From Calothrix brevissima NIES-22 (GTDB lineage: Bacteria; Cyanobacteriota; Cyanobacteriia; Cyanobacteriales; Nostocaceae): 64,000 nt of DNA. The position numbers and the translations under genes were made by a program. The notes under the pieces are model-generated. The model was not told the DNA's origin. It saw only the letters and a program-made list of their open reading frames with translations, and made no database searches. Below are positions 1-64,000 of the stretch, in pieces. Where the stretch lies: assembly GCF_002367995.1 (NCBI RefSeq), contig NZ_AP018207.1, positions 5,507,963-5,571,962 on the forward strand, given 5' to 3'. Position 1 is the stretch's first letter. Every line of letters starts with the position of its first letter.

Positions 1-501
1 TTATTTTTGGCCTCAGTAGATGCACTATATGTAAACTTATAGCTGACTCAGCATAAAGTTTTAATAGTAAAATACACATAAATTATAAAGTTTGCGTAAG
101 GATTCAGGTCGAACCTTAATAAACGTTCGGCTTTATTATCAGCAAGAACTTCGTGATGGTCGAAACCATACCAAAAATGGTGGTATTTCTACCGAAATTA
201 GATAACAAATCCAATGGTAAGCTAATAATCATTTAAATTGCATTCCCGTGTCTCCCCTTCTCCCCGTCCCCGCGTCTTTCTGAGGCTAAGGATGATGCAA
301 CTTAAAGGCGGATTAGCTTATTGCAGAAACTTTTAATAGGGTGCATCTCAGTTTTTATCCTTTGTCAGAATACAAGAGAGCCAAACGACATATATACTAC
401 TTGTACCCCTATGTAATGATATATTTTATGCAATTGAAAATGACTATATTTTCTCCAATAACAAAGCTACTAAGCGAGCGCTTCTATTTGAGTAGTTAAA
501 T
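1..501. other. intergenic, no gene seen
   Basis: No open frame with coding character is visible on either strand. The stretch is AT-rich apart from a C-rich run at about 246-282 that resembles the degenerate CCTTGTC/CCCCGTC tandem repeats found elsewhere in the window. It probably holds the downstream region of coaBC and an unidentified neighbour's flank. Confidence 0.6.
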
Positions 502-1710
502 TTATCCAGCGATCGCAAAATCATATAATTGATGTGCCATTTGCAATTTAGAACAAGGGGGAATTTCTAGCTGTTTTCCTTGTTTATCTAAAAATATCGC
601 TTGATTATTATCGCTACCAAAACCACTATCAGTTTTATCGATGGGATTAGCAACAATTACATCCAAATTTTTTCGCTGTAATTTATCTAAAGCAGGCGCT
701 ACAATATCGCCAGTTTGAGCCGCAAATCCAATCAAACATTGATGCGGCTGCTTCATTTTTGCTAATTCGCTGACAATATCGGGTACAGATTCTAAAGCTA
801 AAGATTCGGGAAGCGATCGCTTGGGTAATTTCTCGGTACTATAATCTCTAGGTTTCACATCCGCCACAGCTGCGGACATGACTATCATATCTGCACTCGT
901 TAAATATTCCTGCATCACCTGCTGCATTTCTTCTGCATTAATCACAGGAATTGCTTGCACCCCCAAAGGTACATTCCAACTCGCCGGGCCATGTACTAAA
1001 GTAACATTAGCACCGCGATGAAGTGCAGCTTGTGCTAAAGCTAGTCCCATTTTCCCAGTAGAGGGATTGCCAATAAACCGCACCGGATCGAGAAATTCTC
1101 GCGTTCCCCCAGCGCTAATTAATACCCGCTTCCCAACTAAATCGCGTTTACCGCCAGTGTGCAATAAAGATTGAATATAAGCCAAAATTTCAGGGGGTTC
1201 AGCCATTCTCCCCGCACCGACGCGATCGCAAGCTAATAATCCCGATGCCGTACCCATACCATGATATCGCCTATCTGTCAATAGTTGCTGCCAATTGCGC
1301 TGAACTGCAAGCTGTTCCCACATATCTGTATTCATGGCTGGCGCTAACAGCACCGGACAGGTAGAAGCTAGTACAGTATTGGTAAGTAAATTATCCGCCA
1401 TACCATAAGTTAACTTGGCTAAAGTATTGGCTGTTAACGGTGCAATTACCAATAAATCTGCCCATTCACCCAATTCTATATGCAAAGGGCGAGAGTGAAC
1501 CGGTTGCCAAAATAGCTCGTCGGTATAGGCGCTATGACGAGAAAGAGTAGCTAAAGTCAGGGGTGTGACAAAAGCTTGCGCTGAATTCGTGAGAATTACA
1601 CGTACTTCTACCCCAGATTGAAATAGCCGTGAAACCAGTTCACAGACTTTATAGGCGGCGATACCGCCGCCTACACCGATGACAACCTTAGATAATTTGG
1701 GATTTAGCAT
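502..1710 (-). CDS. coaBC: CoaBC, phosphopantothenoylcysteine synthetase/decarboxylase
   Basis: Bifunctional coenzyme A biosynthesis enzyme of 402 residues, normal length. The N-terminal flavoprotein (CoaC) half shows [10 protein letters not shown] near residue 12 and the substrate motif PAMNTDMW near 125. The C-terminal CoaB half starts near residue 190 with the [14 protein letters not shown] and GNPSTGKMG motifs and contains SAAVADVKP. It joins cysteine to 4'-phosphopantothenate using CTP and decarboxylates the product to 4'-phosphopantetheine. ATG start at 1710. The DUF2555 gene lies 69 bp upstream on the same strand, so the two are probably co-transcribed. Confidence 0.96.
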
Positions 1711-1779
1711 GAGCGATCAGGGATGAGCAAATCAGAGTAAAATACCTACATCCTTAATCATTCATACTAGATCCTTTAT

Positions 1780-1992
1780 CTAAGCTTCATCGTAGGGTTC
1801 CAAGTCTAAGAGGTGGATATAGGGTTCAACTAACTCCGGACGCTGAAATGCGATCGCTCGCAGTAGATGCCAATCATTCAAACCCTCAAAAGCATTGCTA
1901 TAATTATCCATCTCCAGACGTGTAGCTAACTCTTCAACATCTGTCACAGTCATGGCAGCAATTTCTTTTCTGGAAATGCTTAGAGTTTTCAT
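1780..1992 (-). CDS. DUF2555 family small protein
   Basis: A 70-residue soluble acidic protein matching the cyanobacterial DUF2555 family (pattern MTVTDVEELATRLEMDNY then FEGLNDWHLLRAIAF). The function is unknown. It sits immediately upstream of coaBC on the same strand. I see no signal peptide, membrane segment or catalytic motif. The family is confined to cyanobacteria and plastid-related lineages as far as I know. Confidence 0.85.
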   Translation of the reverse strand: MKTLSISRKEIAAMTVTDVEELATRLEMDNYSNAFEGLNDWHLLRAIAFQRPELVEPYIHLLDLEPYDEA

Positions 1993-2146
1993 AATGCTTG
2001 CCCCTCCCTATTGCAGCATTCGCACCCAGCATGGGTCGGGTTGTGCTTTTCACGGCCACCCAATATATCTTACTCATTAGATGGTGTGGATTTTGTAAAA
2101 ATTTTCCGGATTTCTACGTTCTTTTGTAAAAAAATTGCAACTAAGG

Positions 2147-2773
2147 CTACTCAATTGCATTAATTACAAAATTCCGTAGCAGCTCTAACACTTGTAAACC
2201 AATTTCATGACCCATATCAAACTCCTGATATTGTAAGGGAACTCCCAAGGCTTCTAAGGTAGCTTTTGCCCTCACCGCCGCTGATAAGGGGACAACTTCA
2301 TCTTGTCTGCCATGAGTAATTAACGTAGGTGGAAAAGTATCTTTAGCAACTTTCCCGGCTTCAGGATGTAAATAACCACTCATCGCCACTAAACCGGCTA
2401 GAGGTAAGTTTAATCCTACATCCAAAGTCATCGCTGCCCCCTGGGAGAATCCACTTAAAACAGTGCGTGATAAAGGTACACCTGTGACGCTTTCCAAAGA
2501 TAGCAACCAATCTGTGAGTATTTGCCGGCTTTCAGTTAAACCTTGATACATATTTTCTGAGCGCAGGTCATACCATGCCCTACCTGTGGCAGCATAGGGA
2601 TAAGGGTAAGGCGCATTGGGAAAGGCAAACTGATAATCTGGCAAATCAAAATAAGGCAATAAACCCGCCACATCATCAGCGCTAGCACCCCAACCATGTA
2701 AAGTTACGATTAAGCCTAATGGTGCTTGATCTGTATCTGGGGGGATGGAGATAAATTCTAAAGTTTGAGTCAT
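2147..2773 (-). CDS. alpha/beta hydrolase, carboxylesterase/phospholipase type
   Basis: Protein of 208 residues with the fold of the short carboxylesterase/lysophospholipase (dienelactone hydrolase-like) family. The oxyanion motif LHGWGASADD lies near residue 25. The nucleophile elbow GFSQGAA (Ser near residue 110) is followed by a downstream Asp in THGRQDEVVP and a His in FDMGHEIG, which complete a catalytic triad. There is no signal peptide, so it is probably cytosolic. ATG start at 2773. Substrate cannot be told from sequence. It is monocistronic as far as visible. Confidence 0.88.
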   Translation of the reverse strand: MTQTLEFISIPPDTDQAPLGLIVTLHGWGASADDVAGLLPYFDLPDYQFAFPNAPYPYPYAATGRAWYDLRSENMYQGLTESRQILTDWLLSLESVTGVPLSRTVLSGFSQGAAMTLDVGLNLPLAGLVAMSGYLHPEAGKVAKDTFPPTLITHGRQDEVVPLSAAVRAKATLEALGVPLQYQEFDMGHEIGLQVLELLRNFVINAIE

Positions 2774-2781
2774 ATTTTTAG

Positions 2782-2801
2782 AGACGCGATTAATCGGGTC
2801 T
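2782..2801. repeat. dispersed palindrome, AGACGCGATTAATCGsGTCT family
   Basis: Twenty-base near-palindrome. Close copies lie at 4934-4953 and 22297-22316, and a degenerate one at about 44163. It lies between a hydrolase start and a repeat-rich spacer. This is a dispersed repeat rather than a specific operator. Confidence 0.6.
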
Positions 2802-2907
2802 ATACAATGGTCACTTGTTAGAAATAATTAACAACAGATAATCCTCATAAAAAGTATGCAACAAGAAAATAGGATTGCTGTCAAACTTTTTCTCCTTCTA
2901 ACTTGAA

Positions 2908-3048
2908 AATAGGGGCTAGGGGCTAGGGACTAGGGGCTAGGGAAGAGAGATTTTCATATTTGGTTGTGGGTTTTTCCCATAAGGGGCTAACTTGAAAGAG
3001 TGATTTCTCCCTTGTCTCCCTTGTCTCCCTTGTCCTCCTTGTCCTTTC
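2908..3048. repeat. short tandem repeats (GGGGCTA and CCTTGTCTC types)
   Basis: Two blocks of degenerate heptad/nonamer repeats: GGGGCTAG units at about 2911-2942 and CTCCCTTGT units at about 3006-3046. They match the style of the STRR repeats of heterocystous cyanobacteria. They lie in the 400 bp spacer upstream of purH, which otherwise holds no gene. Confidence 0.75.
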
Positions 3049-3170
3049 ATACATGACAATGAAAATTGTTTGATCAAGACTGCCCCCTGCCCTATGCCTT
3101 CTGCCTTGACCATTGACTTGTAAAATATTCTTCTGCCTTCATTGTTTGTACCAAAGGAAACTGGGGAATT

Positions 3171-4715
3171 ATGGCACGTTTGGCTTTGCTGAGTGTATCC
3201 AATAAAACTGGATTAATTGACCTGGCGCGTAGTTTAGTAGAAGAATTTAACTTTGATTTAATTAGCAGTGGAGGTACAGCTAAAGCAATCAAAGATGCGG
3301 GAATACCAGTGACAAAAGTCTCTGATTATACAGGTTCGCCAGAAATTTTAGGCGGGCGCGTGAAAACTCTACATCCGCGAATTCATGGCGGGATTTTAGC
3401 ACGTAAGGATTTCCCTCAAGATTTGACAGATTTAGAAAATAACCAAATTCGTCCGATTGATTTGGTAGTTGTCAATCTCTATCCTTTTGAGGAAACTATT
3501 GCTAAACCTGGGGTAACTTTACCAGAAGCCATTGAACAAATCGATATTGGCGGCCCGGCGATGTTAAGGGCTGCATCAAAGAATTTTGCCCATTTGACAG
3601 TATTATGCGATCCCGCCCAGTATGATGACTATTTACAGGAATTACGGCAAAATAATGGCGAAGCATCCCTAGAATTTCGTCAAAAGTCGGCTTTAAAAGG
3701 ATTTTTACATACTGCTAGCTACGACCAAGCGATCGCATCTTACCTCACCGTCGCCCAAAATGATGCATCGGCTTTACCCCAGCATTACAGCCTCGCTGGT
3801 AAGCAATTACAATCTCTGCGTTATGGCGAAAATCCCCATCAAAGCGCTGCTTGGTATGAAACAGGTAGCACACCTACAGGCTGGGCGGCGGCAAGTAAGC
3901 TGCAAGGCAAAGAACTCAGTTACAATAACTTAGTTGATTTAGAAGCCGCCCGACGCATCATTACTGAATTTACAGATACCCCCGCAGCAGCAATTCTCAA
4001 ACACACCAATCCCTGCGGCGTAGCTTTAGGCGATACCATCAAAGAAGCTTATGAAAAAGCTTTTAATGCTGATGCTGTTTCCGCTTTTGGGGGAATTGTC
4101 GCCCTAAATCGTCCCATTGATGAAGCTACAGCCAGTGAGTTAACCAAAACCTTTTTAGAATGTGTGGTAGCACCTGGTTGTGAAGGCGACGCGCAAGCGA
4201 TACTCGCAGCTAAGTCTAAAGTTCGAGTATTGATATTACCAGATTTAAACAGCGGCCCCAAAGAAACAGTAAAAGCGATCGCAGGTGGTTTTCTCGTCCA
4301 AGCCTCGGATGATATCATTGCTGACACGAGCCAATGGAAAGTTGCCACCGAACGCCAACCCAGCGACAGCGAATTAGCTGAATTGCTGTTTGCTTGGAAA
4401 GTTTGCAAACATGTAAAATCTAACGCCATTGTTGTCAGCCGCGATCGCGCTACTCTAGGAGTAGGCGCAGGACAAATGAACCGTGTCGGTTCCGCGAAAA
4501 TCGCCCTAGAACAAGCCGGAGACTTAGCCAAAGGCGCATTTCTCGCCAGCGATGGCTTTTTCCCCTTCGATGATACCGTGAGAGCCGCCGCATCTGCGGG
4601 AATTACTGGCATTGTCCAACCAGGGGGGAGCTTGCGGGATCAAGATTCCATCAAAGCTGCCAATGAATTAGGTTTGCTCATGGTGCTAACAGGTGTTAGA
4701 CATTTTTTACACTAA
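3171..4715 (+). CDS. purH: PurH, AICAR transformylase/IMP cyclohydrolase
   Basis: Bifunctional enzyme for the last two steps of de novo purine synthesis, 514 residues, usual bacterial length. The N-terminal MGS-like IMP cyclohydrolase domain (about 1-145) opens with ALLSVSNKTGLIDLA and has SSGGTAKAIKDAGIPV and GGRVKTLHPRIHGGIL. The AICAR transformylase domain follows, with the LRYGENPHQ motif near 217 and the KHTNPCGVA motif near 280. ATG at 3171 is preceded by AAAGGAAA about 10 bases upstream. A hairpin terminator follows at 4821-4867. Confidence 0.97.
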   Translation: MARLALLSVSNKTGLIDLARSLVEEFNFDLISSGGTAKAIKDAGIPVTKVSDYTGSPEILGGRVKTLHPRIHGGILARKDFPQDLTDLENNQIRPIDLVVVNLYPFEETIAKPGVTLPEAIEQIDIGGPAMLRAASKNFAHLTVLCDPAQYDDYLQELRQNNGEASLEFRQKSALKGFLHTASYDQAIASYLTVAQNDASALPQHYSLAGKQLQSLRYGENPHQSAAWYETGSTPTGWAAASKLQGKELSYNNLVDLEAARRIITEFTDTPAAAILKHTNPCGVALGDTIKEAYEKAFNADAVSAFGGIVALNRPIDEATASELTKTFLECVVAPGCEGDAQAILAAKSKVRVLILPDLNSGPKETVKAIAGGFLVQASDDIIADTSQWKVATERQPSDSELAELLFAWKVCKHVKSNAIVVSRDRATLGVGAGQMNRVGSAKIALEQAGDLAKGAFLASDGFFPFDDTVRAAASAGITGIVQPGGSLRDQDSIKAANELGLLMVLTGVRHFLH

Positions 4716-4820
4716 TTTGTTCCCGTATCTAGTACACTTTATCAAGTGTCACCGAACATACTTGTAAAATCTTTGGACAAGTGATATCTTCTAGTAGTGT
4801 GTGAGGAGCAAGTTAAAGAT

Positions 4821-4867
4821 AAAAAACGTCTGGGGTGGAAACACGGCAACACTCCCAGGCGTTTTTT
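4821..4867. terminator. bidirectional rho-independent terminator
   Basis: A 14 bp arm (AAAAAACGTCTGGG, 4821-4834) pairs with 4854-4867 (CCCAGGCGTTTTTT) with a single G-U pair. It ends in a T run on the plus strand and, because it begins with six A, also in a T run on the minus strand. It lies between convergent purH and the DUF2808 gene and can serve both. Confidence 0.85.
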
Positions 4868-4933
4868 AATTTTGATAGTTGATTGTTGACTGTTGACCGT
4901 TGACTGTTGGTTAATAACAACTGACACTTGTAC

Positions 4934-4953
4934 AGACGCGATTAATCGCGTCT
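4934..4953. repeat. dispersed palindrome, AGACGCGATTAATCGCGTCT
   Basis: Perfect 20-base palindrome in the spacer downstream of purH. Related copies lie at 2782-2801 and 22297-22316. The spacer around it also carries TGACTGTTGAC tandem repeats. Confidence 0.65.
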
Positions 4954-4973
4954 CTAACAACTGACAAAATTAT

Positions 4974-5471
4974 TTAACTTTGATCGGGAAGATCGATTCT
5001 TGCTGTCCCCACTGGAATATCGCCTTGTAATCCCATTCTTTGCGCAGTCACGCCATAAAGTAGAGTTTTTACCGCCGGAACCCGGTTTCTTACCCCTGCA
5101 AACTGCACTTCTATAGAATTACCAGGGGTTACAGGTTGATCAAAGGTGATTGTTACACGCCCTTTAGTCGCCTGTGTTTTAGCCGCAATTTCCCTACCCG
5201 ATTGATCCTTAATCTGAAGTTGCTCAAAACGTTCCATTTGGTAGGGGAGAGTAATCATTAAATCTTGTACAGACATCCCATCTACCGCGACTCTAATATA
5301 ATGAGTATTATTTGCTACGCCAGAGCCAGTGATATGGGGAACGTTAATTGTATAGCCTGTTTGCGATTGCGCTTGTGCAATGAGTTGTTGAGATGGCGCA
5401 GGTGTGGCGATCGCTGTAGCAGATGTAGCTAGAATTAAAGTAGATAAAGCACCAAAAATAAATCCTTTCAT
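4974..5471 (-). CDS. DUF2808 domain exported protein
   Basis: Protein of 165 residues with an N-terminal signal peptide (hydrophobic stretch of about residues 3-21, cleavage plausible near ATP/APS). The mature domain matches the cyanobacterial DUF2808 family. Recognisable blocks are HYIRVAVDGMSVQDLMITLP, the beta-rich VTITFDQPV, and the closing LLYGVTAQRMGL. The family is predicted periplasmic or cell-surface and of unknown function. ATG start at 5471. It is convergent with purH and shares its terminator. Confidence 0.85.
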   Translation of the reverse strand: MKGFIFGALSTLILATSATAIATPAPSQQLIAQAQSQTGYTINVPHITGSGVANNTHYIRVAVDGMSVQDLMITLPYQMERFEQLQIKDQSGREIAAKTQATKGRVTITFDQPVTPGNSIEVQFAGVRNRVPAVKTLLYGVTAQRMGLQGDIPVGTARIDLPDQS

Positions 5472-5790
5472 GAATCAATACCTATTTTTTAGATGAACTA
5501 TTAACTCTAAAGCGTGAAAAGCTTGTAATTAATAGATTGATTCATGAGTATGAGATGACACTGACAGCTAAATGAAATTATTCTGAGATTTAAATATTAG
5601 TTTTCTCAGCTAAAATTTTATTAGCAATAATCCCTGAAAGTCTCTGATAGCAACACAAAAGCTAATTTTCTTATCAAAATCTATAACTCTTTTCAGGAAA
5701 AACTCATTTTTCTGGAGCATCTAAAGATTACAGTAAAGTTATTTTTAAAAGTTACTTTTATTATCATATTAGCTACTTGAGGTAAAAAAC

Positions 5791-6465
5791 ATGACAGCAC
5801 ATATCCTGGTAGTGGAAGATGAAGTCAAACTAGCGCGATTTGTAGAATTGGAATTAAGTAGCGAAGGCTATCAGGTGAGTGTAGCCCATGATGGAATTGA
5901 GGGTTTAACCTTAGCACGAGACACATCACCAGATTTAGCGGTGCTTGATTGGATGCTACCAGGACTTTCGGGTGTAGAAATTTGTCGCCGGCTGCGGGCA
6001 ACGGGTAACTCTATCCCCGTGATATTATTAACTGCAAAAGATGAAGTAAGCGATCGCGTGGCTGGATTAGATGCAGGTGCAGATGATTACGTAGTCAAAC
6101 CCTTTAGCATTGAGGAACTATTAGCCAGAATCCGCGCCCATCTTCGCCGCACTCAAGAAACAGACGAAGATGTTTTGCAGTTTGAAGACTTGAGTTTAAA
6201 TCGTCGCACTCGTCAAGTATTTCGCGGTAAACGCGCAATTGAATTAACAGCAAAAGAATTTGATTTGTTAGAGTACCTGCTAAGTCATCCCCGTCAAGTT
6301 TTTACTAGAGATCAGATTTTAGAGAAAGTTTGGGGTTATGACTTTATGGGAGATTCTAATATTATTGAAGTTTACATTCGTTACTTGCGTTTGAAATTAG
6401 AAGAAAATAACGAGAAACGCTTAGTTCATACAGTGCGTGGTGTTGGTTATGCACTGCGGGAATAG
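5791..6465 (+). CDS. OmpR/PhoB-type response regulator
   Basis: Response regulator of 224 residues. The receiver domain (about 1-115) has the acidic pair E9-D10, phospho-acceptor D53 in VLDWMLPG, and the conserved Lys in VVKPFS. A winged-helix DNA-binding domain follows (about 127-224, ending VHTVRGVGYALRE). ATG at 5791 has GAGGT about 8 bases upstream. No histidine kinase gene is adjacent, so it is an orphan regulator here. The start MTAHILVVEDEVKLARFVE resembles what I remember of NrrA/Rre37 regulators (nitrogen and carbon control), but I cannot confirm orthology. Confidence 0.92.
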   Translation: MTAHILVVEDEVKLARFVELELSSEGYQVSVAHDGIEGLTLARDTSPDLAVLDWMLPGLSGVEICRRLRATGNSIPVILLTAKDEVSDRVAGLDAGADDYVVKPFSIEELLARIRAHLRRTQETDEDVLQFEDLSLNRRTRQVFRGKRAIELTAKEFDLLEYLLSHPRQVFTRDQILEKVWGYDFMGDSNIIEVYIRYLRLKLEENNEKRLVHTVRGVGYALRE

Positions 6466-6620
6466 TGCGATCGCACTTAATGTTTAATTTTGAATTAGAG
6501 CGATCATGCTTGTATAGTTTATGTCATGATAATTCTGCGTGAGCACCAGCCTTAAAACCTACAGTTTTTTGTTTTTTACCTGCTTTGGCTACAAATTCTT
6601 GGAGTTACTGCGTAAAGATT

Positions 6621-6827
6621 TTATTGTCCGCGTCCTGGCTTGCAATCTGCAAAACCTAACGCCTCTGTGTCGAGGAAACTAGCTATCGCCATCTCAATGA
6701 TTGCTTCAACTGGATATTCAATTTCAGCAGCACGAGCAATTAGAGCTGCTTTAATTCTCTCAGGTAACCGTTCTAAGATGACTTCGGCATCAGCAGAAGA
6801 AAGTTGCTCTTGAAGTTTGGCTTGCAT
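6621..6827 (-). CDS. small helical protein, possibly ribbon-helix-helix-like
   Basis: A 68-residue acidic protein I do not recognise. The middle (ERLPERIKAALIARAAEIEY) and the following helix resemble the helical part of CopG/RHH-type antitoxins, but there is no convincing N-terminal beta strand. ATG at 6827 lies 4 bases below the GIY-YIG stop, with AAAGG upstream inside the nuclease gene, so the two are translationally close and probably one transcript. It could be a partner or regulator of the nuclease; this is inference only. Confidence 0.6.
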   Translation of the reverse strand: MQAKLQEQLSSADAEVILERLPERIKAALIARAAEIEYPVEAIIEMAIASFLDTEALGFADCKPGRGQ

Positions 6828-6831
6828 AAGT

Positions 6832-7209
6832 TTACCTTTCCGTTGGAATTTGGACGTTGTAAGGGGGTTCAGTAGCTCTGAGGATGATGGCTTCTAGCTC
6901 CAATAGTAACGCAGGGTTCTCCCAGTAAGAAATTGGCTGTACTGCAATCCGAACGTCTTCATCGCTATATTTATCAAGCCACGCCCACAAGAAAGCTTTA
7001 TGCCCACCAATGAAGCGGCCGCGCAGACTCTTGGTTTTACCGATGTAAAGCAAACCGTCGGTTTTGTGCCTAATTGCGTAGATACCTGGACGAGCAGGAA
7101 TGTTACCAAACTCGCGGCTTAAGGGTTGGCATTCCTCAAAAGGAGTAAAGGCAATTGCATCTAGAATTCTCTGAGCTTGGGTTCGCAGTTCAGAGTCGTT
7201 TGTTGGCAT
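6832..7209 (-). CDS. GIY-YIG nuclease domain protein
   Basis: Protein of 125 residues from ATG 7209; the frame stays open 14 codons further up to 7251, but MPTNDSELRTQ is the likelier start. The GIY-YIG core is complete: G42-I43-Y44, Y55-I56-G57, the Arg in SLRGRF (63/65), a Glu in LLLELEAI (104/106) and Asn118 in PPYNVQ. This is a minimal stand-alone domain, as in Slx1-like or Uri-like small nucleases. There is no DNA-binding extension. It is followed by the 68-residue gene at 6827. Role (repair, defence or mobile-element remnant) cannot be told. Confidence 0.85.
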   Translation of the reverse strand: MPTNDSELRTQAQRILDAIAFTPFEECQPLSREFGNIPARPGIYAIRHKTDGLLYIGKTKSLRGRFIGGHKAFLWAWLDKYSDEDVRIAVQPISYWENPALLLELEAIILRATEPPYNVQIPTER

Positions 7210-7355
7210 GAAAACAAAAAAACTGATTGCACAGAATTTATGTTCCCACAAATTATGTCATAATCTACCATCAGGCGATCGCACTTCTCTAGTTTCTCGC
7301 ATAATGATTTCACAAGAGAAGCTCTTTAAATCTCAAATTATATTGAGCTAGATAG

Positions 7356-7820
7356 CTATTGAGCAGTAGTATTTTCACAACTACATAGTTTTTCCAACAA
7401 CCCTTTTTTGACAAAGAACACGCTCATAGCTGTTAAGGGAATTGGAAGTCCAGTTGAGAGTGAGAGAAGCCCATCTGCAATTGCCACTGAGAGTTGAAAA
7501 CCTTCTGACTTCAAAAATTCTTTCTTCTCGCAGTACTTCCATTCAACGCAAGCCAAATCATGCATGAGGCGGATCGTGTTTTTAACTTTATTTTCAATAG
7601 CGTCAGAGGATGGAATCCGATTATCTAGAGCATCTGATATACTATCTGAAAAATAGGAAACTATTCCATCTATACCATCAAATCTTTTATAGAATTGGTG
7701 AAAATATGGAAGGTCGCCATAAAGTGCTTTCAGCATTTCCTCATCAGAATTCCAGTATTGCTCTGTCTCCTCAATTTGAGAATTAGTACAGTCAGCCGTT
7801 TTTTCTTCATTATTTGGCAT
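7356..7820 (-). CDS. hypothetical protein with C-terminal hydrophobic segment
   Basis: I do not recognise this 154-residue protein (ATG at 7820; an upstream TTG at 7889 would add 23 residues but starts inside a CAAT repeat tract). The N-terminal half is acidic and polar. A hydrophobic stretch of about 30 residues near the C-terminus (VAIADGLLSLSTGLPIPLTA and beyond) could be a membrane-associated hairpin. It lies in a minus-strand accessory island with the GIY-YIG gene, another unknown gene and xisHI. Confidence 0.5.
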   Translation of the reverse strand: MPNNEEKTADCTNSQIEETEQYWNSDEEMLKALYGDLPYFHQFYKRFDGIDGIVSYFSDSISDALDNRIPSSDAIENKVKNTIRLMHDLACVEWKYCEKKEFLKSEGFQLSVAIADGLLSLSTGLPIPLTAMSVFFVKKGLLEKLCSCENTTAQ

Positions 7821-7933
7821 AGTTTTATTCTTCAAGCTGAAATCAGACAAATTATTAATGTAAAAATATTTGCTAGATACTCCGATCAATCAATCAATCA
7901 AGCTAGGTTTTGCTTTATAGAAGATTGATCCGA

Positions 7934-8314
7934 TTAAATAGTTTCCAGGCGAAAGCGCTTAAATGCTCTCGCTGCTTCCGGAATTAGCTCAATGTACCAA
8001 TAACCATTAATTTCATCTTTAAACCAACTAATTATTGCCAGTGCTGGTGGTCTATATTCGTCATATTCTAGACCAAAGAAATTACAGAACTTTATACCTA
8101 AAATACCTATTTGCCCAGAAGAATCACCATCATATCCCGCAGCTTGGGACAACTCCCAAGTACGTAATCTGCGATTGTCTATCATAAAATAACAATGCTG
8201 ATACAGTTTATTTAAAATGGCTTGATGTCCTGGGGTTAATCTTTCATAAATTGATTGGAATGCTTCTAGATATTGTTCTTCCGAAGGAATATAACGTTCA
8301 GCATCATTCAACAC
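7934..8314 (-). CDS. hypothetical protein, possible winged-helix-like
   Basis: Unrecognised 126-residue soluble protein. GTG start at 8314 is supported by a strong Shine-Dalgarno (AGGAAGAAGAG) just upstream. It contains LTPGHQAILNKLYQH, a phrase typical of small winged-helix or restriction-associated proteins, then a motif LSQAAGYDGDSSGQIG with the look of a turn-helix. Function is unknown. It sits between an unknown gene and xisI on the same strand in the accessory island. Confidence 0.6.
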   Translation of the reverse strand: MLNDAERYIPSEEQYLEAFQSIYERLTPGHQAILNKLYQHCYFMIDNRRLRTWELSQAAGYDGDSSGQIGILGIKFCNFFGLEYDEYRPPALAIISWFKDEINGYWYIELIPEAARAFKRFRLETI

Positions 8315-8402
8315 TCTCTTCTTCCTCTTTTTTATTTAGTAGAATACGAAGTTTAAGTAGCAATACCAGCTATAGATGATATTGGATACTACTTAAACAC
8401 AA

Positions 8403-8453
8403 AAAAATGGGATACGCAACTTGCCTATCCTAATAAAAAATTAAGTTATATCT
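8403..8453 (-). repeat. terminator-bearing repeat, copy 1, downstream of xisI
   Basis: About 51 bp that align base for base with 9411-9461 with roughly nine mismatches (shared AAAAATGGGATA.GCAACTT and AAATTAAGTTATAT blocks). The copy contains a hairpin (GGATACGCAA / TTGCCTATCC, 8410-8430), and on the minus strand the hairpin is followed by a T run, so it can terminate xisHI transcription. The two copies bracket xisH-xisI as direct repeats. Confidence 0.75.
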
Positions 8454-8495
8454 ACAACTTCCAATTATCAAAAATAGATTAAATTTCCTCAAACC

Positions 8496-8831
8496 CTAAT
8501 TAACTGCGTATTCTGTAAACTTACGCATAAATGGTGAATGAAATCCGATGACAATATCTTGTTTTGGTACACCCTGTTTAATTAATTCTTCTGCAAAATC
8601 AATTTCTGTACCATTATATTGCAGCCATATTTTATTATTTTTAATATCAAAATGCAGCACACAACCATAAACGCGATGGCGATTGCGCCAACCTACATTT
8701 ACTAATTGGTAATGGTCATGTTCTGTATCAAAAATCATTTGTCTTTCTACATCATCTTTGGTTGTAGCTTCATTAACATAATCTACAATCAATTTTTTAA
8801 TAATTTCCCGATATTCAACTATTTTATCCAT
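8496..8831 (-). CDS. xisI: XisI, fdxN element excision controlling factor
   Basis: Protein of 111 residues with the XisI family signature: YVNEATTKDDVERQMIFDTE near residue 18, then DHYQLVNVGW, RVYGCVLHFDIKNNKIWLQ, and the ending GIVLGFH-like region (here IVIGFHSPFMRKFTEYA). In Anabaena, XisH and XisI are needed with the XisF recombinase for fdxN element excision, but most Nostocales carry many extra xisHI pairs of unknown role. The gene overlaps the 3' end of xisH by 13 bases, so they are translationally coupled. No recombinase gene is nearby. Confidence 0.92.
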   Translation of the reverse strand: MDKIVEYREIIKKLIVDYVNEATTKDDVERQMIFDTEHDHYQLVNVGWRNRHRVYGCVLHFDIKNNKIWLQYNGTEIDFAEELIKQGVPKQDIVIGFHSPFMRKFTEYAVN

Positions 8832-9235
8832 CGTTCAATCACTTCCTGTTCTGGTTCGTAAATCAGCAGCTTGAGTTTTTGAGATTGGATAACGATTTGC
8901 ACTAACTCAAGTTTAAAAAACGTTTCATAAGTGATGCTGGGAATAGCTAAATATAATTCTCTGTCTGGTTCCTCTTGGCTCAACGCAGTTCGGTAATTAA
9001 TAAACTGTCCCAAAGCTGTGTGAAATTGAGAAATTGCTGAACCTCCAATAAAACTTTTGATTTCAACGGCTATTTTTTCTCCTTCTTTCTGTGCCGCAAT
9101 TAATTTTTCTGCACCTAAATCGATATAAATTTCAACTCCCCCAAAATCTAAATATATGGGATCTTCTGTAATTATCCATCCGTCTTTTTCAAGCGCATTT
9201 TTAACTGCATCGTGAAAGATATCTTTTGCTGGCAT
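8819..9235 (-). CDS. xisH: XisH, PD-(D/E)XK-like partner of XisI
   Basis: Protein of 138 residues, standard XisH length, starting MPAKDIFHDAVKNALEKDGW. It shows a nuclease-like core: D39 in IYIDLGAE and E58-I-K60 in AVEIKSF, arranged as in PD-(D/E)XK folds, then SQFHTALGQFINYR. Whether it cuts DNA is not established. It is the first gene of the xisHI pair and is preceded by the ahcY terminator repeat. Confidence 0.92.
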   Translation of the reverse strand: MPAKDIFHDAVKNALEKDGWIITEDPIYLDFGGVEIYIDLGAEKLIAAQKEGEKIAVEIKSFIGGSAISQFHTALGQFINYRTALSQEEPDRELYLAIPSITYETFFKLELVQIVIQSQKLKLLIYEPEQEVIERWIK

Positions 9236-9410
9236 AGCAATATTTAGTTTAATTTAACTGCAACGCTGTGCATAATGATTAGCCATATTATTTCAATTGT
9301 AACTCAAAGCTAGAATCAGCAAGGCTTCAATACCTAACAACCATCTACAAAAGGATGGGGTATTCGACTAGATTTTTTCAACAACTGATAAATGACACGT
9401 GAAGCGCAAT

Positions 9411-9461
9411 AAAAATGGGATAGGCAACTTTCCTATCCCATTCACAAATTAAGTTATATTT
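9411..9461 (-). repeat. terminator-bearing repeat, copy 2, downstream of ahcY
   Basis: Partner of 8403-8453, same orientation, offset 1008 bp. It carries the ahcY terminator hairpin. Together the copies look like a duplication that now flanks xisHI. Confidence 0.75.
9416..9440 (-). terminator. rho-independent terminator of ahcY
   Basis: Perfect 9 bp stem TGGGATAGG / CCTATCCCA with a 7-base loop, followed on the minus strand by TTTTTATT. It lies 47 bases after the ahcY stop codon. Confidence 0.85.
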
Positions 9462-9486
9462 GCCACCCTAAATTTTTAGGGTAAGC

Positions 9487-11207
<1,721 letters not shown>

Positions 11208-12824
11208 GTGCGCTTGAAATTTTTGGCGCTGATGAGTTCAATAGCGATCGCTGTTGTCTCAGTCCCCAAAGCTACAGCTCAAATTCCCTTTTTACCGAAC
11301 TTGCCAACTCCTAGTAGTGTAAGTAAAGATTCAGACAAACAAATTGTTAATGGCTGGATCTATTTAGACGGTCGCAGGTTGTTTCAGATAGCAGCAACAA
11401 GAACCAATTTCCCAGAGCGATCGCAAAATATTCAACAAAACCTGAATGAAATTAGCCAAAATTATCTGCGTTCCTCGGCACAGACAATTAATGTCCAGGT
11501 GGAAAATACTAACAATGTGCCTGTAATTACCATCAACGGTCAATACCTCATGACTGTCACTTCCGATGACGCCAGGCTGCGAGAGGAAGATGCAACTCTG
11601 AGCGCCAATCAAATTGCGGATACATTGCAAGATGCTTTTCAACGAGCCAAACAAGAGCGGAACACGCAATTTTTAATAGACCAAGGTAAAATAGCAGCTG
11701 CGATCGCCTTAGCAATGATGGCTGCTAGTTGGGGTGTATATCGTTGGCAGTGTCGTTCGCAAAAAAATGCCATACATCTAAGCCTTCCGGCTTCGCGTCA
11801 AACGGAAAAAATCACCACGCAACTAAATCAACAACAATATCGGCATTTAGACGAAGTTAAAAAACGTCTGTTTCAGCTAACCCAAGCGGGAATTTGGGGT
11901 GGTGGTACATTTACAATTTTGGGTTTATTTCCCTACACCAGAATTCTTCAGCTAGGAATTCTCTCAGCAGCCCAAATTCCTCTCAGATTGGGAATTGTAG
12001 CGCTAGGAACTTATGTAGTAATTCGTTTTAGCTATGCCCTAATTGACCGCTTTACCTCAACTCTTATCAATAGCGGTGCTTTATTTAATTCGGACACTTC
12101 CGAACGCTTGCAACTACGTGTTTCTACCTTTTCTGGTGTAACGAAAAGTATTGCCACTATTACCTGTGTAATCTTTGGTTTTTTTCTCGCCTTAGTCGCC
12201 TTGGGAATAGATGTAGTTCCCTTATTAGCTGGTGCAAGTTTAGTGGGTGTAGCAGTTTCTCTAGCTTCGCAAAACCTAATTAAAGATGCGATTAACGGCT
12301 TTTTGATTATTCTGGAAGACCAATATGCCTTAGGGGATGTGATTAACGTCGGTACAGTCGGCGGCTTAGTTGAAAATCTCAATTTGCGGATGACTCAAGT
12401 CCGGGATTCGGAAGGAAGATTAATTACTATTCCCAATAGTGAAATTAAAATCGTCGCCAATCTTTCTAGCCGTTGGTCTAGAGCCGATTTAACCATTCCT
12501 GTAGACTACCAAGCCAATATTGACGAGGTTTTGCAGTTAATTAGTACTGTAGCTATGGATATGGATGAAGATCCGATATGGCAACATCAAATTGTCGAGA
12601 CACCAAAAGTTTTAGGGGTTGATAATTTTGGCGATCGCGGTTTAATTATTCGTGTATGGATTAAAACCCAACCTCTCAAGCAATGGGATGTAGCGCGAGA
12701 ATATCGTCGCCGTCTCAAAATCGCCTTTGATGAAGCCGGAATTACCATTCCTGTACCTCAACAAGCAATTTGGATTAATGATGTGCAATTGCAGCAACTT
12801 CAAGAGAATGGCAAAGTAAATTAA
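11208..12824 (+). CDS. MscS-family mechanosensitive channel
   Basis: Membrane protein of 538 residues. GTG start at 11208 is set by AAGGAGG 7 bases upstream. A signal-like N-terminal helix (residues 5-24) is followed by a periplasmic region of about 140 residues. Transmembrane helices lie near 160-175, 225-250, 260-285 and 310-335, and the MscS pore/beta domain runs about 335-440 (LLAGASLVGVAVSLASQNLI, LEDQYALGDVINVG, ITIPNSEI). It protects against hypo-osmotic stress in known relatives; ion specificity is unknown. A MITE lies just downstream at 12846. Confidence 0.92.
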   Translation: MRLKFLALMSSIAIAVVSVPKATAQIPFLPNLPTPSSVSKDSDKQIVNGWIYLDGRRLFQIAATRTNFPERSQNIQQNLNEISQNYLRSSAQTINVQVENTNNVPVITINGQYLMTVTSDDARLREEDATLSANQIADTLQDAFQRAKQERNTQFLIDQGKIAAAIALAMMAASWGVYRWQCRSQKNAIHLSLPASRQTEKITTQLNQQQYRHLDEVKKRLFQLTQAGIWGGGTFTILGLFPYTRILQLGILSAAQIPLRLGIVALGTYVVIRFSYALIDRFTSTLINSGALFNSDTSERLQLRVSTFSGVTKSIATITCVIFGFFLALVALGIDVVPLLAGASLVGVAVSLASQNLIKDAINGFLIILEDQYALGDVINVGTVGGLVENLNLRMTQVRDSEGRLITIPNSEIKIVANLSSRWSRADLTIPVDYQANIDEVLQLISTVAMDMDEDPIWQHQIVETPKVLGVDNFGDRGLIIRVWIKTQPLKQWDVAREYRRRLKIAFDEAGITIPVPQQAIWINDVQLQQLQENGKVN

Positions 12825-12845
12825 CTATTTCTGCTAAGGCATCAA

Positions 12846-12955
12846 GTAAAAATAAGTAGTGCGAGCATCTTGCTCGCGCGGGCAAGACTTCGGCGTGAGC
12901 GCTCAGTCGAACGCTGCCCGCACTACAAATATTAAATTGTTTAACTTATTTTTAC
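12846..12955. mobile_element. MITE-like element, family A, copy 1
   Basis: Perfect 12 bp terminal inverted repeats (GTAAAAATAAGT / ACTTATTTTTAC) enclose a GC-rich hairpin centre (AGTGCGAGCATCTTGCTCGC...GCCCGCACT). A shorter copy with identical ends is at 34245-34327. The centre here has about 27 extra bases. No coding capacity; non-autonomous transposon remnant by inference. Confidence 0.8.
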
Positions 12956-13194
12956 ACAACTCCTAAGGGTACAAAATTTTGTGCCCTTATGCTCTTTGAT
13001 TCATCGCCCTTCCCTGCTTTTTCAAGACAGACGGTCTTGTGATTTTTCACACAACGAGGGCATGAAAATCTCTCTTCCCTGTTCCCTATTCCCCGTTCCC
13101 CGTTCCCTATTTTCAAGACAGGCGATCGCATTTTGCATAAGTTCCACCCCCCTAGAAATATCTAAGTTTCAGCAGCATTCCCCAGGATAAAAGA

Positions 13195-13479
13195 ATGTCT
13201 AATGAAACAAATATAAATAATAGTCCCATTGAATTATCGCCAGAAGAACTAGACGCAGTCTCAGGTGGAATCGATATTTACCTATCTGGCTCAACTTTTG
13301 AACAAAGAGATATATTTTCTGCCAACCGCAGGAGTTCTCGCAGAAACAGCAGAAATTCTCTTTTTAGCTCTTCTTATATATCTTCCTCCGCATTTCAATT
13401 TATCGGTTTGGGCTTTAGTTCCGTAAGCGATGCGCTGAGTTTTGTCAGTGGTTTCGCCAAGCTTTTTGGTAGGAAATGA
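13195..13479 (+). CDS. CTB-family (NHLP-type) bacteriocin precursor peptide
   Basis: Peptide of 94 residues. The leader (1-25) carries the double-glycine cleavage signature IELSPEELDAVSGG, which the C39 peptidase of the exporter at 16493 should cut after G25. The predicted core (26-94) has 18 serines, nine basic and four acidic residues, and no cysteine, so it cannot form lanthionine or disulfide rings. Its middle is Ser/Arg-rich (ANRRSSRRNSRNS) and its end (GFSSVSDALSFVSGFAKLF) can form an amphipathic helix. It is the first gene of the locus, which continues with the transport genes. Activity is inferred from family and context. Confidence 0.82.
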   Translation: MSNETNINNSPIELSPEELDAVSGGIDIYLSGSTFEQRDIFSANRRSSRRNSRNSLFSSSYISSSAFQFIGLGFSSVSDALSFVSGFAKLFGRK

Positions 13480-13674
13480 GAGGAGTGTTGACGGTTGACT
13501 GTTGACTGTTGACTGTGGTAAAGGCGGGTTTACAAATATCTTCGCTTTTATAACCCGAATCTGGGTAAACCCGCTCCTACAGAGTGTCGAAGTGTTGACG
13601 GTTGAGTAATGAGAAATTAGGGGTGAAGGTTGCAGAATTTTTCTCCCATTCGTTGATTTATAGGGAGTTGAGTA
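13480..13674. repeat. spacer with tandem repeats and a hairpin
   Basis: TTGACTG tandem units at about 13487-13515 are followed by an inverted repeat, GCGGGTTTAC (13524-13533) with GTAAACCCGC (13565-13574). It separates the precursor gene from the transport genes and could attenuate read-through so that precursor transcript exceeds transporter transcript. It lacks a clear T run. Confidence 0.5.
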
Positions 13675-14772
13675 ATGGCAGAGGTTCTATTAAAAGAACT
13701 TAGTAATGAAGATATAGATTGGATGTTGGCGGTAGGAAAGCAAGCAGAAATTGCGCCGGGAAAGGTTTTGATTCAACAAAATCAACCCCTGGATGCACTG
13801 CATATTCTCCTTGATGGTGCATTGACAGTTTCACTAAATCAGTCGGATAATAATCCGCTGGGACGTGCTTTTGCAGTGCTAGAAGGTGGGAGTTTACCCG
13901 GAAGAGAAATTGCGCGGTTATCTAGTGGGGAGATGGTAGGGGAAATTCCCTTGATTGAAACTTATCTACCTGCAACTACTGTGAGCGCGAAAACCAAATC
14001 TTTGGTGTTAACAATTCCCAAATACCAGCTAATCCAAAAACTACAACAAGACTTGAGTTTTGCGGCGCATCTCTACCGCGCCAGTGCAGTGCTTTTAGCC
14101 AATCGTCTAGAACAAATGATGAATCAACTAGGGAACAGTACGGTTGTTTTGAGTCAATCGCAACTGCGGGAAGCGTTGATTGTCTTTGCAGAGTTACAAG
14201 ATGCTGATATTGATTGGTTAATTGCGGCGGGAAAAGTCGAACAATTTGCGGCTGGTTCTATCTTAATTCGCGGCGGTAGACCTATAGAAGCGTTACATAT
14301 TTTACTTGATGGTGCTGTGGCGTTAAATGCGGCAACGGGAGAAATTAATCCCTTAACGAGAGCTTTTTCTAATTTAGAAGATAGCCAAAATCAAGTCTTA
14401 GAAAAGGAATTTGCCCGATTATGGCGGGGCGATATTGTCGGCGAAACCCCATTTATTGAGGTTCAACCGCCAGCAGTCACAGTGAGGACAATACGGAATT
14501 CACGAGTATTATCTATTCCTAAGTGGCGATTGTCAGCAAAACTATTGCATGATGTCGGCTTTGCATCTCGATTTTACCGCGTGTTGGGGATTTTGTTAGC
14601 TGATAAACAACAAGCGATCGCCCAACGCTTAGGATATGGGCGACTGACTTACAGTAGCGGACAATCCTTAGAGCAATCCTACGCCAACGAACTTAATCTT
14701 AATTCTCTCTCACAGGTAGCGTTAGCTGGAGCGCGGTTTGACTGGATGCTCAAACGGATTGGGATTGAGTAA
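13675..14772 (+). CDS. tandem cyclic-nucleotide-binding-fold protein of the bacteriocin locus
   Basis: Protein of 365 residues made of two homologous halves (about 5-155 and 165-315), each with a CAP_ED/cNMP-binding beta-barrel pattern: VLIQQNQPLDALHILLDGA in the first, ILIRGGRPIEALHILLDGA in the second, then GEMVGEIPLIE and GDIVGETPFIE. The phosphate-binding Arg expected after the GE motif is not evident, so nucleotide binding is uncertain. Such proteins are standard companions of NHLP exporters. ATG at 13675 follows AGGGAG. No DNA-binding domain is seen. Confidence 0.85.
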   Translation: MAEVLLKELSNEDIDWMLAVGKQAEIAPGKVLIQQNQPLDALHILLDGALTVSLNQSDNNPLGRAFAVLEGGSLPGREIARLSSGEMVGEIPLIETYLPATTVSAKTKSLVLTIPKYQLIQKLQQDLSFAAHLYRASAVLLANRLEQMMNQLGNSTVVLSQSQLREALIVFAELQDADIDWLIAAGKVEQFAAGSILIRGGRPIEALHILLDGAVALNAATGEINPLTRAFSNLEDSQNQVLEKEFARLWRGDIVGETPFIEVQPPAVTVRTIRNSRVLSIPKWRLSAKLLHDVGFASRFYRVLGILLADKQQAIAQRLGYGRLTYSSGQSLEQSYANELNLNSLSQVALAGARFDWMLKRIGIE

Positions 14773-14776
14773 TTTG

Positions 14777-14820
14777 TCAGTAGTCAGTAGTCAGTAGTCA
14801 GTAGTCAGTGGTTAGTAGTC
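14777..14820. repeat. TCAGTAG tandem repeat
   Basis: Six to seven imperfect TCAGTAG heptads between the cNMP-fold gene and the HlyD-like gene. It is an STRR-type repeat within an otherwise tight operon. Confidence 0.75.
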
Positions 14821-14850
14821 CTCCCTAGCCCCTAAATAAAGGTGAAAGAA

Positions 14851-16302
14851 ATGGTAACACAGCAAGATACGCAGAAACGGAATATTTTTCGTCAGGAAGC
14901 TTTAGATAGGGTTGCTTCGCCGGAACAACTCGATCAATTAATTAAGGTAACAAATCCGAAACGCTGGTTTTCGCTGCTGGCGCTGGGTTCCTTGGTAGCG
15001 GTGGGAACTGCTTGGAGTGTGTTTGGGCGTATTCCGATAGTTGTCTCTGGAAGAGGGGTATTAATTTATCCCAGTAAAGTGGTGACTGTGCAAGCGGCTA
15101 ATCCTGGAAGGATTTTAGCGTTAAATGTGCAAGTAGGCGATCGCGTCAGAAAAGGTCAAGTGATTGCAACTATAGATCAAGCTGAATTACGCAAGCAATT
15201 GCAATTAGCGCGAGAAAAACTAGCACAGTTGCGTTTTCAAGATGAAACCGCCAATCAAGTGCAAACACAGCGTTCTAATTTAGAAGAGATAGCGATTCAG
15301 CAACAGCGTCAAACATTACAAAGAAGTTTAGAAATCGTCCAATCTCTTACCCCAGCGTTGCGCGAACAGACACAAACTGTGATGAAACGCGAACGCCTCA
15401 ATCTGCAACAACGTATTCACACCTTACAAGAATTATTACCGACTTACTATGAAAGATGGCAAAAACGGAAAAAACTCTTTAAACAAGGTGCTATTCCCCA
15501 AGATACAGCTTTACAAGCAGAGCAAGACTATAAAAATGCTCAAGCACAAATCAATGAAGCCAAATCCCAATTAAATCAACTGGAATTAAGGGAAACTGAT
15601 ACCGAACGTCAGTATATGAATAATCTCAATCAAATTAATGAGATTCAAACACAACTAAAGGCTTTAGAAAGTCGTCAAGCAACCCAAAAAGAACAAGATT
15701 TCACCACTGTTACTAACAGAAAAAAAGAGATTCAAGAAACGCAACGTGTAATTGCTCAACTAGAATTACAATTACAAAATAGTAGTCAAATTGTCAGCGA
15801 TTATACGGGAAGAATTTTAGAAATTACCGCCAAACCAGGACAACAATTAGAACCAGGTGGAGGAATTGGGACAATAGCAGCTAATGAAGAATCTGCGAAA
15901 TTAGTTAATGTAGCTTTTTTACCTGTAAGTGAAGGTAAGAAAATTAAATCTGGGATGTCTTTACAAGTTACACCTTCCACCGTGAAACGCGAAGAATTTG
16001 GAGGAATAGAAGCCAAGGTAACAAATATTTCTGCATTCCCGGTAACACAGCAAGGTGTAGCCAGTTTAATTGGTAATCCTGATATTTTACCAGGTATATT
16101 GAGTCAAGGAGCGCAACTAGCAGTTTTTACGGAACTTCAGCCTGATGCTTCTACTGTTAGCGGTTATCGTTGGTCTTCATCAAAAGGGCCGGAATTAAAA
16201 ATTACATCAGGAACTACAACTTCTGTACGGATTACAGTTGAAGAACGCGCACCAATTACCTTTGTATTACCTATTTTCAAATCTTTAACAGGACTAGGGT
16301 AA
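14851..16302 (+). CDS. HlyD-like NHLP bacteriocin secretion adaptor
   Basis: Protein of 483 residues from ATG 14851 (AAAGGTGA upstream; an in-frame GTG at 14842 would add three). A cytoplasmic tail is followed by one transmembrane helix (about residues 43-63), a lipoyl/barrel-sandwich segment (GRILALNVQVGDRVRKGQVI), a long coiled coil of about 200 Gln-rich residues, and the returning barrel part (TGRILEITAKPGQQLEPGG). It is the periplasmic adaptor linking the ABC exporters to an outer-membrane channel; no TolC-like gene is in the window. Confidence 0.92.
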   Translation: MVTQQDTQKRNIFRQEALDRVASPEQLDQLIKVTNPKRWFSLLALGSLVAVGTAWSVFGRIPIVVSGRGVLIYPSKVVTVQAANPGRILALNVQVGDRVRKGQVIATIDQAELRKQLQLAREKLAQLRFQDETANQVQTQRSNLEEIAIQQQRQTLQRSLEIVQSLTPALREQTQTVMKRERLNLQQRIHTLQELLPTYYERWQKRKKLFKQGAIPQDTALQAEQDYKNAQAQINEAKSQLNQLELRETDTERQYMNNLNQINEIQTQLKALESRQATQKEQDFTTVTNRKKEIQETQRVIAQLELQLQNSSQIVSDYTGRILEITAKPGQQLEPGGGIGTIAANEESAKLVNVAFLPVSEGKKIKSGMSLQVTPSTVKREEFGGIEAKVTNISAFPVTQQGVASLIGNPDILPGILSQGAQLAVFTELQPDASTVSGYRWSSSKGPELKITSGTTTSVRITVEERAPITFVLPIFKSLTGLG

Positions 16303-16377
16303 TTCGTAATTTTCAAGAGGTTTAATCTTATTATATTCCCAATAATTAAACCTCTTGCATAATTCCTAACTTGCGCC

Positions 16378-16451
16378 TTCTTCTTTGCGCCTTTGCGCCT
16401 TTGCGTGAGATAAAAATAAATTGAACCGCCAAGACGCCAAGTGCGCCAAGG
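16378..16451. repeat. inverted dispersed repeat, left copy
   Basis: About 75 bp of the GCGCCTTTGCGTGAGA...GAACCGCCAAGACGCCAA family. The copy at 18691-18766 is the same sequence in opposite orientation, so the pair brackets the C39 exporter gene. A partial copy is at about 52713. Confidence 0.75.
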
Positions 16452-16492
16452 AAGAATAGATAGAAAGAGAGTTCGCATCACTTAGTTAAAAC

Positions 16493-18664
16493 ATGAAATC
16501 TTTATTTAATAAAATACCTTCAATTCGCCGCACGCCAACATTACTCCAAATGGAAGCAGTAGAATGTGGTGCAGCAGCTTTAGGAATGATTTTAGGTTAC
16601 TATGGCAGAATTGTTCCCTTGGCAGAATTACGCCAAGCTTGCGGAATTTCTAGAGATGGAAGTAAAGCTTCCAATATATTAAATGCGGCGCGGAGTTACG
16701 GATTACAAGCTAAAGGTTTTAAGGCAGATTTACCAGCGTTAGAACAAATTCAATGTCCGTATATAGTCTTTTGGAATTTCAACCATTTTTTAGTAGTTGA
16801 AGGCTTTAGTAAACAGCGCGTTTATTTAAACGATCCAGCGACGGGAAGACGGACGGTTTCTGTAGGAGAATTTAGCGAAGCTTTTACCGGGGTTGTTCTT
16901 GTATTTGAAAAGAGTGTAGATTTTAAACCAGGTGGACATAAACCGAGCTTATTTTTGGCTTTAACTTCACGATTACGCGGCTCAGGTTGGTCTTTAATTT
17001 ATTGTGTATTGGCGGGATTTTTATTAGTAATACCTGGTTTAGCCATCCCCACATTTTCACGAGTATTTGTAGATGAAGTATTAATTCAAGGTCGAGATGA
17101 TTGGTTGCGCCCGCTAATATTGGCGATGTTATTTACTGCTTTATTAAGTGGTTTGTTAACACGCTTGCAATTACAGTTATTGCGACGACTAAAAATTAAA
17201 TTAGCAATGGGAATGTCGAGTAAATTTATTTGGCATCTCCTCCATCTTCCTGTAAGCTTTTACGATCAGCGTTTTGCTGGGGAAATTAGCAGCCGGATTC
17301 AACTTAACGATCGCCTCGCCAATCTCCTTTCTGGTAAACTGGCAACAACGGTAATTTCTGCCGTGATGGTAATATTTTATGCCATTGTTATGTGGCAATA
17401 CGATCGCCTTTTAACTATGATTGGTATTGCCTTTGTCGTCGTCAATCTCCTAGCGTTGCAGTGGGTAGCCGGATTGCGGGTTGATACTAATATACGCCTG
17501 ATGCAGGAACAAGGCAAAGTCAGCGGCGTGGCGATCGCAGGTTTGCAAAGTATGGAAACCTTGAAAGCTTCCGGTTTAGAGTCCGATTTTTTCACCCGTT
17601 GGGCTGGATATTACGCCAAAGCCATCAATGTGCGTCAAGATATGGACAATCTCAATCAGAGTTTGGGAATCTTACCCAGCTTTTTATCTGGAATTACTTC
17701 GATGTTATTGCTGGTTGTCGGTGGATTCCGGGTTATCAATGGGGGGTTGAGTATTGGGATGTTAATTGCATTTCAATCCTTAATGCAGCAATTTATGCAA
17801 CCAGTCAGTCAACTCATCAGTTTAGGCGGGGATTTACAAGAACTGGAAGGAAATTTAAATCGCCTAGATGATGTCTTACGCAACCCAGTAGAAGACAGTT
17901 CACTTCGACTTCGCTCAGTGAACTCTGTCGCTTCCCCTAAACTAGAAGGATATCTCGAACTGCGTAACATCACCTTTGGCTACAACCGAACTGCACCACC
18001 GCTAATTGAAAATTTTAGTCTTTCCCTCAAACCAGGACAACGTGTAGCGTTAGTTGGTGGTAGCGGTTCCGGTAAATCCACCATCGCCAAGGTAGTAGCC
18101 GGATTATACCAACCTTGGGCAGGGGAAATCTACTTCGATGGACAACCCAAACAGCAAATTCCGTCTCAGATATTGGTAAACTCCATCGCCACCATTGAAC
18201 AAGACATTATGCTATTTGCTGGTAGCGTCCGCGATAACCTCACCTTGTGGGATACTACCACACCTGATAGTAACTTAATCCAAGCTTGCCGCGATGCAGC
18301 TGTACATGAAATTGTGCGATCGCTTCCCGGTGGTTATAATGCAGACTTATTAGAAGGCGCAAGTAACTTGAGTGGGGGACAACGACAAAGATTAGAAATC
18401 GCCCGCGCCTTAGTCAATAATCCCTCCATTTTATTAATGGATGAAGCCACCAGCGCTTTAGATGCAGAAACCGAAAAAATCATCGATCAAAATTTACGTT
18501 TACGCGGTTGTACCTGCGTAATTGTCGCCCATCGTTTGAGTACAATTCGTGATTGCGATGAAATCATAGTTCTCAGTCGTGGTAAAGTCGTTCAACGCGG
18601 TACTCACGACGAATTAAGTCAAGTCGAAGGACATTATTTAGACTTAATTAAAAGCGAAGGCTAA
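16493..18664 (+). CDS. NHLP bacteriocin exporter with C39 peptidase domain
   Basis: Peptidase-containing ABC transporter (PCAT) of 723 residues. The C39 domain has catalytic C25 (QMEAVECGAA), H98 (FNHFLVVEG) and D114 (YLNDPATG), a complete triad. The transmembrane domain spans roughly 165-450. The ATPase domain has Walker A GGSGSGKST near 520, LSGGQRQR and ILLMDEATSALD. It should cleave the precursor leader after Gly-Gly and export the core. It is second of the transport genes and bracketed by an inverted repeat pair (16378-16451 and 18691-18766). Confidence 0.95.
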   Translation: MKSLFNKIPSIRRTPTLLQMEAVECGAAALGMILGYYGRIVPLAELRQACGISRDGSKASNILNAARSYGLQAKGFKADLPALEQIQCPYIVFWNFNHFLVVEGFSKQRVYLNDPATGRRTVSVGEFSEAFTGVVLVFEKSVDFKPGGHKPSLFLALTSRLRGSGWSLIYCVLAGFLLVIPGLAIPTFSRVFVDEVLIQGRDDWLRPLILAMLFTALLSGLLTRLQLQLLRRLKIKLAMGMSSKFIWHLLHLPVSFYDQRFAGEISSRIQLNDRLANLLSGKLATTVISAVMVIFYAIVMWQYDRLLTMIGIAFVVVNLLALQWVAGLRVDTNIRLMQEQGKVSGVAIAGLQSMETLKASGLESDFFTRWAGYYAKAINVRQDMDNLNQSLGILPSFLSGITSMLLLVVGGFRVINGGLSIGMLIAFQSLMQQFMQPVSQLISLGGDLQELEGNLNRLDDVLRNPVEDSSLRLRSVNSVASPKLEGYLELRNITFGYNRTAPPLIENFSLSLKPGQRVALVGGSGSGKSTIAKVVAGLYQPWAGEIYFDGQPKQQIPSQILVNSIATIEQDIMLFAGSVRDNLTLWDTTTPDSNLIQACRDAAVHEIVRSLPGGYNADLLEGASNLSGGQRQRLEIARALVNNPSILLMDEATSALDAETEKIIDQNLRLRGCTCVIVAHRLSTIRDCDEIIVLSRGKVVQRGTHDELSQVEGHYLDLIKSEG

Positions 18665-18690
18665 ACCAAAAAAACTCTCTACAACTCTCC

Positions 18691-18766
18691 TTTCTTGGCG
18701 TCCTTGGCGTCTTGGCGGTTCAATTTCTTTTTTTCTCACGCAAAGGCGCAAAGACGCAAAGAAGAA
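18691..18766. repeat. inverted dispersed repeat, right copy
   Basis: Reverse-complement counterpart of 16378-16451. It could fold with it in a transcript covering the exporter gene or serve as a recombination site that inverts the gene. Confidence 0.75.
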
Positions 18767-18800
18767 TAAATTACCCGATATATCAAAAATATATTTAACT

Positions 18801-21707
18801 ATGCTAGCTGAAGAAAATCAAACCAACCCACTCAGTGAATCATATATATTCAAAAATAACGACCCCCTACTACTCGACAACCCAGAAACAATTTGGCTAG
18901 TCAAATCCGGTTCCCTCGCCATCTTCGCCATCAACGTTCAACATGGTATACCCAAAGGAAGACGACGCTATCTATTTAGCGTCAAAGCCGGCGCAGCCAT
19001 GTTTTCCGCTCAATTAAACTCTCCAAACGGACATTATCAAATCCTTGCAGTCGCTTTAGAAGAAACCGAACTATTACAAATTACCAAATCCGAATTTTCT
19101 CCAACCTCCACACCAGAATTAATTGAAAATTGGGTACAACTTCTTAGTTCATCCTTAGCTGAAATTATCTCCCCCAAAATCCCCACACCCGCGAACATTC
19201 CCGGATGTACTATATTAGGCGAAAAAGAAATATTTCAAGCACCACATGACATAGTAGTTTGGGCGCAAATTCTCCAAGGAAAAGGAAATCTATTAGGCTT
19301 AGATAGCTTAGAAATTACTTCCGAAATTGGACGCATTCCTTTATATGGATATCTCTGGTTACAATCTCAAGATGTAATTGAAATTGATGCCCTATCTACT
19401 ACAGATTTAGCCGATACTCATACATTATTAACCGGATTACATCATTTACAAATATTCGTTTTACAAGCAATTTCCCAACTCGAACAACAAGCCAACACCG
19501 CCGAATTAGCTAGATTTCAAGCCAGGGAACGGTTAAATAATCAAGCGATCGCATCTACTCTCGGTAACTTCGCTAACATCTTTGATGCTGACACAACGCC
19601 TACATCCCCCACAAAACCAGCAATCAACCCCGAAGAAGCACTGTTATTTGCGGCTGGTGCAGTAGCAAAAGTATTGGGTATATCTATTCGTCCCCCAGCT
19701 AACTCAGAAGACTTGCGTCGAGTACGCGATCCCTTAGATGCGATCGCACGGGCTTCCCGTATCCGCATCCGGCGCATCACTTTGCGGGATAATTGGTGGC
19801 AGCAAGATAGCGGCGCTTTACTGGCTTATACTGTAGCAGATAACCGCCCAGTGGCACTGTTACCCATTTCAGAGACGCGGTACGAAATTATCGATCCCAT
19901 AGAACAAAAGCGGATAAAATGCGATCGCCAAATCGCTGCAACGATATCGCCTACCGCTTACACATTTTATCGTCCTTTACCAGCAAACCTCAAGGTGCTG
20001 AACTTAATACAATTTGCCTTTAAAGGACGTTCTAAAGAACTAGCGACAATTTTATTAACCGGAATTGCGATCGCATTATTGGGGATGATTACACCCCAAG
20101 CTACCGCCATCCTCATCGATCAAGCCATACCTGATGCCGATAAATCGCTATTGTACCAAATCGCCTTTGGTTTAGCCGCCACAACTCTAGGCGCAACCTT
20201 ATTTCAATTTACCCAAGGCGTAGCGATTATGCGCTTAGAAACCTTTGCCGACACTTCCACCCAAGCGGCAATTTGGGATAAATTATTAAATCTCAAAGCT
20301 TCATTTTTCCGCCAATATTCCATCGGTGATTTAAGCGCTCGTGTTGCTGTTATCAGCCAAATTCGCCAAAAACTCAGCAATACCTTACTCAAAACTTTAT
20401 TTTCCAGCTTCTTCTCCCTGCTAAATTTAGGATTGCTGTTTTACTACAGTCCTTCCTTAGCCTTAATTGCTGTTTTTGTCGCCTTAATTAATATAGCCGT
20501 CACCATTATTTCCGGTATTCTCACCATCCGCAAAGTCCGCCCCTTACTAGAAATGCAAGGTAAACTCTTTGGGATGATGGTACAAATCATTAACGGTGTC
20601 GCCAAATTTCGGACTAATGGCGCACAAGCGAGAGCATTTGCTTACTGGGGTGGGCAATATCGCCAGCAATTACGCTATATGCTCGACGCTCAAAGTATCG
20701 AAGATAATTTGGTAGTAATTAACAATCTTCTTTCCGCCTTAACTCCGGTAATAATTTTTGCCTTCGCCACCAATTTACTGCAACAATCCCAAGCCAATGG
20801 CGGAACTTTTTCTACGGGAACTTTCTTAGCCTTTAATGCCGCATTTGGTACATTTATTAGTGGAGCGACGAGCTTAAGTAGTACCGCCGTCGATATCTTA
20901 GAAGCCCTACCCTTATGGGAACGCGCCCAACCTATCCTCCAAGCCACTCCAGAAGTTGACGGTAGCAAAACTGACCCGGACAGATTATCAGGTAGAGTCG
21001 AGATTAGCCATGTTATATTTCGCTATCGCCCAGATGGCGCACTCACCTTAGATGATGTCAGCTTACGGGCAGAACCAGGAGAATTTATTGCCTTGGTGGG
21101 GCCTTCGGGGAGTGGTAAGTCTACTTTATTTAGATTGTTGTTAGGATTCGACACGCCAGAATCGGGTAGTATTAATTATGATGGGCAAGAACTGTCCGGA
21201 TTAGATGTCAATGCCCTTCGCCGTCAGTTAGGCGTAGTCTTGCAAAACAGCCGCTTAATGTCTGCATCCATCTTTGAAAACATTTCCAGTAACGCTGTCA
21301 TCTCAATGGAAGAAGCTTGGGAAGCCGCGAGAATGGCAGGTTTAGCCGATGATATCGCCGCTATGCCAATGGGGATGCATACCGTAGTGAGCGAAGGGGG
21401 TACAAACCTTTCTGGTGGACAGCGACAACGGTTATTAATTGCCAGGGCTTTGGCATTACGTCCCCGAATTTTGGTGTTTGATGAAGCCACCAGCGCCTTA
21501 GATAACCGCACCCAAGCAATAGTTAGTGAAAGTTTAGAAAAGCTGAACGTTACCCGGATTGTTGTTGCTCATCGCCTGAGTACCATTCGCAACGCCGATC
21601 GCATTTATGTATTGGAAAATGGTAGGTTAGTCCAACAAGGTAACTTTGACCAACTCGCCCAGCAACCAGGATTATTTAACCAATTAATTCAGAGACAGAG
21701 ATTATGA
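18801..21707 (+). CDS. second NHLP bacteriocin ABC exporter (no peptidase)
   Basis: Protein of 968 residues. The long N-terminal region (about 1-390) lacks a C39 peptidase and begins with a cNMP-fold-like segment (IWLVKSGSLAIFAINVQ). Transmembrane helices cluster at about 420-700, followed by an ATPase domain with GPSGSGKST, LSGGQRQR and ILVFDEATSALD. This is the NHLM ABC2 type, usually paired with the peptidase exporter, probably as a heteromeric or accessory pump. ATG at 18801. Confidence 0.93.
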   Translation: MLAEENQTNPLSESYIFKNNDPLLLDNPETIWLVKSGSLAIFAINVQHGIPKGRRRYLFSVKAGAAMFSAQLNSPNGHYQILAVALEETELLQITKSEFSPTSTPELIENWVQLLSSSLAEIISPKIPTPANIPGCTILGEKEIFQAPHDIVVWAQILQGKGNLLGLDSLEITSEIGRIPLYGYLWLQSQDVIEIDALSTTDLADTHTLLTGLHHLQIFVLQAISQLEQQANTAELARFQARERLNNQAIASTLGNFANIFDADTTPTSPTKPAINPEEALLFAAGAVAKVLGISIRPPANSEDLRRVRDPLDAIARASRIRIRRITLRDNWWQQDSGALLAYTVADNRPVALLPISETRYEIIDPIEQKRIKCDRQIAATISPTAYTFYRPLPANLKVLNLIQFAFKGRSKELATILLTGIAIALLGMITPQATAILIDQAIPDADKSLLYQIAFGLAATTLGATLFQFTQGVAIMRLETFADTSTQAAIWDKLLNLKASFFRQYSIGDLSARVAVISQIRQKLSNTLLKTLFSSFFSLLNLGLLFYYSPSLALIAVFVALINIAVTIISGILTIRKVRPLLEMQGKLFGMMVQIINGVAKFRTNGAQARAFAYWGGQYRQQLRYMLDAQSIEDNLVVINNLLSALTPVIIFAFATNLLQQSQANGGTFSTGTFLAFNAAFGTFISGATSLSSTAVDILEALPLWERAQPILQATPEVDGSKTDPDRLSGRVEISHVIFRYRPDGALTLDDVSLRAEPGEFIALVGPSGSGKSTLFRLLLGFDTPESGSINYDGQELSGLDVNALRRQLGVVLQNSRLMSASIFENISSNAVISMEEAWEAARMAGLADDIAAMPMGMHTVVSEGGTNLSGGQRQRLLIARALALRPRILVFDEATSALDNRTQAIVSESLEKLNVTRIVVAHRLSTIRNADRIYVLENGRLVQQGNFDQLAQQPGLFNQLIQRQRL

Positions 21708-21711
21708 TTAG

Positions 21712-21752
21712 TCAATGGTCAATGGTCAATAGTCAATCGTCAATCGTCAATG
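21712..21752. repeat. GTCAATG tandem repeat
   Basis: Six imperfect GTCAATG/A heptads between the second exporter and the cupin gene. STRR-type. Confidence 0.7.
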
Positions 21753-21798
21753 TAGTAGCATCAGATATACAAAGATAGTTCTATCTTGGAAAGCCTGT

Positions 21799-22278
21799 AT
21801 GTCACAAGAAACAAGGCCGATAGCCATCAATGCGGCTGATGTAACAGCAAGGACTAAAGTTTCTAACTATCCTGAACCATTCGCTTCCCGGATGCAAGGA
21901 AGAGAGAAACGTCCACTTGGCGACTTATTTGGACTGACAAACTTTGGTGTAAATCTTACACGCTTAGTACCTAATGCTGTTTCCTCTCTCCGTCACGCTC
22001 ATAGCAAACAAGACGAATTCATTTACATTTTACATGGGTATCCTACACTACATACAGATGAGGGAAATACTGTACTTGCTCCTGGAATGTGTGCAGGTTT
22101 CAAAGCTGGTACTGGTAATGCGCACCATCTAATTAACGAAACTACTGAGGATGTTATCTACCTAGAAGTAGGTGATAGAACTGCGGGAGACGAAGGACAA
22201 TATCCCGATGACGATATTCAGGCTTTACTTGTGGATGGTAAATGGAAATTCATCCACAAAGACGGAACACCTTATTAG
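21799..22278 (+). CDS. cupin domain protein
   Basis: Single-cupin protein of 159 residues. Motif 1 is SLRHAHSKQDEFIYILHGYP (metal-binding His-X-His and Glu) and motif 2 is GTGNAHHLINET. It is of the small ethanolamine-utilisation/auxin-binding-like cupin type, where metal-bound enzymes and sensors both occur. It follows the NHLP exporter by 91 bp in the same direction and may be the last gene of the operon or an independent neighbour. No substrate can be inferred. Confidence 0.88.
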   Translation: MSQETRPIAINAADVTARTKVSNYPEPFASRMQGREKRPLGDLFGLTNFGVNLTRLVPNAVSSLRHAHSKQDEFIYILHGYPTLHTDEGNTVLAPGMCAGFKAGTGNAHHLINETTEDVIYLEVGDRTAGDEGQYPDDDIQALLVDGKWKFIHKDGTPY

Positions 22279-22296
22279 TCAATAGTCATTTGTCAG

Positions 22297-22386
22297 AGAC
22301 GCGATAAATCGCGTCTGTACAATTTTCATTTATCCTCCTTGTCCTCCTTGTCCTCCTTGTCTCCCTTGTCCTCCTTGTCCCCTTTT
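22297..22386. repeat. palindrome plus CCTCCTTGT tandem repeats
   Basis: A 20-base palindrome AGACGCGATAAATCGCGTCT (22297-22316) is followed by seven or so TCCTCCTTG nonamers (22329-22386). Together they fill most of the 200 bp between the cupin gene and the CpcD-like gene. Confidence 0.75.
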
Positions 22387-22483
22387 CCTTATTCTCTCCG
22401 CTTAAAATTAGGAAATACTTCGGTTGTTCATAGATTCAGGTTGATGATAAGTTGCTTACAGCATCTAATTTCAAGGTTATTGT

Positions 22484-22870
22484 ATGGCAAGCACAATCAT
22501 TGATCCTGGCGATTTTAGTGACTATAGCAGTCGTCAAGTGACAATTGAAGTTACAGGGGGTTGTCATCGAGAGTTAATGCGGAAAGCACATTATACGAAG
22601 ACAATTCCATATAATTGTCTGTCGCAAACGATTAAAAGCATTAATCGTCAGGGTGGTAAAATTACCCGTGTTACTTTATCACCTTCCCATCATTCAGGCG
22701 CAACAATTGATTCCCCTGAGTCACTAGTTAAAATCGCTGACAGTGATTTGCTTTCTTCGGCACATGAAGAGATACCAACTTTAGCTCAAGTACAATTAGA
22801 AGAACCAGCGATTCCTGCGGGTGATGCAGTTTCTCACGCAGAAGAGTATTCTTTTAAAGAAGAGTGGTAA
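22484..22870 (+). CDS. CpcD-like domain protein with acidic C-terminal tail
   Basis: Protein of 128 residues. Residues about 17-65 fit the CpcD/small linker domain of phycobilisomes: QVTIEVTGGC, then KTIPYNCLSQTIKSINRQGG and KITRVTL, parallel to TVPYSRMNAQMQRISRLGG of the CpcD at 30025. The remaining 60 residues are acidic and Ser-rich with no known domain, unlike ordinary CpcD or ApcC. It may cap or adapt rods, or use the domain to dock another function onto the phycobilisome. ATG at 22484. Confidence 0.65.
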   Translation: MASTIIDPGDFSDYSSRQVTIEVTGGCHRELMRKAHYTKTIPYNCLSQTIKSINRQGGKITRVTLSPSHHSGATIDSPESLVKIADSDLLSSAHEEIPTLAQVQLEEPAIPAGDAVSHAEEYSFKEEW

Positions 22871-23153
22871 GCGAGCGGTTAATCAATTTTGGATTTTAGA
22901 TTATCCACATAGTTAATTTGAGATTTTGGATTAGCTATACAATAAAATTTCTGGCTATTGAAGCAACTGGAATTGTACAGCTTTAATCCAAAATCCTCAA
23001 TTTTGAATTTTGAATTTAACAATTTTAATTTCAATTTGCTGTATTATATAATGTGTTAATTTCCCCTAATATTTGGGTATTAGGGGAAATTTGCTATCTA
23101 AAAGTAATAAGATTTAGTCAGCATAAAAATAGATTCTCTAGCTTTATATAACT

Positions 23154-23522
23154 ATGCTTCAAATAGATAGAGGTGCATTAAAAGCCAGAAATACATTATT
23201 TATTATGTTTCTGGTGCTTTGTCTTTTAGATATTACCCTAGTAACAATTGCCAGAGATAAATGGGCAATTGGACGTATCTTATTCACAATTGGCGTTATG
23301 TATTTTGTTTTCCAGGGACAGAAATGGGCGAAATGGCTGATGATTGGTATTTGTAGTTTCCTGACTGTGATTTTAGTCACAATGGTGATAGCACTGATTT
23401 CAAAATTATCCAGTTTGCTCATTGTCGGTAGTTTGATAATGGCAGTTCTCAGTGCAGTCATTGCGATTTATATGGCTAATAGCAAAGATTTAAATCGTTA
23501 CTTGATGTGGAAACGTCAATAA
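23154..23522 (+). CDS. small four-helix membrane protein, unknown
   Basis: Unrecognised 122-residue protein with four predicted transmembrane helices (about 12-34, 40-54, 58-82, 86-110) and short basic loops. It lies between the CpcD-like gene and ccaR (convergent with ccaR). No functional motif is visible. Confidence 0.65.
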   Translation: MLQIDRGALKARNTLFIMFLVLCLLDITLVTIARDKWAIGRILFTIGVMYFVFQGQKWAKWLMIGICSFLTVILVTMVIALISKLSSLLIVGSLIMAVLSAVIAIYMANSKDLNRYLMWKRQ

Positions 23523-23590
23523 TGAGAAACAAAATTTAGCTAGACAGTTCTCTAGGTTTGCAACTGCGATCGCTCAATTTACAATTTGAT

Positions 23591-24280
23591 TTAGACACCT
23601 GAGTAATTTTGTTGATTGAGGCGATAACCCATGCTGTGAATTGTCTCAATCAAGTCTTCATTCGCTCCAGCTGCTTTAAGCTTTTGGCGCAAACCCCGAA
23701 TGTGAACCTTGACTACATGTTCTTCTGGTGGTGATTCTAACGCCCAGACATGCTCAATCATCACACGGCGACTGAGAACGCGGCGACCATTGCGTAAAAG
23801 CAATTCTAAGATTCCGTATTCTTTGGGTGTTAAATGAATCGGGGTTTGTCCGTAGCTAACTTCATAGGTACTGGGATTCAGACGCAATTCGCCCCATTCT
23901 AAGATTGGTGGTGATGTTACACATCCGCGACGTAGCAAGGCGCGAATTCGTGCAAACAGCTTTTGTAAATCGACTGGTTTGACTATATAGTCATCTGCTC
24001 CCATATCCAGCCCATTAATTTCATCGTTGATGGTGTCACAGGCGGTGAGCATGAGGATCGGCCAATTATAACCATGCGATCGCAATCGCTGGCAAAGGCT
24101 CATACCATCTAATTCTGGTAACATCACATCCAGCAACAGCAAATCATAATCTAGGGTTTTCGCTTGATACCACCCGGCTTCTCCATCATGGACAACATCA
24201 ACCACATATAGCTGATCGGTTAGAGCTTCTGCCAAGGTTTCTGCAAGGCGCACATCATCTTCAACCAGGAGAATCCTCAT
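23591..24280 (-). CDS. ccaR: CcaR, chromatic-acclimation response regulator
   Basis: OmpR-class regulator of 229 residues from ATG 24280. The receiver has D8-D9, phospho-acceptor D51 (LLLDVMLPELDG) and the Lys in IVKPVD. The winged-helix part has LTPKEYGILELLLRNGRRVL and ESPPEE. It closely matches my memory of Synechocystis CcaR, including PVDLxxLFARxRALLRRGC and LNPSTYEVSY blocks. Phosphorylated CcaR activates cpcL (cpcG2) or phycoerythrin genes in green light by binding a G-box. It is divergent from the cpeR-like gene, with a G-box candidate between them at 24602. Confidence 0.92.
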   Translation of the reverse strand: MRILLVEDDVRLAETLAEALTDQLYVVDVVHDGEAGWYQAKTLDYDLLLLDVMLPELDGMSLCQRLRSHGYNWPILMLTACDTINDEINGLDMGADDYIVKPVDLQKLFARIRALLRRGCVTSPPILEWGELRLNPSTYEVSYGQTPIHLTPKEYGILELLLRNGRRVLSRRVMIEHVWALESPPEEHVVKVHIRGLRQKLKAAGANEDLIETIHSMGYRLNQQNYSGV

Positions 24281-24357
24281 AAAAAATTGCAATTACGTTT
24301 GACTATTCTGCGTCTTTAGACCTGAGATCCCCCCCACAATTTTACTGCGCTTCGTGG

Positions 24358-24460
24358 GTCAATAGTCATTTGTCATTGGTCATTGGTCAATAGTCAATAG
24401 TCAATAGTCATTGGTCATTGGTCAATAGTCAATAGTCAATAGTCATTGGTCATTGGTTAT
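24358..24460. repeat. GTCAATA/GTCATTG tandem repeats
   Basis: About fourteen imperfect heptads alternating GTCATTG, GTCAATA and GTCATTT, in the spacer upstream of ccaR. STRR-type. They separate the ccaR start from the G-box. Confidence 0.75.
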
Positions 24461-24601
24461 ACAAACATCTATCTTCCTTGTGCCCCTTGTCTCCATTCTT
24501 TTATTCATATATCAAATAGGATTGCTACATTTAGCATATTTCGTGACTAATTTTTTCAAATAAATATCACAGAATATTAATATTTATGGATTTTGGTGAT
24601 T

Positions 24602-24623
24602 CTTTCCGATTTCTTTACCGTTT
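24602..24623 (+). promoter_or_regulatory. candidate CcaR G-box
   Basis: Tandem 11-mers CTTTCCGATTT (24602-24612) and CTTTACCGTTT (24613-24623). The first fits the published CTTTNCNATTT G-box half site exactly; the second differs at one base. A weaker third unit, CTTACC, follows at 24625. It lies 320 bp upstream of ccaR and 360 bp upstream of the cpeR-like start. A G-box in front of cpcG2/cpeR-type genes is the known target of CcaR. Confidence 0.75.
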
Positions 24624-24983
24624 TCTTACCAGTTTCCTTACTAGCGGTATGTGATTATTTAGCAGAAGCCTGGAGGAAATAGTAATACAAATTATTTGAA
24701 AGAGGAAAAAATCTCAACTCAAAATTCCTAATGAAATCTTACTTACTTAATTTTTAGTTTTGCATTGGTATAACTTATGCAATTGTCTTTGTCATACCAA
24801 TTGCCAAAATGATGATGCGAGATTGTTTCAGACAGCCTGAGTACAGACAGTCACAAATTCAAAATCTCAAGTCTAAAATTTGCTGTTGAAAATTTCTCAT
24901 TTCAGAAAACTTGATCTGAGATGATTCGCCAGATTCAAAATTTCCCAATCAACGAAAATCCAAAATCCAAAATCCAAAATGGT

Positions 24984-25316
24984 ATGAGTCTCGCGATCGC
25001 TTCCGTTGGAATACTACCATCCACTGCTGAAAAAAAGTTACAAAGCTGGATTCGTAGCCGCCATGTCATTTGTGCTGGAAATTTTTTTATCTTTGAAACT
25101 GTAGACTATACAGCGCTAGAAAGATTTAGTAAATGTATTGCGGCTTTGGGGGGAACAGTAATTTCTGTAGACTCAATTGGTAAATTTTGGATCGGCGATC
25201 ATCGTCAAGTCATTCTCTATCGAGTCAAAGCCAGTTTGCACACTCCTCATCATGACTTAAAAGAATACTGGATGAAATGCGGAAGTTTTCGGACGAGATT
25301 TACTCAACCAATATGA
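24984..25316 (+). CDS. cpeR: CpeR-like regulator of phycoerythrin genes
   Basis: Protein of 110 residues from ATG 24984. The frame opens at 24921, but the first 21 codons are made of AAAATCC spacer repeats and are unlikely to be translated. The core reads KKLQSWIRSRHVICAGNFFI, FETVDYTALERFSK, ALGGTVISVDSIGKFW and QVILYRVKASL, as in CpeR proteins as I remember them. CpeR is needed for cpeBA expression in Fremyella, and Nostoc punctiforme has a CcaR-controlled cpeC-cpcG2-cpeR1 operon. Here it precedes cpcL by 270 bp. No cpe structural gene is in the window. Confidence 0.65.
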   Translation: MSLAIASVGILPSTAEKKLQSWIRSRHVICAGNFFIFETVDYTALERFSKCIAALGGTVISVDSIGKFWIGDHRQVILYRVKASLHTPHHDLKEYWMKCGSFRTRFTQPI

Positions 25317-25328
25317 GTTGATACCAAT

Positions 25329-25372
25329 TTGTCATTCGTCATTCATCATTCGTCATTCGTCATTCGTAATTA
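25329..25372. repeat. GTCATTC tandem repeat
   Basis: Five or six GTCATTC heptads in the 270 bp between the cpeR-like gene and cpcL. STRR-type. Confidence 0.7.
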
Positions 25373-25586
25373 GGTAAATTAGATGCAGGCAAATTGATTA
25401 ATTTATATCTGTTACCTAATTTTTGCTAATTGGTATTAGCAATTTCAGATTGATAATCTTGAATTAGTAAGAATATCCAGGGAAATTACTGAGTTTTAGT
25501 AACACCGTCTTCAGACTTTTCGCTTCATCGAAAATCCTAAATCTCAACTCTAAACAAATCTAAAGTTGTCTAACTGGAGCATCATT

Positions 25587-26342
25587 ATGTCAATTCCTCT
25601 GTTAGAGTATGCACCATTTTCGCAAAATCAGCGAGTACAGGGATTTGAAATTCCTGGTGATGAACAACCCAGGATTTACACTACGGATAATCTCTTAGGA
25701 AATTCCGAAATGGATCAGTTGATTATGGCATCTTACCGCCAGGTATATAACGAGCAACAGATGCTAGATAGCCATCGTCAACGATTTTTAGAGTCTCAGT
25801 TACGGGCTGGTCAAATTACTGTTAGAGACTTTATTCGCGGATTAGTAATTTCTGATTCCTTTAGAAGACTCACTTTTGATAGTAACAATAACTATCGGTT
25901 TGCAGAGATTTGCATTCAGAGGCTTTTAGGTAGGAATGTCTATAGCGATCGCGAAAAAATTGCTTGGTCAATTGTCATCGCTACTAAGGGATTGCAAGGC
26001 TTTATCGATGAATTAATTAGTACGGAAGAATACCTAGCTAACTTTGGCTATGATACCGTCCCTTATCAACGTCGCCGCACTTTACCGCAGCGCAGTCAAG
26101 GGGAATTACCCTTCGCCCGTATGGCGCGTTATGGTGTAGAGTATCGCAATAAACTTCCCGTACCTTTTTATCCCAGTCGTCCCCTTCCCACTGGACTTTT
26201 TGACCAATTTGAGCAGTTTACTTTCTATAAATTCGTCAACCGCGCTAACTGGAATAATACCTTCGTTAGTCTTGCTTTAGCCATAGTATTCATTATCCTA
26301 CTGTTGATGCTTGCTGAGGTTAACTACCAAGTTTGGGGCTAG
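25587..26342 (+). CDS. cpcL: CpcL (CpcG2), membrane-anchored phycobilisome rod linker
   Basis: Linker of 251 residues from ATG 25587 with TGGAGC upstream. The N-terminal PBS linker domain (about 15-180) has [34 protein letters not shown] and [13 protein letters not shown]. The C-terminus is a hydrophobic helix (VSLALAIVFIILLLMLAE, about 225-243) that CpcG1-type linkers lack; this is the hallmark of CpcL, which builds rod-shaped phycobilisomes attached to the thylakoid membrane and feeding photosystem I. It sits between cpeR-like and ccaS and is probably driven from the G-box at 24602. Confidence 0.9.
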   Translation: MSIPLLEYAPFSQNQRVQGFEIPGDEQPRIYTTDNLLGNSEMDQLIMASYRQVYNEQQMLDSHRQRFLESQLRAGQITVRDFIRGLVISDSFRRLTFDSNNNYRFAEICIQRLLGRNVYSDREKIAWSIVIATKGLQGFIDELISTEEYLANFGYDTVPYQRRRTLPQRSQGELPFARMARYGVEYRNKLPVPFYPSRPLPTGLFDQFEQFTFYKFVNRANWNNTFVSLALAIVFIILLLMLAEVNYQVWG

Positions 26343-26448
26343 GGGCTAGAGAAGAGATTTTCTCGCGATTGACTACATTCTAGACGGCATGGCACTGCCC
26401 ATACGTGTCAACTTAATTATGAATGATGAATTATAAATTATGAAATTA

Positions 26449-26526
26449 CCCCACGGATGAATCCGGGGGCTTGATCAAACGATGCTTCGCTCTTATTTGA
26501 TCTCCACGGATGAATCCGGGGGCTTG
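26449..26526. repeat. two hairpin repeats, CCACGGATGAATCCGGGGGCTTG
   Basis: Two copies (26449-26473 and 26504-26526) of a short hairpin sequence (CGGAT/ATCCG stem, then GGGGCTTG). Related hairpins stand at about 45328-45350 and 45390-45412. They resemble terminal hairpins of IS200/IS605-type elements, but no tnpA or tnpB is nearby. Confidence 0.5.
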
Positions 26527-26554
26527 TACCAGATAAATTATGAATTTTTCATTA

Positions 26555-26948
26555 TTCATTATTCATAATTTATAATTTTTGGTCAACTTAATTTGGAACC
26601 CTCATCAGGACTTGATTTTGCCTCAAATCGCCTACCATCAAGATCCGCGTTACCCCACCCCCGTTTTGTCTAAAGCCAAAACGTCCCCTCCCCGTAAACG
26701 GGGAGGGGAAAAAGGGGAGGGGTGAAAAACTTGTGGGGTAAGCGTTTGAACTTAAGTTGACACCAATGTCCATGCCCCTACCATTTGTCGCATTCTTTTT
26801 TCAAATTGGTAAATTTCTCCCTTGTCTCCCTTGTCCTCCTTGTCCCCCTTGTCCCCCTTCCAATAGCAATCAAAATCGCTTCATCCCAACTGCCTTTATT
26901 CCCCCATTTCCCCGATAATAAAAGCATCTACTGGAATTTTGCGCCCTA
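26555..26948. other. spacer with palindromes, upstream of ccaS
   Basis: It contains an AT-rich AATTATGAATTTTTCATTATT palindrome zone, a CCCCTCCCCGTAAACGGGGAGGGG hairpin near 26684-26708, and a CCTTGTC tandem block at about 26818-26858. No gene seen. The promoter of ccaS presumably lies here if it is not read from cpcL. Confidence 0.5.
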
Positions 26949-29594
26949 ATGCTCTTTTTAAAGCAATTTGATATCACTCATATTACCAACATCCTCAGCT
27001 TTTATGGCTTTGGTATAGGGCTGACTATCTTATTGTTTTTAGGTATCTACCTCTTGCACCGACAAATTGTCCAGCGTCAACGGGTAGAGATTTTATTGCG
27101 ACAACAAAGCGATCGCGAACGGTTAGTAACTCAAATTGCCCAGCAAATCAGGCAATCTCTAGATATTGATGAGGTGTTGGCGACAACTGTATCAGAAGTA
27201 CAGCGTTTTCTCCAAGCCGATCGCGTTCTCATCTATCGTCTATGGAATGATGGCACGGGTAGCGCGATTCATGAAACTGCTTTAGCGCCTTACCCTAGAG
27301 TTTTAGGGCATGTATTTCCGGAAGAAGTGTTTCCCCAAGAATATCATCAAGCCTATTCTCTAGGGAAAACCTTGACTATTGCTAACGTTGAGCAAGCGGA
27401 AATTCCCCCTTGTTTGGTGGAATTTGTTCAGCAGTTTGGGGTAAAGGCAAAATTGGTAGTGCCCATTATCCAAGAAAATCGGGAAAATTTGGATTCTGTG
27501 CCCTATCTTTGGGGTTTATTAATTGCCCATCAATGCAGTCAACCCCGTCAATGGGAAGCTTGGGAAGTGGAATTGATGACGCAATTAGCAACGCAAGTGG
27601 CGATCGCAATTCAACAATCAGAACTGTACAATCAACTCCAGCAACTCAATGCCCAACTAGAACAGCGAGTACAACAACGTACCGCCGAATTAGCGATCGC
27701 AAATAGTTATCTACGGGCAGAAATTGCTGAACGTCAGCGCACAGAAATCGCTTTGCGTCACACCAATGACACCTTACAAGCCTTGATTAAAGCTTCCCCA
27801 CGTGCCATTGTGATGTTAGATCGTCAAGGCAAAGTCAAGATTTGGAACCCAGCCGCCGAAAAAATGTTTGGCTGGACTGAAACTGAGGTACTTAATCGCC
27901 CCAATCCCATCAGTTTAGAAGATTATCCCACCTTGCAACAAAATGTTTTACAAGGTAAAACCTATTCCCAGTTAGAATTTCGCCAGCAGAAAAAAGATGG
28001 TACTCCCATCGATATCGTTTTTTCGGCTGCGCCTCTACTGGATACTGACGAACAAATCAACGGTATCGTCGCCGTCATAGCTGATATTAGCGAACAAAAA
28101 CGCCAAGCCGAGCAAGTCCGGTTACTGCAATCTGTGGTGTTAAATACCAACGATGCGATTTTGATTACCGAAGCCGACACAATTAACGAACCGGGGCCGA
28201 GGATTCTTTACGTCAATGAAGCTTTTACCCGCATCACAGGTTATCAACCTGATGAAGTGTTAGGTAAAACGCCGCGCATTTTGCAGGGAGCAAAAACCGA
28301 TCGCCAAGAATTGCAGAAAATTCGCGCCTCTCTAGCTAGGTGGGAACCTGTCACCGTTGAGGTGATTAATTATCGCAAGGATGGCACGGAATTTTGGAAT
28401 GAATTTAGCATTGTGCCTGTAGCTAATCATCAAGGCTGGTATACCCATTGGATTGCAGTGCAACGGGATACTACCAGCCGTAAACAGGTAGAACAGGCGC
28501 TAAGACAAAGTGAAGAACGTTGGCGATCGCTCATCGAAAATGCTCTGGATATCATTATGATTCTCGATCCCGATGGTACGATTAGCTACGTTAGCCCCTC
28601 AGTGCAAAAAATCTTAGGTTATGCGGTTGGCGATTTGGTAGCTAACAATGTCATGGCATTGGTGCATCCTGATGATATCGCGATGATTGGCGATCGCCTC
28701 ACAAATACCATCCCCAATCCCGAACTCACCCGCCCCATTGAGTTTCGCTACCGCCATCAAGATAATTCTTGGCGGATTTTAGAAGCCATTAGTCAACCCT
28801 TTGTGGATAGTGTCGCCACTCTGCGAATCATAGTGAACGCCCGCGATATCACCGAAAGAAAGCGACTCGATGAAATTCACCTAGCACTAGAAAGAGAAAA
28901 AGAACTCAGCGCTTTAAAAACCCGCTTCTTTTCTATGGCTTCCCATGAGTTTCGTACCCCCCTCAGCATCGCCTTAGCTGCGGCGCAAGTTCTGGAAAAC
29001 TGTCGCGATGAATGGGAGACTTCCGCCAAAAGACTGCGAAATCTGCAACGGATTCAAGATTCTGTGAAGCACATGGTGCAGCTACTCGATGATATTTTAA
29101 CTATCAATCGCGCTGAAACTGGCAAGTTGGCATTTAATCCCCAAGCTTTAGATTTAGAACTATATTGCCGTGATTTTCTCGACCAAATGCGCGAAAGTGT
29201 GGGTAGTCAGCACAATCTCCGCTTTAGCTGTCAAGGACAATCTGCCCTTGTCTGCATGGATGAGAAATTATTGCGCTCCATGCTGTCTAACTTACTTTCC
29301 AATGCCATTAAATATTCCCCCACAGGCGGGGTAGTAAATCTAAGTTTAGAATTTCAGTCAGATCGGCTGATATTAGCAGTACAGGATCGGGGAATTGGGA
29401 TGTCACCAGAGGATCAAAAGCAATTATTTGAACCCTTTCATCGCGGTAAAAATGTACGCACTATTCCCGGTACAGGATTGGGACTAGTTGTCGTAAAAAA
29501 ATGTGTAGATTTACACCAAGGTACAATTCACATCACCAGTGAGGTAGGAATGGGTACTACCTGCTTAGTAACAATACCGTTGCTTAGGTGCTAG
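26949..29594 (+). CDS. ccaS: CcaS, green/red cyanobacteriochrome histidine kinase
   Basis: Sensor kinase of 881 residues. One N-terminal membrane helix (about 17-36) is followed by a GAF chromophore domain (63-225) with canonical bilin Cys155 (IPPCLVEFVQQFGVKAKLVV). Next come PAS1 (273-385), PAS2 (390-512), PAS3 (520-637), HisKA with phospho-acceptor H666 (SMASHEFRTPL) and HATPase_c (SNAIKYSPTGG, DRGIGMSPEDQ, GTGLGL). Sequence blocks match Synechocystis CcaS, but that protein (753 residues) has two PAS domains; PAS3 here is an addition. It phosphorylates CcaR in response to green light. It lies next to cpcL and near ccaR, as expected. Confidence 0.93.
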   Translation: MLFLKQFDITHITNILSFYGFGIGLTILLFLGIYLLHRQIVQRQRVEILLRQQSDRERLVTQIAQQIRQSLDIDEVLATTVSEVQRFLQADRVLIYRLWNDGTGSAIHETALAPYPRVLGHVFPEEVFPQEYHQAYSLGKTLTIANVEQAEIPPCLVEFVQQFGVKAKLVVPIIQENRENLDSVPYLWGLLIAHQCSQPRQWEAWEVELMTQLATQVAIAIQQSELYNQLQQLNAQLEQRVQQRTAELAIANSYLRAEIAERQRTEIALRHTNDTLQALIKASPRAIVMLDRQGKVKIWNPAAEKMFGWTETEVLNRPNPISLEDYPTLQQNVLQGKTYSQLEFRQQKKDGTPIDIVFSAAPLLDTDEQINGIVAVIADISEQKRQAEQVRLLQSVVLNTNDAILITEADTINEPGPRILYVNEAFTRITGYQPDEVLGKTPRILQGAKTDRQELQKIRASLARWEPVTVEVINYRKDGTEFWNEFSIVPVANHQGWYTHWIAVQRDTTSRKQVEQALRQSEERWRSLIENALDIIMILDPDGTISYVSPSVQKILGYAVGDLVANNVMALVHPDDIAMIGDRLTNTIPNPELTRPIEFRYRHQDNSWRILEAISQPFVDSVATLRIIVNARDITERKRLDEIHLALEREKELSALKTRFFSMASHEFRTPLSIALAAAQVLENCRDEWETSAKRLRNLQRIQDSVKHMVQLLDDILTINRAETGKLAFNPQALDLELYCRDFLDQMRESVGSQHNLRFSCQGQSALVCMDEKLLRSMLSNLLSNAIKYSPTGGVVNLSLEFQSDRLILAVQDRGIGMSPEDQKQLFEPFHRGKNVRTIPGTGLGLVVVKKCVDLHQGTIHITSEVGMGTTCLVTIPLLRC

Positions 29595-29714
29595 GGGCAT
29601 TGGGCATTGGTGTCACCTGAAGTTGATACCATTACCTAGAATCGATTGGGAAATATAGATTTTCATCTGTGTTTGTGGGTGTTTCCCATTAATTTTGCTG
29701 AGTGCTGAGTTGCT

Positions 29715-29747
29715 AGATCCCCGACTTCTTCAAGAAGTCGGGGATCT
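29715..29747. repeat. 33 bp perfect palindrome
   Basis: AGATCCCCGACTTCTT, one C, then its exact reverse complement. It is a dispersed palindrome type common in Nostocales intergenic DNA. It lies 120 bp after ccaS and could also act as a transcript end, but there is no T run. Confidence 0.75.
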
Positions 29748-30024
29748 GAATTTGAATTGCCAGGAACTTCTCAGGTTAATTCCCACACACGCAAAACCCA
29801 TACATTTTCTAGTTGCAATTTTTACTATCTTGGATAGAATGTTGACGAGTGATTTTAATGACAAAATTTCTTGACTTTGTAGTCAGATACTGAATTTTTC
29901 AACCCATCACTTTTAATGGCATCAAAAATAGATTCTCACTCTATTGTATTAGTCTTGCTTTTAACTTTTGACTTTGCTGCAACTACTATTCCGCAAAACT
30001 CATCCAGGGGAGATAATAAAATTA

Positions 30025-30306
30025 ATGTTTGGTCAAACTCAACTTAGTACTGGTAAATTGTCTGCATCTGCCAGTCGGCTCTTTCGTTACGAAGTTGTTG
30101 GCTTACGCCAAACCTCAGAAACTGAAACATATAAATTTGGCATTCGTAATAGTGGGAGCGTATTTATTACCGTGCCCTACAGTCGGATGAATGCCCAAAT
30201 GCAACGTATTAGTCGTTTAGGCGGCAAAATTGTCAATATTGAGCCATTGACTTTCGGCATTTACGATCCTTCTTGCGTACCCTACCGTGGTGGTAGTAGG
30301 CGTTAA
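30025..30306 (+). CDS. cpcD: CpcD, phycocyanin rod-capping linker
   Basis: Protein of 93 residues from ATG 30025 (GGGGAG 12 bases upstream). The frame is open from 29968, but MFGQTQLSTGKLSASASRL is the family start. The CpcD domain has LFRYEVVGLRQ, SGSVFITVPYSRMNAQMQRI and LGGKIVNIEPL. It terminates phycocyanin rods. It forms a pair with the cpcG gene 133 bp downstream. Anabaena-type genomes usually keep cpcD in the cpcBACD operon, so a cpcD here, apart from cpcBA, is noteworthy. Confidence 0.93.
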   Translation: MFGQTQLSTGKLSASASRLFRYEVVGLRQTSETETYKFGIRNSGSVFITVPYSRMNAQMQRISRLGGKIVNIEPLTFGIYDPSCVPYRGGSRR

Positions 30307-30439
30307 GGTTTCTGCGTTGCTGAACTCATCAATTAAGTTATGTAATTTTTATTAAACTAAATCGAATAATGTCCCCCTTGTCCTTTATGATTATGAGAAA
30401 TTTGTAAGATTTCATAAAGGAAAGGGAGATTTTGTATTC

Positions 30440-31195
30440 GTGGCAATTCCTCTTTTAGAATATTCCCCTATTTCTCAAAACCAACGGGTAAAAGGTTTTG
30501 AAGTTCCTGGTGATGAACAACCCCGGATTTTCTCAACCGAGAACCTCCTCTCTGCAACAGACTTAGACATTCTCATTGAAGCTGCTTATCGTCAGATTTT
30601 CTTCCATGCTTTTGCAGCAGATCGCGAGCGGTTTCTAGAGTCTCAGCTACGCAATGGTCAAATTACAGTCCGTGACTTTATTCGCGGTTTGCTGTTATCT
30701 AACACCTACAAGCGTAGTTTCTACAACCTCAACAGCAACTACCGTTTTGTTGAACAGACTGTACAACGGGTTCTCGGTCGTGATGTTTACGACAATCGGG
30801 AAAAAATTGCTTGGTCAATTGTTGTAGCTACAAAGGGTATTCAAGGTTTTGTTGACGCTCTGCTCAACACTGATGAATATCTCTCAGCTTTTGGCTATGA
30901 CACCGTACCTTACCAACGTCGTCGGGTATTACCCGGTAGAAAAGAAGGTGAAACACCTTTCAACATCAAGTCTCCTCGCTACGATGCTTACTATCGTGGT
31001 AAATTAGGCTTCCCACAAGTTATTTGGCAAACTACAGTTCGCCGCTTTACTGCACCCGAACGGAAGCCTACAGCAGGTAACCCAGCTCTGTTCTTAGAAA
31101 TGGCTCAGAGCATTAACCCAGTAGGTAACCCACCACAACGCCTCTCAGTACAAAATATTGATATCGAAAAATCAGTTCCCTATCGTCGTAAATAA
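30440..31195 (+). CDS. cpcG: CpcG, phycobilisome rod-core linker
   Basis: Linker of 251 residues; GTG start at 30440 with AAAGGGAGA upstream. The PBS linker domain is nearly identical in outline to CpcL at 25587 ([52 protein letters not shown]). The C-terminal segment is polar ([18 protein letters not shown]) without a membrane helix, so it is the conventional CpcG1-type linker joining rods to the allophycocyanin core. It is downstream of cpcD. Confidence 0.93.
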
Positions 31196-31283
31196 GACGA
31201 ATTAGAACGATTTAAGAAATTAGTAAAGCGTATGTCGCACCTGGATTAAGATACGGCATACGCTATCTCGAAAGATCTACAAA

Positions 31284-31394
31284 AGACTTCTTGCATAAAT
31301 ATTGTCGCTGTGTTGATTAATCATTTGAAAAGCTCACGCAAAGGCGCAAAGGCGCAAAGAAGAACGCGAAAATTAGGACTTTTGCAAGAGGTCT
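31284..31394. mobile_element. MITE-like element, family B, copy 1
   Basis: 111 bp with imperfect terminal inverted repeats (AGACTTCTTGCA at the left, TGCAAGAGGTCT at the right). The centre has GCTCACGCAAAGGCGCAAAG. A longer copy is at 51601-51737. No coding capacity. Confidence 0.8.
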
Positions 31395-31422
31395 AAAGAA
31401 GATAAAAGGCGATCGCATTTAA

Positions 31423-31842
31423 TTAAGCACATTCATCATTTTCAGCCTGAAATCCTAGTTCCAGTAAAGCTTTGCGTAATTTTGCCTTAGAAGGACGGAC
31501 TTTCGGCACAGCTAACCCCAATTCTCGCGCCGTTTCAAATAAATCCCGCATCAAAATATCCAGGGAAATATCATTTGCTTCTTCTGGAAGTTTTTCAATT
31601 CTCGCTTCGTAGGCTAAAGTATACAATTCCAAGTGATGTTTCCCCATAACTCTCGCCAGCTTTCTCAAGGTTTCCGGCGTCGGACAGGTTCCCTTAAAGC
31701 AAGCACCCCGCAGTCGAGGTTGAGGAACACCAGACAAATCCGCCAGACGATTCATACTGATACCTTGTTCTTCTAAATATTGAAGAATGTATCGTCCGAG
31801 AGGTGAGCAATCTTCAGCTTTTATTTGCAACCTTGCTGGCAT
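31423..31842 (-). CDS. helix-turn-helix (XRE-like) protein
   Basis: Protein of 139 residues from ATG 31842. An HTH_3/XRE-like domain occupies about 15-70 (LGRYILQYLEEQGISMNRLA, SGVPQPRLRGACFKG, TPETLRKLARVMG). The C-terminal half is helical and unrecognised. It probably binds DNA; target unknown. It lies alone between cpcG (convergent, with a MITE between) and the pabB fusion. Confidence 0.75.
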   Translation of the reverse strand: MPARLQIKAEDCSPLGRYILQYLEEQGISMNRLADLSGVPQPRLRGACFKGTCPTPETLRKLARVMGKHHLELYTLAYEARIEKLPEEANDISLDILMRDLFETARELGLAVPKVRPSKAKLRKALLELGFQAENDECA

Positions 31843-31989
31843 TGTTCGCAATGAGGAAAATCAGAATATTTACAATATAGCGGACTGCTAGATCCAACCT
31901 AGACCAAGTTAGAAATTACTTGACCTTTCCATACATAACTTATCGCATTTAGTACCAAAGGTTAACATAACTTTGTACAAAATCTGTAG

Positions 31990-32031
31990 GTCATTTGTCA
32001 TTTGTCATTTGTCATTTGTCATTTGTCATTA
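31990..32031. repeat. GTCATTT tandem repeat
   Basis: Six GTCATTT heptads directly after the 3' end of the pabAB gene; the neighbouring CCCTTGTCT repeat block (32038-32075) lies inside the gene's last codons. Confidence 0.8.
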
Positions 32032-34158
32032 TTCTTCTTTGTCCCCCTTGTCTCCCTTGTCTCCCTTGTCTCCCTTCCCTACCCCATGCCCCATCGCCTC
32101 AATTAAAGCTTGTGCTTTCAGCATAGTTTCTTGAAACTCCATTTGCGGATCGGAAAGGGCGACAATTCCGCCACCGATACCAATAGAAGTTTGTTGTGGC
32201 GTGAAAACAGCCGTCCTGATGACAATATTTAAATCAGCTGCACCATTTAAGCCTAAAAAACCGATCGCACCAGAGTAAACTCCCCGCGCTTGTTTTTCTA
32301 AGCGATCGATAATTTGCATGGTGCGAATTTTCGGTGCGCCAGTCATCGAACCGCCGGGGAAGGAAGCGCGAATACAATCGACAGCATGTAAATGCAATCG
32401 CAACTTCCCGCGAATTGTCGTCACTAACTGATGTACAGTGGCGTAGGTTTCTACATCCATTAATTTGGGTACGTGAACCGTACCAACTTCACAAACTCGC
32501 CCCAAATCATTGCGTAATAAATCGACAATCATCAAATTTTCCGCCCTGTCTTTTTCGCTGTGACGTAGCTGTTCGCGTAATAAAAAATCAGCTTCGGGGG
32601 TTTCTCCGCGCGGTAGGGTTCCTTTAATTGGCTTGGTTTCCACCCAACCTTGACAATCGATCCGCAGAAATCTTTCCGGCGATGAACATGCGATCGCTAA
32701 ATCGCCAAAGCGCAAAAATGCTGAGTAAGGCGCAGGGTTGATTTTACGTAACTTACGGTAGAAATTCAACGGGTCGGGAGTCGCATCAGTCTGTAGTTGA
32801 TTTGTTAAACAAACTTGATAAGTTTCCCCTTCGTGAATTTCTCCCAAGCAATGATGAATATCTTGAATGTAAGTAGCGCGATCGCGATGTAGGCGAAATT
32901 CAAGAGGCTGTTGATTATTCTGGGGTACAATCTCAGGCAGAGGCGCAAGATTTTCTAATTGTTGTTGAATATCATCAAACCAAGTTTCTGGCTGTTGGGT
33001 TTGTCCTTTTTTGACTAATTGCAGCAAATAAAGACACTTTTGTTGGTGGTCGATCGCAATTACGCGATCGGCAAGTAGGAAAATAGCATCAGGTAATGGT
33101 GAAGTATGTACTAATTGCGATCCACATTCTGCCTTAAGTTCATAACCAAAATAACCAACAAATCCACAGTTAAAATCAAACGGTAATTCCGCAGATTGAC
33201 AGCGCCGTTGATCAATTTCTCGCTGAAGATAATCAAATATACTTTCCTGGCGATGAGTAATAGTATTTGATTGAGTAATAATTAATTCTTGGGTTTGGGT
33301 ATGATAGCGCACCATTAAACTATTTACACCGCTACTATCACCCATAAACGAAAATCGAGCCAGACCGGATTCTACCAAGCTACTATCTAACCAAAAAGCA
33401 TTAGCTGAATCTTGAAAAAGCTGTACAAATATTTGTTCTGTATCGGGAAATATATCTAACTTGCGCGTATACAATTCAAAATTTAGTGGCTGTTTTGGCT
33501 GTGATTCATCAATTAAATTACTCACAGATCCATATCCTGACCAATAATATTTTTTTTGACTTCTCGATGATTTATGTGTAAATTTTCGCGTAATTTCCCG
33601 AAAATTTCTCAGCAATATTTGTCCATATTCTGTACAGATAGATTCTGGATGAAATTGTACGCCCCAAAAAGGTAAATCTCGATGACGCAATCCCATGATT
33701 AATCCATCTGCTGTCCAAGCAATTTTTTCTAAACAATCTGGTAGTTCATCAGCTACTAATAACGAGTGATATCTAACCACAGAAAAATCATCGGGAATTC
33801 CTTGGAATAATGCGTCATGATTATGATAAATCTTGCTAATTCTGCCATGTCTCACTTCTGGCGCATAAATCACCTTACCGCCATAAAGATAACCCAATCC
33901 TTGATGACCAAGACATACTCCCAATAAAGGTACATCAACATTTTCAATTATTTGCCGACAAACCCCAAAATCTGCTGCTTTTTCTGGACGCCCAGGGCCC
34001 GGAGAAATCACCACATTATCAAATGCAATTTCTTTTAATTCCTCCCAGAAAACTTTATCGTTATAAATTACTAAAGGTAATTCACCATTCACCTCAGCAA
34101 TCATCTGGTAAAGATTAAAAGTATAAGAATCATAATTATCAATAATTAATGTACGCAT
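32029..34158 (-). CDS. PabA-PabB fusion, aminodeoxychorismate synthase
   Basis: Protein of 709 residues from ATG 34158 (MRTLIIDNYDSYTFN). The N-terminal class I glutamine amidotransferase (about 1-190) has catalytic Cys in LLGVCLGHQG and HPES. The C-terminal chorismate-binding domain (about 240-690) has PIKGTLPRGE and PGGSMTGAPK. The Lys in PIKGT is the feature of aminodeoxychorismate synthases; anthranilate synthases have PIAGT. It makes 4-amino-4-deoxychorismate for folate. The last 16 residues (GKGDKGDKGDKGDKEE) are encoded by a CCCTTGTCT tandem repeat that has extended the frame. Confidence 0.92.
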   Translation of the reverse strand: MRTLIIDNYDSYTFNLYQMIAEVNGELPLVIYNDKVFWEELKEIAFDNVVISPGPGRPEKAADFGVCRQIIENVDVPLLGVCLGHQGLGYLYGGKVIYAPEVRHGRISKIYHNHDALFQGIPDDFSVVRYHSLLVADELPDCLEKIAWTADGLIMGLRHRDLPFWGVQFHPESICTEYGQILLRNFREITRKFTHKSSRSQKKYYWSGYGSVSNLIDESQPKQPLNFELYTRKLDIFPDTEQIFVQLFQDSANAFWLDSSLVESGLARFSFMGDSSGVNSLMVRYHTQTQELIITQSNTITHRQESIFDYLQREIDQRRCQSAELPFDFNCGFVGYFGYELKAECGSQLVHTSPLPDAIFLLADRVIAIDHQQKCLYLLQLVKKGQTQQPETWFDDIQQQLENLAPLPEIVPQNNQQPLEFRLHRDRATYIQDIHHCLGEIHEGETYQVCLTNQLQTDATPDPLNFYRKLRKINPAPYSAFLRFGDLAIACSSPERFLRIDCQGWVETKPIKGTLPRGETPEADFLLREQLRHSEKDRAENLMIVDLLRNDLGRVCEVGTVHVPKLMDVETYATVHQLVTTIRGKLRLHLHAVDCIRASFPGGSMTGAPKIRTMQIIDRLEKQARGVYSGAIGFLGLNGAADLNIVIRTAVFTPQQTSIGIGGGIVALSDPQMEFQETMLKAQALIEAMGHGVGKGDKGDKGDKGDKEE

Positions 34159-34244
34159 AAAACTGGCATTACTTATATATAAAAATAACTTTACCAATCT
34201 GAGAGGATTAGCAGATAGGAAACCCCGATTTTATAAGGTATCAA

Positions 34245-34327
34245 GTAAAAATAAGTAGTGCGAGCATCTTGCTCGCGCGGGCAAGATGCCCGCACTACAA
34301 ATATTAAATTGTTCAACTTATTTTTAC
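34245..34327. mobile_element. MITE-like element, family A, copy 2
   Basis: 83 bp with the same perfect 12 bp terminal inverted repeats as 12846-12955. It lacks about 27 bases of the centre of that copy. It lies upstream of the pabAB start. Confidence 0.8.
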
Positions 34328-34367
34328 ACGACTCCTAAGCTTGTTTTTGCCACTGAGCAAAAACTTA

Positions 34368-34461
34368 GGGAACATCCCAATATTGCTATACGAATAAAGC
34401 CTGCAAAGGCAGGCTTCGTATTTATAGCCCCACCCTTCTAGGGTGAGGGCGTTTTTTAACG
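34368..34461. mobile_element. MITE-like element, family C, partial copy
   Basis: It starts with GGGAACATCCCAA and contains the GCCTGCAAAGGCAGGC hairpin and the CCCACCCTTCTAGGGTGAGGGCG hairpin. A complete copy with both ends is at 52814-52974 in reverse orientation. The right end here is missing. Confidence 0.7.
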
Positions 34462-34612
34462 TAGCAAAACCAGATATTTGAGGTGTCGCTTAACAATCTA
34501 GCACGGGCTTACCTATATATATTTCCACCCAAGCTAGTCCCTCATGGGAAAAGCCCACAACCAAACATGAAAATTTATCTTAAGAGTCAACACTTCGACA
34601 AGCTCAGTGCGG

Positions 34613-34640
34613 CGCAGTCAACAGTCAACAGTCAACGCTA
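34613..34640. repeat. CAACAGT tandem repeat (STRR3-like)
   Basis: Three CAACAGT heptads in the 500 bp spacer between pabAB and the VOC gene; the rest of this spacer is taken by MITE-like elements and holds no gene. Confidence 0.7.
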
Positions 34641-34708
34641 TTTTCAAGCTTAACTATCTATTTTTTGGTAAAGATATTTTTATCGCCCATTTATTGGGAA
34701 TAACCCAC

Positions 34709-35098
34709 CTACGCGCTGACTAAAGACACCAATACACCATTAATATCGCGAACCCGTGCAATTGTTTGTCCCCAAGGCTGGCGTTTTGGCGCATCTAGTG
34801 GTTTTGCGCCTGCTCCTAATGCTTTCATATAAGCAGTGGCAACATCAGGTGTAATAAATGATATCTGGATTAATGCAGGCGCTTGTATAATATCGTTAGC
34901 ATAAAAGCCCTGGTGAAATAAACTTTCAGCTTCATTAATTGAGGAAAAAGCAATAGTAGTTTCGCCCGTTTCCATTTCCGCCCAAGTAAATTGATTTTGT
35001 TCCTTAATAGCGCGTTGCACAAGTCCAAAAGCTTTTTCGTAAAATTCAACGGTTTTAATTACATCATCTACCCAAATAACTGTATAACCAAATTTCAT
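34709..35098 (-). CDS. VOC (glyoxalase/bleomycin-resistance fold) protein
   Basis: Protein of 129 residues with a two-module VOC fold: GYTVIWVDDVIKTVEFYEKA at the start, FTWAEMETGETTIAF, and ARVRDINGVLVSL at the end. It may be a metal-dependent dioxygenase, lyase or sequestering protein; ligands cannot be assigned. ATG at 35098. It is divergent from the lipoprotein gene by 41 bp, suggesting a shared promoter region. Confidence 0.85.
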   Translation of the reverse strand: MKFGYTVIWVDDVIKTVEFYEKAFGLVQRAIKEQNQFTWAEMETGETTIAFSSINEAESLFHQGFYANDIIQAPALIQISFITPDVATAYMKALGAGAKPLDAPKRQPWGQTIARVRDINGVLVSLVSA

Positions 35099-35139
35099 CG
35101 CGATCGCTCCTGAATTATAGTTGATGTCAATGCAAATAT

Positions 35140-35604
35140 ATGTGGAAAAAACAGCGAAATCTATTATTACTTATTCCCTTAATTTTTTTAACTGGATGTT
35201 TAAGTTTAAAATTTGGTGATAATTACAATTCCGAAAAGCAACAAATAGCGGATGTTAAGGTAATAGAAAAATGGCTAGGTGCGCCTTTACCTAATAATTA
35301 TTCAGGTTTAAAGTATGAAATTATTGCTGATACTCCCGATCCCCAAGTCAAAATAGCTGTAAATGTTCCCCAGGAATATTTTCAAACATTGGTGAAACAG
35401 AATAATTTAGTTAAATATGACGAATTTAAAAACAAACTACCTAACGATCTAAAACCTAGAGAATGGCAAGAAAGTAATCAACCTAGCGATTTCATCGACA
35501 AGCCACTTCCCACTACAACAATCTGGATAACGAAAACCGAATTTTATCCTAAATATTTTTGGTATCAACAACAAAGATTATATCTAATTTATGCATCACG
35601 CTAA
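35140..35604 (+). CDS. putative lipoprotein, unknown
   Basis: Protein of 154 residues with a lipoprotein signal: basic MWKKQRN, hydrophobic LLLLIPLIF, then lipobox LTGC (Cys20). The mature part has no known domain. I do not recognise the family. ATG at 35140. Confidence 0.7.
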   Translation: MWKKQRNLLLLIPLIFLTGCLSLKFGDNYNSEKQQIADVKVIEKWLGAPLPNNYSGLKYEIIADTPDPQVKIAVNVPQEYFQTLVKQNNLVKYDEFKNKLPNDLKPREWQESNQPSDFIDKPLPTTTIWITKTEFYPKYFWYQQQRLYLIYASR

Positions 35605-35680
35605 TTATCTAAGTAAGTCGGCATAAATAAACCATGAAAATCTTTTTCCCTAGCCCCTAGCCCCTAGCCGCTAACTCCTA

Positions 35681-36220
35681 TTAACTCTCCACTATACAAT
35701 GGGCTGTTGCCATATTTTTCGCGGCTTGCTGCATTTGTTCAATATCTGATGACGACCAATAGCGGGGTGCTTGACAGTTATGAGCAATTAATAATCCCCA
35801 CAATCCCCTAGCTACCAAAACAGGTACTACCAAGCTAGCGCGAACCTGCAAACTACGCAAAAATTCGCGATGACAATCATGTATTGCTTCTAATTCAATA
35901 TCAGGAATGACTCGGACTCTTCCTGCTAAATATAAACTGGCATATTCTTGATTAAAACAATTATCTGGCCCTGTTGAACCGAAAATTGAATATTCGCTCT
36001 TAATTACAGATTCACAAGTGACTTGTCCCTGCCAAGAGCCGTAAAAGTAATATAAAACTACGCGATCGGCTTCTAGAGATTCTCTCAGTTGATTGATCGT
36101 TTGCCGAATCAATGCATCACGTTGCATGGTGATTACCAAACGGTCAAGCACCTTGCGTAACCCCTGCTCGTAATTCCTTGGGGGACTGGGGTCAAATTCT
36201 GAATAAGAGTGAATTTGCAC
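35681..36220 (-). CDS. stand-alone GAF protein with DXCF cyanobacteriochrome signature
   Basis: Protein of 179 residues (GTG start at 36220) that is essentially one GAF domain. It carries DNCF at 86-89 and a second Cys at 116 in IHDCHREFL, exactly 28 residues apart, the same spacing as the two bilin-linked cysteines of DXCF cyanobacteriochromes such as TePixJ (494 and 522). The downstream VRASLVVPVL and RGLWGLLIAHNC blocks are also typical. There is no kinase, PAS, GGDEF or methyl-accepting domain. If it binds phycoviolobilin or phycocyanobilin it would be a photoreceptor needing a separate partner. Confidence 0.8.
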   Translation of the reverse strand: MQIHSYSEFDPSPPRNYEQGLRKVLDRLVITMQRDALIRQTINQLRESLEADRVVLYYFYGSWQGQVTCESVIKSEYSIFGSTGPDNCFNQEYASLYLAGRVRVIPDIELEAIHDCHREFLRSLQVRASLVVPVLVARGLWGLLIAHNCQAPRYWSSSDIEQMQQAAKNMATAHCIVES

Positions 36221-36692
36221 AGGCCTAAAATGACAACTGGGTAAATAGCTTCGGCTTTCTATCCTAACTTATCAGACTGCAATAATTAAAAACTACTATA
36301 AATTGCAGAATTGAATCATAAGAATAATAACATTTAATGCCTGATTTCTGGATAAAAATCAAGATTTATTTTTGCTTTATTTCCGATATTTGCTGCTCAA
36401 TTTTTTTATTTCTTGGGAAAAATATCTTGATTTAATTAAAAAATATTGACTATGTTTAAATATTAAAAAATAAAAAATAATTTTTATTAAAATTTATTAA
36501 GGAATGAACCAACAATGTAGGATGTCATTAGATAGGTCATTGCGGGACAGACTTGAGCTTGAGAAGATAAATATTAATTTTTGTAAAGATAAAGACGCGA
36601 TCGCCATTTCACCAACCGCTTCACCATCAATTCCGTACAGCATGTCACCCTAGCAGGTAAAATACATAAGCCTGGTCTATTTCCTCAACATC
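36221..36692. other. AT-rich spacer between divergent genes
   Basis: 472 bp without a gene. It is very AT-rich (run of AATAAAAAATAATTTTTATTAAAATTTATT type near 36465-36500). It holds the promoters of the GAF gene and aroC. Confidence 0.6.
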
Positions 36693-37781
36693 ATGGGCAA
36701 CACTTTTGGTCATTTATTCAGCATTACTACTTTTGGTGAGTCCCACGGCGGTGGTGTGGGGGTTGTGATTGATGGTTGTCCCCCGCGCCTAGAAATTTCT
36801 GCTGAGGAAATTCAAGTAGAACTAGATAGAAGACGGCCGGGACAAAGTAAAATTACAACGCCGCGTAAAGAAGCAGATACCTGCGAGATATTATCTGGGG
36901 TATTTGAAGGCAAAACCTTAGGTACACCGATCGCAATTTTAGTCCGCAACAAAGATACTCGTCCCCAAGATTATGACGAGATGGCGCAAAAGTACCGCCC
37001 ATCTCACGCTGACGCCACCTATGATGCTAAATATGGAATTCGTAATTGGCAAGGTGGCGGTAGGTCTTCAGCGCGGGAGACAATTGGTAGAGTAGCCGCA
37101 GGTGCGATCGCTAAAAAAATTCTCCGTCAATTCGCTAATGTCGAAATTATTGGTTACGTCAAGCGCATCAAAGATTTAGAAGGCGTTATCGATCCCAACA
37201 CCGTCACCTTAGAACAAGTAGAAAGCAACATCGTTCGCTGTCCCGATAGTGAATCAGCAGAACGCATGATTGAATTAATTGAGCAAACTGGTAGACAAGG
37301 TGATTCTATCGGCGGTGTAGTCGAATGCGTAGCGCGCAACGTCCCTAAAGGTTTAGGCGAACCAGTTTTTGATAAATTAGAAGCCGATATTGCTAAAGCT
37401 GTCATGTCTCTTCCCGCTAGCAAAGGTTTTGAAATCGGTTCCGGTTTTGCGGGAACCCTGTTAACCGGATTTGAACATAACGACGAATTTTATATTGATG
37501 AACAAGGTGAAATTCGCACCGTCACCAACCGTTCCGGTGGGATTCAAGGGGGAATTTCCAACGGCGAAAATATTATTTTGCGAGTTGCTTTCAAACCAAC
37601 CGCCACAATTAGAAAAGAACAAAAAACCGTCACTCGTGAAGGCGAAGAAACCCTATTAGCAGCCAAGGGAAGACACGATCCTTGTGTATTACCTCGTGCT
37701 GTGCCAATGGTAGAAGCGATGGTAGCTTTAGTTTTGTGCGATCACCTGTTACGGAATCACGGACAGTGTAAATTACTGTAG
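36693..37781 (+). CDS. aroC: chorismate synthase
   Basis: Enzyme of 362 residues, typical length, that converts EPSP to chorismate with reduced FMN. Signatures seen: [17 protein letters not shown] near 15, [15 protein letters not shown] near 47, the [17 protein letters not shown] block near 125, and the terminal [20 protein letters not shown] at 36693. It feeds the folate enzyme encoded at 32029 and aromatic amino acid synthesis. No operon partner is adjacent. Confidence 0.97.
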
Positions 37782-38042
37782 GGAAGGATAGGAGGATAAG
37801 GGGGATAAGGGAGAAATAACTCTTTCAAGTCACCCTTAATGGAAAAACCCCACAACCAACATAAAATTCTGTATGGTCTTTTAAACCTACGATAAATGGT
37901 TTTAAATCATAAGTTTTCCAGTCATTAGTACTATGACTCTAGCAGGATTGTATTTTTCTCAATTACTTGCAGCACAGCTCAAAGAAATCTATACTAACGG
38001 CGATTAAGCGATCGCAGATTTTCTAGGAGAGCAACAAGGCTT

Positions 38043-39245
38043 ATGGTACCCTATCCATGTCCGATTTGTGGCAACCCAAACTACGGCAATCAGCAATATT
38101 GTTCTCAGTGCGAATTTCCTGTAGCACATCTTGATTCTGGATTTCCGGGACTCAAGCAAGAACAAGTAGTCAAATGGTCAAAGGATAAATATAGGGAAAT
38201 ACAAAAACTTTCATTACAACACAATTCAATCCCTGAAAATTTAGATGAAAATAGCGCGCAGACAGATGCCCACGATGCTATAAAATTACAGGCTAAAATT
38301 AAACAATTAGAAAAAGAAAAAGCCGAAATAGAATCCAGGTTTCACATCTTAGATGAGATGTTAACTAAACTAGGAAACGAACTCCCACAGCATATTTTTG
38401 TTGACGAAGCTACTAAACAAAAGCTGAACGAATGGGGTAGTAATCTGGCTGCTAAAATTGATAAATGGAATAACGAACAGCAATCAACTTGTCAATATAT
38501 ATATCACAGCTTACGTTCTGAATTAGCACGTTCCAAGTGTGAATTAAAAATTGTTACACCACGTAATTCTGAAAAGTCCAACTCTATAGCGACAATTCCT
38601 AGCAGATTACCAAATCATCAAGTAATTCAACAACCGCCACTAATAGAAAATTTAAAACCCATATTATTAGAACTACTGGAACCAATTGAACAAAACTTTA
38701 TTGAGAATGTAAAATCTCTCAAAACTGAAGTTATTACAGAAATCAAAAGTCATTTTGCTCTGAAAGCGCAGAAAATTTCACTCGATAGTCAGATTCCCCC
38801 AGATGCAATCATTACCACTTTAGAATCTGAACTAGTCCAACCAGAACCAATTCTATCAGCAGTAATTGACATTCCTCCGGCTGAAGCTCAATAGCCTTGG
38901 GTGTTAGCTGATAATCTCAACCCAGAAGAGTTTTCCAAATTCGCCTGAGAAGTTTCCGAAACCGAGGAAAGCATTAATCGGCGTCGCTTAGGTAGCTAGC
39001 AAACAGCCGTTGTGGAAAAATTTCATAAAGGTAAAGGTAGTTATTCTATTCTTAATAAAGATTTTCAAAACTATTAATATTTCGTAATCTAGTTTGGTTT
39101 ATTTCCCACGACTTATTTAAAGCAATCGGGAAAATTTAGACTTAGTGCAAGATATATTTGAATCTCAAAACTATCAAGATAATCATTCTCATCCATTTAC
39201 CTGAATCCAGCCAGGAAAATTATCTCCTTTGTTCCCAGAGGATAC
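38043..39245 (+). pseudogene. decaying zinc-ribbon/coiled-coil gene
   Basis: The intact frame (38043-38894, 283 residues) begins with a zinc ribbon (CPICGNP...CSQC), continues as coiled coil (about 80-160), and stops at a TAG. The same frame then carries on with protein-like sequence PWVLADNLNPEEFSKFA, stop, EVSETEESINRRRLGS, stop, QTAVVEKFHKGKGSYSI, and after about 39076 a +1 shift gives NRENLDLVQDIFESQNYQD and IQPGKLSPLFPED. This pattern (EVSxTEESINxRR) is what I recall of an intact cyanobacterial family. Three nonsense changes and a frameshift make it a probable pseudogene; the first 283 residues might still be made. Confidence 0.7.
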
Positions 39246-39421
39246 CGACTCAGTACTGACCCAATACTGCTCGGTTAATGTCAAAAACCTTAACCCGCGT
39301 AGGTTGGGTTGAGGAACGAAACCCAACATTTGGGTAGCTCTGTTGGGTTTCGCAGAGCCTCAACCCAACCTACAATTTTCCTTAACTTTTGTTCCCAGAG
39401 GATACCGACTCAGTACTGACC
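39228..39421. mobile_element. palindromic insertion flanked by a 34 bp direct repeat
   Basis: TTTGTTCCCAGAGG... occurs at 39228-39261 and again, identical over 34 bp, at 39388-39421. Between them is a nested palindrome: outer arms GTAGGTTGGGTTGAGG (39299-39314) and CCTCAACCCAACCTAC (39358-39373), inner arms CGAAACCCAACA (39317-39328) and TGTTGGGTTTCG (39341-39352). It is a dispersed palindromic element inserted with, or causing, duplication of its flank at the pseudogene's end. Confidence 0.75.
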
Positions 39422-39893
39422 TTAGTAGATCGGTAGATCTTGTGAGAACAGGGAGTACTGCGATTTAAATTTTAAAGTAAACAATCGACATTTGCTATTT
39501 ATCACAATATACTGTAAACTCTTTTACCGGCAGGCATAACCCACATCATTTTTTTGCGGGTAAACTTCAGATACAACCTGCTCGTTATGACTGCCAAATT
39601 GTAGTAAATTCACGCCTGACAACCTTAGCCTTGATTTACTGTGCTAACTGCGTAGAGCCAATGAATCAATAAATTAAGGGTCTCGGTGATTATGCATAAC
39701 TTTATTAAGCGATATTGACATATATCTTAAGGAATATTCTTGCTATTACACATATTAAATAGCTAAAACTAGCAATTATTCTTTAAAGACTAAAGATTCC
39801 TTTAATTTAAGCGTTGTAACTGCCGTTTTTTAAGGATAACATGGTAAATATTGTGTACTGACGACTCATACCAGATTTGGTATCCGATTTTCT
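39422..39893. other. spacer upstream of remA, no gene seen
   Basis: 472 bp of AT-rich sequence with no supported frame. It probably carries the remA-gmk promoter. Confidence 0.5.
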
Positions 39894-40160
39894 ATGGAAA
39901 TTCAATTAATCAATATAGGTTTTGGCAACATCGTGTCTGCTAATCGAGTAGTTGCCATTGTTAGTCCAGAATCTGCACCAATCAAGCGGATCATTACCGA
40001 TGCAAGGGACAGGGGCCAACTTGTTGATGCGACTTACGGACGTCGGACTAGGGCGGTAATTATTACCGATTCCAGCCACGTAATTCTCTCAGCAATTCAA
40101 CCGGAAACTGTAGCTAATCGCTTCGTGATTTCTCGGGAGCATCAAGTTGTAGATAATTAA
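39894..40160 (+). CDS. RemA-like (DUF370) regulator
   Basis: Protein of 88 residues matching the DUF370/RemA family: [32 protein letters not shown], and [18 protein letters not shown]. In Bacillus, RemA is a DNA-binding activator of matrix genes that forms ring oligomers; cyanobacterial members lie next to gmk, as here (172 bp upstream of it). Role in cyanobacteria not established. ATG at 39894. Confidence 0.9.
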
Positions 40161-40332
40161 CTAGAGATGGACTAACATCCCTACACTATTTACCCCGTAT
40201 CAGCAGTACTATGTGAATTAGACGATTTTTTTGTCACCCTTGTGACCAATTCCTTAGTCAAGAGTTACACAGCTAACAGATACTAGACTAATGAATTTAG
40301 CTCTATCGATTAATTCACAGGTTTAGCTGATA

Positions 40333-40932
40333 ATGCAAGTTCTACCCATTCAGAGTGGTGCTACTACTACCAAAGAGTTCCCGTCTTCCGGACGGCTAAT
40401 TGTTTTAACCGGGCCTAGTGGGGTTGGCAAAGGCACTTTGCTACGTGCTTTGTTGCAACGTCATCCAGAACTTTACTATTCGGTTTCGATGACAACCCGT
40501 TCTCCTCGCCCAGGAGAAATTAACGGCAAACATTATTACTTTGTGAGCCGCGCTAAATTTGAACAATTGGTTGCCCAAGGCGAATTCTTAGAATGGGCAG
40601 AATTTGCAGGGAATTATTACGGTACGCCCCGAGAAGCTGTGCTTAACCAAGTTGGGTCTGGAAAATTGGTTGTACTAGAAATTGAGCTGGAAGGGGCAAG
40701 ACAAATTCGCACTTCTTTCTCTGGTGCCCATAGTATTTTTATCTTGCCACCTTCATTTGATGAGTTAGAGAAGCGGATTCGCGGTCGCGCCCAAGATTCA
40801 GAAGTTGCGATCGCCCGTCGTCTCCAACGCGCTCAAGAAGAAATCAAAGCAGCTGATGAGTTTGACATTAAAATCGTTAATGACGATTTTGAAACTACTG
40901 TAAAAGCTCTAGAAGCTGATTTATTTGGCTAA
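40333..40932 (+). CDS. gmk: guanylate kinase
   Basis: Enzyme of 199 residues converting GMP to GDP with ATP. P-loop [11 protein letters not shown] near residue 26, substrate motifs [20 protein letters not shown] and [14 protein letters not shown], and the lid [17 protein letters not shown] at 40333. Downstream of the RemA-like gene, a conserved cyanobacterial pair. A CTGTTGA tandem repeat follows at 40978. Confidence 0.96.
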
Positions 40933-40976
40933 TTCCCATTCAAGTTCAAAAGTTAGTGGAATCTATTGTGATATCT

Positions 40977-41016
40977 GTTGACTGTTGACTGTTGACTGTT
41001 GACTGTTGACTGTTAA
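40977..41016. repeat. TTGACTG tandem repeat
   Basis: Five TTGACTG heptads, complementary to the CAACAGT type (STRR3), after gmk. Confidence 0.8.
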
Positions 41017-41106
41017 CAGCCCTGATTAGTAGATATGCCATTTAGAAGCGCATTAGCTTAGATGCATCAGGGAATAACTATCCCTTATGCCTCCTGCCTT
41101 TATTCA

Positions 41107-41155
41107 TAAAAAAAGGACACATACAAAAAAGCGCAGCTTCTAAATATGTGTCCTT
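41107..41155 (-). terminator. rho-independent terminator of psaL
   Basis: Stem AAGGACACATA (41113-41123) with TATGTGTCCTT (41145-41155), followed on the minus strand by a run of T (the A run at 41107-41114). It ends the psaF-psaJ-psaL transcript. Confidence 0.85.
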
Positions 41156-41315
41156 ATTTGCTTAAATACGGAGCAATCAATGATTATTGGGCAAAAAGCG
41201 ACAAGGGTACACTACTTCACGCAGTTGCTACCCTTGGCTATCTAACCCACCCAGAAATCGCAAGACATGCAACTTGATTCTTGCAATTTAGAGATAATGG
41301 CGATGGGAACAGATA

Positions 41316-41831
41316 TTAACCTACTAGACCTTGAATCAGTGCTAGGTTAATCGTCAAAAAGTAAGCAACTAAGGCTCCACCAATAGCACCAATTAAGAAA
41401 GCACTAGAGAAATTATTCCAGCCTTCGTTGGTGGTAAAAGCATCTGGAGGGGTAGCAGTTACGCTGCTAAGTGCTTTAGGAGGATTGCTGTGGGTATATA
41501 AGGATAGAGCAGCAGTCAAAAGGACTACTAAGCCGATCGCTCCTAGTAACCCAGCTAAGTTAGCACTAGGTGTATTGCGCAGGGGGCCTAGTTTGGCAAA
41601 GGGGCCAAACAGCCAGTAACCATGAGCCATACCAACTTCTAGCCCGCGTCTAAAAGGAGTTAGACCAGGACGGTAAGCAGGTAAGTTATTAATGAACCAC
41701 TTAACTAAGGGAGAAGAATTAATGGGTGTTTCCAGGTTACCTATTTGTGGATCGCGCCCTGCGGGAAAAACAACCTCACGATTTCTTGGATCGCTGGCTA
41801 GATTTTTGGATGCATCTACTGCTTGCGCCAT
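41316..41831 (-). CDS. psaL: photosystem I subunit XI
   Basis: Protein of 171 residues, thylakoid membrane. N-terminal FPAGRDPQIGNLETPINSSP, then the YRPGLTPFRRGLEVGMAHGYW block and three membrane helices (about 65-85, 92-112, 140-162). PsaL holds the trimer/tetramer interface; Nostocales PsaL forms PSI tetramers. It is encoded last in psaF-psaJ-psaL, 270 bp after psaJ. Confidence 0.97.
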   Translation of the reverse strand: MAQAVDASKNLASDPRNREVVFPAGRDPQIGNLETPINSSPLVKWFINNLPAYRPGLTPFRRGLEVGMAHGYWLFGPFAKLGPLRNTPSANLAGLLGAIGLVVLLTAALSLYTHSNPPKALSSVTATPPDAFTTNEGWNNFSSAFLIGAIGGALVAYFLTINLALIQGLVG

Positions 41832-42101
41832 ATTTTATGTTCGCCTCTAAATTAGAACTGTGGCATTTTTCTATTAATAATAATTGTAGCTAAAGGTGCT
41901 TTTTGTCTGAGAAGTTTAGAAAAATTAATTTACTTACTTAAAAATACATGAAACCCGTAAGCTATAAGAGCCTACGAGTTTCAAATAATTATTTGTACTA
42001 CCTATTTGAGCTATATTTTTCTGATTAACTCAAGAAAAATATAGCTATCAAATATCAGACAGAAGATCAGTTTTTTCCTGGGGGAAATTACCCGCTTCTA
42101 C

Positions 42102-42251
42102 CTATGGCAGTGGGTGGAACAGTAAATCGGGGAAAAAGCGGTTAAATTCAATTAAGATTCCAGCTGTGATGGTCAACCAAAGAGTGGCTGCTACAGGTGC
42201 AGTGGAAATAAATTTAACCAAGTAGGATGAGGAATCGCCTTTGTCTGCCAT
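42102..42251 (-). CDS. psaJ: photosystem I subunit IX
   Basis: A 49-residue gene: ATG at 42251, stop TAG at 42102. Sequence begins [20 protein letters not shown], has one membrane helix ([16 protein letters not shown]) and ends [11 protein letters not shown], diagnostic for PsaJ. It lies 39 bp after psaF and binds next to PsaF at the plastocyanin/cytochrome c6 side of the complex. Confidence 0.96.
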
Positions 42252-42290
42252 GAATTTAGTCTCCTAAACAAGTTAATTGATACTGATGAA

Positions 42291-42785
42291 CTAGCGGGGG
42301 GAAATGGGGATTTCTGTATCCTTAGCTGTTAATTCACCAGAGAGCAATTCTTTGACAGCTGCTGCGGGCCAAGCAAAGCCTGTGGCCATGATTGGTAGAG
42401 CCAAAGCCAAATCGATTTGGATTTCTTTTTGTTCAGCGTCAGATCCTTTCTTGATGGCTTGGAGATAAGCACGGCCTACCCAACCAATCCAACCGGTAAT
42501 GTAAAGGAAAAGAATGCTAGGAATTAAGAAATCGCCTGCACGGTCAAGACGACCATCAACAATCAAATGGGGGTAACCTTCAGGGCCACATAGAGCTTGA
42601 GAGTAACGCTCAAACCGCTTTTTACCAGATTCTGGATCGGCGGTGGTATTACGGGCATTTTTTGCTAGCTCTTGAAAAGCGGGAGTGTCTGCACATGGCG
42701 CAAGATCCGCACCCAGCGCCTTAGCGGGGGGGGCGAAGTTGAACCAAAGACAAATCGCTAAAATCAAAGCAAACAATCGTCGCAT
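42291..42785 (-). CDS. psaF: photosystem I subunit III
   Basis: Protein of 164 residues with a cleavable signal ([17 protein letters not shown] to AKA). The mature part starts [20 protein letters not shown] and has [22 protein letters not shown], then one membrane helix ([20 protein letters not shown]). The two Cys form a lumenal disulfide in known structures. ATG at 42785. First gene of psaFJ(L), divergent from tsaD. Confidence 0.97.
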
Positions 42786-43056
42786 GGAGTTGTTTCCTTT
42801 TATTACAAAACAAAAAGTTTTTTGTACAAAACGAAGCGGCTTGTACAGTCTTTATTTAGATAACTAGCAAGTCATCATACTCTTGCCGGGGAACCGAGTA
42901 AAGTTTAAGTAAATAAAAGTTAAAGCTTCTCAACCTAGTTCTCATTGCCTTTTGAGTTCCAAGTTCCAGCACTGAGCAAAATTTCGGAATATTTGAGAGA
43001 ATTCATGAACTAGAGCTGAACCTCAGAACCGATCGCAACATTACTCTCCTAAAGCA
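42786..43056. promoter_or_regulatory. divergent psaF/tsaD promoter region
   Basis: 271 bp between divergent genes. It contains AT-rich TACAAAACAAAAAGTTTTTTGTAC, a near-palindrome at about 42804-42828 just upstream of psaF. I could not match an RpaB HLR1 box convincingly. Confidence 0.4.
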
Positions 43057-44103
43057 ATGGCAACCGTTTTAGCAATCGAAACTAGCTGTGATGAAACTGC
43101 TGTGGCAATTGTCAACAATCGTCAAGTTTGTAGCAGTATCATAGCTTCACAAATCCCGATTCATCAGCAATATGGCGGCGTGGTACCTGAGGTAGCATCT
43201 CGCCAGCACTTAGAAACAATCAACTGGGCGATCGCCCAAGCTTTAGAGCAAAGCCAAATGAATTGGGCGCAAATTGACGCTATTGCCGCCACCTGTGCCC
43301 CTGGACTAGTCGGCGCACTGTTGGTAGGGTTAACTGCTGCCAAAACTTTGGCCATAATTCAGCAAAAACCTTTTTTGGGAGTGCATCATCTCGAAGGGCA
43401 CATTTATGCAACTTACTTGAGCGAGCCAAGTTTAGATCCCCCTTTTCTTAGCTTACTAGTTTCCGGCGGACATACAAGCTTGATATATGTCAAGGATTGT
43501 GGTATCTACGAAACTCTCGGCGAAACCCGCGATGATGCGGCGGGCGAGGCTTTTGATAAAGTAGCGCGGCTGTTAAAGCTAGGTTATCCCGGCGGGCCGA
43601 TTATCGATAAGCTAGCGCAAACAGGCGATCCCCAAGCCTTTGCCTTGCCAGAAGGAAAAGTATCTTTACCTGGTGGAGGATACCATCGCTATGACGGCAG
43701 TTTTAGCGGGTTAAAAACAGCTGTATTGCGGTTAGTCCAACAGATCGAGAAAAATAACGCGGACATTCCCATAGCTGATGTAGCGGCTAGTTTTCAAGAT
43801 ACAGTAGCGCGATCGCTTACCAAAAGAGCGATCGCCTGTGCTTTAGATTATGGTCTCAATACAATTGCTGTTGGTGGAGGTGTCGCTGCTAACAGTGGAC
43901 TAAGGAAAAACCTCCAAGCCGCCGCCGCCGAACATAACCTAAGAGTTCTCTTCCCCCCGATGAAATTTTGCACAGACAACGCCGCCATGATTGCCTGTGC
44001 CGCAGCCGATCACCTCTCACGGGGGCATACCTCTCCCCTAACCCTGGGCGTCGAATCTCGGCTATCCCTCACCCAGGTGATGAAGTTGTATCAAGGGAGT
44101 TAG
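43057..44103 (+). CDS. tsaD: TsaD, tRNA threonylcarbamoyl transferase subunit
   Basis: Protein of 348 residues of the Kae1/TsaD/Gcp family. N-terminal [14 protein letters not shown], metal-binding HHLEGHIYA (His pair near 111-115), [23 protein letters not shown], and C-terminal [11 protein letters not shown] with [10 protein letters not shown]. It transfers threonylcarbamoyl to A37 of ANN-decoding tRNAs with TsaB/TsaE. ATG at 43057. Confidence 0.97.
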
Positions 44104-44162
44104 TCAGTTGTCAGTTGTCAGTTGTCAGTTGTCAGTTGTCAGTTGTCAGTTGTCAGTTGTCA
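44103..44162. repeat. TTGTCAG tandem repeat (STRR2-like)
   Basis: Eight perfect TTGTCAG heptads immediately after the tsaD stop codon. This is exactly the STRR2 unit of Calothrix/Nostoc. Confidence 0.9.
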
Positions 44163-44224
44163 GAGACGCGATGAACCCTTGTCTGTACAATTCATTTGTC
44201 CTCCTTGTCCCAACGCCCCATGCC

Positions 44225-45142
44225 CTATGCCCCAATTCCACTGACTATTGCCTGAATATGATTAGCAACAGCCTCTGGCTGCTCTAACATTGCTAGGTGT
44301 CCGCAATCGGGGATTTCAATCACATTGTCGCCACAGTATTGAAATAAGGGGTGAAAACTGGCTAAATGGCGCACATACTTGGGTTCCATTACCTTGTCGT
44401 GACTCCCAGTCAAAAAATAAACTGGCTGCTGCAGTTGGGAGACTAATTGGGGTAAACGGTTGATTTCTTCTTCTGTTGTCGAATCTAACAATGTGCCTAA
44501 AGCTGCTTCTGGATCGGCGACAACAAAATCAATCACTCGCTGACGTGCCCAATAACGCTCTAAAGGACGAGCTACGCTAGCTCTAGTAAACAGCAAATCA
44601 ATCAAAGGTAGTTGAGATAACCAGCGCGGCCGGACTTGTAAAAATCGCTGTCCCATAGTCCGGAACTGCTCAAAAGCCTCTTTAAGATAAATTCCGCCAC
44701 CAGCATTAATACAAATTACCCCTTTAATGCGATCGCTCATTTGATTTGCTGCCCACAGAGCAATTGTCCCGCCTAAAGAGTGACCAATTAGCCAAGCACT
44801 AGTGATATGTAACTGCTGTAATAGCACTACTAAATCATTGGCGTAGGCTGCTGGCGTGTACGTAGATTCCAACGATGAATCTACTGCACTAGTGGAATTA
44901 GCTGCAAAACTCACAGACAATTGTGCCCGATTCAACTCGTTATCAGGCTGGGACTGGGACTCGCCAAAACCCCGCAAATCGTAAGATAGGCATTGAAAAT
45001 CTACTGACAGTCGGGAAATCACAGGCTGCCAGTATCCACGGCTATTTAGCCAACCGTGAACAAAAACTAAAGCATGGGGACAGGAGGTGGGAGCCGTTAG
45101 CTCGTAGGAATGGGGAACGCCAAAGATTTCGATGGTTGCCAT
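44225..45142 (-). CDS. alpha/beta hydrolase
   Basis: Protein of 305 residues. HGW oxyanion motif near 28, nucleophile elbow GHSLGG near 119, acid in LTGSHDKVMEPKY near 248, and His in PDCGHLAMLEQPE near 283: a complete triad of the MenH/haloperoxidase-like superfamily. No signal peptide. Substrate unknown. ATG at 45142. Confidence 0.9.
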   Translation of the reverse strand: MATIEIFGVPHSYELTAPTSCPHALVFVHGWLNSRGYWQPVISRLSVDFQCLSYDLRGFGESQSQPDNELNRAQLSVSFAANSTSAVDSSLESTYTPAAYANDLVVLLQQLHITSAWLIGHSLGGTIALWAANQMSDRIKGVICINAGGGIYLKEAFEQFRTMGQRFLQVRPRWLSQLPLIDLLFTRASVARPLERYWARQRVIDFVVADPEAALGTLLDSTTEEEINRLPQLVSQLQQPVYFLTGSHDKVMEPKYVRHLASFHPLFQYCGDNVIEIPDCGHLAMLEQPEAVANHIQAIVSGIGA

Positions 45143-45221
45143 ACTTTATATCGTACCTTTAAGGGCGGGTGCGACTAAATATGGAGTTAAAAGGAAAAAG
45201 CTTCAAGCTAGACACTCATGC

Positions 45222-45295
45222 GATCAACAGTCAACAGTCAACAGTCAACAGTCAACAGTCAACAGTCAACAGTCAACAGTCAATAGTCAATCAAT
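45222..45295. repeat. CAACAGT tandem repeat (STRR3-like), block 1
   Basis: About nine CAACAGT heptads ending in CAATAGTCAA. After them to 45480 are GATTTTGGATTTT repeats and two GGGGCTT hairpins (about 45328-45350, 45390-45412). Confidence 0.9.
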
Positions 45296-45479
45296 TTTGG
45301 ATTTTGGATTTTGGATTTTAGATTAACCCCATGCATAAATGCAGGGGCTTTAATTAAAAATTGTGGATTTTGGATTTTAGATTTATTCTACGAATTAATT
45401 CGGGGGCTTGGAACCCGTTTAGATTCTTTAAATTTTGAATCTTCAATCCAAAATTTAAAATCTAAAATCTAAAATTCGG

Positions 45480-45562
45480 TCAATAGTCAACAGTCAACAG
45501 TCAACAGTCAACAGTCAACAGTCAACAGTCAATAGTCAACAGTCAACAGTCAACAGTCAACG
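45480..45562. repeat. CAACAGT tandem repeat (STRR3-like), block 2
   Basis: Eleven or so CAACAGT/CAATAGT heptads. With block 1, the whole 45143-45611 spacer is repeat DNA without a gene. Confidence 0.9.
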
Positions 45563-45611
45563 CTATTTTCAACCTAAAAAACTTTTTTCCTTCATAACTT
45601 TGTAGCTGCCG

Positions 45612-46331
45612 TTATTTCCCTAGTAATCTCTGTCGCACCCCTTCAGCAATTTTGTGTCCTAAATATTCGGGAATCAGACTTTCGTTAGGCCCCAATAAGT
45701 AAAGAATTAGCCTGGTGCGTCCGCGCCAAACCAACAGGTTGGCATTAACTACCAGTAAATCCTCCTGCCAGATAGCGTACATCACTTTGTAAAATAATCC
45801 CGGCTGATTGTCGGCTTCAATCACCAAAGCTGGGAGATGAAATACCGGATCGACATAGAATTCTGTTTGCACTTGCTCTAAGCCAGCATCCAGGTTAAAT
45901 TCTACAGCCAGCATTTCTTCTACCTCAAACCGCCCGCCTAAAGCCTCACGGATTGCCCGACAAACGTTGTCTGCGGTTTTCTCCGTCAAAGCCTTGCTGC
46001 CACGAGATACCAGCAGCTTAATAAAAACTAACATTGGCGATCGGATCTGACCGTATAAGCTCAGACCGTGGATAGTGAGTCCGTAAGCAGCCAGCACGCC
46101 AAAAATATCGCTGAGGAGAAAAGACTGATTGCGGTAGGCAAAATGCAAGGCGCTTTTGCTTCCTTCCGGTTTCAGCTCGATCACAGCCCGTCTGGTTTTA
46201 TACAGACGGTAGGCTAAACGTAAATTTTGGAGTTGAATCTCACTGCTAACAAACTGTTCATAAAACTGAGGAAACGCGCGATTAAAGCGTTTTAGGAGTT
46301 CTAGAGTGGAAGATTTTAAACCAGAAGCCAT
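45612..46331 (-). CDS. ACT-like tandem domain protein
   Basis: Protein of 239 residues, conserved in cyanobacteria as far as I know. Two segments look like ACT folds: FLLSDIFGVLAAYGLTIHGL (about 72-125) and ALVIEADNQPGLFYKVMYAI (about 168-220), the second with the DxPGL turn typical of GlnD/ACT regulators. There is no uridylyltransferase domain. Amino-acid or small-ligand sensing is inferred. ATG at 46331. Confidence 0.7.
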   Translation of the reverse strand: MASGLKSSTLELLKRFNRAFPQFYEQFVSSEIQLQNLRLAYRLYKTRRAVIELKPEGSKSALHFAYRNQSFLLSDIFGVLAAYGLTIHGLSLYGQIRSPMLVFIKLLVSRGSKALTEKTADNVCRAIREALGGRFEVEEMLAVEFNLDAGLEQVQTEFYVDPVFHLPALVIEADNQPGLFYKVMYAIWQEDLLVVNANLLVWRGRTRLILYLLGPNESLIPEYLGHKIAEGVRQRLLGK

Positions 46332-46691
46332 CTTTGGGGGTAGACTCGCTCGCGAGATGTGTCACCAGGGGACTGAAAATTGGGTACAGGGGAAGAATTT
46401 TCTTATACCTAATACCGTATACCCAATTTCTCATCCCGATATACAATTGACTCTCTTATTTTTCCCTTTTGGTGAATTTCTCCTAGCTTTACAACAAAAT
46501 GCTAAAGTTGAAAATGATTGGTGTGAAACACGCCCTAAATAGCTGTGACCATTGCTAACCCCAACAACCACAAATATTTTTTTAAGATTTTTGCTTGTGG
46601 GGGATATGAGATGGAACTAGCTGTGTTAGAAGTGAATCTCCACTTTTAGGAGTGGTAGCCAATTCAGTTATACTACCCGAACCACGTTGGC
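46332..46691. other. spacer, no supported gene
   Basis: 360 bp between divergent genes. An open plus-strand frame crosses it but has no protein-like composition and overlaps the ACT gene start. Confidence 0.5.
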
Positions 46692-47216
46692 ATGGGTTTT
46701 TGGAAAACTTGGTTTAGTACTTCTGAATCTGCAGCGACTAACAGAACGGCTCCCTTTGAAGAGATGAGCGCGGAATTTACGGGCAATAACCCGAATAGCG
46801 ATCGCATCGTCTTCAGCACAGAACGAGATATAGATTTATATGAACTCGAAGAACTCTGTGATGCTGTTGGTTGGTCGCGTCGTCCTCTGAGAAAAGTGAA
46901 AAAAGCTATTGAGCATAGTTTTCTCGTCGCCTCTATGTGGCAAGTTCGAGGAAACCAAAGGCGGCTCATTGGCTTTGCGCGTGCTACTTCCGATCACGCA
47001 TTTAATGCGACTATCTGGGATGTAGTCGTCCACCCTGACTTTCAAGGTAAAGGAATGGGTAAAGCACTGATGAAATACGTTCTCAAAAAACTGCGCAGCG
47101 AAGAGATTAGCAATGTGACTCTCTTTGCCGATCCTCATGTTGTTGATTTCTACCGGACTATGGGTTTTATGCCCGATCCTGAAGGTATCAAGGGCATGTT
47201 TTGGTATCCTCACTAA
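46692..47216 (+). CDS. GNAT N-acetyltransferase (Ycf52/plastid NSI-like)
   Basis: Protein of 174 residues. The GNAT core is seen in [20 protein letters not shown] and the acetyl-CoA loop [14 protein letters not shown], then [15 protein letters not shown]. The N-terminal 35 residues are an extension. It resembles the Ycf52/NSI acetyltransferases shared by cyanobacteria, red algal plastids and chloroplasts, which acetylate proteins in plants. ATG at 46692. Confidence 0.85.
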
Positions 47217-47220
47217 ATCC

Positions 47221-47546
47221 TTATAGACAAATAAAACAGTTTCCCCAGCAAAATTTAGTTATAATAGCGAAAATCTACTAAAAATTCCTGTCAGGGTTCA
47301 GCTTAGAATCCAGCAACAGCCTTGATTGTCCAGCTAACACAGCATTCCCAAACTGAATATCTGTGAGCAGTTGATTGCTGTGTTTTAGCAGACGCGAAAA
47401 AAAGTTAGTCAATATTCACCACTTCTGATATAATCAGAGTAACGCTTTGTGAAAAGCATCAAGGTAAACCTAGTTGCTCTGTAGCTGCGAAACTCCTAAG
47501 CTTTGTGTTAAGAGTAAATCGCGCCACTGAAAGTAGATAGATAAAC
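47221..47546. promoter_or_regulatory. leader/promoter region of tRNA-Pro
   Basis: 326 bp with no protein gene. A TATAAT-like box occurs in TGATATAATCAG near 47437-47448, about 100 bases before the tRNA. Confidence 0.4.
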
Positions 47547-47620
47547 CGGGATGTAGCGCAGCTTGGTAGCGCGCCTGCTTTGGGAGCAGGATGCCGCAGG
47601 TTCAAATCCTGTCATCCCGA
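47547..47620 (+). tRNA. tRNA-Pro(UGG)
   Basis: 74 nt cloverleaf: acceptor CGGGATG with CATCCCG, D arm GCGC/GCGC, anticodon stem CCTGC/GCAGG with loop TTTGGGA (anticodon TGG), T arm GCAGG/CCTGT with TTCAAAT, discriminator A. CCA is not encoded. Confidence 0.97.
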
Positions 47621-47636
47621 TTTCTAGATTTTAAGT

Positions 47637-47672
47637 AAAAACCGTAGTTTCATTAGTGAAACTGCGGTTTTT
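47637..47672 (+). terminator. rho-independent terminator after tRNA-Pro
   Basis: AAAACCGTAGTTTCA pairs with TGAAACTGCGGTTTT around the loop TTAG, followed by TT. A strong hairpin with T run, 17 bases after the tRNA. Confidence 0.9.
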
Positions 47673-48272
47673 TGCAATGTGTAATAAGAAAAAACAATAG
47701 TTGAGCTAAGTTCATTATTGGTAAATTGCTGTGCTGCCAATTAGATATTTTTGCGGAGTAATTTAATTTGCCGATTCTGGTCGCAAGCTATTGGGTAAGC
47801 TATCATAAGACAAATTTATTTTTTAGCAGGTAGTAATCTAGTAACTGTATTTATATACATTTACTAAAATGTCAGCCAATATTAAATGTCAGGCAATTGG
47901 AACGATTCACTATATAATGGCGTCATTTATAGTTAGGTAAAGAAAATCAAATGACATTTAAGGCGGAAATAATTTGAGTAATTTGTAGTGACTGTGTCAC
48001 CCTATATAAGAGGCACATACTTTATTTTGCTGTGCAGCAAGCATAGGCATAGAAAGATAAATTGAAAAATAGCACCATTACAGGCTGAATGCCAGATTAT
48101 AGCAATCCTAAATTATTCAGGAATATCAATCTTTGAGCGTTGTCTATTCATGCAATAGCCAACACAAATTTTTCACATTTCTAAGAGATTGCTATATAAC
48201 TAAAAAAAGTTGGTGCCGTGGAAATCCAACTATTTACCTGAGGTAATTGAATTGTTGAAACAAGGAGTAGTC
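47673..48272. other. long spacer upstream of the Tic22 gene
   Basis: 600 bp, AT-rich, with no frame I can support. It presumably carries the promoter of the Tic22 gene. Confidence 0.5.
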
Positions 48273-49088
48273 ATGAAATCATTGGTTCGCTGGGGCGCAA
48301 CATTAGCTATTGCTGGCAGTGTATTATCAGGGGCGTTGCCAGTAATCGGCAATCTCCAAGCGATCGCTTTACCACAAGATCAGGTAGTGAAAAAATTGCA
48401 AGAGGTACCTGTCTTTACCCTGACTAATGCTAAAGGTGAATTCATCGTTATTTCTCGGGATAACCAAGGTAAGAAAATCTCTCAAGTAGGATTTTTTATC
48501 AGCAAGCAAGACGCCCAGAAATTTTTAGATAATCGCCTCAAAAAAGAAAATCCACAGTTGGCAGGTACCTTACAGGTAAGACCTCTGTCTTTAGCCGATT
48601 ACTATAAAATCGTACTCGAAGGTAAGAAGAAGTCAGACTCTGTTTTTTATACTTTAGTACCAACCCAACAACAGGTAGAATCAGCTAGAACTCTGTTAAC
48701 TCAAAGCGGTCAACAAGGGCAACAATTTAATGGTATTCCTTTATTTGTACCCAAGTTTAAGAAAGATAATAGCTATCTGACTATACCCTTGCCTCAAAGT
48801 AATGAACGTTACATTCCTTTCTTTTTTGAGAAAGAGCAAGCAGTTAACTTGTTAGATCAATTTAAAAAAGCTGCTCCCCAAGAAGGTGCAAATACAGAAA
48901 TTCAAGTAGTAGATTTGTACGGCGTGATTGAGGCGCTCAACAGCAGCAACGATCCTGGCATGAATAAAATTGTGTTGTATCCATCCCAAGAGTCGATTAA
49001 TTTTATTCGTTCCCTTGCACCTCAGTCATCTGGAGGAAATCAACAGCAAAATGCTAGACCGGCGGCTACACCTGCTAATAAAAAATAG
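48273..49088 (+). CDS. Tic22 family protein
   Basis: Protein of 271 residues from ATG 48273, fixed by AAGGAG five bases upstream (the frame is open from 48210). A signal peptide (about 1-30: MKSLVRWGATLAIAGSVLSG) leads into a Tic22 domain with VVKKLQEVPVFTLTNAKGE, VGFFISKQDAQKFLDN and IPLFVPKFKKDNSYLTIP, and a Gln/Pro/Ala-rich tail. Cyanobacterial Tic22 is a periplasmic chaperone-like factor for outer membrane biogenesis. Confidence 0.92.
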   Translation: MKSLVRWGATLAIAGSVLSGALPVIGNLQAIALPQDQVVKKLQEVPVFTLTNAKGEFIVISRDNQGKKISQVGFFISKQDAQKFLDNRLKKENPQLAGTLQVRPLSLADYYKIVLEGKKKSDSVFYTLVPTQQQVESARTLLTQSGQQGQQFNGIPLFVPKFKKDNSYLTIPLPQSNERYIPFFFEKEQAVNLLDQFKKAAPQEGANTEIQVVDLYGVIEALNSSNDPGMNKIVLYPSQESINFIRSLAPQSSGGNQQQNARPAATPANKK

Positions 49089-49329
49089 TTAATCTATGAC
49101 TTACGCAATGTAGAAATAGGGCATGATGGATGTGAGGTGAATTGATGTTTATAGTTGCAACTTGGCACCTCAGACATCAGAATATTTGTCAATATTTGTT
49201 CATGCGTAAGTCCTTTAAACCTACACCATCTAGATTCATCAATACATGACTGTGAAACCTTTATCTGATAAAGATAATAATAGATAAAATATAAATTCAC
49301 AGTCTAAAAATTTTCATCGACCTTGAAAT

Positions 49330-50250
49330 ATGACGAACACACAGCCAAAAGTAATTTCTGGGTTAGAACTTTGGCAGTGGCGTCAGAGTGCAATTCAAGC
49401 TGCGATCGCTAATGATGTACCAGTTGCAGAAGTTGATTGGTTACTCCAAGAGATAGCTGGCTTAGATCGGTTAGCGCTGCGTTTAGAATCTTTCAAAAAC
49501 TGGCCGCAGATTCAATTAGAGTTACCTTTAGCAGATTTAGAACTTTTGTGGCAAAGGCGGTTACGCGATCGCTTTCCTGTACAGTATATTGCCGGGGTGA
49601 CACCTTGGCGACAGTTTAAAATTGCTGTATCGAGTGCAGTTTTGATTCCTCGCCCAGAAACAGAATGCTTGATTGATTTAGCTGTAGCTGCGGCTAACGA
49701 TAGCCAAATTACCCCAGCTTTACAGTCAGGATATTGGGCAGATTTGGGTACTGGAAGTGGTGCGATCGCGTTAGGATTAGCTCATGTGTTTCCCCAAGCG
49801 ACTATTCACGCCGTTGATTACAGTCTGGATGCTTTAGCGATCGCCACAGCTAATGCTGAAAATTTAGGACTGAGCGAACGAATACAATTTTATCAAGGTT
49901 CTTGGTGGCAGCCCCTAACACATTTAAAAGGTCAGTTTAGTGGTATGGTATCAAATCCACCTTATATCCCTACAAGCACTTTACCGACATTACAACCAGA
50001 AGTCATTCTCCACGAACCACATTTAGCTTTAGATGGCGGTGCTGATGGTTTAGATTGCATTCGTCACTTAATTGAAATCGCTCCTAGTTACTTACGTCCT
50101 GGTGGTGTGTGGCTAATTGAAATGATGGCAGGACAAGCGGAAATAGTGCAAGAACTTTTGCAAAATCACGGTAGTTACTACAATATTCAAATTCACTCCG
50201 ATTTAGAGGGAATAGAACGCTTTGCTCTTGCTTATAAAAATACCCATTGA
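49330..50250 (+). CDS. prmC: PrmC, release factor glutamine methyltransferase
   Basis: Protein of 306 residues. SAM site LGTGSGAIALGLA near 140, catalytic NPPY motif (MVSNPPYIP) near 212, and the upstream PVQYIAGVTPW and LIPRPETE blocks are diagnostic. It methylates the GGQ glutamine of RF1/RF2. ATG at 49330. Confidence 0.95.
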   Translation: MTNTQPKVISGLELWQWRQSAIQAAIANDVPVAEVDWLLQEIAGLDRLALRLESFKNWPQIQLELPLADLELLWQRRLRDRFPVQYIAGVTPWRQFKIAVSSAVLIPRPETECLIDLAVAAANDSQITPALQSGYWADLGTGSGAIALGLAHVFPQATIHAVDYSLDALAIATANAENLGLSERIQFYQGSWWQPLTHLKGQFSGMVSNPPYIPTSTLPTLQPEVILHEPHLALDGGADGLDCIRHLIEIAPSYLRPGGVWLIEMMAGQAEIVQELLQNHGSYYNIQIHSDLEGIERFALAYKNTH

Positions 50251-50391
50251 AAACCCTGTGACTTTATTTACAAATAGTCGTAATCATGACGAAAAAACCA
50301 AGTTTCATGAGTTGCAACAATGAATGTTTCGTTGTAAGAAACCTTAAAACAGGGGTTTTCAGTTTCGTCTTTTATTTAGTGAATCGGTGTT

Positions 50392-50862
50392 CTAAACACA
50401 ATATGACATGAGATTTACAACTGACTCCCAGTTACTTCCATTGTGGTGAAACAGTAAATAGTACCCACACGCAGAGTAAGCAATATGGACGAGTCCATAA
50501 TCCAATGATGCACTCAACCCTACACGGGACAGTGTAAACACTCCACGAGGTTGATGACTTTCTTGAGGTGTAAGCTCAGAAATAAAGCGATATCCATTTT
50601 CAACATAAAATCGCTTTTCCAGACTCCACTGCCGTGCATTTTTAATTTCGTAATCTTCCATCAAACCTTTGTGTTTTATTACTTTATATTTAAACTCACC
50701 ACTGAATCGTTCTAAGTTATTAAGTGTATGGAACGGCTCATCGGCGGTATAGTCACTAAAAATAGTACCAGGTAGATGAAATAAAAACAGGTTTGTTTGT
50801 TGACAAACCGCAGTATAAATATCGTACTCAGTCTGTGAAATAAAATTTTTAATTTGTGACAT
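50392..50862 (-). CDS. hypothetical protein
   Basis: Unrecognised 156-residue soluble protein, aromatic-rich (16 or so Tyr/Phe in the last 100 residues). ATG at 50862. No signal peptide, membrane segment or known motif. It stands alone on the minus strand between prmC and a conserved small gene. Confidence 0.55.
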   Translation of the reverse strand: MSQIKNFISQTEYDIYTAVCQQTNLFLFHLPGTIFSDYTADEPFHTLNNLERFSGEFKYKVIKHKGLMEDYEIKNARQWSLEKRFYVENGYRFISELTPQESHQPRGVFTLSRVGLSASLDYGLVHIAYSACGYYLLFHHNGSNWESVVNLMSYCV

Positions 50863-51138
50863 AAAAGACTTAAATAAAAATTAATCTATATCACTATCTA
50901 TAGGCATCTGGTTTGATTATATAAATTAATTTCCGCAAAAGAAAATATATCAAATAACTTCAGAGTAAACAAAGCAAAGAATAGAGGTGTAATGAATTTT
51001 GCCAAAAAATTAAATATGAGTGCTATAAGAAACATATAAATATCAAAGTATTTGAGTTAAAATTCATCACAATCCCAATTAAGGGTGATAATTTATAACT
51101 AAGTATTACTGAGACATAATCTGCTGTAATCTGAATAA

Positions 51139-51504
51139 ATGAATTACGAAACGGCTCGCAAAATCCTGATAGACCAAACATTAACAACCGAAGACTACCC
51201 AGATTCCTTGTTAATGCGGATGAAACAGGGAAAACCGCCAGTTCCTGGTCAAATTACTTCGATTTTGTTGGCGTTGAAAGTGGTGTTTGAAGCCCTCAAA
51301 GAAGCCTCTACTCTCGATAGAGACCTAGCTTACGCGCTATTTGAGTTAAGTATTAAGACTCAACAGCTATTTGCTGGAGGGCGGAAAGTTGGTGTTGACT
51401 GGCCGCCATTATTAAAAGAAGATTTGCTGCGAATTTCTCTAGCAGCTGAAAGTATTTTTTCTGGTAAATGGCATACCCCACCCAGCAGTGGCTTAGGAGG
51501 GTAA
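51139..51504 (+). CDS. conserved cyanobacterial hypothetical protein
   Basis: Protein of 121 residues, mostly helical, with a conserved-looking block MRMKQGKPPVPGQITSILLA and VFEALKEASTLDRDLAYALFE. I recall homologues annotated as dethiobiotin synthetase, but there is no P-loop, so that name is not supported. Function unknown. ATG at 51139. A 30-residue frame with an ideal ribosome site follows two bases downstream. Confidence 0.75.
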   Translation: MNYETARKILIDQTLTTEDYPDSLLMRMKQGKPPVPGQITSILLALKVVFEALKEASTLDRDLAYALFELSIKTQQLFAGGRKVGVDWPPLLKEDLLRISLAAESIFSGKWHTPPSSGLGG

Positions 51505-51505
51505 A

Positions 51506-51598
51506 ATGCGTAACTTTCAAATTCGGGAAGAAAGGCAGATTGCAGAAGAAAAGCGAAAAACTGTATTTTGCCATCTGGGAGTAGTTGAGAGTAAATAA
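51506..51598 (+). CDS. possible 30-residue coupled small protein
   Basis: ATG at 51506 begins one base after the preceding gene's stop and has AGGAGG (51495-51500) five bases upstream, inside that gene. The product MRNFQIREERQIAEEKRKTV... is highly charged and ends at TAA 51596. The ribosome site is much better than usual here. The 3' end abuts a MITE, so it could be a truncated gene. Confidence 0.35.
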   Translation: MRNFQIREERQIAEEKRKTVFCHLGVVESK

Positions 51599-51600
51599 AT

Positions 51601-51737
51601 AGACTTCTTGCATAAATATTTTGGCGTTGTTGATTCATCATTTGAAAAGCTCACGCATAGACGCGGAGCGGCTTCCCGCAGGGTAGGCGCAAAGGCGCAA
51701 AGAAGAACGCGAAAATGAGGACTTTTGCAAGAGGTCT
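51601..51737. mobile_element. MITE-like element, family B, copy 2
   Basis: 137 bp copy of the element at 31284-31394 with the same ends (AGACTTCTTGCA / TGCAAGAGGTCT). It holds an extra 26 or so bases (AGACGCGGAGCGGCTTCCCG...). Immediately downstream of the 30-codon frame. Confidence 0.8.
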
Positions 51738-51788
51738 AATGATTTATGGAAATTTCTTCTGCTTTCTGCCTGTTATGTTCTGCCTTGA

Positions 51789-52400
51789 TTAACGATTGCG
51801 TAATTCTGCTTCTAATTTGTCTAAATCGCTTTTAAGTAAAACTGTCATTTGACCGGTGAAAGCTTTACCTGCTTTAGGCTGGGCTACTTCTACCCAATAA
51901 GCAAAGCGATCGCCTATTCGCAATTCTCCCTGTAACGCTTCCCTGATTGGAGTTTTCGCCAACCGGGCTGAGTTAATCGCGCTTTGATTAGGATATTGAT
52001 ATAGTACTTGCCCGCGCTTAAAGTCTTGATAAATATCTACTCCGTAAATTACTCGTAAAGCTTCTTGTAGGCGATCGAATGTCATGCCGTTAACGGCATC
52101 ATACATAGTAATGCGCTCGTTACGAATGACACTGCGGTCTTTAGTAAAAGCTACTTTTCCTGGCGGTAACACCGATGCTAAAAAGGTAAATCGCTGGGCT
52201 GCTGTATCACTCTTTTGTATAAATAAGCGCTCTCCACTTCTAGGGCGTAGGGTAGGATGTGCTTGAATCCAGGTAGTTACTTCTTCAGTTTGTTGTCCTG
52301 GTAAGGCGTTGGTTTTGGAATCAGCAAGCATTCCCAGCGCTAACCAAGACAAAAAAGAAACAGGCAAAATCAATAAAGTAAGCAGAGGTTTTTTTAACAT
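51789..52400 (-). CDS. hypothetical exported or membrane-anchored protein
   Basis: Protein of 203 residues from ATG 52400. An N-terminal hydrophobic segment (LLTLLILPVSFLSWLALGML) acts as signal or anchor. The rest is soluble with EVTTWIQAHPTLRPRSGERL and ITMYDAVNGMTFDRLQEALR, which look like conserved blocks, but I do not know the family. Probably periplasmic or lumenal. Confidence 0.65.
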   Translation of the reverse strand: MLKKPLLTLLILPVSFLSWLALGMLADSKTNALPGQQTEEVTTWIQAHPTLRPRSGERLFIQKSDTAAQRFTFLASVLPPGKVAFTKDRSVIRNERITMYDAVNGMTFDRLQEALRVIYGVDIYQDFKRGQVLYQYPNQSAINSARLAKTPIREALQGELRIGDRFAYWVEVAQPKAGKAFTGQMTVLLKSDLDKLEAELRNR

Positions 52401-52613
52401 TTTCAAAATCGGGAACTATATCGCGAGGTAATCATAGTTTTCCCGTTTTGCCGACAAATTATTTCATATAAATTTAAAAAAGATGGCTGGGTTTGTAGGT
52501 TGTTTTACGGATAGGGGCATTGGGCATTGGGCATTGGGCAAATAGAACAGGACTTACGTAAAAATTATCAAAAACCTTAATTTACAGCAATTTTCAGGTA
52601 AATAGACCACACT

Positions 52614-52677
52614 GTAGGTGCACGGCACTAGTGAGATTATTGTATATAGGAGAAGATTGTGGACGCCGTGCCCCTAC
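52614..52677. repeat. inverted repeat, GTAGGTGCACGGC
   Basis: GTAGGTGCACGGC (52614-52626) pairs with GCCGTGCCCCTAC (52665-52677) with one mismatch. A palindromic dispersed element in a 576 bp spacer that holds no gene. Confidence 0.6.
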
Positions 52678-52813
52678 TACGATTGTGGTTCAAATGCATG
52701 AAAACTGCTGTAATGAACCGCCAAGACGCCAAGTACGCCAAGCATTCTTAGAGTGTGCATAAGTCCTATAGAATTCTTACTTTGTCTCCCTTTACCTGCT
52801 CCTCGCTTCACAT

Positions 52814-52974
52814 GGGAGCATCCCAAATTTGCAAAAACGCCCTCACCCTATAAGGGTGGGGCTAGAAATACGAAGCCTGCCAAGGCAGGCTAAAAGTTTG
52901 ATAGCCTGCCTTGGCAGGCTTTGTTGCTATAGCAATACCCTTCTAGGGTATTGCGTCAAAATTGGGATGCTCCC
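52814..52974. mobile_element. MITE-like element, family C, complete copy
   Basis: 161 bp with perfect 13 bp terminal inverted repeats GGGAGCATCCCAA (52814-52826) and TTGGGATGCTCCC (52962-52974). Inside are CCCTCACCCTATAAGGGTGGGG, two GCCTGCCAAGGCAGGC-type hairpins and an AATACCCTTCTAGGGTATT hairpin. It ends two bases before the stop codon of the dehydrogenase gene. Confidence 0.85.
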
Positions 52975-52976
52975 CT

Positions 52977-54005
52977 TCACATTTTCAGCGCTACCTTAAT
53001 AACTTTGCGTGCTTTCATATCATTAAATACTTGTGCTAAATCCTTTAGGGGGCGATGTTCGCTAATTAGTAGTTCTAAAGGATGTTGACGACTAGCTATC
53101 ATTGCTAGGGCGGCGCGGACATATTCAGGTGTGTTGTGAAATACGCCTTTTAAGGTTAATTCGCTGTAGTGTAGTTGTTCGGTGTTGACGGTAATCGTGG
53201 TATCTCTGGGACAACCACCAAATAAGTTGACGGTTGCACCTGGACGAGCAGATGCGATCGCAGTTTCCCAAACGCTAGGTACACCAGTGGCTTCAATTAC
53301 GATATCTGCGCCCCAGCCTTGAGTTAGTTCTTTGACTACTCCAGGAATATCGGGAATTTGATGATAGTTAAATGTTTGGGTTGCGCCTAATTTTTTCCCA
53401 ATTTCTAATCTGCGATCGCTACCACCCCACAGCCAAATCTCAGATGTCTGTTTCTCGGCTAAAGCGGCGACAAACATTAGCCCTATAGCCCCATCTCCTA
53501 AGACGACGATTCGGTCTTGTGGTTTGATTTGGGTACGTCCTACCCCATGCAAGACACAAGCCAAAGGTTCGGTCAAGGCTGCTAATTCATAGGGCAGATC
53601 GTCGGGTATAGGTAATAAATTATGCTGGACTATAGGTGCAGGAATTTTTAGATATTGGGCAAAAGTCCCATTATTCCAGGTCAAATTTGGGCATAAAGAA
53701 TACTCTTGACGTTGACAAAAAAAACAATTCATGCATGGAGCAGAATTATTAGCGACGACGCGATCGCCTATTTGCCAACCTGTGATACCTGCGCCCAAAG
53801 CGACAATTTGCCCAGCCGCCTCATGACCGAATAAAGTTGGTGGTTTCAGCATTCTGGCATGACCGCCACGCCGCCATACTTTTAAATCTGTGCCGCAAGT
53901 TGTCGCCGCCTCTACTTGAATTACTACTTCACCAGCAGCCGGAGTCGGATCGGCGACCTCTTCTAAGCGTAAATCTTCTTGACCATAAAGCAAGGCTGCC
54001 AACAC
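52977..54005 (-). CDS. zinc-dependent medium-chain dehydrogenase
   Basis: Protein of 342 residues from GTG 54005 (the frame is open to 54134, but the extra 43 residues overlap the upstream gene). MDR family: catalytic zinc ligands in TTCGTDLKVW and FGHEAAG, structural zinc Cys set CMNCFFCQRQEYSLC, and NAD site VLGDGAIGLMF. Resembles sorbitol/threonine/alcohol dehydrogenases. Substrate not inferable. A MITE borders the stop codon. Confidence 0.88.
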   Translation of the reverse strand: MLAALLYGQEDLRLEEVADPTPAAGEVVIQVEAATTCGTDLKVWRRGGHARMLKPPTLFGHEAAGQIVALGAGITGWQIGDRVVANNSAPCMNCFFCQRQEYSLCPNLTWNNGTFAQYLKIPAPIVQHNLLPIPDDLPYELAALTEPLACVLHGVGRTQIKPQDRIVVLGDGAIGLMFVAALAEKQTSEIWLWGGSDRRLEIGKKLGATQTFNYHQIPDIPGVVKELTQGWGADIVIEATGVPSVWETAIASARPGATVNLFGGCPRDTTITVNTEQLHYSELTLKGVFHNTPEYVRAALAMIASRQHPLELLISEHRPLKDLAQVFNDMKARKVIKVALKM

Positions 54006-54091
54006 AACTTTTGACCTAAAATTAGTAACTTCACCTGATTTTATAACGCTTCGTGTCGTGGAATTATTCAGGCGATCGCTAATTACAATAG

Positions 54092-54655
54092 TTAAGTTAT
54101 AGGTCTTAACATTTCCCTTACCGTAATCAGGCAATCAGGAAACCCTAAAGGAGAAATTTGCACATCTTCTGCGAGAATCGTCTCACTTTGATAACCTTGC
54201 GGACTAGGTAAGCGATAAACATGAAGCTTGCGCCTATTTACATCTAAAACCCAGTAATCAACAATACCCGATTGAGCATAAATCGCTGCTTTCACCTCTG
54301 TGTCATATTTCAGGCTAGTATCAGCTACTTCAATAATTAAAAATATTTCCGATGCTTTGGGATGATGGTCATCATAATCTAAAGCATCAGGAACTACCAC
54401 AGCTACATCTGGTTCTGGCTCAGAATAATCATCCAATTGCACAGGAGACTGAAACCGCAGCAAAACTTCATCGCTGATACGATTGCGTAATAATTTATCT
54501 ATGCGAGTAATGGCTGATTCGTGCGCTGTTCCTTTGGCTACCATCTGAATTATTTGTCCAGCAATTAACTCAACTCGTTCCTCTGGATGAAAAATTCCCG
54601 CCTCTGCCATGCGGTGATAATCTTGAACTGTTAACAGGCGAATAGCTAAAACCAT
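54092..54655 (-). CDS. Uma2 family endonuclease-like protein
   Basis: Protein of 187 residues of the Uma2/DUF820 family, hugely expanded in cyanobacteria. RLLTVQDYHRMAEAGIFHPE, then the PD-(D/E)XK-like core EPEPDVAVVV, IFLIIEVADTSLKYDTEVKA and YAQSGIVDYWVLDV. Function unproven. ATG at 54655. Confidence 0.9.
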   Translation of the reverse strand: MVLAIRLLTVQDYHRMAEAGIFHPEERVELIAGQIIQMVAKGTAHESAITRIDKLLRNRISDEVLLRFQSPVQLDDYSEPEPDVAVVVPDALDYDDHHPKASEIFLIIEVADTSLKYDTEVKAAIYAQSGIVDYWVLDVNRRKLHVYRLPSPQGYQSETILAEDVQISPLGFPDCLITVREMLRPIT

Positions 54656-54697
54656 ACAGTTCAGTCATGTTGGTAGTTACAAGTCTATCTCTTAAAA

Positions 54698-54784
54698 CGG
54701 AGAGGGAGGGATTCGAACCCTCGTATACGTTTCCGCATAACAGACTTTCCAGGTCTGCGCCTTAAACCACTCGGCCACCTCTCC
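54698..54784 (-). tRNA. tRNA-Ser(GGA)
   Basis: 87 nt class II tRNA read on the minus strand: acceptor GGAGAGG with CCTCTCC, D arm with GAGTGGTTTAAGGC, anticodon loop CTGGAAA (GGA), long variable arm (TGCGGAAACGTATACG region), T arm GAGGGTTCGAATCCCTC, discriminator G. Confidence 0.97.
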
Positions 54785-54878
54785 AGGTGCCACGATTTAT
54801 GATTCTACGATGAAATCTCAAAAAATGCAAAGATAATTAAGAAGATATTTTTGAGCAAAGCTAAAATTCCCAATCAAG

Positions 54879-55247
54879 ATGTCCCAAACATACAAGATAA
54901 AAGTTCGCGATCGCAATAATGGCAAGGAATACACCCTGCAAGTGCCAGAAGACCGCTACATTTTGCACAGTGCTGAACACCAAGGAACCGAATTGCCTTT
55001 TTCTTGCCGTAATGGTGCTTGCACTACTTGCGCTGTGAGGGTACTTTCGGGAGAAATTTACCAACCAGAAGCAATAGGCTTGTCTCCAGAGTTACGCCGC
55101 CAAGGTTATGCCTTATTATGTGTGAGTTATCCCCGTTCTGATTTGGAAGTAGAGACACAAGACGAAGATGAAGTCTATGAACTCCAGTTTGGGCGCTTTT
55201 TTGCCAAAGGGAAAGTCAAAGCGGGTTTACCGTTAGATGAGGATTAG
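54879..55247 (+). CDS. plant-type [2Fe-2S] ferredoxin, extended form
   Basis: Protein of 122 residues. Cluster cysteines in SCRNGACTTC (CX4CX2C) and a fourth in ALLCVSYP. A C-terminal extension of about 25 acidic/basic residues (FGRFFAKGKVKAGLPLDED) goes beyond the 98-residue PetF type, so it is one of the longer cyanobacterial ferredoxin paralogues. Electron carrier; partners unknown. ATG at 54879. Confidence 0.9.
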   Translation: MSQTYKIKVRDRNNGKEYTLQVPEDRYILHSAEHQGTELPFSCRNGACTTCAVRVLSGEIYQPEAIGLSPELRRQGYALLCVSYPRSDLEVETQDEDEVYELQFGRFFAKGKVKAGLPLDED

Positions 55248-55310
55248 ACAATTCAAAATCAAAACTTGTACTGAAGCTCACTCGAAGTATTCAAAATTCA
55301 AAATGAACAG

Positions 55311-55937
55311 ATGCAATTTTGGCAATCTTGGCTATTGACTAGCAGGTGCTTGCAGGGTAAGCATCCAGGCATCAAAACACAAATTACGGCTTGGATAGGG
55401 TATTTTGGCGTAATTCTGCAAAAAATAGTAATTTTGGCTTGTCTATTCCTTCTAGTGAGTTGTCAAGCCAATAAACCACCGACTAATAATCAAGCACAGG
55501 TAAAAGTAGCGCGGGTAGTTAGTGGACAAAGTTTGGAAGTTTTAGGAATGGCGGAACAGCCAAATTTAATTTCCCAGGTGCGTTTAATTGGGATTGATGC
55601 GCCAGATACCCGCCAACGTCCCTGGGGAGATAACGCCAAGCAAGCCTTAGAAAAGCTCATCGGCGGTGCGGAAACAATTGTCACCCTGGAGTTTGACATG
55701 GAACCCAGAGACAAAATTGGCCGGACTTTAGCCTATGTCTGGAAAGAAAAGGTGTTATTGAATGAAGAATTAGTCAAACAAGGGTATGTATTATTTTTAC
55801 CGCGATCGCTTAATCATAAATACGATCGGCGTTTAGAAAGTGCCCAACAATGGGCGAGAATCATGGGTTTAGGAATTTGGCAACCAGACAAGCCCATGCG
55901 CCTGACTCCGGCTGAGTTTCGCCGTACCTTTCGTTGA
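55311..55937 (+). CDS. thermonuclease family (SNase-like) lipoprotein
   Basis: Protein of 208 residues. A hydrophobic segment ending in LLVSCQAN looks like a lipobox (Cys near 47) after an unusually long N-terminal stretch, so the true start may be internal. The SNase fold: LIGIDAPDTRQRPWG, EFDMEPRDKIGRTLAYVW, YVLFLPRS and ESAQQWARIMGLGIW. Probably a membrane-anchored extracytoplasmic nuclease. Confidence 0.85.
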   Translation: MQFWQSWLLTSRCLQGKHPGIKTQITAWIGYFGVILQKIVILACLFLLVSCQANKPPTNNQAQVKVARVVSGQSLEVLGMAEQPNLISQVRLIGIDAPDTRQRPWGDNAKQALEKLIGGAETIVTLEFDMEPRDKIGRTLAYVWKEKVLLNEELVKQGYVLFLPRSLNHKYDRRLESAQQWARIMGLGIWQPDKPMRLTPAEFRRTFR

Positions 55938-56056
55938 TAGGGGTTAGGGGTTAGGGGCTAGGGGCTAGGGAAGGAGGACAAGGGAGACAAGGGAGACAAG
56001 GAAGAAAATGACCATTGACTATTGACCAATGACAAATGACCATTGACTATTGACCA
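55938..56056. repeat. mixed tandem repeats
   Basis: GGGGTTA/GGGGCTA heptads (about 55941-55972), GGAGACAA nonamers (about 55973-56004), then TGACCATTGAC units up to the start of the next gene. Three STRR types side by side. Confidence 0.8.
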
Positions 56057-56869
56057 ATGACAAACTTACAAATCTTTCTCGATATAGCTACAGAAGCGGC
56101 TTTGGCTGGTGGTGAAATTTTACAAAGCTATTGGGGTAAGTTAGAAGACGCAATTACCGAAAAAGGCCGACCTGGGGATTTGGTGACGGCGGCTGATAAG
56201 GCTTCAGAAGAGGTGATTTTAGCAGTTTTACGGCGTCATTTTCCCCAACACTCGATTTTAGCTGAGGAATCTGGGAAACTGGGCAATCAAGATAATGAAT
56301 ATCTCTGGGCAATCGATCCCCTAGATGGTACAACTAACTACGCTCACCAATACCCAGATTTTGCAGTTTCTATCGGGTTGTTAATTAATGGTGTGCCCCA
56401 AGTCGGTGTAATTTATTGCCCGTTTCATAATGAGCTATTTCGGGCGGCCGCTGGTTTGGGTGCGACACGCAACCGTCGCCCGATCCAAGTTTCCCAAACT
56501 ACGGAACTCGGTAAAAGTTTGTTAGTCACCGGATTTGCCTACGATCGCCGGGAAACTACTGATAATAATTATGCGGAATTTTGTCACTTTACCCATCTTA
56601 CCCAAGGCGTGCGCCGCAGTGGTTCAGCCGCAATGGATTTGGCTTATGTTGCTTGTGGGCGCTTAGATGGCTATTGGGAAAGAGGACTTTCTCCTTGGGA
56701 TATGACAGCTGGAATTATTCTCGTGCAAGAAGCTGGGGGAAAAGTCACTGCTTACGATGGTAGCCCGATAAAAATCGAGTCTGGTAGAATTCTCGCGACT
56801 AATAGTCATCTGCATCACAGCATGAGTCAGGAATTATTACATATTCCCGCGTTGTCATCTTGGCAATAA
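56057..56869 (+). CDS. inositol monophosphatase family protein
   Basis: Protein of 270 residues. Metal-site motifs ILAEESG, IDPLDGTTNYAHQYP and SPWDMTAG are all intact. Family members dephosphorylate myo-inositol 1-phosphate, histidinol phosphate or fructose bisphosphate; in cyanobacteria one serves as histidinol-phosphatase. hisZ is 1.3 kb downstream, but this is not proof. ATG at 56057 lies at the end of a repeat block. Confidence 0.92.
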   Translation: MTNLQIFLDIATEAALAGGEILQSYWGKLEDAITEKGRPGDLVTAADKASEEVILAVLRRHFPQHSILAEESGKLGNQDNEYLWAIDPLDGTTNYAHQYPDFAVSIGLLINGVPQVGVIYCPFHNELFRAAAGLGATRNRRPIQVSQTTELGKSLLVTGFAYDRRETTDNNYAEFCHFTHLTQGVRRSGSAAMDLAYVACGRLDGYWERGLSPWDMTAGIILVQEAGGKVTAYDGSPIKIESGRILATNSHLHHSMSQELLHIPALSSWQ

Positions 56870-56884
56870 AAATTGGGAATACTA

Positions 56885-56935
56885 AGTCAACGGTCACTAG
56901 TCAAAGGTCAATAGTCAAAGGTCAATAGTCAAAGT
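56885..56935. repeat. GTCAAAG/GTCAATA tandem repeat
   Basis: Six imperfect heptads after the phosphatase gene. STRR-type. Confidence 0.7.
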
Positions 56936-57076
56936 TAATACTCTTGACTATTGTATGGGTGGTTTAACTTACTTATCTTTTTTCCCGATGACAATCTGAC
57001 AAAACTCGCCCCTACTGACTCTCGGCTTTCAACTGGCGACTAGCGATCGGTTGCTGACTTTGGTGCATAAATTTTT

Positions 57077-58039
57077 ATGGCTTTAAGAATAGATCGTGGA
57101 CTTTTTAAATATGATTTCATTGACCATCATGCAGTGTTATGCGTCCCTGTTGATGCAGATGTAAAGGAACTTCGTAAACGCTATCTCACTATTGCTCGTC
57201 GCTTACATCCAGATGCTAATATCAAGGCTAGTGCGGCTGAACAGCAGGTAGCTGGGGAATTTTTAGCAAAATTGGTGAACCCAGCTTATGAAAAACTTTC
57301 TACAGAAAGAACTCGCGCAGAATACATGATAGTTTTGTCCCAAATGGGCAAACGTCTAGTGCAAGAAGCTTCGACTGTAGAACTGCAGACAGATTTGGCT
57401 AAAGAGTTAGTAAATGTGCCAGAATTCAATGTAAATCAACTCTATAAAGCAGCGATCGCCCATATTGCCAAAACACAATATGATTCCTTGCAGAACGTAC
57501 CGCAAGTAATTGCCCAAATTAGCGAGTTGAATTTAGTTTACTTGATGCGCAGTGCTAACAAATTATTCACAGCACAACCGCCATTAGTTCAGCCAACACA
57601 TACCTCTGGCTCCCAGTCACAAACTCCCGCAGCAGGTTCTACAGCCACATCACAACCAATCTTTAACGAAGATTCCGTGGCGGAAGCTTATATTCGCCGG
57701 GCGCAAAGTCTGCTAGATAAAAACCAACTTTCCCAAGCACAAATCGAACTCCAAGATGCTTTAAAACTAGAACCAAAGAATAGTCGTTGCCATAGCCTGA
57801 TAGCATTGGTGTATTTGAAGCAAAATCGCTTGAAAATGGCCAAGATTCATTTTGATAATGCACTCAAATTAGACCCCAACGATAAAACATCTTTGGAATG
57901 GAAACCAAAACTAGATAAGGCTTTGGGGTTACAATCTGGTGGTGCTAAGGGGACTCCATCTACCAATAATGCTGGTAAACAATCAGATAAGTTTGGTGGT
58001 GGTTTGTTTGGTAGCTTGTTTGGTGGAAAGAAAAAATAG
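57077..58039 (+). CDS. J-domain and TPR protein
   Basis: Protein of 320 residues. An N-terminal J-domain (about 15-85) includes the HPD motif in RRLHPDANI. A helical middle is followed by a Ser/Thr/Pro linker (about 175-200), and two TPR units (about 205-275: EAYIRRAQSLLDKNQLSQAQ, ALVYLKQNRLKMAKIHFDNA). A Gly-rich tail ends FGGGLFGSLFGGKKK. A putative DnaK co-chaperone. ATG at 57077, 155 bp upstream of hisZ. Confidence 0.88.
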   Translation: MALRIDRGLFKYDFIDHHAVLCVPVDADVKELRKRYLTIARRLHPDANIKASAAEQQVAGEFLAKLVNPAYEKLSTERTRAEYMIVLSQMGKRLVQEASTVELQTDLAKELVNVPEFNVNQLYKAAIAHIAKTQYDSLQNVPQVIAQISELNLVYLMRSANKLFTAQPPLVQPTHTSGSQSQTPAAGSTATSQPIFNEDSVAEAYIRRAQSLLDKNQLSQAQIELQDALKLEPKNSRCHSLIALVYLKQNRLKMAKIHFDNALKLDPNDKTSLEWKPKLDKALGLQSGGAKGTPSTNNAGKQSDKFGGGLFGSLFGGKKK

Positions 58040-58194
58040 TCAGCGATGCACAAATTTTGCGATCGCTCGATTTCTGGCCCCTAACCTTTGGCTTGGGGCC
58101 ATCATCTATCTGAACGCCAACAGCAAAGTGCTGAAGAAGAATCCCATATATAAGGAGATTTTGCCAGAGCCAGGGATAAAAATACGGAGGATGA

Positions 58195-59412
58195 ATGGTT
58201 TATCAACCAGCAGCAGGAGCCAGGGATTTATTACCTTTAGATGTGGCGCAAAAACGCTGGATTGAAGATAGGTTACAACAGGTGTTTCATCGTTGGGGAT
58301 ATCACAGGATTATCACCTCAACTTTGGAACGGATGGATACCTTGATGGCGGGAGAAGCAATTCAGCGTCAGACGGTAATTCAACTGCAAAATGCTGAAGA
58401 TGAAGAATTAGGGTTACGTCCAGAACTGACAGCTTCGATTGCACGTACTGTTGTTACGCGCATGACGGGTGCTACTTATCCCCAACGGCTGTATTACAAT
58501 GCCAATGTATTCCGCCGGATCTGGGAAAATCGCCACAATCGCCAGCAAGAATTTTATCAAGCTGGGGTAGAGTTACTGGGTGCGGGCGGATTGCTAGCGA
58601 ATGCAGAAGTTTTGTTGTTAGTAGCTGATTGTTTGTCAGCTTTATCGTTACAGCAATGGCATTTAATTTTAGGTGAAGCGGGAATTACGCGATCGCTGTT
58701 GAGCGTGTTTCCGGCTAATCTACAAGCTAAGGTGCGTCAAGCGATCGCCCATTTGGATCGTATCGCCATCGATAATTTACCTCTGAGCGAAGAACTACGC
58801 GATCGCGCCAGAATCATCTTGGATTTGCGGGGTAATAGTAGTGAAGTCTTGCAAAAAGTCCAAAGCTTAGATTTAGATTCAGCCCAAAAAGAAGCGGTAG
58901 ATAACCTCAAAGCCTTAGTAGAGCTAATAGAATCTAGCAGTAATTTCCCCTTAATTCTCGATCTCAGCTTGATTCAAACTATCGACTACTACACGGGGAT
59001 TGTGTTTGAAGTTGTCAGTGATAGCGAAGGACAAGCCAGAGTTTTAGGAAGCGGCGGACGCTACGATCGCCTTTTAGGGCTATATCATCCCCAAGGCGAA
59101 AATATTCCTGGTGTTGGCTTCGCGCTCAACATCGAAGATTTATACCAAATTATCCAATCTACTCAGCAATTACCGCAAAATCCCCCAGCTAGCGATTGGT
59201 TAGTAGTACCAGAAACCGCGAATGCTGATGCCTTTGCCTTTGCCTACGCGCAAAAGCTACGGTATGCTGGCGACATGGTGCGAGTAGAGATAGATTTGGG
59301 AGGAAGGGATGCACAAGCTATCCGCCAATACGCAAGCGATCGCAATATTACCCAAATCGCCTGGATTAAAGCTGATGGTTCACCTGTAATTGAATCATTG
59401 CCTCATACATAA
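58195..59412 (+). CDS. hisZ: HisZ, ATP phosphoribosyltransferase regulatory subunit
   Basis: Protein of 405 residues, related to histidyl-tRNA synthetase but lacking the full aminoacylation motifs. It opens VYQPAAGARDLLPLDVAQKR, has ELGLRPELTASIART and QEFYQAGVELLG, and GGRYDRLLGLY. It activates the short-form HisG in histidine synthesis. ATG at 58195 has CGGAGG four bases upstream. Confidence 0.95.
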   Translation: MVYQPAAGARDLLPLDVAQKRWIEDRLQQVFHRWGYHRIITSTLERMDTLMAGEAIQRQTVIQLQNAEDEELGLRPELTASIARTVVTRMTGATYPQRLYYNANVFRRIWENRHNRQQEFYQAGVELLGAGGLLANAEVLLLVADCLSALSLQQWHLILGEAGITRSLLSVFPANLQAKVRQAIAHLDRIAIDNLPLSEELRDRARIILDLRGNSSEVLQKVQSLDLDSAQKEAVDNLKALVELIESSSNFPLILDLSLIQTIDYYTGIVFEVVSDSEGQARVLGSGGRYDRLLGLYHPQGENIPGVGFALNIEDLYQIIQSTQQLPQNPPASDWLVVPETANADAFAFAYAQKLRYAGDMVRVEIDLGGRDAQAIRQYASDRNITQIAWIKADGSPVIESLPHT

Positions 59413-59424
59413 TTAAGATTGTAG

Positions 59425-59443
59425 GGGCGGGGTTTTCCCGCCC
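59425..59443. terminator. hairpin between convergent genes
   Basis: GGGCGGG (59425-59431) pairs with CCCGCCC (59437-59443). It lacks a long T run, so either a weak terminator or a dispersed GTAGGGGCGGG repeat. Confidence 0.45.
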
Positions 59444-59464
59444 TAATTTCGTCATCGCCAAGAA

Positions 59465-62400
59465 TTACCAAGGGCTACCAATCATAATAAATGGTGCCCA
59501 GAAAAATGGATGTTGCAGAATTAATTGCTTGGCTTCCGAACTACTAACAGCTATTTTTGATAGGGGAATAGTGATGTTGCTATTGCCGATAATTAAGTTT
59601 TTGCCCTCAGCATCTATTGTTACCTTACCTTGAATCATTGCTATCTGTGCTTGTCGCAGTGCTTCTACCTTAGTGGTTTGGGTTTGTAACTGACGGTGAA
59701 ACTCTGTCATTAATCCCAAAGTTCCCGTATCTGATACTTGCCATAAACTAGCAGTTACCGACTTCACCCCAATTTTAACTGCCGATCCAGCCAAACCCAA
59801 TTGTGATTTGTCATCGCCAAAAGCTGTCTGACAAGCACTCAAGATTAATAATTCCACTTGTGGATTATTCCAGCGTAGGTTACGAACTTCATCCAGGGTA
59901 AGCTGGTTATTATACATCTGGATATATGAATTTTCTAGAGAATTTTCTCCAGGAGCAAAAACTGCGTGGGTTGCTAAATGAATAATTCCAAATGGTGTTT
60001 TAGCTCGTTCTGCTTTTAGCCGTTCTTTGGTAAATTCTTGGTTAAGTATGACTTTACCCTGTCCACGCCAAATTTGATTCACAATGGTTTCTACTTCTAC
60101 AGGTGCACCAAGTAACTCTGTGATTGGATGTTCATTATTTGGCCCCGGATCGAAGCTTTCTGCACCCATTGCTAAGACTTGAGTGTTTTTGAGATTAGCA
60201 TAGTTGCTATTAATCAAGCTAAAAGTGGGAATGATACCCAAACTATATTTTTCAATCAAAAACTTATCTTGCTCATCTACTAGTGCAGCTAAAGGCAGCG
60301 ATCGCAAATTTGCATCTTGGATGACAAACAGCACATTGTCAATACCGTCTTTTTGTAATTGAGTTTCTAAGGGCGCGATTAACCATTTATAAAGTTGTTT
60401 GGCTGATTTTTTATAACTTGTGGTGCTAAGTTTCTCCAAATCGGGACGAGCATCAAAACTTTCTTTGAGAGATACTTCTCGATAAAATTCTGCTGCTACC
60501 TTTTTCACATCTCCTCTAGTAATACCTGTGCGAATTTTCGGATTTGTAGATTTACCATCAGGCGTTACCATGAATAGTTCTAAGGAATCACTATCTTGAG
60601 ATTCTGGCTGGGAGTTATCTGCATTTATTTGGTATTCTTTAGGCTTAAACCAGACATAAATAATTCCCGATTTCATGCCTGCTTTTTGCTGAATTTGTCT
60701 CAGTTCGCTAGTGATTTGCTCTAGACTTTTAATCGGGACATTCTCTAATTTCAATTCTGATTGATATCGTCTAGTTTCATTATCTTCTAGATTAACAATC
60801 GCTGAATCTTCACTAGAGTTAACATTATTAGTGACGCCTATTTGGGATAAGCTATTTTCTTCTCTACCGGGGACGATTCGTCCTTTAGTGATAATTTGAA
60901 TTTTGCCTCTAGTATCGCTGTCTGGGAAAGATTCAACGGGTGAAATACTATTAGGTAAACCGAAAAGATTTAAACCTGTAGTAATAGTTCCAGCCGTACC
61001 ATTAAGTGAGGCTCTACCAACAATAAATGGTGTGACGCTATCGCCACCATGATCGATTTTGATTTCACCAGCACCATCTTTACCAATTGTAGAAATACTA
61101 GCCGAAATGGGGGTGTTATTAATCGAGGTAGTAAAGGTGTCTGTAGCGCGGAAGTAACGATTAGTTTTGATATCTACATTACCGCCTATACCATTGCTGC
61201 TACCACCTTGAGCATTGATATATTGCACCTGAATATCGTTATTTGGATCTAGTTTGACTGAACCACCATTACCATTGGTGGAACTAGTATTGATAGCTCC
61301 AGTATTAATATTATCTTTCGCCTCAATAGTAACGTTACCACCATTGCCTGTAGTAGTATTCGTATTGATATTACCAGTGGCGATCGCGCCTGTATTATTA
61401 CCTAATGCTGTTAAGCTAATATTGCCACCATTGCCATTAAGATCAGCATTGGAATGTACATTACCAGTTGTGATATTTTTATTGTCGCTGGTAATTTGAA
61501 TATCTCCCCCTGCTGTGGAAATATTACTCGTTTTTACATCTTGATTTGCTTGCAGTGCGATCGCCGAATTTTGGCTACCTGTAATATTACCGTTGAAACC
61601 TAATTCGCCACCAGTGCTTGTAAAGTTGTGGTTAGGCGTTGATGTATTCCCGTTACTAGTTAAAGTTACAGGACTATTAAATTGTTGATTGCCTGTGGTA
61701 GTAATGTTACTAGCAACATTAGTATTACCAGCCGTCACATTTAAGCTACTTAAAGCTGTTGTCTTACCTACTGCATTACTGAAATTAATGTTACCACTGC
61801 CGGAACTCAAGGTTAAATTTCCACCACCATCTAATGTGCTATCAAAGGAGATTTCAGCATTACCTGAGTTGAGATTGACTGATGTACCAGTACCTAATGA
61901 TACTGGATTTTTAAAAGCGATCGCCTGATTGTTGGTGGTAATCCCAGCGTTGAGAGTCGTATTACCATTGAAGGTAACAGCAGCATTATCTGTACCTGTA
62001 ATAAGTCCATTAACTGTGATACTTCCAGTGGGAGAATTAATTGTTACTGGATCTTGGAAGCTGCTAGAGTTGATTGTAATTCCACCACTACCATCTTCAC
62101 GCCCGATGGTAATGCTATTAAAGCCGTTTGCTAAGGCGTTGATGTCTGCTGTTGTCAAGTCTAAAGCAGCAGTATCGTTAGCAGCACCTAGAGTAATATT
62201 TTGGCTAGTTGTCGTCGGTTGGAGTTTCAAGTTACCACTACCGCTTACAGTACCTGATGTGAAGTTAATCTCGTCAGCTTTTAGTGTCAGGTTGTTGCTA
62301 CCTGCGGTTAAGGAGTTATTGAAAGCGATCGCGCTATTATTAGAAGTGAATGTTTTATCTCCTGTACCAGTCAAGGTAACAGCACTATTAAATATTTGAT

Positions 62401-64000
62401 TACCTGTGGTTGTAATATTACTAGCCACATTATTATTAGAAGATTTAGTAGTTAAGCTACTTAATGGAGTTGTACCACCAACAGCAGCACCGAAAGTAAG
62501 ATTTCCTGTACCTGCATTTAAGCTTAAATTACTGTCACCATTAATATTACTGCTGAAGTTAATATTACTATTATTTGTCTTGAAGTCTTGGTTAGTACCA
62601 GTTAGACTAACTACAGTATTAAAGTTTTGATTTCCTGTGGTGCTAATATTACTAGCAACATTGGTATTTGCTGCTGTTAAAAATAAGCTACTTAATGGAG
62701 TTGTATCACCAACAGCACCGCCGAAATTAATTTCACCTGTACCTGCATTTAAACTTAAATTACTGCTAGCATTAATATTACTGCTGAAGTTGATATTACT
62801 ATTATTTGTCTTGAAGTCTTGGTTAGTACCAGTCAAGGTAACTGTACTCTGAAAATCTTGATTGCCTGTGGTGCTAATATTATTGGCAATATTGGTATTA
62901 GCAGATGTCACAGTTAAACCAGTCAATGCAGATGTATTACCAACAGCACCGCCGAGAGTAATATCACCAATACCAGCATTTAAACTTAAATTACTGCCAC
63001 CATTAATCGTACTGCTGAATGCGATATTACTATTATTGGTTTTGAAGCTTTGGTTACTACCAGTCAGGCTAACTGTACTCTTAAATTGTTGCGCACCTGT
63101 AGTATTGATATTACTTGCAATATTTGTATTATTGGCGTTGACGTTTAAGTTACTCAACGCAGTTGTACCACCAACTTCACCGTCAAAGCTAATATTTGTG
63201 ATGGCATTGAGAGTTAAATTGCTATTACCATCTACTGTACCCTTAAAAGTAATATTATCCGCCTTAAAAGTATTAGCCGTACTAGTAAACTTGACAGGGT
63301 TATCAAATATTAAATCACCTGTTACAGTGAGGCTACTAGGAAGATTGGTATTAGAAAACGCCAGATTTAAACTACTTAATGGAGTTGTACCACCAATTAC
63401 ACCACCAAAATTAATCGCACCTGTACCAGCATTTAAAGTTAAATTACTAGCACCATCAATCGTACTGTCGAAGGTGATATTACTATTATTTGAATTAAAA
63501 GTTTGGTTAGTACCAGTCAGGGTAACAGGACTAGTAAATTGTTGATTGCCTGTGGTGTTAATATTACTTGCAATATTAGTATTTGCTGCTGTCACATTTA
63601 AACCAGTCAATGCATTTGTGCTACCAATAGCACCACCGACAGTAATGTTTCCTATACCTGCATTTAAGATTAAATTACTATTACCATTAATATTACTACT
63701 GAAGGTGATATTACTATTATTTGAATTTAAGGTTTGGTTAGTAGCACCAGTTAAGGTAATAGAACTAGTAAATTGTTGATTGCCTGTGGTGTTAATATTA
63801 CTTGCAATATTGGTATTTGCTGCTGTTGAAGATAAGTTATTTAAGGGAGTGGTGCCCCCAACTGAACTATTAAAGCTAATATTTGTGATGGCATTGAGAT
63901 TTAAATTATTATTGCCGTCTACTGTATCGTTAAAGGTAATATTACCAGCGTTGAACGTATTGGTAGTACTAGTAAGGTTGACAGGACTATTAAATATTAA
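59465..64000 (-). CDS. giant beta-repeat protein with C-terminal CHAT protease domain (partial)
   Basis: At least 1,511 codons; the frame has no stop and no start codon from 63611 to the window edge, so the N-terminus lies outside. The first part is Asn/Thr/Ser-rich repeats of 77-78 residues (LNAGTGxINFGGAVG, TNVASNISTTGNQxF) of the filamentous haemagglutinin/beta-helix type. Then non-repeat beta units (about 61000-62300) and, in the last 330 residues, a CHAT caspase-like domain with His in HLATHAVF (codon 59966-59968) and Cys in LSACQTAF (59831-59833). Probably exported by two-partner secretion, but no N-terminal TPS signal is in view. Confidence 0.9.
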   Translation of the reverse strand, partial: LIFNSPVNLTSTTNTFNAGNITFNDTVDGNNNLNLNAITNISFNSSVGGTTPLNNLSSTAANTNIASNINTTGNQQFTSSITLTGATNQTLNSNNSNITFSSNINGNSNLILNAGIGNITVGGAIGSTNALTGLNVTAANTNIASNINTTGNQQFTSPVTLTGTNQTFNSNNSNITFDSTIDGASNLTLNAGTGAINFGGVIGGTTPLSSLNLAFSNTNLPSSLTVTGDLIFDNPVKFTSTANTFKADNITFKGTVDGNSNLTLNAITNISFDGEVGGTTALSNLNVNANNTNIASNINTTGAQQFKSTVSLTGSNQSFKTNNSNIAFSSTINGGSNLSLNAGIGDITLGGAVGNTSALTGLTVTSANTNIANNISTTGNQDFQSTVTLTGTNQDFKTNNSNINFSSNINASSNLSLNAGTGEINFGGAVGDTTPLSSLFLTAANTNVASNISTTGNQNFNTVVSLTGTNQDFKTNNSNINFSSNINGDSNLSLNAGTGNLTFGAAVGGTTPLSSLTTKSSNNNVASNITTTGNQIFNSAVTLTGTGDKTFTSNNSAIAFNNSLTAGSNNLTLKADEINFTSGTVSGSGNLKLQPTTTSQNITLGAANDTAALDLTTADINALANGFNSITIGREDGSGGITINSSSFQDPVTINSPTGSITVNGLITGTDNAAVTFNGNTTLNAGITTNNQAIAFKNPVSLGTGTSVNLNSGNAEISFDSTLDGGGNLTLSSGSGNINFSNAVGKTTALSSLNVTAGNTNVASNITTTGNQQFNSPVTLTSNGNTSTPNHNFTSTGGELGFNGNITGSQNSAIALQANQDVKTSNISTAGGDIQITSDNKNITTGNVHSNADLNGNGGNISLTALGNNTGAIATGNINTNTTTGNGGNVTIEAKDNINTGAINTSSTNGNGGSVKLDPNNDIQVQYINAQGGSSNGIGGNVDIKTNRYFRATDTFTTSINNTPISASISTIGKDGAGEIKIDHGGDSVTPFIVGRASLNGTAGTITTGLNLFGLPNSISPVESFPDSDTRGKIQIITKGRIVPGREENSLSQIGVTNNVNSSEDSAIVNLEDNETRRYQSELKLENVPIKSLEQITSELRQIQQKAGMKSGIIYVWFKPKEYQINADNSQPESQDSDSLELFMVTPDGKSTNPKIRTGITRGDVKKVAAEFYREVSLKESFDARPDLEKLSTTSYKKSAKQLYKWLIAPLETQLQKDGIDNVLFVIQDANLRSLPLAALVDEQDKFLIEKYSLGIIPTFSLINSNYANLKNTQVLAMGAESFDPGPNNEHPITELLGAPVEVETIVNQIWRGQGKVILNQEFTKERLKAERAKTPFGIIHLATHAVFAPGENSLENSYIQMYNNQLTLDEVRNLRWNNPQVELLILSACQTAFGDDKSQLGLAGSAVKIGVKSVTASLWQVSDTGTLGLMTEFHRQLQTQTTKVEALRQAQIAMIQGKVTIDAEGKNLIIGNSNITIPLSKIAVSSSEAKQLILQHPFFWAPFIMIGSPW
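61640..64000. repeat. 231-234 bp tandem repeats inside the beta-repeat gene
   Basis: Repeat units can be marked by the TGCCTGTGGT box, seen near 62632, 62863, 63547 and 63781, giving 231-234 bp spacing where units are adjacent (63547 to 63781 is 234). Each encodes about 78 residues. Near-identity at DNA level points to recent expansion or gene conversion. Confidence 0.8.

Follow-up and report, generated by a model that had tools for sequence, protein, structure and literature searches.

The window, a stretch of 64,000 nucleotides from Calothrix brevissima NIES-22, harbours a complete CcaSR light-colour module, as the preliminary description had claimed: ccaR, a tandem G-box, cpeR, a membrane-anchored cpcL, and ccaS are all present, and all module genes are intact open reading frames. 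The module and its neighbours comprise the following features, L050 being the corresponding locus of Tolypothrix sp. FACHB-123.

23591..24280, minus strand: ccaR, OmpR-type response regulator (Response_reg and Trans_reg_C)
24602..24623, plus strand: tandem G-box, predicted CcaR site, sequence CTTTCCGATTTCTTTACCGTTT
24624..24983, plus strand: promoter -35/-10 region and leader; conservation continues past the 22-letter G-box
24984..25316, plus strand: cpeR, phycoerythrin gene activator family, CcaSR-linked clade; 65% identity to the genome's cpeSTR-type CpeR
25587..26342, plus strand: cpcL, rod-membrane linker; PF00427 (PBS_linker_poly) and a C-terminal hydrophobic helix
26343..26948, plus strand: spacer of 606 nt with direct and inverted repeats throughout; the L050 counterpart has about 90 nt
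26949..29594, plus strand: ccaS, membrane-anchored green/red cyanobacteriochrome histidine kinase (GAF, PAS, HisKA, HATPase_c)
30025..30306, plus strand: cpcD, rod-capping linker, module neighbour; NCBIfam rod_cap_CpcD with 122.1 bits (cut-off 80)
30440..31195, plus strand: cpcG, rod-core linker, module neighbour; PF00427 without a strong hydrophobic helix

The gene of the OmpR-type regulator CcaR belongs to the module together with ccaS, as is characteristic of a CcaSR system, and its product shares 96% identity over 225 residues with the counterpart in L050 and 90% with that of genome G077, each of which lies beside the same G-box. In CcaS, an N-terminal hydrophobic stretch is followed by a GAF domain, PAS stretches, HisKA, and HATPase_c; among solved structures, 8k9o (titled 'histidine kinase') and that of RcaE, 7ckv, are its best relatives, and the GAF domain is near RcaE structures. 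A glutamate, a cysteine, a leucine, and a lysine of CcaS, which we take to be functionally significant positions, are retained in 38 of 38 rows. A search for these residues in the accessible portion of PMC8112840 gave no match. Judged by sequence, the window CcaS is a predicted sensor of the CcaSR type, combining a membrane segment, a bilin-binding GAF domain of the green/red kind, and a histidine kinase. According to the available part of PMC9415938, CpcL is recognized by PF00427 plus a C-terminal hydrophobic helix, and the window cpcL has both: the hydropathy of its best 19-residue stretch is 2.95, whereas that of the adjacent cpcG is only 1.26. A cpcG lies downstream in L050, G077, and G388 as well. 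The comparison with L050 gave dN/dS values of 0.11 (cpeR), 0.14 (cpcL), 0.03 (ccaR), and 0.08 (ccaS), which indicate purifying selection on all four genes.

For the motif searches we used CTTTNCNATTTCTTTNCNNTTT, which we take to be the tandem G-box consensus. At up to two mismatches CTTTCCGATTTCTTTACCGTTT is its sole match within the window; 100 shuffles of the window gave a mean of 0.09 matches, with at least one match in nine of them. Across the whole genome (9,257,480 bases, 9.26 Mb) the consensus is matched exactly at 24602-24623 and nowhere else, and four further places match with two mismatches and none with fewer; the consensus read backwards found 12 matches at up to two mismatches. 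An alignment of four cpeR-type loci around the G-box is invariant in 41 of the 43 columns from 40 to 82, and conservation extends beyond the 22 letters used for selection. The G-box, a predicted CcaR site, lies before an antenna operon, as in CcaSR systems, and transcription would start near 24665. We considered whether the leader, about 320 nt long, forms an attenuator-like structure and rejected this, because the leader folds no better than shuffled sequences (z-values of 0.27 for the window and -0.73 for L050). An Rfam scan of positions 19000 to 33000 gave no match.

Pfam and NCBIfam searches with the product of the gene at 24984, whose start agrees with the L050 alignment, assigned it to no family. 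In a tree of 48 CpeR proteins, it groups with CpeR alongside the copies from cpeC...STR operons, which bears out the cpeR-like identity proposed earlier, and it falls within a supported CcaSR-linked clade (96/92). It is therefore not a copy of the CpeR encoded in the genome's own cpeCDSTR operon, and a recent duplication is ruled out by the tree. Note that the CcaSR label requires five changes on this tree, in which all rows outside a G-box operon received the cpeS-cpeT label by default, including L053 and L055, where those genes are not visible. To the eye, the middle of CpeR resembles a CpcD linker domain, but the profile comparison was weak (probability 23%, 34 columns), and the resemblance was discarded. 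The fold model of CpeR was poor (mean pLDDT 59.4, from eight sequences), and Foldseek gave no match at an E-value of 0.001 or better.

The order cpeR before cpcL was confirmed, and neither cpeC nor cpeD, the phycoerythrin linker genes expected of a CA2 or N. punctiforme-type CcaSR operon, lies between the G-box and ccaS. The cpe genes that were to be sought elsewhere in the genome were found at two places:

C1:6828211-6829861: cpeC/cpeD, part of the cpeCDSTR operon
C1:243577-244704: cpeBA; CpeA and CpeB score above the NCBIfam cut-offs

The last gene of the cpeC-cpeD-cpeS-cpeT-cpeR operon, in which no cpeE was seen, is the second cpeR; the operon lies beside rcaE/rcaF. RcaE, RcaF, and RcaC (two receivers, Trans_reg_C, and Hpt) are all present and constitute a second green/red system; their genes and the second cpeR lie outside the window. 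The reductase gene adjoining rcaF is pcyA, pebAB is located at L005:16539-18109, and the genome also holds a second cpcL. With what we presume to be the L-box consensus, 72 sites with up to two mismatches were found in the genome, versus six in the backwards control; at up to one mismatch there are eight, three of which, the ones whose context was inspected, precede antenna or bilin genes. L-box-like sites precede cpeC (one mismatch), pcyA, and a phycocyanin operon. By these sequence features, namely RcaE, RcaF, RcaC, and L-box-like sites before cpeC and a cpc operon, the genome is predicted to possess a CA3 system.

The arrangement of cpeR and cpcL without cpeC or cpeD is uncommon but not unique. 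It was found in three of the 46 genomes having a G-box beside CcaSR genes, and in L050, which is outside the 46; cpeR-cpcL-ccaS follows the G-box in L050, G077, and G388. L050 shows ccaR, G-box, cpeR, cpcL, ccaS, cpcD, and cpcG in identical order, but with tighter spacing and with rcaC and pcyA 4-7 kb upstream of the module. The G-box lies beside ccaR in 44 of the 46 genomes; for G138 and G166, ccaR is absent from the stretch read. Among the RcaE-bearing genomes, G395, of the same genus, has cpeR reduced to a 15-codon stub and no ccaS match in the roughly 10 kb that follow, G321 likewise lacks a ccaS match and has two mismatches in its G-box, and G111 has cpcL only. The G-box search gave no match in G396, G397, and G398, which belong to the same genus and possess RcaE.

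Phycoerythrin linkers occur in the CcaSR operon of 1/10 RcaE-bearing but 25/36 other genomes (p 0.001), in a table compiled by hand that scores RcaE as present upon partial matches in G189, G138, and G388 and as absent upon 44-54% matches in frames of 1227-1607 residues in G065, G137, G272, G424, and G427. Counted by genus, the values are 1/7 and 9/13 (p 0.057). The idea of sharing arose from the first 31 genomes, and the 15 added afterwards gave by themselves 0/3 and 7/12 (p 0.2). Four of 35 genomes were dropped before the count, as no usual CcaSR locus surrounds the pattern (G165, G170 with two sites, G317, and G140); G302, whose G-box carries one mismatch, is outside the 46 like L050. The G419 contig stops about 2.9 kb past the G-box, and G272 is 82% complete. 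We tentatively suggest, with somewhat less than even confidence, that where RcaE and RcaC are present, the CcaSR operon may cede the phycoerythrin linkers to RcaC and keep cpcL with or without its own CpeR. The window would then represent the variant that retained cpeR: each sensor would have a CpeR paralogue of its own, the pair might work as a two-input gate on phycoerythrin, and the rod-shaped antenna would be set by CcaSR.

Considering gene content, domains, the conserved G-box, the CpeR paralogy, and the presence of the Rca genes, we regard it as probable that CcaSR drives cpeR and cpcL, that Rca drives the linkers, and that both converge on phycoerythrin. Evidence that runs counter to this comprises the long, repeat-rich spacers of the window, the eroded modules of the RcaE-bearing G395, G321, and G111, and the high number of L-box-like sites in the genome. 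By analogy to published relatives, for which the accessible text of PMC12461855 describes phosphorylation of CcaR in green light and dephosphorylation in red light, CcaS would phosphorylate CcaR in green light and take the phosphate off in red light. Phosphorylated CcaR would bind the predicted G-box and start a transcript of cpeR and then cpcL, which perhaps continues into ccaS. The window CpeR would raise the phycoerythrin genes (cpeBA), whose activation is the role of F. diplosiphon CpeR according to the available part of PMC4443024, and CpcL would give membrane-bound rod-shaped phycobilisomes. The cpeCDSTR linkers, behind an L-box-like site, beside rcaE/rcaF, and with their own cpeR, would be under Rca. 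Thus, the two green/red sensors would meet on phycoerythrin via two CpeR paralogues, and the window cpcL would answer to CcaSR.

It is unlikely that the window CpeR has been retargeted, such that the CpeR of the cpeCDSTR operon serves cpeBA and the CcaSR-linked one acts elsewhere or tunes a trait linked to rod-shaped phycobilisomes. The two copies, ancient paralogues that occupy clearly distinct branches of the tree, are both retained in G000 and G077, and only 4/10 RcaE-bearing genomes kept cpeR in the G-box operon; however, the copies are still 65% identical, 49 columns are invariant across eight CpeR proteins of both kinds, and behind the G-box of genomes without RcaE such as G383 and G466, no antenna gene other than a CpeR was found, as expected if CpeR suffices for phycoerythrin control. 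The 270- and 606-nt spacers before cpcL and ccaS are long and repeat-rich, which is why both genes may have promoters of their own. That CcaR drives cpeR alone, cpcL having been uncoupled by insertion of the 270-nt spacer (13 nt in L050), is nevertheless improbable: the gene order is constant in L050, G077, and G388, the G077 spacer also has roughly 185 nt, and every other G-box-like site in the genome has at least two mismatches. The broken or partial modules of G395, G321, and G111 and the missing G-box matches in G396, G397, and G398 could point to a CcaSR system that is being lost in this lineage, with Rca controlling phycoerythrin and an output that is now unimportant, but the open genes of the window, their low dN/dS values, and the exact G-box make this very unlikely.

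Under the preferred reading, convergence of CcaSR and Rca on phycoerythrin, one genome combines a CcaSR switch with a complete Rca switch, the targets being apparently split and one CpeR belonging to each. Such a genome makes it possible to study directly how the inputs of two green/red sensors are integrated in a cell to control one pigment, and it bears on why CcaSR operons vary so widely among strains. The G-box pattern is a specific handle for locating these operons across genomes.

Compared to N. punctiforme ATCC 29133, whose operon order we take to be cpeC-cpcG2-cpeR1, the window operon lacks cpeC, has cpeR before cpcL, and coexists with an Rca system. The earlier interpretation of the module as a distinct one-switch arrangement is partly supported: the layout is uncommon, but L050, G077, and G388 share it, and for N. 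punctiforme a single CcaSR switch that governs both cpcL and phycoerythrin genes in its operon has already been published (accessible part of PMC12461855). The same portion of that paper describes CcaS, CcaR, G-box, and cpcL for the CA1 system of Synechocystis sp. PCC 6803, which differs in having no cpeR and rods that contain phycocyanin only. The CA2 system of Geminocystis sp. NIES-3708 resembles the window in CcaS, CcaR, and a cpeR in a light-regulated operon, which in contrast contains cpeC and no cpcL (PMC4424290). With the CA3 system of F. diplosiphon (RcaE/RcaF/RcaC, cpeCDESTR) the genome has in common RcaE, RcaF, RcaC, the cpeC-cpeD-cpeS-cpeT-cpeR operon, apart from cpeE, and L-box-like sites; here, however, Rca is the second system, at loci other than the CcaSR module. 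Calothrix sp. NIES-2100, C. brevissima NIES-22, and Calothrix sp. 336/3 are listed in PMC9415938, whose main text, as far as available, does not mention cpeR, as strains with CcaS and RcaE, phycoerythrin, two CpcL genes, and a predicted combination of CA1, CA2, and CA3.

The preliminary description had placed ccaR, a tandem G-box candidate, a cpeR-like gene, cpcL and ccaS in one cluster, and all five were found, with the coding parts intact:

23591-24280, minus strand: ccaR
24602-24623: G-box CTTTCCGATTTCTTTACCGTTT, predicted CcaR site
24984-25316: cpeR (CpeR-like, 110 residues)
25587-26342: cpcL
26949-29594: ccaS

The search pattern CTTTNCNATTTCTTTNCNNTTT is a loosened version of what we take to be the G-box. 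At up to two mismatches it has a single match in the window, 24602-24623 (shuffle mean 0.09). Genome-wide this site is the only exact match; four other places have two mismatches, and the backwards control gave 12 matches at up to two mismatches. The second half-site is one base off the presumed consensus. This 22-letter sequence is nevertheless found at 14 of the 38 sites of an order-wide scan, and 41 of 43 alignment columns around the G-box are invariant among four cpeR-type loci (mean identity of the alignment 66%). Beyond the 22 letters, 46 distinct sites selected by the pattern also share a TTTC-TTAC and a TATG-like stretch, as one would expect of -35 and -10 elements. Folding of the leader between G-box and cpeR is not unusual; upstream of the G-box, heptamer-based tandem repeats occupy 24358-24476. 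The gaps cpeR-cpcL and cpcL-ccaS measure 270 and 606 nt, compared with 13 and about 90 nt in L050, the CcaSR locus of Tolypothrix sp. FACHB-123; the latter spacer (26343-26948) is repeat-rich with nested inverted repeats.

CcaS consists of an N-terminal hydrophobic stretch, GAF, PAS stretches, HisKA and HATPase_c. Among solved structures, its GAF domain is nearest to 8k9o, which carries the name histidine kinase, and to RcaE (7ckv). The presumed green/red residue set of RcaE (Glu, Cys, Leu, Lys) is identical in all 38 aligned rows; these include the window and RcaE itself, count some loci of one genome twice and exclude short matches. CpcL ends in a strong hydrophobic helix; the neighbouring cpcG product has no such helix. 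Relative to L050, dN/dS is 0.11 for cpeR, 0.14 for cpcL, 0.03 for ccaR and 0.08 for ccaS, values that indicate purifying selection on all four genes. Downstream of ccaS lie cpcD and cpcG (30025-31195); judged by position and length, this cpcG is the sole rod-core type among the genome's 13 PF00427 places. The locus thus pairs cpcL and cpcG, the two rivals for rods. A cpcG near the module or its remains also occurs in L050 and in the compared genomes G077, G388, G321 and G111. Just upstream of ccaR, the small protein of 22484-22870 scores 39.9 bits (cut-off 27) for a CpcD/allophycocyanin linker domain.

The assignment of gene 24984 to CpeR, a protein without any Pfam family, holds, although the window protein had no match in Pfam, NCBIfam or PHROGs: it is 65% identical to the terminal gene of the genome's cpeC-cpeD-cpeS-cpeT-cpeR operon, and in a tree built from 48 different CpeR proteins it forms, together with L050, G077, G065 and G302, a five-member group with support 96/92, all at CcaSR loci. 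The genome's other CpeR is placed among cpeT-adjacent copies, so the two are old paralogues; G077 also has both types. The labels do not separate cleanly on the tree, the CcaSR label requiring five changes. A faint similarity to the CpcD linker domain spans residues 31-67 of CpeR (hhalign probability 23%; poor structure model). At L056 (Richelia intracellularis) cpeR, cpcL and the beginning of ccaS are consecutive on a short contig, cpeR apparently with an in-frame stop.

The search for cpe genes elsewhere, proposed in the same description, found besides this operon CpeA and CpeB above NCBIfam cut-offs (C1:243577-244704). The genome also encodes RcaE (C1:6832595-6834718) followed by RcaF, RcaC (C1:5194191-5196119; two receivers, Trans_reg_C, Hpt) and pebAB (C1:6822538-6824108). 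With the presumed L-box consensus of RcaC, 72 sites were found at up to two mismatches, versus 6 in the backwards control; three of the eight with at most one mismatch were examined:

C1:5192599: L-box-like site, exact, before a phycocyanin operon
C1:6830119: L-box-like site, one mismatch, before cpeC
C1:6835242: L-box-like site, one mismatch, before pcyA

A one-mismatch site precedes cpeC in G077, G321 and G111, too. There are two pcyA copies, beside rcaF (L006:9307-10047) and near rcaC and a phycocyanin operon (L113:10965-11762). Near a second CpcL gene (C1:5013738-5014508, minus strand) the genome scan gave no G-box match. In G077, one contig of 51.8 kb (C113; L124, L125, L189) carries rcaC, rcaE, cpeC-D-(D-like)-S-T-R and the entire CcaSR module.

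The exact G-box pattern occurs in 35 of 388 genomes of the order (backwards control, 2 matches) and a stricter form in 20 of 217 of the family. Our count comprises 46 genomes (31 + 15; four without a usual CcaSR locus removed, five shared ones taken once). Among their operon types are cpcL lacking cpeR, cpeR lacking cpcL, cpeC-cpeD-cpeR both with cpcL and without it, cpcL-cpeD-cpeR, and cpeC-cpcL-cpeR; two operons have a phycobiliprotein pair that is 60-66% like phycocyanin and may be phycoerythrocyanin. Only three genomes, C. brevissima, G077 and G388, combine cpeR and cpcL without cpeC or cpeD, and all three possess RcaE. L050, outside the count, has this layout as well; at that locus rcaC and pcyA lie 4-7 kb upstream of the module.

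Behind the G-box, cpeC or cpeD stands in 1/10 RcaE-bearing versus 25/36 other genomes (p 0.001), cpcL in 9/10 versus 15/36 (p 0.011), and cpeR in 4/10 versus 32/36 (p 0.003); the cpeR retained in the window is therefore the less usual state among RcaE bearers. Counted per genus, the linker values are 1/7 versus 9/13 (p 0.057), and for the 15 genomes that joined the count once the idea existed 0/3 versus 7/12 (p 0.2). We regard gene sharing between RcaE and CcaSR across genomes as a lead, not a result. Module loss can be seen in three RcaE-bearing relatives: G395, of the same genus, has at L223 an exact G-box, a 15-codon stretch like the CpeR end and then cpcL, and the roughly 10 kb that follow gave no ccaS match; in G321, ccaR and cpcL are present, the G-box shows two mismatches and ccaS gave no match; G111 has cpcL alone.

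According to the consulted parts of PMC12461855, CcaS phosphorylates CcaR in green light and dephosphorylates it in red light, and phosphorylated CcaR activates the operon. It would act likewise at the predicted site 24602, and green light would lead to joint production of CpeR and CpcL. CpcL would be the membrane anchor of rods. The CpeR of F. diplosiphon, which stems from an operon like that ending in the second CpeR gene, activates cpeBA (PMC4443024, consulted in part); the window CpeR may supplement the CpeR of the Rca-linked operon on cpeBA.

For comparison, PMC4424290 was used in full and PMC9415938, PMC12461855, PMC8634303, PMC8112840, PMC4443024 and PMC3937721 in part. In these texts we did not see a cpeR-cpcL layout lacking cpeC described; Hirose et al. 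2019, where it would most probably appear, lies outside this set. PMC9415938, in the parts consulted, reports strains that possess CcaS as well as RcaE, with CA1, CA2 and CA3 predicted. The cpeC-cpcL-cpeR operons among the 46 genomes match the order given for N. punctiforme, where, according to the sections of PMC12461855 used here, one CcaSR controls phycoerythrin genes and cpcL. Of the arrangement proposed earlier, cpeR followed by cpcL without cpeC is real in the window and present in 3/46 genomes, but the tie of phycoerythrin genes and cpcL to a single switch had already been published for N. punctiforme; the layout is a variation on known CcaSR control.
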